Shown in pieces: positions 1 to 33,429 of a DNA stretch of 33,429 bases. Each line of letters begins with the position of its first letter. The stretch's first letter is position 1. Origin of the DNA: Algicola sp. GTDB taxonomy: Bacteria; Bacteroidota; Bacteroidia; Flavobacteriales; Flavobacteriaceae. The DNA lies in contig JAAEZL010000017.1 of assembly GCA_018222875.1 (NCBI GenBank), forward strand, positions 6,050-39,478. The letters are read 5' to 3'. The notes beneath the pieces were generated by a model. That model made no database searches. It worked only from the letters and a program-made list of their open reading frames with translations, and had not been told where the DNA came from. The translations under genes and the position numbers were made by a program.

Positions 1-408
1 AGATGGATGTTTGTACATGTCCAAGTCCATCGCAGGTACAAAATACACTGGACATTTAGCTGAAAGATAGGTTGCTAACAACAAGTTATCGCAAGTACCA
101 TGTGCCATTTTCGACAAGGTATTAGCTGTTGCAGGAGCAATTACGAATAAATCAGCCCAAAGTCCGAGCTCTACGTGATTATTCCACATGGCATTATCAT
201 CTTCGTCATTTGTAAACGAAGAATGCACAGGATTTTTAGATAAAGTAGAAAGTGTTAAAGGTGTAATGAAGTCTTTAGAAGCAGGTGTCATAACGACCTT
301 TACGTTAGCACCTGCTTTTATAAATAACCTGACCAGGCCAGCTGTTTTATAAGCAGCAATACCAGCAGTAATGCCTAATAGTATGTTTTTGCCGCTTAAA
401 ATAGACAT
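1..408 (-). CDS. coaBC: Phosphopantothenoylcysteine decarboxylase / phosphopantothenate-cysteine ligase, N-terminal part (truncated by window edge)
   Basis: Reverse-strand reading frame from ATG at 408: MSILSGKNILLGITAGIAAYKTAGLVRLFIKAGANVKVVMTPASKDF...NHVELGLWADLFVIAPATANTLSKMAHGTCDNLLLATYLSAKCPVYFVPAMDLDMY; flavoprotein motif of CoaC domain. Not in the supplied ORF list because it is open at the edge. Confidence 0.93.
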   Translation of the reverse strand, partial: MSILSGKNILLGITAGIAAYKTAGLVRLFIKAGANVKVVMTPASKDFITPLTLSTLSKNPVHSSFTNDEDDNAMWNNHVELGLWADLFVIAPATANTLSKMAHGTCDNLLLATYLSAKCPVYFVPAMDLDMYKHPS

Positions 409-413
409 GCTGA

Positions 414-746
414 TTATTCCTGGACGTCGTCGTCAGTATTTCTGTAGTAGATTTTATCATCTAACCATTCTTGTACTGCTAACGCGTGTGGTTTTGGTAA
501 TTTTTCGTAGAATTTTGATACTTCAATCTGCTCTTTGTTTTCAAAGATTTCTTCAAGACTGTCATTGTAAGTAGCAAATTCTTCTAACTTATCTACTAAT
601 TCTCTTCTAATATCAGTGTTGATTTGTTCTGCTCTTTTAGAGATTACAGAAATCGCTTCATAGATATTATCTGTAGGTTCGTCAATAACGTTTCTATCAT
701 ACGTTAATGTTGTTACAGGAGCATTGGTTTTCTTTAAATCTGTCAT
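414..746 (-). CDS. rpoZ: DNA-directed RNA polymerase omega subunit-like protein (Bacteroidota type)
   Basis: 110 aa; TYDRNVIDEPTDNIYEAISVISKRAEQIN resembles Bacteroidota omega; lies between bamD and coaBC, a common flavobacterial order. Confidence 0.75.
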   Translation of the reverse strand: MTDLKKTNAPVTTLTYDRNVIDEPTDNIYEAISVISKRAEQINTDIRRELVDKLEEFATYNDSLEEIFENKEQIEVSKFYEKLPKPHALAVQEWLDDKIYYRNTDDDVQE

Positions 747-758
747 AATGGTATATGA

Positions 759-1574
759 TTAACTTTGGGTATTGAATTGTTCTAATTGGGTTTCTAATTC
801 CTCATTCATCTTAGTCACTTCCTCAGTACGTTCTGAATTAGGATAATATTTTTTAAAGGTGTTGTAATACCCTTTTGCGATATTTAATCGTTCTTCTTTT
901 TTTCTTCGCACACTGTTAATTGCAAGTCTGTAAGCTGAATCTAAACGGTAAAACATAGCCTCTTCTCTAAAGCTGGTTCCTGGATAATCGACTAAAAAAT
1001 TATCAAATGCTTTGATAGCTGCTTCGTAATCTGAAGATTCAAAATAAGCAATTTTATTGTACTGCTTTGCTATTTCGAATGCCTTTCGCTCTAATTTAAA
1101 ATCCAGTTCTTTAATAAGTTTGTTGGCTTCAGCCAAAAATTGAGAATTTGGATATTTGTTAATAAACAACTGTAATTTTTCGAGAGCTTCAACTGTTTCC
1201 TTTTGTTCTTTTGAATACACAGGAGACAATTCATAATAGCTTTTAGCTGATAAAAATGAAGCTTCTTCAGCTTTTTCACTTTTAGGGTAACTATTTTCAA
1301 ATCGCTCAAAATGATAGCCAGCTATGTAATAATCTTTTAATTGATATGAAGACATAGCACTCATAAACATCAACCGTTCCGCTTGAGGCTTTCCTCTGTA
1401 CTTCGGGATTACCTGTCCGAAAAGCTTGTTGGCTTTAGAATACTTACCTTCTTCAAATAGTTGTGTTGCCATATCTAATTTCGTTTTAACGTCTTCAGAT
1501 TTTAAGGCTTTTTGGTACTCACTACAAGATGATACTGTGATAACTAATAAAAGGATGTAAAGAATTTTCTTCAT
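759..1574 (-). CDS. bamD: Outer membrane protein assembly factor BamD (lipoprotein, TPR-like)
   Basis: Lipoprotein signal MKKILYILLLVITVSSC; YQKALKSEDVKTKLDMATQLFEEGKYSKANKLFGQV repeats typical of BamD/YfiO. Confidence 0.9.
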   Translation of the reverse strand: MKKILYILLLVITVSSCSEYQKALKSEDVKTKLDMATQLFEEGKYSKANKLFGQVIPKYRGKPQAERLMFMSAMSSYQLKDYYIAGYHFERFENSYPKSEKAEEASFLSAKSYYELSPVYSKEQKETVEALEKLQLFINKYPNSQFLAEANKLIKELDFKLERKAFEIAKQYNKIAYFESSDYEAAIKAFDNFLVDYPGTSFREEAMFYRLDSAYRLAINSVRRKKEERLNIAKGYYNTFKKYYPNSERTEEVTKMNEELETQLEQFNTQS

Positions 1575-1591
1575 AAATAAAAAACAGGTTG

Positions 1592-1599
1592 CAAAAGTA
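1592..1599 (-). promoter_or_regulatory. Bacteroidota-type -7 element upstream of bamD
   Basis: Reverse strand TACTTTTG matches TAnnTTTG, 18 bp before the bamD start codon. Confidence 0.45.
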
Positions 1600-1697
1600 C
1601 GTATTTATAACGTATTATAAAAACAATTATTTAGTGCTAAAATAAACGTTGAAAACAGAGCTTAAGTATGTTTAAGTATAATTTAACTTTTTAGGAA

Positions 1698-2576
1698 TCA
1701 ATGAAGTACTTCGAGCGCTTCTTTTATGGCTGTTTTGAGATTATCTGATGCCTGTACTAATGGCAATCTCACGTTTGGTTTTGCAAGATTGAGCTGTTCT
1801 AAGACAGCTTTTATACCTGCAGGATTATTTTCAGAAAAAATCAAGCTCGTAATATCCATTAATTGAAAGTGAATCTCAAAGGCTTCTTTTGCGTTTCCTT
1901 CTAATCCCAAACGGATCATTTTAGAAAATTGCTTCGGCAAAGCTTGTCCGATTACTGAAATCACACCTGCTCCACCAGCTAGAACAACACCCAGAACTAA
2001 ATCGTCGTCTCCTGAAATTATAGAGAAATCGTCTGGCTTATCTCTTAATAATTTTAAATACTGGTGTACATTATTTCCAGCTTCTTTAACTGCGATGATA
2101 TTACTAAAATCATTTGCCAGTCGTAAAGTTGTTTCTGGTGTTACATTTGAAGACGTTCTGCCAGGAACATTATATAAAATGATGTCGATTGGACACGCGG
2201 CAGAAATGGCTTTAAAATGCTGATAGATGCCTTCCTGAGTTGGCTTGCTGTAATATGGCGAAACCGATAAAATGGCATCAATAGCAGACAAATCGGTCGT
2301 TTTAATTTCTTGAATAACCTCAGCTGTATTGTTGCCTCCAATTCCTAAAACCAAAGGAACTCTGTTATTATTTGCCTTAACTATGGTATCAATAATGTCT
2401 TTTTTTTCACTTTTGGTGATGGTAACACTTTCTCCTGTAGTGCCAGATATAACGATGTAATCTGTACCATTTTCAATATTAAAATTAACCAGATTAGCTA
2501 ATGCAGAATGATCTACAGATAAATCATCATTGAAAGGTGTAATTATAGCGATTCCTGTGCCTTGAAATTTTGTCAT
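1698..2576 (-). CDS. dapA: 4-hydroxy-tetrahydrodipicolinate synthase
   Basis: GTGIAIITPF, GTTGES, LYNVPGRTSSN, IIAVKEA, ISGDD motifs. Confidence 0.96.
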   Translation of the reverse strand: MTKFQGTGIAIITPFNDDLSVDHSALANLVNFNIENGTDYIVISGTTGESVTITKSEKKDIIDTIVKANNNRVPLVLGIGGNNTAEVIQEIKTTDLSAIDAILSVSPYYSKPTQEGIYQHFKAISAACPIDIILYNVPGRTSSNVTPETTLRLANDFSNIIAVKEAGNNVHQYLKLLRDKPDDFSIISGDDDLVLGVVLAGGAGVISVIGQALPKQFSKMIRLGLEGNAKEAFEIHFQLMDITSLIFSENNPAGIKAVLEQLNLAKPNVRLPLVQASDNLKTAIKEALEVLH

Positions 2577-3095
2577 TTATATTTTATTTAAAACGTGTAA
2601 ATATTTAGTCAGTTCACTCATAAAGAGTGTAAATTGTTTTGTATGAACATCTATCATCAAGTCGTATATGCGTTTGTCTTCTTTAATTAAACCGACTTTA
2701 AAGTTGGCTTTTGAAGCTGCCGTTATTAGCTTCAACTCCAAACTTTCTTTTGTATAATAGCTTATCAAAACATCAAATTTTGTGTCAATAAACGATTGTA
2801 AATCGATGTTGTTTATTTTGCCTTTCCAACCAAAGTCTTTCGGATTAAAATACGTATCCCAAAGCGGATTTGCATCTTTAGCATCTTCAACGAATGCAAT
2901 TATTTTTGTCTTTGCAGGCAAAATACCAAGCTTTTTAAAAAAAGTTCTAAAGGCTTCAAAATCTGAAAATTCATTCATATTCAAAATAACACCAACCGAA
3001 TTCATCTTCGTATTACTAACAGCAACCTGACGTGCATTTAGCAATTTGTTAATATATTTTTGATTAGAATTTGCCTTAAATGCCTTTAAAATCAT
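2577..3095 (-). CDS. Conserved hypothetical protein (Bacteroidota, DUF6913-like)
   Basis: 172 aa ORF directly abutting dapA; pattern DVLISYYTKESLELKLITAASKANFKVGL recalled from flavobacterial proteins next to dapA. Confidence 0.65.
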   Translation of the reverse strand: MILKAFKANSNQKYINKLLNARQVAVSNTKMNSVGVILNMNEFSDFEAFRTFFKKLGILPAKTKIIAFVEDAKDANPLWDTYFNPKDFGWKGKINNIDLQSFIDTKFDVLISYYTKESLELKLITAASKANFKVGLIKEDKRIYDLMIDVHTKQFTLFMSELTKYLHVLNKI

Positions 3096-3113
3096 TTATC
3101 TTTATGCTTTGTA

Positions 3114-3121
3114 CAAATGTA
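3114..3121 (-). promoter_or_regulatory. Bacteroidota-type -7 element for the hypothetical-dapA unit
   Basis: Reverse strand TACATTTG (TAnnTTTG), about 19 bp upstream of the 3095 start. Confidence 0.45.
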
Positions 3122-3167
3122 GTAAAAAAGTAGCTGCATGTTTTGTTAACGATTGCATAAATCACCT

Positions 3168-3923
3168 ATGAAAAACATCTTTTTTTTAACATGCTTATCC
3201 TTAATTCTATTTACGTCGTGCCAATCTAAACACCTTTATAAAATTGAAGGTCGGCAAATAGCTATAACAGATAGTCTTAAGACCAAACAGTCTATAGAAA
3301 ACTTTATAAAACCTTACAGAATTCAGATAAACAAAAGTCTTGATAGTGTAATTTCTTATGCAAAAGACACCTACTCTAAAACTGATGGTGAATTTAATAC
3401 TGCGATTGGTAATATGATGGCAGATGCGGTTTACGAAGAATCTAATCCTGTGTTCAAATCGAGAACAGGACAGGATATCGATTTTGTCTTGCTCAATCAT
3501 GGAGGCATACGAGCCATTGTTTCTAAAGGTGATATTACTACCAGAACTGCTTATAATGTGATGCCTTTTGAAAATTCGGTAGTGGTTGTAAAAATGAAAG
3601 GTAACAAAGTGAATGAACTGGTAGCGTATCTGGTTAGAGAACAACGAGCACATCCAGTTCACGGATTGCAAATTGTTTTAGATGAAGCGCTTCAGCTAAA
3701 ATCTGCCACAATTAACGGCAAGCCTATTGATGCTAATAAAACCTATTACGTTGCGACAAATGATTATTTATATAATGGAGGTGATCGAATGACGTTTTTT
3801 AAACCCAACGATAGTCTTTACGTTCTCAATTATAAAATTAGAAATGTACTTATCGATTATTTTACAAAAAAAGATACCATTGCTCCTGTCATCGACGATC
3901 GATTTTATCAGATAAAACAATAA
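3168..3923 (+). CDS. 5'-nucleotidase C-terminal domain protein, lipoprotein
   Basis: Likely start MKNIFFLTCLSLILFTSCQ (lipobox); GNMMADAVYEE, NHGGIRA, VMPFENSVV, YYVATNDYLYNGGD motifs of the UshA C-terminal domain. Confidence 0.9.
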   Translation: MKNIFFLTCLSLILFTSCQSKHLYKIEGRQIAITDSLKTKQSIENFIKPYRIQINKSLDSVISYAKDTYSKTDGEFNTAIGNMMADAVYEESNPVFKSRTGQDIDFVLLNHGGIRAIVSKGDITTRTAYNVMPFENSVVVVKMKGNKVNELVAYLVREQRAHPVHGLQIVLDEALQLKSATINGKPIDANKTYYVATNDYLYNGGDRMTFFKPNDSLYVLNYKIRNVLIDYFTKKDTIAPVIDDRFYQIKQ

Positions 3924-3927
3924 CTTT

Positions 3928-4839
3928 ATGAAACGAAGAGACTTTATTCAACAAACAGCTGCAGCTTCAGCTTTAATCGGACTTGGAGGTATTGGGTTAT
4001 CATCATTTAAATCGTCACAAACAAAGATTACCATTCTACATACTAACGATGTGCATAGTCATATTGATCCATTTGGTCCTGAAGATGGTCGTAATCCAAA
4101 TAAAGGAGGCGTGGCAAGACGTGCCAGTTTAATCGAATCTATCAGAAAAGAAAATCCAAACACGCTGTTGTTAGATGCTGGAGATATTTTTCAAGGTACG
4201 CCGTATTTCAATTATTATGGTGGAGAAATAGAGTTTAAATTAATGAGTATGCTCAACTATGATGTGGCTACGATTGGAAATCATGATTTTGATAATGGAA
4301 TTGACGGACTTTATGCCCAATTACCGCATGCAGATTTTGACTTTGTTTCGGCCAACTATGATTTTTCAAATACCATTATGGATGCTCATGTAAAACCTTA
4401 TAAAATTATAAGTAAAGAAGGTATTAAAATTGGAATTTTTGGATTAGGTGTTGAGCTTCAAGGTTTAGTTGACAAGAACTTATATAAAGAAACCGTCTAT
4501 AATGATCCTACGGAATCTGCTCAGGAAATGAGTCGTATTTTGAAAGAAGATGAACAGTGCGATTTAATCATTTGTTTATCGCATTTAGGTTATAGCTATT
4601 CCCATTTACCAGATAAAATAAGTGATTTGAAACTTGCTGAAGCTACTAAGGATATAGACTTAATAATTGGTGGACATACGCATACCTTCTTAGACAAACC
4701 TACTATTGTGAAAAACTCTGAAGGAAAAAATACATTGGTAAATCAGGTAGGTTGCTACGGAATCAATTTAGGTAGAATTGATTTTTATTTTGATTCGCAT
4801 AAGAATAAATCAGCAAACGGAACGTCTATTGTTGTATAA
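3928..4839 (+). CDS. Metallophosphatase / 5'-nucleotidase N-terminal domain with Tat-like signal
   Basis: MKRRDFIQQTAAASALIGLGGIG twin-arginine-like signal; ILHTNDVHSHIDPFG, DAGDIFQGTPYF, TIGNHDFDNG, SHLGY, IGGHTHTFL motifs. Confidence 0.92.
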   Translation: MKRRDFIQQTAAASALIGLGGIGLSSFKSSQTKITILHTNDVHSHIDPFGPEDGRNPNKGGVARRASLIESIRKENPNTLLLDAGDIFQGTPYFNYYGGEIEFKLMSMLNYDVATIGNHDFDNGIDGLYAQLPHADFDFVSANYDFSNTIMDAHVKPYKIISKEGIKIGIFGLGVELQGLVDKNLYKETVYNDPTESAQEMSRILKEDEQCDLIICLSHLGYSYSHLPDKISDLKLAEATKDIDLIIGGHTHTFLDKPTIVKNSEGKNTLVNQVGCYGINLGRIDFYFDSHKNKSANGTSIVV

Positions 4840-4843
4840 CCGT

Positions 4844-5632
4844 TTAAGCCTTACGAACCTCTTCTACTTTAATGTCTCTTAAATACTGAGACGTCTTTAT
4901 AAAATAGTCGCTTAAATTCATTTTCTTCTCATTATTAACCATCTTGTGATGATCATATACGTACTTATAAAGTAAGAATAAACCACTTATATGAAGTGCT
5001 TGTTCAAAGACTTCAAACAACCAGTAATAGATGTACAAGGTGTTTATATAATTCAAAACATCAGAAAAAACCAGGCAAAACACCATTAATAAAAATGTAA
5101 TGGATTGTCCCGTTTCTTTACTTAAATATACAGCAAATGAAAAATACATCAATGCTATTAAGCTAATGCCATGAAACACATAAAGCGCCAGATTAACCTC
5201 ATCGACAAAGTTTTCTTTAGCAACTTCATACAGTACGTATAAAAAATAGGAATTTAATAAAAGTACAAGAATCAAATACACAGATACCAATCCGTTAAAT
5301 TTAATTTTTTTGACCTTTCCAAGTAACACAAAAATCAGAAGTAAATAAGCTCCAATATACATGCTTTTAGAAAGCTTTAACATGACTTCTCCAAAACTAA
5401 ATACAGCAAAAGCATCACCAATAAAAAATAAAAGAAAAGTCGTTAAAAACACATTTGCCATTTTGTTTAACTGACAAAAATAAAAGGTCATTAGAATTGT
5501 AACTGTTATGAGTTTAACGGTTTTAGAAACCATGATAGAATCAAAATAAGTTGCAACAGCAGAACACAATACAATGACTGTAAGAATGATAACCAATATC
5601 AAATTTGGTGTAAATTTGCGGACTTTTTTCAT
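4844..5632 (-). CDS. Multi-pass membrane protein (paralogue of 6164..6907; YhhN/TMEM86-like candidate)
   Basis: Multiple hydrophobic segments; LLFFIGDAF and FCLVFSDVLNYI intramembrane acidic motifs. Confidence 0.6.
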   Translation of the reverse strand: MKKVRKFTPNLILVIILTVIVLCSAVATYFDSIMVSKTVKLITVTILMTFYFCQLNKMANVFLTTFLLFFIGDAFAVFSFGEVMLKLSKSMYIGAYLLLIFVLLGKVKKIKFNGLVSVYLILVLLLNSYFLYVLYEVAKENFVDEVNLALYVFHGISLIALMYFSFAVYLSKETGQSITFLLMVFCLVFSDVLNYINTLYIYYWLFEVFEQALHISGLFLLYKYVYDHHKMVNNEKKMNLSDYFIKTSQYLRDIKVEEVRKA

Positions 5633-5655
5633 GATATCTGTAATAAGTAGGTAAG

Positions 5656-5663
5656 CAAATATA
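5656..5663 (-). promoter_or_regulatory. -7 element TATATTTG of the 4844..5632 gene
   Basis: Reverse strand TATATTTG 24 bp before the start codon; same arrangement as at 6932..6939. Confidence 0.55.
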
Positions 5664-5783
5664 TAAAAATAATTACACTTAAACGGTTTTTTATTACTTT
5701 TTATCGATTATTTTAATGATTTCATCCGATTATGGCAGTTTTTCAAATGGTCTTCGTCTAAACAAGAAAACCAGCCAAACCTC

Positions 5784-6167
5784 ATGAGAACATATTTCCC
5801 CTTAGTTTTAAGAATTACAGTCGCAATTATTCTGATTCAAACCTTACGTTTTAAATTTACAGCGCATCCAGATAGCGTTTATATTTTTACAAAAGCAGGA
5901 TTAGAACCCTTTGGCAGAATTATCATTGGTATAGCCGAACTTACAGCAGGAATCTTATTACTTATTAGGAAAACAGCTTGGGCAGGAGCATTATTAACAC
6001 TAGCAATCATTAGTGGTGCAATTACAATGCATCTCACACAACTGGGAGTTGTAATAAATGGTGATGGCGGTGTTTTGTTTGGTACAGCTATCGTAACATT
6101 TGTACTCTCTGGAATTATTTTGATGATTTACAGGAAAGATATTCCTGTTGTTGGTAAACGTTTTTAG
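5784..6167 (+). CDS. DoxX-like small membrane protein
   Basis: 127 aa, four hydrophobic segments: LRITVAIILIQTLRFKFTAHPDSVYIF...GIAELTAGILLLIRKTAWAGALLTLAIISGAITMHL. Confidence 0.7.
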   Translation: MRTYFPLVLRITVAIILIQTLRFKFTAHPDSVYIFTKAGLEPFGRIIIGIAELTAGILLLIRKTAWAGALLTLAIISGAITMHLTQLGVVINGDGGVLFGTAIVTFVLSGIILMIYRKDIPVVGKRF

Positions 6168-6907
6168 CTTTCAATATGCACATCCTGGTGCTGCTGATAA
6201 TCAATTATTTTTCTGTGTTTTAAACGAGATTGTAAGTAGAAGAACAAAAACGCAAATACTAAAAACATAGAACACAATACATTCAGCAAATTAAAATCAG
6301 CTATATAAAAGTAAGCCAGCTGAATGACTTCTGAAAACATAATACAAATTGTTCCTATCAATAAATTCATTGACTTTTTATCATCGCGATACATATAGTT
6401 CACGAGAGCAATAGCCATTAGAAACATAACAACTGCATTATAAAGCAACTCCAGATAATATTCATTATTTCCAAGTTCTTTTTTTGTAGTGTCTGAAACA
6501 AAATACACAAAAAAGAATCCAAGAATTACTAACAAACCTATTTGAACTGGAAATTTTAGAAATGCTTTTTTTAAATTCATTTCATAAGTTATTCTTGCTA
6601 TCAGAAACAAATAAGATATAATGTAAAGTAAATTACCAATATAATAGAAATAGTCTATTTCAGGAATTGGATCTATATTCACAACCCAAGTGATATAATT
6701 AAAGATTTCTGCTATGGAAAAGAAAATCAAAAACAATAAGAAAAAAAGATGTTTATCTTTTACCCTGATGACATACAAAAACAGCAACAAAGTAACTGTT
6801 AGAGCTCTTACTCCTGCAGCTTCGATTTCCATTCCTTGAAATTGTAATCCTAGAAAAAATAAACTAAGGGCTAATATTAGTGTCCCTAAAAAATTCCCTA
6901 TATGCAT
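6164..6907 (-). CDS. Multi-pass membrane protein (paralogue of 4844..5632)
   Basis: Multiple hydrophobic segments; LIFFSIAEIFNYI and ICIMFSEVIQLAYFYI align with the GD/SD motif positions of the neighbouring paralogue. Confidence 0.6.
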   Translation of the reverse strand: MHIGNFLGTLILALSLFFLGLQFQGMEIEAAGVRALTVTLLLFLYVIRVKDKHLFFLLFLIFFSIAEIFNYITWVVNIDPIPEIDYFYYIGNLLYIISYLFLIARITYEMNLKKAFLKFPVQIGLLVILGFFFVYFVSDTTKKELGNNEYYLELLYNAVVMFLMAIALVNYMYRDDKKSMNLLIGTICIMFSEVIQLAYFYIADFNLLNVLCSMFLVFAFLFFYLQSRLKHRKIIDYQQHQDVHIES

Positions 6908-6931
6908 AAATGTGTTGAATTAATAACAAAG

Positions 6932-6939
6932 CAAATATA
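6932..6939 (-). promoter_or_regulatory. -7 element TATATTTG of the 6164..6907 gene
   Basis: Reverse strand TATATTTG 25 bp before the start codon, with CGTTTAA 14 bp further upstream. Confidence 0.55.
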
Positions 6940-7005
6940 TAAAACACGAAGAATTAAACGATTAAAATCTTATTTAATCGATAAAATGCATTTAATTGTA
7001 AGAAC

Positions 7006-9027
<2,022 letters not shown>

Positions 9028-9106
9028 TTAGTTCTCTTTTTAGAGCTTCCAATATACTAAATTGAAGTCCAATTTTATGGTTCTTTTCAGTCTTTTTATC
9101 AGCTTT

Positions 9107-9985
9107 TTATTCAACTGGTTTCACACCTTTAATCATTCGGTCTTTACCAAACAGATCGGTTTTTAATTGTACTGATTTGAAACCATAGTCGTTAAGCAAC
9201 TGAATCATTTCTGTTCCTAAATACTCGTTGATTTCAAAATACAGTGTTCCGCCTTTTTTTAAATTGATTCGTGTAAATTCACAAATGGCTTTATAAAATT
9301 GTAAGGGATTGTCATCATCAACAAACAAGGCTAAATGCGGTTCGTTGTCGAGTACATTAGGTTTTATTTCAGATTTTTCCAGATGTCTAACATAAGGCGG
9401 ATTGGACACGATGATGTCAAAATTATGAGATGCTGAAACAAGTTCAGCATAACGAGGGTTTAAAATATCATCATAGATAAATTGAACGTCAACTTCATTT
9501 AGTTCCGCATTTTGCTTCGCCACTTCTAAAGCACCTATAGAAACATCAAGAGCATGAACTTTTGCTTCCGGAAGATGCTTTGCTAACGAAATTGCAATAC
9601 AGCCTGTTCCTGTACCTATGTCGAGGATTTTTAAAGACTTCTCGACTGTGCTCGAAGTGACATCTTTCACAATTGAGCTAATCAACTCTTCAGTTTCAGG
9701 TCTCGGAATTAAAGTATGTTCATTAACTTTAAATGGCAATCCGTAAAATTCTGTTTCACCTAAAATATATTGGATAGGAATGGTCTTCTTTAAATCTTCT
9801 AAAGCATTTATAAACAATTGCGCCTGCTCACTGGAAATACTGTAGTCAGGATTTAAAACCAGTTGAACTCGTTTTTCACCTAAATAATGCTCCATTAACA
9901 CATTGAAAAATGAATTGACTTCATCTTTACCATAGACATCATCTAATTCTGAGTGAAATTGATTAAGACTACTTTTTAATCTCAT
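9107..9985 (-). CDS. prmC: Peptide chain release factor N5-glutamine methyltransferase
   Basis: LDIGTGTGCIAISLAK and VSNPPYVRHLEKSEIKPNV motifs; likely start MRLKSS at 9985 with ATGA overlap to the upstream GNAT gene. Contains two in-frame interspersed repeats. Confidence 0.95.
   Translation of the reverse strand: MRLKSSLNQFHSELDDVYGKDEVNSFFNVLMEHYLGEKRVQLVLNPDYSISSEQAQLFINALEDLKKTIPIQYILGETEFYGLPFKVNEHTLIPRPETEELISSIVKDVTSSTVEKSLKILDIGTGTGCIAISLAKHLPEAKVHALDVSIGALEVAKQNAELNEVDVQFIYDDILNPRYAELVSASHNFDIIVSNPPYVRHLEKSEIKPNVLDNEPHLALFVDDDNPLQFYKAICEFTRINLKKGGTLYFEINEYLGTEMIQLLNDYGFKSVQLKTDLFGKDRMIKGVKPVE
9427..9455 (-). repeat. Short palindromic interspersed repeat inserted in prmC (encodes RYAELVSAS)
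   Basis: ATGCTGAA(9430-9437)-ACAAG-TTCAGCAT(9443-9450), perfect 8-bp stem; reverse strand CGTTATGCTGAACTTGTTTCAGCATCTC translates to RYAELVSAS, a peptide recalled as recurring in Bacteroidota ORFs. Confidence 0.8.
9636..9663 (-). repeat. Second interspersed repeat in prmC (TCGAGC-CAGTCGA family; encodes VTSSTVEKS)
   Basis: Reverse strand ATGTCACTTCGAGCACAGTCGAGAAGTC resembles the core TCGAGCGCAGTCGAGA seen twice at 11998..12056. Confidence 0.75.
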
Positions 9986-10473
9986 AATGGTTTCGTCATC
10001 CAGACACCACATGAATAATGTCCTGTATTTCCTAAAGGTTTAGTCAGATGCTCAAATCCGAAGTCTTCATAAATATGAATAGCCGCTTTTAACTGGGAAG
10101 CCGATTCGATATAGCAGGTTTCATATCCGAAATTTTTAGCAGTTTTCAGGCATTTTTCAAAAAGTAGTTTTCCAAAACCCATACCTCTCACTTTTGGCGA
10201 AAAATACATCTTTTGAAGCTCACATACATTTCCGTCAAAATCTTTGAGTTGCTTTATTCCTGCACCTCCCAAAACTTCAGTTGCATCGGCAACAACGTAA
10301 TAAACTTCCCGTTCACCTTGATACGATTCGTACATAAAAGGTGTTTCAGCATCTTCATAAGCTGTTCCTTGTAAAGGTATTTTAAATTCCGGAAAACACC
10401 CTTTAATCACTGCTTCAATTTGCGGATTGTCTTCAGGTCGAATTTCTCGAATAACAATAGTATCTTTGCTCAC
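9982..10473 (-). CDS. GNAT family N-acetyltransferase
   Basis: GTG start; LGGAGIKQL, LQKMYFSPKVRGMGFGKLLFEKCL acetyl-CoA binding motif. Confidence 0.88.
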   Translation of the reverse strand: MSKDTIVIREIRPEDNPQIEAVIKGCFPEFKIPLQGTAYEDAETPFMYESYQGEREVYYVVADATEVLGGAGIKQLKDFDGNVCELQKMYFSPKVRGMGFGKLLFEKCLKTAKNFGYETCYIESASQLKAAIHIYEDFGFEHLTKPLGNTGHYSCGVWMTKPL

Positions 10474-10526
10474 TTTAATAGTCTATTTTTGCTCTGTGAA
10501 GATAGTATAAATCTTAAAATTCTAAC

Positions 10527-10982
10527 ATGAAGAAACTTATAATCTTATCAACACTGGTGCTTACTTTTTTATCCTGTTCGGTTAAAGAGAAGCCTGAATT
10601 TTTACGTGTTGAGAATCTACAAGTTTTAGAATCTACATCTCAAATCATAACAGTAACAGCTGATGCTTTATTTAGAAATCCGAATGACATTGGAGGCGAG
10701 CTAAAAACAGATGCCATTAAAGTATTTGTAAATGGTAATGAAATGGCCTCAGTATCAACCGAATTGTTTGAAGTACCAGCTAAAAAAGAGTTTTCAATTC
10801 CGCTCAAAGCAAACATTCCTACTGATAGTTTACTCAGCGATAAAAATTTGAGTGGCTTATTGGGAAGTCTATTTAATAAGACAATAAAAGTGCAATATAA
10901 AGGTGATATTAAATACAAGGTATTTGGCTTTTCTCATACCTATGCTGTTGATAAAACTGAACATCTTAATTTAAAATTTTAG
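10527..10982 (+). CDS. LEA type 2-like (WHy domain) lipoprotein
   Basis: Signal MKKLIILSTLVLTFLSCS; ITVTADALFRNPNDIGGELKTDAIKVFVNG pattern. Confidence 0.65.
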   Translation: MKKLIILSTLVLTFLSCSVKEKPEFLRVENLQVLESTSQIITVTADALFRNPNDIGGELKTDAIKVFVNGNEMASVSTELFEVPAKKEFSIPLKANIPTDSLLSDKNLSGLLGSLFNKTIKVQYKGDIKYKVFGFSHTYAVDKTEHLNLKF

Positions 10983-11987
10983 TTGAACACACACGAAACA
11001 TACATGCAACGTTGCATTCAGATTGCAAAAAACGGATTAGGCAGTACTGCTCCAAATCCTATGGTTGGTTGTGTGATTGTTTGTGATGATACCATTATTG
11101 GTGAAGGTTTTACAAGTGCTTATGGTGGTCATCATGCTGAAGTAAATGCAATTCATTCCGTAAAAAATAAAGCGTTATTGAAACAAGCAACGCTGTATGT
11201 TACACTTGAGCCTTGTTCGCATTTTGGTAAAACACCACCTTGTTCCGATTTGATCATTAAACATCAAATTCCGAACATCGTCATTGGTTGCATTGATGAC
11301 AATCCGGAAGTGTCAGGAAAAGGTATTGCCAAATTAAAAGCAAGTGGATGTAAGGTTAAAGTTGGTGTTTTAGAAAACGAATGTAAAACACATCACAAAC
11401 GTTTTTTTACATTTCACAATAAGAAACGACCTTATATTATTTTAAAATGGGCAGAAACCAGTGATGGATTCCTGGCTCCGAAAATCAAAGACAAGAAAGT
11501 ACCTGTGTGGATTACCAATGTGTATTCAAGGCAATTGGTTCATAAATGGAGAGCTGAAGAACACGCTATTTTAGTTGGAACTAATACGGTTTTAGAAGAT
11601 AACCCGAGTTTAACCGTTAGAGACTGGACAGGCAATAATCCAATTAGGCTTGTAATTGACAGGAATAACATATTATCAAAAGATCATGCTGTGTTTAACA
11701 GTGAAAGTCAAACCTTCATTATTTCAGAAAACGAAGTCAATTTCAAAAACCCTTTAGCACAGGAAGTCTGTAGCTTTTTACATTCAAAAGCGATTAACTC
11801 AGTTATTATTGAAGGTGGAGCACAAACGCTTCAAACCTTTATAAATGAAAATCTCTGGGATGAAGCTCGAGTTTTCACCGGAACTTCTGTGTTTAAAACT
11901 GGAATTAAAGCACCTAAGTTTTCAGGTAAAATAGTTTCCGAAGAATCAATCATCGACGATACATTAAAATATTATCAAAACACTTGA
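10983..11987 (+). CDS. ribD: Bifunctional diaminohydroxyphosphoribosylaminopyrimidine deaminase / 5-amino-6-(5-phosphoribosylamino)uracil reductase
   Basis: TTG start; GLGSTAPNPMVGCVIV, HAEVNAI, TLEPCSHFGKTPPCSD, KWAETSDGFLAP, GTNTVLEDNPSLTVR motifs. Confidence 0.96.
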   Translation: MNTHETYMQRCIQIAKNGLGSTAPNPMVGCVIVCDDTIIGEGFTSAYGGHHAEVNAIHSVKNKALLKQATLYVTLEPCSHFGKTPPCSDLIIKHQIPNIVIGCIDDNPEVSGKGIAKLKASGCKVKVGVLENECKTHHKRFFTFHNKKRPYIILKWAETSDGFLAPKIKDKKVPVWITNVYSRQLVHKWRAEEHAILVGTNTVLEDNPSLTVRDWTGNNPIRLVIDRNNILSKDHAVFNSESQTFIISENEVNFKNPLAQEVCSFLHSKAINSVIIEGGAQTLQTFINENLWDEARVFTGTSVFKTGIKAPKFSGKIVSEESIIDDTLKYYQNT

Positions 11988-11990
11988 AGA

Positions 11991-12019
11991 TGTCTCCTCG
12001 AGCGCAGTCGAGAGGTCTT
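11991..12019 (+). repeat. Interspersed palindromic repeat, copy A
   Basis: tgtctcctcgagcgcagtcgagaggtctt; core TCGAGCGCAGTCGAGA 11998..12013. Confidence 0.85.
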
Positions 12020-12037
12020 CATTTAACATTAATAATT

Positions 12038-12063
12038 AGGTCTCGACTGCGCTCGACCAGACA
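12038..12063 (-). repeat. Interspersed palindromic repeat, copy B (inverted relative to copy A)
   Basis: aggtctcgactgcgctcgaccagaca; core TCTCGACTGCGCTCGA 12041..12056 is the exact reverse complement of copy A core. Confidence 0.85.
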
Positions 12064-12072
12064 ATTTAAAAC

Positions 12073-12687
12073 ATGAAAATTAAAACAATCATATTCGATT
12101 TTGGAGATGTGTTCATCAATCTGGATAAAGCCGGCGCAATGCAAAACGCCTTAACTTTATTTGAGCTGGATGAATTCCCAGAAGATCTTATTGCAATTAA
12201 TACCTTATATGAACAAGGTTTAATTTCTTCAGAAGAATTTATAGAATTCTATACTGATAATTTCCCTAAACTGTCAGAAGAACAGATTACGAAAGCATGG
12301 AATTTTATTTTAAGAGATTTTCCTGAAACACGCTTAGAGTTTTTAAAACAACTAAAAGCAGAAAACAAGTACAAACTCATCCTGTTGAGTAACACAAACG
12401 ATATACATATTAATTGGGTTAAAGAACATGTTCCGTTTTATGAGGAATTTAAAAACTGTTTTGATCAATTTTATTTATCTCATGAGATTTTTTTAAGAAA
12501 GCCAAATGCTGATATTTATCAGTTTGTTTTAGATCAAAATAATTTAAAAGCTGAAGAGTGTTTGTTTATAGACGATACTAAAGATAATACAGATGCAGCT
12601 TCTAAACTCGGAATTCATACGTGGAATATTGACGAAACCAAGGAAGACATCACCAATTTATTCTCAATTAAAAAAGACTTGTTTTGA
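12073..12687 (+). CDS. HAD family hydrolase/phosphatase
   Basis: IIFDFGDVFINLD, LILLSNTNDIH, FIDDTKDNTDAASKLGI motifs. Confidence 0.92.
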   Translation: MKIKTIIFDFGDVFINLDKAGAMQNALTLFELDEFPEDLIAINTLYEQGLISSEEFIEFYTDNFPKLSEEQITKAWNFILRDFPETRLEFLKQLKAENKYKLILLSNTNDIHINWVKEHVPFYEEFKNCFDQFYLSHEIFLRKPNADIYQFVLDQNNLKAEECLFIDDTKDNTDAASKLGIHTWNIDETKEDITNLFSIKKDLF

Positions 12688-13547
12688 TCTACTTACTATT
12701 AAGCATAACGGCTTCTACGCTGATATTTATCATTTTTAAACTTCTTGATCGTTACAATATTGATACGCTGCAAACCATTGTTATAAATTATGTTGCAGCA
12801 TGTCTGTTTGGTATCTGGAGTTACGATCAACCCTTACATTTAGGTGAAATTATTGAATCTAAATGGTTGTTTGGAGCGATTGGTCTTGGGTTCTTATTTA
12901 TAGCAATTTTTAATGTTATGGCATTAACTGCACAACGTAACGGCCTTTCGGTAGCTTCCGTAGCGTCAAAAATGAGTGTCATTATTCCTGTAATTTTCGG
13001 AATATATGTCTATCACGAAAGTATAGGTGCTCAAAAAATAATTGGAATCATTTTAGCGCTTTTTGCCGTCTATTTAACTTCTGTAAGAGCAAAAACCACA
13101 AAAAATATTACAAAAGGACTTTGGTTACCAATTATCTTGTTTTTTGGTTCAGGCGTTATAGACACCTCAATAAAATATCTTGAAACAACGTATGTCACCG
13201 AAAACGGAATCCCTATTTTTTCAGCATCTATATTTGCGTTTGCCTTTATTATAGGCATAAGCATTCTTATTTTTAAATCCATTAAAAAACCTGTTAAACT
13301 GTCTTTCAAAGTCATTTTAGCAGGAAGCATTCTAGGCGTTGTAAATTACTTTTCTATCTATTATTTACTAAAAGCACTTAATCACGAAAGTCTCGAGAGT
13401 TCAACCTTATTCACAGTAAATAATGTAGCGATTGTCATGGTTTCGACACTTTTGGGTCTTATGGTTTTTAAAGAAACCATTTCTAAAACAAACTGGCTCG
13501 GCATTGTATTGGCTATAATTTCAATTGTATTAGTAACTTTGTCTTAA
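12684..13547 (+). CDS. EamA/DMT family transporter
   Basis: TTG start overlapping upstream stop; multi-TM protein with two EamA-like halves (NGLSVASVASKMSVIIPVIFG; ESSTLFTVNNVAIVMVSTLLGLMVFKE). Confidence 0.85.
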   Translation: MIYLLLSITASTLIFIIFKLLDRYNIDTLQTIVINYVAACLFGIWSYDQPLHLGEIIESKWLFGAIGLGFLFIAIFNVMALTAQRNGLSVASVASKMSVIIPVIFGIYVYHESIGAQKIIGIILALFAVYLTSVRAKTTKNITKGLWLPIILFFGSGVIDTSIKYLETTYVTENGIPIFSASIFAFAFIIGISILIFKSIKKPVKLSFKVILAGSILGVVNYFSIYYLLKALNHESLESSTLFTVNNVAIVMVSTLLGLMVFKETISKTNWLGIVLAIISIVLVTLS

Positions 13548-14168
13548 ATGACAGAAAAAGATACGTATAAAACGATTACCAAAGCCTCTCCTGAAGTGCT
13601 TTTTAAAGACAAAAACAGTAAGTTTTACGGTTATGCCTTTCCAGTGACTTCGGAAGAAGACATAAAAGCTCATATTGAAGATCTAAAAAAACAACACCAT
13701 CAGGCAAGACACTGGTGTTATGCGTATCAATTAGGAAAATCTGAAAGCGACTTTAGTTTTAGAGCCAATGACGATGGCGAACCTAATAACAGTGCAGGAA
13801 TGCCGATTTACGGGCAAATACAATCTTTTGAGGTGACAAATATTCTAATCGTGGTTGTTAGATATTTCGGAGGAGTTAAATTAGGTGTTAGCGGACTAAT
13901 TAATGCTTACAGAACAGGAGCACAAATGGCTTTAGAAGCCTCTAAAATTGTAGTGCGCACGATTAATGTAAAATATGCCATCACTTTTGATTACAAAAAC
14001 ATGAATAAAGTGATGCGTATCGTGAAAGAAAAAAATCTAAAGATTATCGACCAAACTTTAGAATTACGATGTGAACTTATAATTTCAGTACGACTGAAAG
14101 AGGCATCCTCAATTTTTGAAATCTTTGACCGTCTTTATGAAATTGATATCAAAACTTTGAACGATTAA
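13548..14168 (+). CDS. YigZ/IMPACT family protein
   Basis: KNSKFYGYAFPV, ARHWCYAYQLG, DDGEPNNSAGMPIYGQI, VVVRYFGGVKLGVSGLINAY motifs. Confidence 0.95.
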   Translation: MTEKDTYKTITKASPEVLFKDKNSKFYGYAFPVTSEEDIKAHIEDLKKQHHQARHWCYAYQLGKSESDFSFRANDDGEPNNSAGMPIYGQIQSFEVTNILIVVVRYFGGVKLGVSGLINAYRTGAQMALEASKIVVRTINVKYAITFDYKNMNKVMRIVKEKNLKIIDQTLELRCELIISVRLKEASSIFEIFDRLYEIDIKTLND

Positions 14169-14575
14169 ATTTGCAGTTTGTCTAAAATATAATCCGGACA
14201 TCTTGTAGGCCTATTCTTATGTATATCCATAAATACCAAAACTGAATTTCCCGTTGTTAAAATTTCATCATTCTCATTTAAAATTTCATAATCAAATTCA
14301 ATTTTTGCTGTTGGTTTTTTTACAAGTTTAGTTTTCACTTTAATAAGATCATCATAACACGCTGACTTTTTGTAATTTATAACCAAACTCACAACTGGAA
14401 GCATAATTCCTTCCTCCTCCATTTTCTTGTAAGAAAAACCCATTTTACGTAACCATTCTGTTCGACCAATTTCAAAATACTGAGCATAATTGCCATGATA
14501 AACAACTCCCATTTGATCGGTTTCACCATAACGTACTCTAAATTGTATTTCATCAGGTTTAGTGAGATTCGTCAT
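14165..14575 (-). CDS. Acyl-CoA thioesterase, YbgC-like hot-dog fold
   Basis: RVRYGETDQMGVVYHGNYAQYFEIGRTEWLR motif. Confidence 0.93.
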   Translation of the reverse strand: MTNLTKPDEIQFRVRYGETDQMGVVYHGNYAQYFEIGRTEWLRKMGFSYKKMEEEGIMLPVVSLVINYKKSACYDDLIKVKTKLVKKPTAKIEFDYEILNENDEILTTGNSVLVFMDIHKNRPTRCPDYILDKLQI

Positions 14576-14702
14576 CGTTATTGATATTTTTTTTGTAAAT
14601 TCGACACGATTTAAACATGAGGAAAAATTTCTAGAAAATCAACACCTTTTGATTTTTTTATTAAAAAATTTGTTCACATATTTGTCATGTAAAAATTAAC
14701 CC

Positions 14703-14729
14703 AGAGAAACCCGAATTTCTCTTTTTTTT
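14703..14729 (+). terminator. Intrinsic terminator-like hairpin in the dnaA leader
   Basis: AGAGAAA (14703-14709) CCCGAA TTTCTCT (14716-14722) followed by a T tract to 14729; 37 bp upstream of the dnaA ATG. Confidence 0.6.
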
Positions 14730-14766
14730 GCTAACTAACTAACAACAAAAAAATTACACTTAGAGA

Positions 14767-16194
14767 ATGGATATAACTGCGCAATCGGTTTGGAATAACT
14801 GCCTGTCTTTTATTAAGGACAATATTCAACCTCAAGCCTACAAAACCTGGTTTGAGCCAATAATAGCAGTGAAACTTACAGATAACGCATTAAGCATTCA
14901 GGTACCAAGTAAATTTTTCTATGAGTGGCTTGAAGAACACTATGTGAAAATTCTAAAAGTTGCTTTAACAAAACAATTAGGTGAAACAGCCAAATTGGTA
15001 TATGTTATCAAAATGGAAAACACCTATGGTAACAAACAACCATTTACTGAAAAAATTCCCAGCTCTAATAGAGGTGCAATGAAATCTCAAGATGTTGATG
15101 TGCCTCTCAATAATAAAAACCCGGAATTAAAAAATCCTTTTATCATACCTGGTATTCGTAACGTCAAAATCGAATCTCAATTAAATCCAAATTACAGTTT
15201 TGAAAATTTTTTAGAAGGTGATTCTAACAGATTGGCCAGAAATGCTGGATTAGCAGTTGCTAACAAACCAGGTGGTACATCCTTTAATCCGTTATTGATT
15301 TTTGGAGGTGTTGGTTTAGGTAAAACACATTTAGCTCATGCTATTGGTGTTGACATTAAAGATAAATATCCAGAAAAAACCGTATTGTATATTTCTGCTG
15401 AAAAATTCACACAACAATATATTGATTCGGTAAAAAAGAATAATAGAAATGATTTCATTCACTTCTACCAAATTATTGATGTTCTAATTATTGACGATGT
15501 TCAGTTCCTTTCCGGGAAATCGGGAACTCAAGATGTGTTCTTCCATATTTTTAATCATTTACATCAAAACGGGAAACAGGTCATTTTAACCAGTGACAAA
15601 GCTCCTGTTGACATGCAAGATATTGAACAACGCTTATTATCGCGTTTTAAATGGGGACTTTCCGCAGAGCTTCAGAGTCCGGACTTTGAAACCAGAGTCT
15701 CTATTTTAAAGAACAAACTCTATCGTGATGGTGTTGAAATGCCTGATGATATTATTGAATACGTTGCCAAACATATAAAGACAAATGTTCGTGAATTGGA
15801 AGGTGCTATCATATCTTTAATTGCACAATCGTCTTTCAATAAAAAAGAAATTACTGTAAGTCTGGCTAAAGAAATAGTTGAGAAATTCGTTAAGAATACA
15901 AAACGAGAAGTCTCTATCGATTACATTCAAAAAGTCGTATCAGATTATTTCCAGATGGATGTCAGTACACTTCAATCTAAAACCCGTAAACGTCACATTG
16001 TGCAGGCAAGACAATTGGCCATGTTTTTTGCTAAAAAATACACCAAGGCTTCATTAGCAAGTATTGGTTCGCAAATAGGAAAACGTGATCACGCAACAGT
16101 TCTTCATGCTTGTAAAACTGTAGATAACTTATCTTCAACAGACAAACAATTCAGAAAGTACGTTGAAGATCTTTCTAAGAAATTATCTTTATAA
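14767..16194 (+). CDS. dnaA: Chromosomal replication initiator protein DnaA
   Basis: NPLLIFGGVGLGKTHLAHAIG Walker A, VLIIDDVQFLSGK Walker B, GKRDHATVLHACKTV DnaA signature. Confidence 0.99.
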   Translation: MDITAQSVWNNCLSFIKDNIQPQAYKTWFEPIIAVKLTDNALSIQVPSKFFYEWLEEHYVKILKVALTKQLGETAKLVYVIKMENTYGNKQPFTEKIPSSNRGAMKSQDVDVPLNNKNPELKNPFIIPGIRNVKIESQLNPNYSFENFLEGDSNRLARNAGLAVANKPGGTSFNPLLIFGGVGLGKTHLAHAIGVDIKDKYPEKTVLYISAEKFTQQYIDSVKKNNRNDFIHFYQIIDVLIIDDVQFLSGKSGTQDVFFHIFNHLHQNGKQVILTSDKAPVDMQDIEQRLLSRFKWGLSAELQSPDFETRVSILKNKLYRDGVEMPDDIIEYVAKHIKTNVRELEGAIISLIAQSSFNKKEITVSLAKEIVEKFVKNTKREVSIDYIQKVVSDYFQMDVSTLQSKTRKRHIVQARQLAMFFAKKYTKASLASIGSQIGKRDHATVLHACKTVDNLSSTDKQFRKYVEDLSKKLSL

Positions 16195-16203
16195 CATAGT
16201 ATT

Positions 16204-16668
16204 ATGACTCGTATTTTAATGGTTTGTTTAGGCAATATCTGTCGATCACCATTAGCGCATGGCATTCTCGAATCAAAACTACCTTCCGATAAATTTTATG
16301 TAGATTCAGCCGGAACTGCCAACTATCATGTAGGAGACTCACCAGATCATCGTTCAATAGCTGTTGCAAAATCGCATGGAATAGACATTGCTCATCAACG
16401 TGGAAGACAATTCAAAACATCTGATTTTGATACTTTTGATTACATTTTTACTATGGATGATTCTAATTATCAAAATGTTATTGCATTAGCAAGAAATTCG
16501 CGTGACATAGCTAAAGTGAAATCAATTTTAGAAGTAGATGACACAATCAAAGCTACTTATGTTCCTGATCCTTATCATGGAGAGAATTCTGACTTCCAGA
16601 ATGTTTTTCGACTTTTAGATAAAGCATGTCAATCCTTATCTGAAAAGTTACAAAACACTGGTTTATAG
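16204..16668 (+). CDS. Low molecular weight protein-tyrosine phosphatase
   Basis: ILMVCLGNICRSPLAHGI P-loop (CX5R), VPDPYHG motif. Confidence 0.96.
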   Translation: MTRILMVCLGNICRSPLAHGILESKLPSDKFYVDSAGTANYHVGDSPDHRSIAVAKSHGIDIAHQRGRQFKTSDFDTFDYIFTMDDSNYQNVIALARNSRDIAKVKSILEVDDTIKATYVPDPYHGENSDFQNVFRLLDKACQSLSEKLQNTGL

Positions 16669-16677
16669 GAATTTTCT

Positions 16678-16699
16678 CTAATCAATTATTAGTTTTTTT
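16678..16699 (+). terminator. Weak AT-rich intrinsic terminator after LMW-PTP
   Basis: CTAAT CAATT ATTAG TTTTTTT directly downstream of the stop codon. Confidence 0.4.
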
Positions 16700-16738
16700 G
16701 TATTTTTAACAAAATTGATTCTTAAAAACCATACTGCT

Positions 16739-18130
16739 ATGAAAAAAATTACACTATTATTCATGTGCATCATTTATGCATCAAGCTATTCTCAAGACAT
16801 TGAATTAGAGATGTTTGCCACTGGATTTTCTAGTCCAGTAAACGTAAAACATGCAGGTGACGATAGACTTTTTGTTGTAGAACGCTCAGGTGTTATAAAA
16901 ATTTTAAATGCTGATGGCACAACAAATTCAACCTCATTTTTAGATATTAGTGGCAGAGTTACCAGTGGTGGTGAGCAAGGTCTTTTGGCTATGGCGTTTC
17001 ATCCCAATTACTCAGCCAATGGCTATTTTTATGTCAATTACATTAATAGTTCAGGAGACACTGTAATCTCAAGGTTTACAAGAGCTACTGCTGACACTGC
17101 TGATGACAATTCTGAACTTATTTTAATGACCATATCACAACCCTTCGGAAATCATAATGGAGGTGATATGCATTTCGGTACTGATGGCTATTTATATATT
17201 TCAACAGGAGATGGAGGCTCTGGAAATGATCCAGGAAACAGAGCTCAAGACCTAGGTTTATTACTAGGAAAAATACTTCGTATTGATGTGGATGGCACAA
17301 GTAATGGAAATTATGGAATACCACCAGACAATCCATTTGTTGGCAACTCTACAGCTCTAGATGAAATCTGGGCTTATGGTTTAAGAAACCCTTGGAAATG
17401 GTCATTTGACAGAGATAATGGAGATATGTGGATTGCAGACGTTGGTCAAAGTGCCAGAGAAGAAATAAATAAAGTTCCTGCTTCTAGTACAGGTGGAGAA
17501 AATTATGGCTGGAAATGTTATGAAGGCTCTATTATAGGAACTTTCGTAACCGGATGCGATGCGATTACTCACACACCTCCTGTAGCTGAATACAATTATG
17601 GAGGTACACCTTTTAAATGCTCCATAACAGGTGGCTACAGGTACAGAGGAACTTTACAATCCTCTTTAGAAGGATTTTATTTTTTCGCAGATTATTGCAG
17701 TGATCAAATTGGAATAGTAAGAGAAACTTCTCCTGATGTATTTCAACTCACTTTTGAAGATCAGTTTAATGGTGGGATTTCTGCTTTTGCTGAAGATGTT
17801 AATGGCGAATTATTTGTAGTTGGTCTGGTTTCTGGAACTATTTCAAGAATTATTGATGCCAATTTAAGTATTGATGAGGCAACCATTGAATCGGTAAAGA
17901 TGTTCCCTAATCCTTCAGATGCAGTAGTTAATTTTGATACAACTGGTACTTCATCACAAATCAACATGATTACATTTTATAACATTCTTGGTAAAACTGT
18001 TAAAACGGTTTCCGAATTTACAAATCAAAACATATCTATATCTACTAAAAACCTGCCTAGTGGGATTTATCTGGTTGAAATTTCAGGTATAAACGGAAAT
18101 AAAGATACTCGAAAACTTGTAGTGAATTAA
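16739..18130 (+). CDS. PQQ-dependent sugar dehydrogenase-like beta-propeller protein with T9SS C-terminal sorting domain
   Basis: Likely start MKKITLLFMCIIYASSYSQ (16739); FVVERSGVIKIL, GEQGLLAMAFHPNY, GNHNGGDMHFGTDGYLYISTGDGG, YGLRNPWKWSFD; C-terminus MFPNPSDAVVNFD...LPSGIYLVEISG...TRKLVVN. Confidence 0.9.
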   Translation: MKKITLLFMCIIYASSYSQDIELEMFATGFSSPVNVKHAGDDRLFVVERSGVIKILNADGTTNSTSFLDISGRVTSGGEQGLLAMAFHPNYSANGYFYVNYINSSGDTVISRFTRATADTADDNSELILMTISQPFGNHNGGDMHFGTDGYLYISTGDGGSGNDPGNRAQDLGLLLGKILRIDVDGTSNGNYGIPPDNPFVGNSTALDEIWAYGLRNPWKWSFDRDNGDMWIADVGQSAREEINKVPASSTGGENYGWKCYEGSIIGTFVTGCDAITHTPPVAEYNYGGTPFKCSITGGYRYRGTLQSSLEGFYFFADYCSDQIGIVRETSPDVFQLTFEDQFNGGISAFAEDVNGELFVVGLVSGTISRIIDANLSIDEATIESVKMFPNPSDAVVNFDTTGTSSQINMITFYNILGKTVKTVSEFTNQNISISTKNLPSGIYLVEISGINGNKDTRKLVVN

Positions 18131-18133
18131 GTT

Positions 18134-18850
18134 ATGAATACAGCTTTTGGAAAACTTTACCTCATCCCAACACGATTAGGTGACAATCCACCTTTAGAAG
18201 TTTTACCTATTTCAGTAAAAAAAGTCATTGAAATAGTTGACGATTACATTGTCGAAAATGAAAAAACTGCAAGACGATTCATAAAAAAAATAGATTCCAG
18301 AAAGCAACAGTCGGTTTTAAAATTTGAAATTCTAAATAAATATACACAACCTGAAGAAATTCTGAATTTTCTTGACATTTGCAAAACAGGAAAACCCATG
18401 GGTTTACTCTCTGAAGCTGGATGTCCTGGAATAGCAGATCCTGGTGCAGATATTGTGAGATTAGCTCATGAAAATAATATTCAGGTTGTGCCTCTTGTTG
18501 GACCTTCATCAATTGTTCTCGCACTTATGAGTTCTGGAATGAATGGTCAGAGTTTTGCCTTTAATGGCTATATTCCTATAGATAAAAGTGAACGGAAAGC
18601 TGCACTTAAAAAGATGGAACGTATATCATATGAACAAAACCAAACACAACTTTTCATTGAAACACCATACCGAAACAACAAAATTATTGAAGACTTTTGT
18701 AATGCCTTACATCCACAAACAAGAGTTTGCATTGCCTGCGATATTACCTTACCTACAGAATACATCAAAACATTAACCGTTGACGAATGGAAACACGCTA
18801 ATGTAGATTTACATAAACGACCAGCTATTTTTGTAATTCACAAAGACTAA
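18134..18850 (+). CDS. SAM-dependent methyltransferase of the RsmI/tetrapyrrole methylase family (divergent paralogue)
   Basis: KLYLIPTRLGDN, GLLSEAGCPGIADPGADIVRLAHENNIQVVPLVGPSSIVLALMSSGMNGQSFAFNGYIP motifs. Confidence 0.85.
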   Translation: MNTAFGKLYLIPTRLGDNPPLEVLPISVKKVIEIVDDYIVENEKTARRFIKKIDSRKQQSVLKFEILNKYTQPEEILNFLDICKTGKPMGLLSEAGCPGIADPGADIVRLAHENNIQVVPLVGPSSIVLALMSSGMNGQSFAFNGYIPIDKSERKAALKKMERISYEQNQTQLFIETPYRNNKIIEDFCNALHPQTRVCIACDITLPTEYIKTLTVDEWKHANVDLHKRPAIFVIHKD

Positions 18851-18870
18851 TTTCTTTAAAGTTAAAGAAA
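18851..18870. promoter_or_regulatory. Perfect inverted repeat upstream of the PIG-L/symporter operon
   Basis: TTTCTTTAA-AG-TTAAAGAAA, 9-bp arms, no following T tract. Confidence 0.4.
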
Positions 18871-18904
18871 CATTAAAACAAACCTCTTCCCTAGATTACT
18901 TTGC

Positions 18905-18912
18905 TATATTTG
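18905..18912 (+). promoter_or_regulatory. -7 element TATATTTG upstream of PIG-L gene
   Basis: Matches TAnnTTTG, 22 bp upstream of the 18935 ATG. Confidence 0.5.
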
Positions 18913-18934
18913 AGTTTTAGCTAACTAATCTATT

Positions 18935-21439
18935 ATGCAAAGACCTTTACATTTTATAGTACTATTTCTACTTTCTTCATTAGTATCTTTTGCTCAGCAA
19001 CCCAAAAAACCAACCTCATCAGAGATTTATGAATCTATTAAAAAATTGAACTTTTTAGGTTCTGTTCTATATGTCGCAGCACATCCTGATGATGAAAACA
19101 CAAGACTCATTTCTTATATGTCTAATGAAGTAAAAGCCAGAACAGCTTATCTTTCATTAACCAGAGGTGATGGTGGACAAAATCTGGTGGGACCAGAAAT
19201 AAGAGAACTCTTAGGTGTGATTAGAACTCAAGAATTACTGGCTGCAAGACGAACGGATGGTGGTGAACAATTATTTACCAGAGCAAACGATTTTGGCTAT
19301 TCTAAACATCCCGATGAAACACTGGCTATCTGGAACAAAGAAGAAGTACTGAGTGATGTTGTTCTGGCCATCCGAAAGTTTAAACCAGACATTATTATTA
19401 ACCGATTCGACCATAGAAGTCCTGGTTCTACACATGGTCACCACACAAGTTCAGCGGTGCTGAGTATTGAAGCTTTTGATTTGGTTAGTGATAAAAACGC
19501 ATATCCAAATCAGTTGTCGTCAGTTGATGTTTGGCAACCTAAGCGTCTCTTTTTTAACACATCATGGTGGTTTTATGGAAGCCAGGAAAATTTTGAAAAA
19601 GCTGATAAAACCAACTTATTAGAAATTGATACAGGTGTTTATTTTCCAAGTAGCGGATTAAGCAATCCTGAAATTGCAGCGCTGAGTAGAAGTCAGCATA
19701 AATCTCAAGGGTTTGGCAGTACTGGAAGTCGTGGAACTCAAATTGAATACATCGAATTAATAAAAGGTGAATTACCTTCAGACAAAGCTAATCTTTTTGA
19801 AGGTATCGATACCTCTTGGACTCGAATTGAAGGTGGAAAAGCTATTGGCGATATTTTGCACGCTGTTCAGGAGAATTACGATTTTAAAAATCCTTCAGCT
19901 TCAATCCCAGAACTGGTCAGAGCTTACAAAGCTATTCAAGATTTAAAAGGTTCACACTGGAAAACAATTAAAACCGATGAAATTAAAGACATTATAGCAT
20001 CTTGCGCTGGATTATATCTTGAAGCAACTTCTAACACAAACCACACAGCTGCTGGTTCAAGTATAGATTTAAACATTGAAATTATAAATAGAAGCGACTC
20101 TAACATCAGCTTAAATAGCATTATCAATCCTAACGGTATTCAAATAGATAAAAACTTAAAGTTAGATAATAATACCAGTTATGAATTTAAAGAAACGCTA
20201 AACATCAATGCCAATCAAGATGTTTCAACACCTTACTGGCTTACTAAAAAAGGAAGTTTAGGCATGTATGCGGTTACAGATAAAAGTCTTATTGGTCAAC
20301 CTGAAACACCAAGTGCTTTAAATGTGACGTTTCATCTAAATATTGAAAATGTAAATCTATCCTACACAAAACCAATTGTTTATAAAACAAATGATCCCGT
20401 TAAAGGCGAAGTGTATAAACCTTTTGAGATTATTCCTGAAGCATCAGCAAAAATTTCTGAGCGTGTTATCATTTTAGATTCCGATGCGCAACGTGACATT
20501 GAAGTTGTTGTAAAAGCTGGACGTGACAATCTTGAAGGTTATGTGCAAATAGCACATCCAAATGACTGGAGTGTGTTTCCGGAAAAACAAAAAATTAATA
20601 TTACCAATCGAGGTCAGGAACAACGTTTAACTTTTACCGTTATTCCTCCAAAAGAACAAAGTGAAGGACTTTTAACTCCAATGGTTCATGTTGGTGAAAA
20701 AGTTTACACCAGAGAATTAATTGAAATTGATTATGACCATATTCCGTTTCAAACTGTTTTACTTCCTAGTGAGAGTAAAATTGTGCGATTAGACATTCAA
20801 AAACGTGGTGAAAACATAGGTTATATTGAAGGTGCTGGTGATGTTGTTCCAGAGAGTTTAAGACAAATTGGATATGATGTAACCATTATTGAACCTGAAG
20901 ACATTTCAGCAGAAAACTTAAATCGTTTCGACGCTATTGTGGTAGGAATTAGGGCTTACAATACGGTTGAAGCCTTGAAGTTTAAGCAGCAAATCCTTTT
21001 TGATTATGTCGCTCAAGGCGGAAATATGATTGTTCAATACAATACAAACCGAAGATTGAATGTAGATAACATTGCACCTTACGATTTAAAACTGTCACGC
21101 GATCGTGTAACAGATGAATTTGCAGAGGTGACTTTATTGGCATCAAACCACGAAGTGTTGAACTACCCAAACAAAATTACTGCCAAAGATTTTGAAGGAT
21201 GGACGCAGGAACGTGGCTTATACTTTCCGAATGAATGGTCAGAAGAGTTTACGCCTATTTTATCAATGAACGATAAAGACGAATCTGTAAAACACGGCAG
21301 TTTATTAGTCGCCAAACACGGAAAAGGGCATTATATATACACAGGCTTAAGTTTCTTCAGAGAATTCCCGGCAGGAGTTTCCGGAGCTTATCGTTTGTTT
21401 GCAAACATGTTATCGATAGGTAAAAACAACAGCAACTAA
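18935..21439 (+). CDS. PIG-L/LmbE family deacetylase, secreted
   Basis: Signal MQRPLHFIVLFLLSSLVSFAQ; VAAHPDDENTRLISYMSNEVKARTAYLSLTRGDGGQN and RFDHRSPGSTHGHHTSSA metal-site motifs. Confidence 0.92.
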   Translation: MQRPLHFIVLFLLSSLVSFAQQPKKPTSSEIYESIKKLNFLGSVLYVAAHPDDENTRLISYMSNEVKARTAYLSLTRGDGGQNLVGPEIRELLGVIRTQELLAARRTDGGEQLFTRANDFGYSKHPDETLAIWNKEEVLSDVVLAIRKFKPDIIINRFDHRSPGSTHGHHTSSAVLSIEAFDLVSDKNAYPNQLSSVDVWQPKRLFFNTSWWFYGSQENFEKADKTNLLEIDTGVYFPSSGLSNPEIAALSRSQHKSQGFGSTGSRGTQIEYIELIKGELPSDKANLFEGIDTSWTRIEGGKAIGDILHAVQENYDFKNPSASIPELVRAYKAIQDLKGSHWKTIKTDEIKDIIASCAGLYLEATSNTNHTAAGSSIDLNIEIINRSDSNISLNSIINPNGIQIDKNLKLDNNTSYEFKETLNINANQDVSTPYWLTKKGSLGMYAVTDKSLIGQPETPSALNVTFHLNIENVNLSYTKPIVYKTNDPVKGEVYKPFEIIPEASAKISERVIILDSDAQRDIEVVVKAGRDNLEGYVQIAHPNDWSVFPEKQKINITNRGQEQRLTFTVIPPKEQSEGLLTPMVHVGEKVYTRELIEIDYDHIPFQTVLLPSESKIVRLDIQKRGENIGYIEGAGDVVPESLRQIGYDVTIIEPEDISAENLNRFDAIVVGIRAYNTVEALKFKQQILFDYVAQGGNMIVQYNTNRRLNVDNIAPYDLKLSRDRVTDEFAEVTLLASNHEVLNYPNKITAKDFEGWTQERGLYFPNEWSEEFTPILSMNDKDESVKHGSLLVAKHGKGHYIYTGLSFFREFPAGVSGAYRLFANMLSIGKNNSN

Positions 21440-21453
21440 ACACATTATAACAC

Positions 21454-21549
21454 ATGGAAAAGTATAAATGGAATAGAATGTACACGCTTGTACTGCTCGC
21501 TAATGTCATTTACATTGTTGCATTTTACTTCATAACAAAAGCCTTTTAA
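21454..21549 (+). CDS. 31-aa single-pass membrane mini-protein
   Basis: ATG...TAA: MEKYKWNRMYTLVLLANVIYIVAFYFITKAF; absent from the ORF track (length); sits 14 bp after the PIG-L stop and ends 1 bp before the symporter ATG. Confidence 0.7.
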   Translation: MEKYKWNRMYTLVLLANVIYIVAFYFITKAF

Positions 21550-21550
21550 A

Positions 21551-23209
21551 ATGCAAACTTTAGATTGGATTATACTTATCAGTACGCTGTTACTCATTGT
21601 TGTTTATGGAACCTATCAGTCTCGTGGCAGCAAAAATGTAAAAGATTATCTAAAAGGTGGAAATACTTCCAAATGGTGGACAATCGGTTTGTCTGTTATG
21701 GCAACACAAGCAAGCGCTATTACCTTTCTTTCTACTCCTGGTCAGGCGTTTAACGACGGAATGGGATTTGTGCAATTCTATTTTGGCTTACCTATTGCCA
21801 TGGTCGTCATTTGTATGGTTTTTATTCCTTTATACCATCGACTGAAGGTTTATACTGCCTACGAATTTCTCGAAAACAGATTCGACTTAAAAACCAGAAC
21901 ATTAACTGCCATCCTGTTTTTAATTCAGCGTGGATTAGCGGCTGGTATTACCATTTTTGCGCCAGCAATTATCCTTTCTGCCGTTTTAGGATGGAATTTG
22001 CTGCTACTCAATATTATTATTGGTGTTTTGGTCATCATATATACCGTTTCCGGTGGAACTAAAGCCGTTAATGTGACTCAAAAACATCAAATGATTGTGA
22101 TTTTTACAGGAATGATTATTGCTTTTGTATTAATCATTACGAAACTGCCTGCGGATATTACATTTACAAAAGCATTAGACATTGCTGGTGCAAGTGGAAA
22201 AATGGAAGTTTTAGATTTTTCTTTCAATCTTGACAATCGCTATACAGTTTGGAGTGGTCTTATTGGCGGAACCTTTTTGATGCTATCTTACTTTGGAACA
22301 GATCAAAGTCAGGTTCAACGCTATCTTTCCGGAAAGTCATTAAAAGAAATGCAAATTGGCATGATGTTCAACGGACTTCTAAAAGTACCAATGCAATTTT
22401 TTATACTCATGGTTGGTGTGATGGTCTTTGTGTTTTATCAGTTTAACCAAGCTCCTGTTAATTTTAATCCGACAGCTACTGATTTGGTTTTAAATTCTGA
22501 ATATGCTGAGGCCTACAAAACAATTCAGGATAAACAACAACTCATATTTGAAGAAAAACAACTGCTTATTAACGCGTTTGTTGATACTAATAACAAGGAG
22601 ATTTCAAAAGAGATTGCTGCTTTAAACACCTCAAATGAAGAACTTAGAGCTGATGCCAGAGTATTGATTGACAAGGCTGGAGAAGCGAAAAATTTAAAGG
22701 TTGAGAGTAATGATAAAGATTATGTGTTTATTCATTTTATATTAAACAACTTGCCAAGAGGTCTAATAGGTTTGTTGTTGGCAGTCATATTAAGTGCTGC
22801 TATGTCCAGCACAGCAAGTGAATTAAATGCATTAGCCAGTACAACTACCATGGATTTATATAAACGAAATATGCCTGAGAGATCAGAAACCGAAATGGTT
22901 AACGTATCGAAATGGTTTACTTTGGGTTGGGGAATTGTAGCTATTGGAGTCGCCTGTGTTGCTAATCTTGCTGAAAATTTAATCCAGCTGGTCAATATTA
23001 TTGGTTCTATTTTTTACGGAAATGTTCTCGGTATATTTTTACTGGGATTCTTTTTCAAATTTGTAAAAGGGAATGCTGTATTTACGGCAGCTTTAATCAC
23101 ACAACTTCTGGTAATCGCATTGTTTTTATTAAATGAATTTGAAATCATTAACCTTCCGTTCCTTTGGTTAAACTTTTTAGGTTGTGTGATTGTAATTGGA
23201 ATTGCTTGA
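21551..23209 (+). CDS. Sodium:solute symporter (SSS family)
   Basis: WTIGLSVMATQASAITFLSTPGQAFNDG, YTVSGGTKAVNVTQKHQM, YFGTDQSQVQRYLSGKS, SAAMSSTASELNALASTTTMDLYKR motifs. The frame continues past TGA 23207-23209 to TAA 23252-23254. Confidence 0.93.
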   Translation: MQTLDWIILISTLLLIVVYGTYQSRGSKNVKDYLKGGNTSKWWTIGLSVMATQASAITFLSTPGQAFNDGMGFVQFYFGLPIAMVVICMVFIPLYHRLKVYTAYEFLENRFDLKTRTLTAILFLIQRGLAAGITIFAPAIILSAVLGWNLLLLNIIIGVLVIIYTVSGGTKAVNVTQKHQMIVIFTGMIIAFVLIITKLPADITFTKALDIAGASGKMEVLDFSFNLDNRYTVWSGLIGGTFLMLSYFGTDQSQVQRYLSGKSLKEMQIGMMFNGLLKVPMQFFILMVGVMVFVFYQFNQAPVNFNPTATDLVLNSEYAEAYKTIQDKQQLIFEEKQLLINAFVDTNNKEISKEIAALNTSNEELRADARVLIDKAGEAKNLKVESNDKDYVFIHFILNNLPRGLIGLLLAVILSAAMSSTASELNALASTTTMDLYKRNMPERSETEMVNVSKWFTLGWGIVAIGVACVANLAENLIQLVNIIGSIFYGNVLGIFLLGFFFKFVKGNAVFTAALITQLLVIALFLLNEFEIINLPFLWLNFLGCVIVIGIA

Positions 23210-23273
23210 TTACTTCAAAGCATGAATAGAAATACGACACTTTCGGAAGTATAAAATACGGATGTAATCAAAT

Positions 23274-23310
23274 AAAAAAGACCTTACGAAAATCTCATAA
23301 GGTCTTTTTT
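23274..23310. terminator. Strong bidirectional intrinsic terminator
   Basis: AAAAAAGACCTTA (23274-23286) ... TAAGGTCTTTTTT (23298-23310), perfect 13-bp stem between convergent genes. Confidence 0.88.
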
Positions 23311-23354
23311 TATAAAGAAATTTAAGAGCGAAGCGCTCTAAAAAATCTAATCTA

Positions 23355-24203
23355 TTACATTGCTCCCCATTCTTTTAGAGAGTCCATGTTCATCTTCACA
23401 TAATCATCATTCTTAGCTTCTTTAGCTCCAGCCATAGATGCTTTAGCTGCTGCAATAGCTTTATCTTTATTTCCAGCTTTAGCGTGAATTAGAGATTGCT
23501 GACGCAACCACCAGAAACGTGGTTGATCTTTAGTCATATCAATAGCCATATCAATCCATTTAACAGCTTGATTGATGTCTTTGTCAGCTTCTAAATAGTA
23601 ACGTGCTGCTGCATAATAATCCTCTGCTCCTGGTCCAGCCATAACTTTGTCGATAGAAGCTGAAACTGTCGTATCAGTTGGTACTTCAAACTTAACACCA
23701 ACATAAGCATCAGACCACATCATACCTAATACAGCTGAATCACTTGTTAAATCATCAAATGAAATGGTAAATGTTTCAATTTTCATTGGCATAGGATAAA
23801 CCTCTGCTGTAACTTTTGCCGCTACTTTGGTTTCATCCCAGTTTCTTGGTGTTCCCCAGTTTTCAGTATCTGAATAGAAATAAACCTCCCAGGATTTTTC
23901 TGAAGGTTTTACAAAAATTGCATAAGAACCTGCTTTAAGTGTTTGACCTCCTACAGTTACATCATCACTAAACGTAATCATTGTATTTTTGTTCGCTCCA
24001 GTTCTCCACATTTTATTGTAGGGAACCAAATCTCCAAATATAGTACGACCTCTCATATTTGGTCTCGAGTACTCAACAGACACATCTGTTAATCCCACTT
24101 TTTGTTCCACTTTTGCAGACGGACTAGGCTGTGGTGTTTCAATTTGAGCATTTATGCTGAATGTCATTGCAAATACAGCAAATACTAGTAATAGTTTTTT
24201 CAT
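23355..24203 (-). CDS. DUF2911 domain-containing secreted protein with TPR-like C-terminus
   Basis: Signal MKKLLLVFAVFAMTFSINAQ; VSVEYSRPNMRGRTIFGDLVPYNKMWRTGANKNT motif. Confidence 0.92.
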   Translation of the reverse strand: MKKLLLVFAVFAMTFSINAQIETPQPSPSAKVEQKVGLTDVSVEYSRPNMRGRTIFGDLVPYNKMWRTGANKNTMITFSDDVTVGGQTLKAGSYAIFVKPSEKSWEVYFYSDTENWGTPRNWDETKVAAKVTAEVYPMPMKIETFTISFDDLTSDSAVLGMMWSDAYVGVKFEVPTDTTVSASIDKVMAGPGAEDYYAAARYYLEADKDINQAVKWIDMAIDMTKDQPRFWWLRQQSLIHAKAGNKDKAIAAAKASMAGAKEAKNDDYVKMNMDSLKEWGAM

Positions 24204-24418
24204 GATATTAGATTTAATGATTAGTTTTTTAATTCATGTAAATTTACAAACTAGATGAGCCTTAATTTGTTAATAAAACTATAAATTCCAATAGTGTATT
24301 CCTGTTAACCACACTTCAAAAAGGAATACCTGCAAAGTCGCAATTAACTTGATGATACTTTTTTGAGATGAATTCATAAGATTATCACACACCTTATGAT
24401 AATGTCTTGTTAAATTTT

Positions 24419-24446
24419 GTTTAACTATTTAGATAAATAGTTAAAC
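24419..24446. promoter_or_regulatory. Candidate TetR operator: 28-bp palindrome
   Basis: GTTTAACTATTTA (24419-24431) GA TAAATAGTTAAAC (24434-24446), perfect 13-bp arms, 31 bp upstream of the TetR-like ATG. Confidence 0.65.
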
Positions 24447-24477
24447 ATTTTGTATATTTACATTATAATTACAAGTC

Positions 24478-25134
24478 ATGGCAAAAAAGAAAAACATTAC
24501 TAATAACGATATTATTACCTACTACATGGACTTTGTTCTTGAACATGGTCATCAACCTAAAACAGTCTACGCATTTGCTAAAGCTAATAACTTTGAAGAG
24601 CAAAAGTTTTATGAGTTTTATGGTTCATTTGAAGTTATTGAAAAACATATATTTAAAGCGTTTTATGACAACACAATTCATGCTTTAGAAAAAAATGAAG
24701 ATTATATGTCTTTTGATGCTCGTAATAAATTACTAAGCTTCTACTTTACATTCTTTGAAAACCTAACAGCTAACAGAAGCTATGTTATTTATGCGTTAGA
24801 AAAGCATAAAAACAGTCTAAAGGGGCTTCAGTTACTTTCAGAATTGAAACATGCTTTTACAAATTACATTGAGCATTTAGGTATCGAATTAATAGAAATA
24901 AAACAAGAGCAAATCGACAGAATTCAACGTCGTGGTTTAAAAGAAACGGCTTGGCTTCAACTATTGCTCACCATGAAGTTCTGGATGGATGATTCATCTG
25001 CCGGATTTGAAAAAACAGACATATTTATCGAAAAGTCAGTCAATACAACCTTCGATGTCCTAGATGTTGCTCCAATAAGAAGCTTAATTGATTTTGGAAA
25101 ATTTATCTACAAGGAAAAAATCCACATGAACTAA
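24478..25134 (+). CDS. TetR-like transcriptional regulator
   Basis: N-terminal HTH-like region NDIITYYMDFVLEHGHQPKTVYAFAKANNFEEQKFYEFYGSFEVIEKHIFKAF; helical C-terminus. Confidence 0.78.
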   Translation: MAKKKNITNNDIITYYMDFVLEHGHQPKTVYAFAKANNFEEQKFYEFYGSFEVIEKHIFKAFYDNTIHALEKNEDYMSFDARNKLLSFYFTFFENLTANRSYVIYALEKHKNSLKGLQLLSELKHAFTNYIEHLGIELIEIKQEQIDRIQRRGLKETAWLQLLLTMKFWMDDSSAGFEKTDIFIEKSVNTTFDVLDVAPIRSLIDFGKFIYKEKIHMN

Positions 25135-25135
25135 A

Positions 25136-26455
25136 TTGTCTCAAATGAAAACCATAGATAAAATTCCAACCTCTAAAATACAACGTGCCACCAAATTAGT
25201 TTCAACTGGAGCTAAAGTTGGTGTTAATTACCTCAAGTATTACGGAGATAAAATCACCAAAACTGAATTAGAAGCAAAAGAGCGTTTAAATGTTAATAAC
25301 GCTTCTGATATTTACGATGGACTCAAGCAATTAAAAGGCAGTGCACTCAAAGTAGCGCAAATGCTAAGCATGGAAAAAAGCATCATGCCTCAGGCTTATG
25401 TTGAAAAATTCTCTTTAGCTCAATTTTCTGTACCTCCACTCTCACCTCCTTTGGTGATAAAAACGTTTAAAAAATATTTTGGAAAACTTCCAAACGAATT
25501 ATATGATACTTTTAACGCAACGTCTGTAAACGCTGCCAGCATCGGACAAGTCCATCTGGCAACTAAGGATGGGAAAAAACTTGCTGTGAAAATCCAATAC
25601 CCAGGCGTTGCAGAAAGTATCGCATCAGATCTTGCTATGGTAAAACCAATAGCCATGAGCATGTTCAACATTAAAGGAAAAGGATCTGATAAATACTTTA
25701 AAGAAGTTGAAAATAAACTGGTTGAAGAAACCGATTACATTCTTGAAGTTCAACAAAGTAAAGAAATCGTAGATGCTTGTAGTCATATTCCAAATTTGAA
25801 ATTTCCGAAATATTACGAAGCACTTTCGAATGAGAGAATTATCACCATGGATTATATGGTTGGTGAACACCTTTCTGAGTTTGTTTCTCACAATACGAAT
25901 CAGGACATATCAAATCAATTAGGTCAGGCATTATGGGATTTCTACATGTTTCAAATTCATAATCTTAAAAAAGTACATGCAGATCCACATCCTGGAAATT
26001 TTTTAATTTCCGAAGATGCGCAACTCATCGCTTTAGATTTTGGTTGTATGAAAACCATTCCTGAAGAATTTTATATACCTTATTTTGAATTAGCAAAAGA
26101 AGAAAACATTACCAATAAAACGTATTTTAAGAATAAGCTTTACGAACTTGAAATTTTACGTGAAGATGATTCAAAACAAGAGATAGCGTTTTTTACAGAA
26201 ATGTTTCATGAGATGCTAAGCCTGTTCACACAACCATTACATGCAGAAATTTTTGATTTTTCAGATGATAAATTCTTCGGAAAAATTGCAGAATTAGGAG
26301 AAAAATATTCTAAAAACACTGAACTCAGAAAAATGAACGCAAACAGAGGCTCTAAACATTTTATTTACATGAACAGAACTTTCTTTGGTTTATACAATTT
26401 GATGTTTGATTTAAAAGCTAAAGATATCCGAATCAATAATTTTCAGACCTTGTAA
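25136..26455 (+). CDS. ABC1/AarF/UbiB atypical kinase family protein (TTG start, or ATG at 25145)
   Basis: LKGSALKVAQMLSM (KxGQ-like), AASIGQVHLATKDGKKLAVKIQYPG, VHADPHPGNFLI, ALDFGCMK motifs. Confidence 0.93.
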   Translation: MSQMKTIDKIPTSKIQRATKLVSTGAKVGVNYLKYYGDKITKTELEAKERLNVNNASDIYDGLKQLKGSALKVAQMLSMEKSIMPQAYVEKFSLAQFSVPPLSPPLVIKTFKKYFGKLPNELYDTFNATSVNAASIGQVHLATKDGKKLAVKIQYPGVAESIASDLAMVKPIAMSMFNIKGKGSDKYFKEVENKLVEETDYILEVQQSKEIVDACSHIPNLKFPKYYEALSNERIITMDYMVGEHLSEFVSHNTNQDISNQLGQALWDFYMFQIHNLKKVHADPHPGNFLISEDAQLIALDFGCMKTIPEEFYIPYFELAKEENITNKTYFKNKLYELEILREDDSKQEIAFFTEMFHEMLSLFTQPLHAEIFDFSDDKFFGKIAELGEKYSKNTELRKMNANRGSKHFIYMNRTFFGLYNLMFDLKAKDIRINNFQTL

Positions 26456-27069
26456 TGATTCACATAAGTAATGAAGATATTGACAACTTTCACCATGTTT
26501 ATCGAATCAATTTAATAAACAGTTGTTCTGGTTATAAATCGGCTAATTTACTTGGAACCAAATCGGTTGATGGCATTGAAAATGTCGCAGTATTTAGTTC
26601 TGTAACTCACATTGGTTCTAACCCTCCTATGCTTGGGTTCTTTTTACGTCCAACTACTGTGATGCGAAATACTTATGAAAATTTAAAGTCAACTGGATTT
26701 TACACCATCAATCACATTCATAAATCCATTTTAGAAGAGGCACATCATACGTCTGCTAAATACGATTCAGAAATTTCAGAATTTGATAAAACGACTCTAA
26801 ATTCAGAATATAAAAAATCGTTTCAGGCACCTTTTGTAAAAGATACGCCTTTGCAACTGGCTATGGAATATGTTGAAGAATACAATATCAAAGCAAATAA
26901 CACTATCTTGGTTGTTGGAAAAATCGTCGAAATACACGTTAATGAAGAACTTCTGGAAGACGATGGTTTCATTAATTTATCAAAAGCTGACGTAGCAACC
27001 ATTAATGGTTTGGATGCGTATGCTATTCCTAAACAAAATAAACGCTTTGGCTATCAAAGACCAAAATAA
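26455..27069 (+). CDS. Flavin reductase-like (FMN-binding split barrel) protein
   Basis: NSCSGYKSANLLGTKSVDGIENVAVFSSVTHIGSNPPMLGFFLRP; NTYENLKSTGFYTINHI. Confidence 0.87.
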   Translation: MIHISNEDIDNFHHVYRINLINSCSGYKSANLLGTKSVDGIENVAVFSSVTHIGSNPPMLGFFLRPTTVMRNTYENLKSTGFYTINHIHKSILEEAHHTSAKYDSEISEFDKTTLNSEYKKSFQAPFVKDTPLQLAMEYVEEYNIKANNTILVVGKIVEIHVNEELLEDDGFINLSKADVATINGLDAYAIPKQNKRFGYQRPK

Positions 27070-27076
27070 TTAACAC

Positions 27077-28501
27077 ATGAAAATTCTTGTAACAGGCGCA
27101 ACAGGTTACATTGGTAAACGATTAATTCCGTTATTGGCCAATGATGAACATCATGTTGTGTGCGCTGTTCGCGACAAACTTCGTGCTGACAAAAATTATG
27201 CTGAGGAAGATTTAATTGATGTGGTTGAAGCCGATTTTTTAAAACCTGAAACACTTCAGAGTATTCCAAAAGACATTGATGTTGCCTATTACCTGATTCA
27301 TTCCATGTCTAATTCTTCAAAAGATTTTGAGTCACTTGAAGAACGATGTGCTGTTAATTTTAAAGATTACATCGAAACTACAAATGCAAAACAGGTTATT
27401 TATCTCAGCGGAATTACAAACGAAGAGAATTTATCTAAACACTTACAATCTCGCAAAAATGTTGAAAAACGTTTAGAATCTAAGGCTTACGCACTCACAA
27501 TTTTTAAAGCTGGAATAATCGTTGGCTCTGGAAGTTCTTCCTTTGAAATCATTAGAGATCTTGTTGAAAAATTGCCGTTTATGATAGCTCCTAAATGGTT
27601 GAATACTAAAACACAACCACTTTCGGTAAGGGATGTTCTAGCTTTTTTGCACAGAGGTGCAGGACGAGAAGAATTATATAACAAATCTTTTGATGTGTTT
27701 GGTCCTGAAGTCCTCACTTACAAACAGATGCTTTTACAATTTGCTGAAGTTAGAGGTCTAAAGCGCTCCATTTTGACAGTTCCTGTGATGACGCCAAAAT
27801 TATCATCCTACTGGTTGTATTTTGTCACATCAACGTCGTACAAGCTTGCAACTTCTTTAGTTGACAGTATGGGAGTTCAAATTATAGGTAAGAAAAGTGA
27901 TATCAATAACATACTGAAAGTAAATCCACTGACTTACAAACAAGCTGTTGAACTGGCTTTTGAGAAAATAGAGCAAAATAGCATTGTATCTAGTTGGAAA
28001 GATTCAATGGTTAGTAGTGGCAGACTTCGCAATAATCTTCATAAATACATCAACGTTCCAAAATTTGGCTGTTTTACAGATTACAAAGAACGAAAGGTTA
28101 CTGATACTGAAAAAACAATTGACAGAATATGGAGTATTGGAGGCACTAATGGCTGGTATTACGGCACATTTCTCTGGAAGATCAGAGGTTATATTGATAA
28201 ACTTTTTGGTGGTATAGGTTTACGTCGCGGAAGAACAAGTCCGACCGATTTAGATGTTGGTGATGCCTTGGATTTTTGGCGTGTTATTTTTGCAGATAAA
28301 GAACAACAAAAACTTCTACTCTATGCTGAAATGCGACTTCCTGGTGAAGCTTGGCTGGAGTTTAAAATTGAAAATGGAGTGCTAAAACAAACGGCTACTT
28401 TTAGACCACGCGGACTTTGGGGCAGATTGTACTGGTATAGTGTATTGCCTTTTCATGGATTTATTTTTCGAGGTATGATAAATAAACTTGTAGATGTCTA
28501 A
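27077..28501 (+). CDS. NAD(P)-binding SDR family protein with DUF2867 C-terminal domain
   Basis: [20 protein letters not shown] Rossmann motif; C-terminal [21 protein letters not shown]...[17 protein letters not shown]. Confidence 0.9.
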
Positions 28502-28637
28502 TCACAAAAAAACACACTTACCAGAAAAGACATGTCACACTTGTGGTTTACCTTTTAGCTGGAGAAAAAAATGGAAAAAAAACTGGGATGAAGTGAAATA
28601 TTGTAGTAAAAAATGCAGGAGAAACAAAACGACATAG
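28494..28637 (+). CDS. DUF2256 zinc-ribbon-like small protein
   Basis: [47 protein letters not shown]; CxxC...CxxxC; overlaps upstream stop by 8 nt and downstream start by 25 nt; too short for the ORF track. Confidence 0.9.
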
Positions 28638-29923
28638 CATTAGTATGGTTTAGAAACGATTTGAGAGTTCAGGATAATACGGTTTTGAACAACGTCATTC
28701 GTAGCCATCAATCGGTTATTGCCTGTTATTGTTTTGATCCCAAACATTACCAAATCTCTGAATATGGCTTTAAAAAAACCGAAAAGTTCCGAGCTAAGTT
28801 TTTAATTGAAACCATTCACGACTTAAAACATAATCTAAAAGCATGTAATATAGAATTGCTTGTCGCTCATGAATCTCCTGAAACTTTTATAAAATCACTG
28901 GTTGCAAGATTCAACATCCAATCGATGTATCTGCAGAAAGAATGGACAAGCGAAGAAGTTGAAACTCTAAACAATGTTAGAACCTCCTTACCTTCAGAAA
29001 TTAACATTCATGAATATTATGACCAGTTTCTGTATCATCCGAAAGACATCAACATGTCATTATCAGAGATTCCTCAGGTTTTTACCAATTTCAGAAAAAA
29101 AGTTGAAAAGTATAGTAAAGTCAGACCACCAGTAGAAAATCATTCCACAGAAAAAACAGTTGACTTAACTAATAATACTAAAATTCCAACACTTGAAGAT
29201 TTAGGTTTTGAAACTTTTGAAACCCATCCAAACTCAGCATTTCCTTTTACAGGAGGTGAAACAAATGCTTTAAACAGACTTAATAATTACTTTTTTGAAA
29301 CTAAAACATTAGTCATTTATAAAAAGACCAGAAACGGATTGGCAGGAACTGGTTTTAGTTCAAAATTCTCATCATGGCTGGCTAATGGAAGCATTTCATC
29401 AAGAACGATTTATAATAAGGTCAAAGAATTTGAAAATAAACATTTTAAAAATGAATCTACCTACTGGTTGATTTTTGAATTGATTTGGAGGGATTATTTT
29501 AAATACATCTCACTAAAACATCAAAACAATATTTTCAAAGTTGAAGGCATTTTAAAGAAAGATTACGATTGGAAGACTGATGACCATGAAATCCGGAAAT
29601 GGATAGACGGAAAAACCAAATCTTCCTTTGTAAATGCCAACATGATAGAAATCAAAAAAACAGGTTGGATGAGTAATCGAGGTCGCCAAAATGTGGCTTC
29701 CTTTTTTGCAAAAGACATGTTATTAGACTGGCGAATTGGAGCTGCCTATTTTGAATCGATGCTAATTGATTACGATGTTCATAGTAATTACGGCAACTGG
29801 ATGTACGTTGCTGGTGTTGGTAATGATCCCAGAGATCGAAAATTTAATGTTGATTTACAAGCTACACGCTACGATGCCAATGGTAATTTTCAAAAGTTAT
29901 GGTTACAAGAAACGCTATTCTAA
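28613..29923 (+). CDS. DASH family cryptochrome
   Basis: [86 protein letters not shown]. Confidence 0.95.
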
Positions 29924-29928
29924 AAAGG

Positions 29929-29978
29929 GTCAGTTCGGGTGATTTTAAAACCTTTCAAAATTGTATCGAGAATAGTGA
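29929..29978. repeat. Degenerate imperfect-palindrome repeat candidate
   Basis: gtcagttcgggtgattttaaaacctttcaaaattgtatcgagaatagtga resembles a GTCAGTTCGAGTG...AAAATTGTATCGAGAA interspersed unit recalled from flavobacterial genomes; imperfect arms here. Confidence 0.4.
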
Positions 29979-30042
29979 ATCAGCACCTTATAATTTTGAA
30001 TACTGAAAACCATTCGCTCTAAGAAACAGAATAAATTAAAAA

Positions 30043-31575
30043 ATGAAAACACTCAGACTCATAGTAGGAGATCAGCTCAATATAAAACACTCATGGTTTA
30101 AAGAAACAAATGAGGATGTTACCTATTGTTTATTTGAAATGCGTCAGGAAACCGATTATGTAAAACATCACCTTCAAAAAGTAATTGGCTTTTTTGCTGC
30201 AATGCGTCAGTTTGCTGAAGATTTAAAAGCAGAAGGCCATAATGTAGACTATTTCAAAATTAATGATGAGAAAAACACACAGTCATTAACCGATAATCTT
30301 TCCAAATTAATAAAAGAACATGCTATTGAAAACTTTGAATACATCTATCCAGATGAATACAGGTTGGATAAGCAATTGCGTGATTTTTCGAATACATTAG
30401 ACCTCACTACCAATATCGTTTCAGCTGAACACTTTTATACCAAACGTAACGATTTAGCCACGTTTTTTAAAGGTAAAAAGCAATATCTCATGGAAAATTT
30501 TTACAGAGATATGCGAAAGAATCACGATATTTTAATGACTGCTGACCAACCGGAAGGAGGTAAATGGAATTACGATAAAAGCAACAGAAATAAATGGAAA
30601 GGTGATGTTGAAATTCCGAATTACAAATTATTCAAAAATGATGTTTCTGAAGTTGAAAACGATATAAAAAAGGCGAAAATTGAAACCATCGGACGATTCG
30701 ACACCAAAACGTTTTCCTATCCTATTACAAGAGTTCAAGCTTTAGAACAACTCAAATATTTTTGCGAAGCTTTACTCATTCATTTTGGAGATTATCAAGA
30801 TGCCATGCATACTGATGAAACCTATTTGTTTCATTCGAGGTTATCGTTTGCCATGAATTTAAAACTAATTTCGCCTAAAGATGTTGTAAAAACAGTCATG
30901 AACTACTACAGAAAACATGACGATGACATTGATATTTCTCAGGTAGAAGGCTTTGTGAGACAAATTATTGGCTGGCGAGAATATATGAGAGGTATGTACT
31001 GGGCGTTTATGCCAGGCTATACGTCTAAAAATGAATTGGACAACCACAATAAGCTTCCTGATTTTTTCTGGACAGGCAACACCAAAATGAATTGCCTGAA
31101 ACATGCTATAAATAATTCATTAGATAATGGTTACGCACATCACATTCAACGCTTAATGATTACAGGAAATTATGCCTTACTTACCCAAACGCATCCAGAC
31201 GAGGTTGACGATTGGTATCTGGGAATCTACGTCGATGCTATAGAATGGGTTCAACTCACAAATACACGAGGTATGAGTCAGTTTGCAGATGGCGGAAAAA
31301 TTGCGACTAAACCTTACGTCTCTTCAGGTTCCTATATTAATAAAATGAGCAATTACTGTAGCGGTTGTCAGTATAACAAATCTAAAAAAACTGGTGATGA
31401 TGCTTGTCCGTTTAACAGTCTGTACTGGAATTTCCTTGATGAAAAACGCGAACAGCTTGGGAACAATTACAGAATGGGAATGATGTACAGCCTTTCGGAT
31501 AAAATGGACAAACAACAACTTCAGAGTATAAAAGAAAAAGCACAACATATCATAGCACACCAAGATGATTACTAA
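30043..31575 (+). CDS. Iron-sulfur bacterial cryptochrome/photolyase (FeS-BCP, PhrB/CryB type)
   Basis: LRLIVGDQLNIKHSWF; MNCLKHA plus CSGCQYNKSKKTGDDACPFNSLYWNFL giving four candidate 4Fe-4S Cys ligands (C...CxxCx12C). Confidence 0.94.
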   Translation: MKTLRLIVGDQLNIKHSWFKETNEDVTYCLFEMRQETDYVKHHLQKVIGFFAAMRQFAEDLKAEGHNVDYFKINDEKNTQSLTDNLSKLIKEHAIENFEYIYPDEYRLDKQLRDFSNTLDLTTNIVSAEHFYTKRNDLATFFKGKKQYLMENFYRDMRKNHDILMTADQPEGGKWNYDKSNRNKWKGDVEIPNYKLFKNDVSEVENDIKKAKIETIGRFDTKTFSYPITRVQALEQLKYFCEALLIHFGDYQDAMHTDETYLFHSRLSFAMNLKLISPKDVVKTVMNYYRKHDDDIDISQVEGFVRQIIGWREYMRGMYWAFMPGYTSKNELDNHNKLPDFFWTGNTKMNCLKHAINNSLDNGYAHHIQRLMITGNYALLTQTHPDEVDDWYLGIYVDAIEWVQLTNTRGMSQFADGGKIATKPYVSSGSYINKMSNYCSGCQYNKSKKTGDDACPFNSLYWNFLDEKREQLGNNYRMGMMYSLSDKMDKQQLQSIKEKAQHIIAHQDDY

Positions 31576-33049
31576 GGCTCCAAAAATAAATGTAGTTTGG
31601 CTAAAACGTGATCTTCGATTAGAAGATAACGAAGCCATAGTCAATGCACTTGAAACTGGTGAACGCACACTCCTGCTCTATGCGTTTGAAACAATGCTGA
31701 TGGAAGACAAACATTACAGTGAACGTCATTGGAATTTTGTAAAGGAATCGATCAGAGATTTGAATCTGCACCTCAAACCTTACCATACAAAAGTGTTAAC
31801 TGTTGAAGCAGATATTATTTCAGCTATAAATCAGCTTATGGAATTGTATACGATTAAAGATATATATTCACATCAGGAAACTGGAATTCTTATCACGTAT
31901 AACCGAGATAAAACGTTTAAACGCTTTTGCAAAAACAATGTAATCACCTGGCACGAATCTATAAATAATGGTGTGCAACGTGGTTTAAAAGATCGTGAAA
32001 AATGGACAGACATGTGCAATACCTATTTTGATACTGAACCACTTCCATTTAATCCTTCTCCTAACCAATTGCTGAACTTAAAAGAAATTGAAGCTTTAGA
32101 AGAACTACTTATTGTTCCGTCGTTAGAAACTCCAGAAGATACTTTATTTCAAAAAGGCGGTCGCTCAACAGGAATGAAGTATTTAAATTCGTTTCTCGAC
32201 AAACGTTATGTAAATTACATGTTTCACATTTCTAAGCCAGAACTCGCTAGAACAGGCTGTAGCCGAATCTCACCTTACATTTCCTGGGGAAATTTATCGA
32301 TAAGAGAAGTGTATAGAAAAGCTTTTTTTCTAAAGAAAACCGCAGAGAACAAAAAGTCGCTGGAAGCTTTCATGTCACGTCTGAGATGGCAGGCGCACTT
32401 CATTCAGAAGTTTGAGATGGAACACACCATGGAGCAGGAAAGTATAAATAAAGGATTTCAAAAATTAAAAAAAGAAATTTCTTATCAGTATCAAATCGCA
32501 TGGAAAACAGGACAAACAGGTTATCCATTGGTCGATGCCTGTATGCGTTGTTTAAATGAAACTGGCTATTTAAATTTTAGAATGCGTGCGCTTGTCGTAT
32601 CGTTTTTTACACATAATCTATGGCAACCTTGGCAAGCTGCTTCACAACATTTATCACAAATGTTTTTAGATTTTGAACCTGGAATTCACTTTCCACAACT
32701 TCAAATGCAAGCAGGTGAAACCGGAACAAATATGCTTAGAATCTACAATCCTGTAAAAAATAGTTTAGAGCATGATCCTGAGGCCGAATTTATTAAGAAA
32801 TGGGTTCCGGAACTTAAAGATTTAGATACTCCTTTTGCTCACGAACCTTATATAATGACTGAATTGGAACAGCAACTTTATAATGTTCATCTCGGTAAAG
32901 ATTATCCGTTTCCAATTGTTGAAATCAAAGAAACCCGGAAAAAAGCGTCAGAAATCTTGTGGAATCTCCGCAAAAATAAAAAAGTCAAAGACGAAAGTCT
33001 CAGAATTCTTAAAAAACACACCTTAAGAGGACCGAAATTTTCCGATTAA
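31565..33049 (+). CDS. Photolyase/cryptochrome homologue (FAD-binding domain-containing, divergent)
   Basis: INVVWLKRDLRLEDNEAI N-terminal photolyase motif; SRLRWQAHFIQKFE, GYPLVDACMRCLNETGYLNFRMRALVVSFFTHNLWQPW, MLRIYNPVKNSLEHDPEAEFIKKWVPEL. Confidence 0.92.
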   Translation: MITKAPKINVVWLKRDLRLEDNEAIVNALETGERTLLLYAFETMLMEDKHYSERHWNFVKESIRDLNLHLKPYHTKVLTVEADIISAINQLMELYTIKDIYSHQETGILITYNRDKTFKRFCKNNVITWHESINNGVQRGLKDREKWTDMCNTYFDTEPLPFNPSPNQLLNLKEIEALEELLIVPSLETPEDTLFQKGGRSTGMKYLNSFLDKRYVNYMFHISKPELARTGCSRISPYISWGNLSIREVYRKAFFLKKTAENKKSLEAFMSRLRWQAHFIQKFEMEHTMEQESINKGFQKLKKEISYQYQIAWKTGQTGYPLVDACMRCLNETGYLNFRMRALVVSFFTHNLWQPWQAASQHLSQMFLDFEPGIHFPQLQMQAGETGTNMLRIYNPVKNSLEHDPEAEFIKKWVPELKDLDTPFAHEPYIMTELEQQLYNVHLGKDYPFPIVEIKETRKKASEILWNLRKNKKVKDESLRILKKHTLRGPKFSD

Positions 33050-33064
33050 ACATCTCAAATTCAA

Positions 33065-33429
33065 TTGTTTAAAATTCATAAACATGTGTTTGTAAATTTG
33101 AGTATTCAAGAAAAACAAATAGAATTGATTTTAGACACCACACATCCAAATAAAGAACACAAAAAAATTATTAATGATTTAATTGGAAAGCCATTTTCAT
33201 TTTTTGAATCTTTAAGAATGGGAGGTGTCGGTTCAAAGCGAATGATTATTGAAGACGCGAGTCCTAACATGCAGCAATACCTGAACCTTGTTTCAGATAT
33301 AAACTATGCTAATATTGAAATGCGATCAGATGGCATCATAGTTTACATCAACAAAGGACTTAAAAATTACACCTGGATTATTCCTTATTACCAGTTAGTC
33401 ATTTACAAGACAAATGGAGCCAGTATTCA
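33065..33429 (+). CDS. Conserved hypothetical protein, N-terminal part (truncated by window edge); start codon uncertain
   Basis: Open frame LFKIHKHVFVNLSIQEKQIELILDTTHPNKEHKKIINDLIGKPFSFFESLRMGGVGSKRMIIEDASPNMQQYLN...GLKNYTWIIPYYQLVIYKTNGASI to the window end; candidate TTG 33065 or GTG 33086. Confidence 0.6.
   Translation, partial: MFKIHKHVFVNLSIQEKQIELILDTTHPNKEHKKIINDLIGKPFSFFESLRMGGVGSKRMIIEDASPNMQQYLNLVSDINYANIEMRSDGIIVYINKGLKNYTWIIPYYQLVIYKTNGASI

Follow-up and report, generated by a model that had tools for sequence, protein, structure and literature searches.

A conserved inverted repeat before a flavobacterial photolyase cluster is the probable operator of a distantly encoded CarH/LitR-like MerR regulator

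The window, that is, the whole 33,429-nucleotide stretch of DNA that was analyzed, contains a same-strand run of genes that the first-pass annotation had read as a TetR-like gene followed by AarF, flavin reductase, SDR, DUF2256, and photolyase/cryptochrome genes, and family matches agreed with this reading throughout (Table 1). Between 24478 and 29923 the genes overlap or are separated by at most 7 bp; the next gap, before the gene for the deoxyribodipyrimidine photolyase-related protein (DPRP), measures 119 bp and is followed by another overlap. Upstream of the run, the 28-mer GTTTAACTATTTAGATAAATAGTTAAAC was found at 24419 to 24446 with the perfect 13-bp arms and the 31-bp distance to the ATG (24478) that had been reported for it, and the -7-like element described behind it is also present. 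One extra T/A pair lengthens the palindrome to 24418 to 24447, with 14-bp arms, making it the longest perfect palindrome in the window when gaps of 0 to 8 are allowed. When the window was simulated 40 times with a first-order Markov model, the longest arm was 13 once and 14 once. Arm perfection alone thus gives only a P value of approximately 0.05, and the significance of the palindrome comes from its conservation.

Table 1. Features of the photolyase locus, perfect operator sites, and the MerR gene
Feature	Coordinates	Strand	Remarks
Accessory half-site TGTTAA (TGTnnA)	24408..24413	+	80-91% conserved, columns -9 to -4
Predicted operator TGTTTAAC-N14-GTTAAACA	24418..24447	.	Invariant spacing in 79/80 loci
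CarH-type half-sites TGTTTA and TAAACA	24418-24423, 24442-24447		N18 between; part of predicted operator
-7 promoter element TATATTTA	24453..24460	+	Conserved columns 35-42; 5 bp past operator
TetR-like gene	24478..25134	+	PF17931 TetR_C_23
ABC1/UbiB (AarF, COQ8-like) kinase	25136..26455	+	Adjoins TetR-like gene in 76/76 loci
Flavin reductase-like protein	26455..27069	+	PF01613
NAD(P)-binding/DUF2867 (SDR-type) protein	27077..28501	+	PF13460, PF11066
DUF2256 small Cys-rich protein	28494..28637	+	PF10013
CRY-DASH cryptochrome	28613..29923	+	TIGR02765 above cut-off
DPRP	30043..31575	+	PF04244
Cryptochrome/photolyase family protein	31565..33049	+	PF03441, PF00875
Perfect site 1, before TetR-like gene			Own genome
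Perfect site 2, before GLPGLI-family gene			Own genome
Perfect site 3, between DUF2007 gene and katG			Own genome
Perfect site 4, between MORN-repeat-like gene and fasciclin gene			Own genome
CarH/LitR-like MerR gene	G000 C236:18991-19887		Upstream of crtI

Conservation was assessed in 80 loci at which the TetR-like protein has an orthologue. Upstream of 79 of them, TGTTTAAC-N14-GTTAAACA was present, perfect or with no more than three changes, always with a spacer of 14 and with 28 to 42 bp between the element and the start codon. The check for conservation upstream of TetR orthologues that the first-pass annotation had proposed was therefore positive, and an operator heading the photolyase run is supported. 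In the column statistics of these loci, the left-end TGT and the right-end T and ACA were 100% conserved and the spacer columns were near background; the perfect inner arms of the palindrome are incidental. The -7 element belongs to a family with the consensus TATCTTTR (Bacteroidetes TAnnTTTG) and stands at a fixed distance from the operator across the loci; at the TetR-like promoter, the operator centre precedes it by approximately 20 bp. Additionally, TGTTAA is located approximately 10 bp upstream of the left half-site and in direct orientation to it, and this further half-site may have an accessory role.

The same element recurs at other promoters. The genome itself has four perfect TGTTTAA-N16-TTAAACA sites, and a near-perfect site abuts the crtI start codon, with a MerR gene containing a B12-binding domain just before it. 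The same set of targets recurs across the genus, where a reversed-pattern control gave 0 matches compared with 2 to 7 sites per genome carrying MerR. A genome-wide search for the palindrome had also been suggested, and here the whole 28-mer proved unique, with up to three mismatches allowed, while the conserved outer element recurred; as the inner arms are unconserved, a count of whole 28-mers would have missed the regulon. Matches to the element with one mismatch in the same genome were mostly due to chance (for example, L111, inside a histidine kinase gene), and only the conserved sites among them were used in reading the regulon. At crtI, in 46 of the 54 loci examined, at most a few bases separate the end of the site from the start, and the right part of the site holds a perfect TAnnTTTG -7 element; a site abutting the ATG (L118:1501-1533 and relatives) with the -7 element inside suggests a leaderless transcript. 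The start codon of MerR is itself overlapped, in 53 of 57 MerR genes, by an imperfect version of the site, TGTTTAA-N16-ATGAACA, which matches TnnACA. In other families of the order, too, genes for MerR homologues have the element beside them. Across the genus, the fasciclin-domain gene and the MORN-repeat-like gene diverge from one common operator (L110, L170, L177, L186, L193, and others).

The occurrence of sites was compared with that of MerR and of the TetR-like protein in 249 genomes of the family, in raw counts that ignore phylogeny and include incomplete genomes. At least one site was found in 136 of 143 genomes with a strong MerR and TetR, in 40 of 42 with a strong MerR and no TetR, in 8 of 18 with a divergent MerR, in 4 of 6 with TetR but no MerR, and in 3 of 40 with neither. 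Within the genus, the only congener that has no MerR (G011) has 0 sites, and a genome without TetR (G020) has three. Two genomes in which no MerR was detected, G083 (99% complete) and G183 (87% complete), have kept the TetR orthologue and the -7 element and lost the operator. Three genomes are exceptions: G205 and G253, both with a divergent TetR and without MerR, each carry a single site elsewhere in the genome, and in G103, which is 81% complete, the TetR site is present and no MerR was detected. Altogether, TetR is present with no operator at its locus in G083, G183, G205, and G253, and site presence tracks MerR, not TetR.

The sequence of the site also covaries with a single residue in the recognition helix of MerR: MerRs with RIWE go with TGTTTAA sites and those with RKWE go with TGTCTAA. 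TGTCTAA-N16-TTAGACA stands at the promoters of the divergent RKWE MerR genes themselves; G062 and G064, both RKWE, also have a TGTCTAA-type site before the TetR-like gene. Strict TGTCTAA sites were found in 9 of 15 RKWE genomes and in 5 of the 234 others. G049 has a MerR of the divergent group (group 2) that nevertheless carries RIWE, and the site before the TetR-like gene of this genome reads TGTTTAAC. For Cellulophaga, RKWE was predicted from the TetR sites before the MerR was read, and the MerR was then found to carry RKWE. A counterexample is G210, with an RIWE MerR and yet a TGTCTAA site. The divergent RKWE MerR genes often have two upstream operators approximately 52 bp apart (G209, G164, G193, G265, G062, and G247; loci L312-L329).

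The N-terminal MerR winged-helix families PF13411 and PF00376 matched 23 of 23 members of this MerR group, and Wx9EH (W143, E153, H154) and ExHxxG were invariant in an alignment of the 23 sequences. The best solved relative by sequence is Thermus CarH (PDB), and the predicted fold (mean pLDDT of 86.8) is closest to CarH and covers the CarH B12 domain. That domain is divergent here: PF02310 matched 2 of 23 members, the SxT/V and GG parts of the B12-binding motif are degenerate, and the score against the NCBIfam CarH equivalog NF052513 was 79 bits, below the cut-off of 400. Given the degenerate remainder of the B12 motif and a score short of the NCBIfam cut-off, we call the protein CarH/LitR-like and do not file it as CarH. 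TnrA/GlnR, whose half-sites are inverted TGT..ACA, has a DNA-binding domain related to that of this MerR, but these are nitrogen regulators that lack a B12 domain and have their half-sites closer together. The CarH and class I LitR proteins of Thermus thermophilus, Bacillus megaterium, and Myxococcus xanthus have the same MerR and B12-binding domains, Wx9EH, and ExHxxG and are likewise encoded next to crt genes, with an operator that overlaps the promoter (PMC8156234, PMC9304148). CarH operators are 11-bp direct repeats, nnnnTnnACAn, and the strictly invariant operator bases found here are the CarH half-site TnnACA (PMC9304148, PMC8156234). In contrast to CarH, the half-sites here are inverted and N18 apart rather than tandem, with one direct half-site only, 10 bp upstream of the operator; the predicted regulon is much wider, the B12 Rossmann motif is degenerate, and identity in a structure alignment is approximately 20%. 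The class II LitR proteins PplR/PmlR of Pseudomonas control a light regulon with phrB, cryB, SDR, and oxidoreductase genes through the operator TGTACA-N12-TGTACA (PMC9758184). They share the MerR family, a spaced operator of two half-sites, and photolyase/cryptochrome targets with the present case but act via a LOV protein, have no second B12 domain, and differ in half-site and spacing. MliR of Bizionia (PMC9478572), which has no effector domain, was considered as the same regulator and rejected.

Taken as a whole, the sequence comparisons make it highly probable that the operator belongs to the CarH/LitR-like MerR encoded elsewhere in the genome, and this protein is most likely a dark-active, light-released repressor of CarH/LitR type acting on a photoprotection regulon. 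We infer direct binding, repression, and dependence on B12 and light; that the operator is under light and B12 control is, by analogy, the likelier case, held with less assurance than the assignment to MerR. In the dark, the MerR, of CarH type and probably bound to adenosylcobalamin, would occupy the two inverted TnnACA half-sites and thereby cover the -33 region at the photolyase operon and the -7 element at other promoters, resulting in repression. Light would destroy the MerR complex and derepress crtI, katG, the fasciclin and GLPGLI genes, and merR itself along with the photolyase operon. The position of the operator, near the -7 element here and covering or adjoining it elsewhere, fits steric repression. 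Light release through adenosylcobalamin would be expected from what is known of the family and from the nature of the targets. More tentatively, and with the odds against it as a complete picture, a Flavobacteriales-wide CarH/LitR-like clade may read widely spaced inverted TnnACA half-sites in place of direct repeats and govern one photoprotection regulon (photolyases, carotenoids, katG, and fasciclin), with a single I-to-K change in the helix corresponding to a T-to-C change in the operator and with the "TetR" being a non-DNA-binding, COQ9-like partner of ABC1.

The MerR could also bind the operator and sense something other than light or B12, such as redox state or another ligand. A non-B12 mode is possible in this family, as B12-independent CarA and class II LitR illustrate, and both the degenerate Rossmann motif with its few PF02310 matches and the presence of katG among the targets, which would also suit oxidative stress, are consistent with another signal. 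However, the invariance of Wx9EH and ExHxxG, the photolyase and carotenoid gene targets, and the predicted coverage of the CarH B12 domain argue against it, and we regard this alternative as unlikely.

The TetR-like protein has a predicted fold of TetR type, with its helices in the TetR arrangement. Its recognition helix is conserved but acidic (NNFEExKFYExF), and a Pfam search of 21 orthologues, up to an E value of 1, gave no match to the TetR N-terminal HTH (PF00440) or to any other HTH family. A shared arrangement, in which MerR, via the operator, sets the light response and modulation of this response, or binding at a nearby site, falls to the TetR-like protein, would suit the location of the TetR-like and ABC1 genes together in the operon (76 of 76 loci) and the extra conserved TGTTAA upstream of the core. 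That motif, however, looks like one more half-site of CarH type and is also present in relatives, ahead of their second cluster promoter, and, with the acidic helix, this makes such an arrangement improbable. Still less probable is autorepression of the operon by the TetR-like protein through binding to the palindrome, as the first-pass annotation had proposed in place of control of the B12/MerR type. The adjacency of the gene and the predicted fold favor it, as does the finding that, among genomes without a strong MerR, sites occurred in 8 of 15 with TetR versus 7 of 49 without. This proposal is contradicted by sites at many promoters unrelated to TetR, including those of crtI and MerR, by the 40 genomes that have the site with MerR and no TetR, by the covariation with the MerR helix, by the loss of the site in G083 and G183, by the acidic, conserved helix, and by the lack of HTH family matches; TetR autoregulation was set aside on the basis of the site distribution, the co-occurrence, and the pattern of loss. 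A chance AT-rich palindrome or a transcription terminator, for which the low GC content and arms of at least 13 in 2 of 40 simulations might speak, has next to no probability, being refuted by the conservation of spacing and bases in 79 of 80 loci, the lack of a T-run and a G+C stem at the palindrome, and the empty reversed-pattern control.

With the operator assigned to MerR, the TetR-like gene is probably a target of the operator and not the source of its binder. The gene is directly followed by the ABC1/UbiB kinase gene in all 76 loci, and its product is possibly a COQ9-like protein of TetR fold: the fold is similar to that of COQ9 (TM of 0.53 to 0.61), and the partner gene encodes a kinase of the ABC1/COQ8 family. 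The sequence match is borderline (PF08511 matched 7 of 21 orthologues, with a best E value of 0.049), and TetR regulators match equally well or better. The TetR_C_23 and ABC1/UbiB proteins are possibly a COQ9-COQ8-like pair, and a function as a lipid-binding partner of the kinase is a lead only; these bacteria are expected to use menaquinone.

Members of the flavobacterial genus Chryseobacterium are reported to form pigment in response to light, and no light regulator is known for this (PMC7064467). A search of openly accessible papers found no CarH/LitR regulon described for the flavobacterial group. The present analysis names a candidate regulator, an operator, a testable list of targets, and a specificity residue for a major group of marine surface bacteria. 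The case further shows that a regulator-like gene next to a palindrome may not encode the protein that binds the palindrome.

Relatives carry a second site, also of the TetR-promoter type, approximately 8.5 to 9 kb further on, behind the photolyases, and an extra site within 9.8 kb was present in 56 of 76 loci. There, the second operator and a TAnnTTTG -7 element precede the next gene after the photolyases. The area near 33060 in the window gave no match to the element with N14 spacing; positions 33066 to 33100 retain only TGTTTA-N7-TAAACA, with the half-sites 11 bp closer, and the -7 element TAAATTTG. The gene at 33098 to 33429 (LILDTTHPNKEHKKIINDLIGKPFSFF...) is cut by the end of the window and had no Pfam match; it is conserved and, in relatives, linked to the photolyase cluster.
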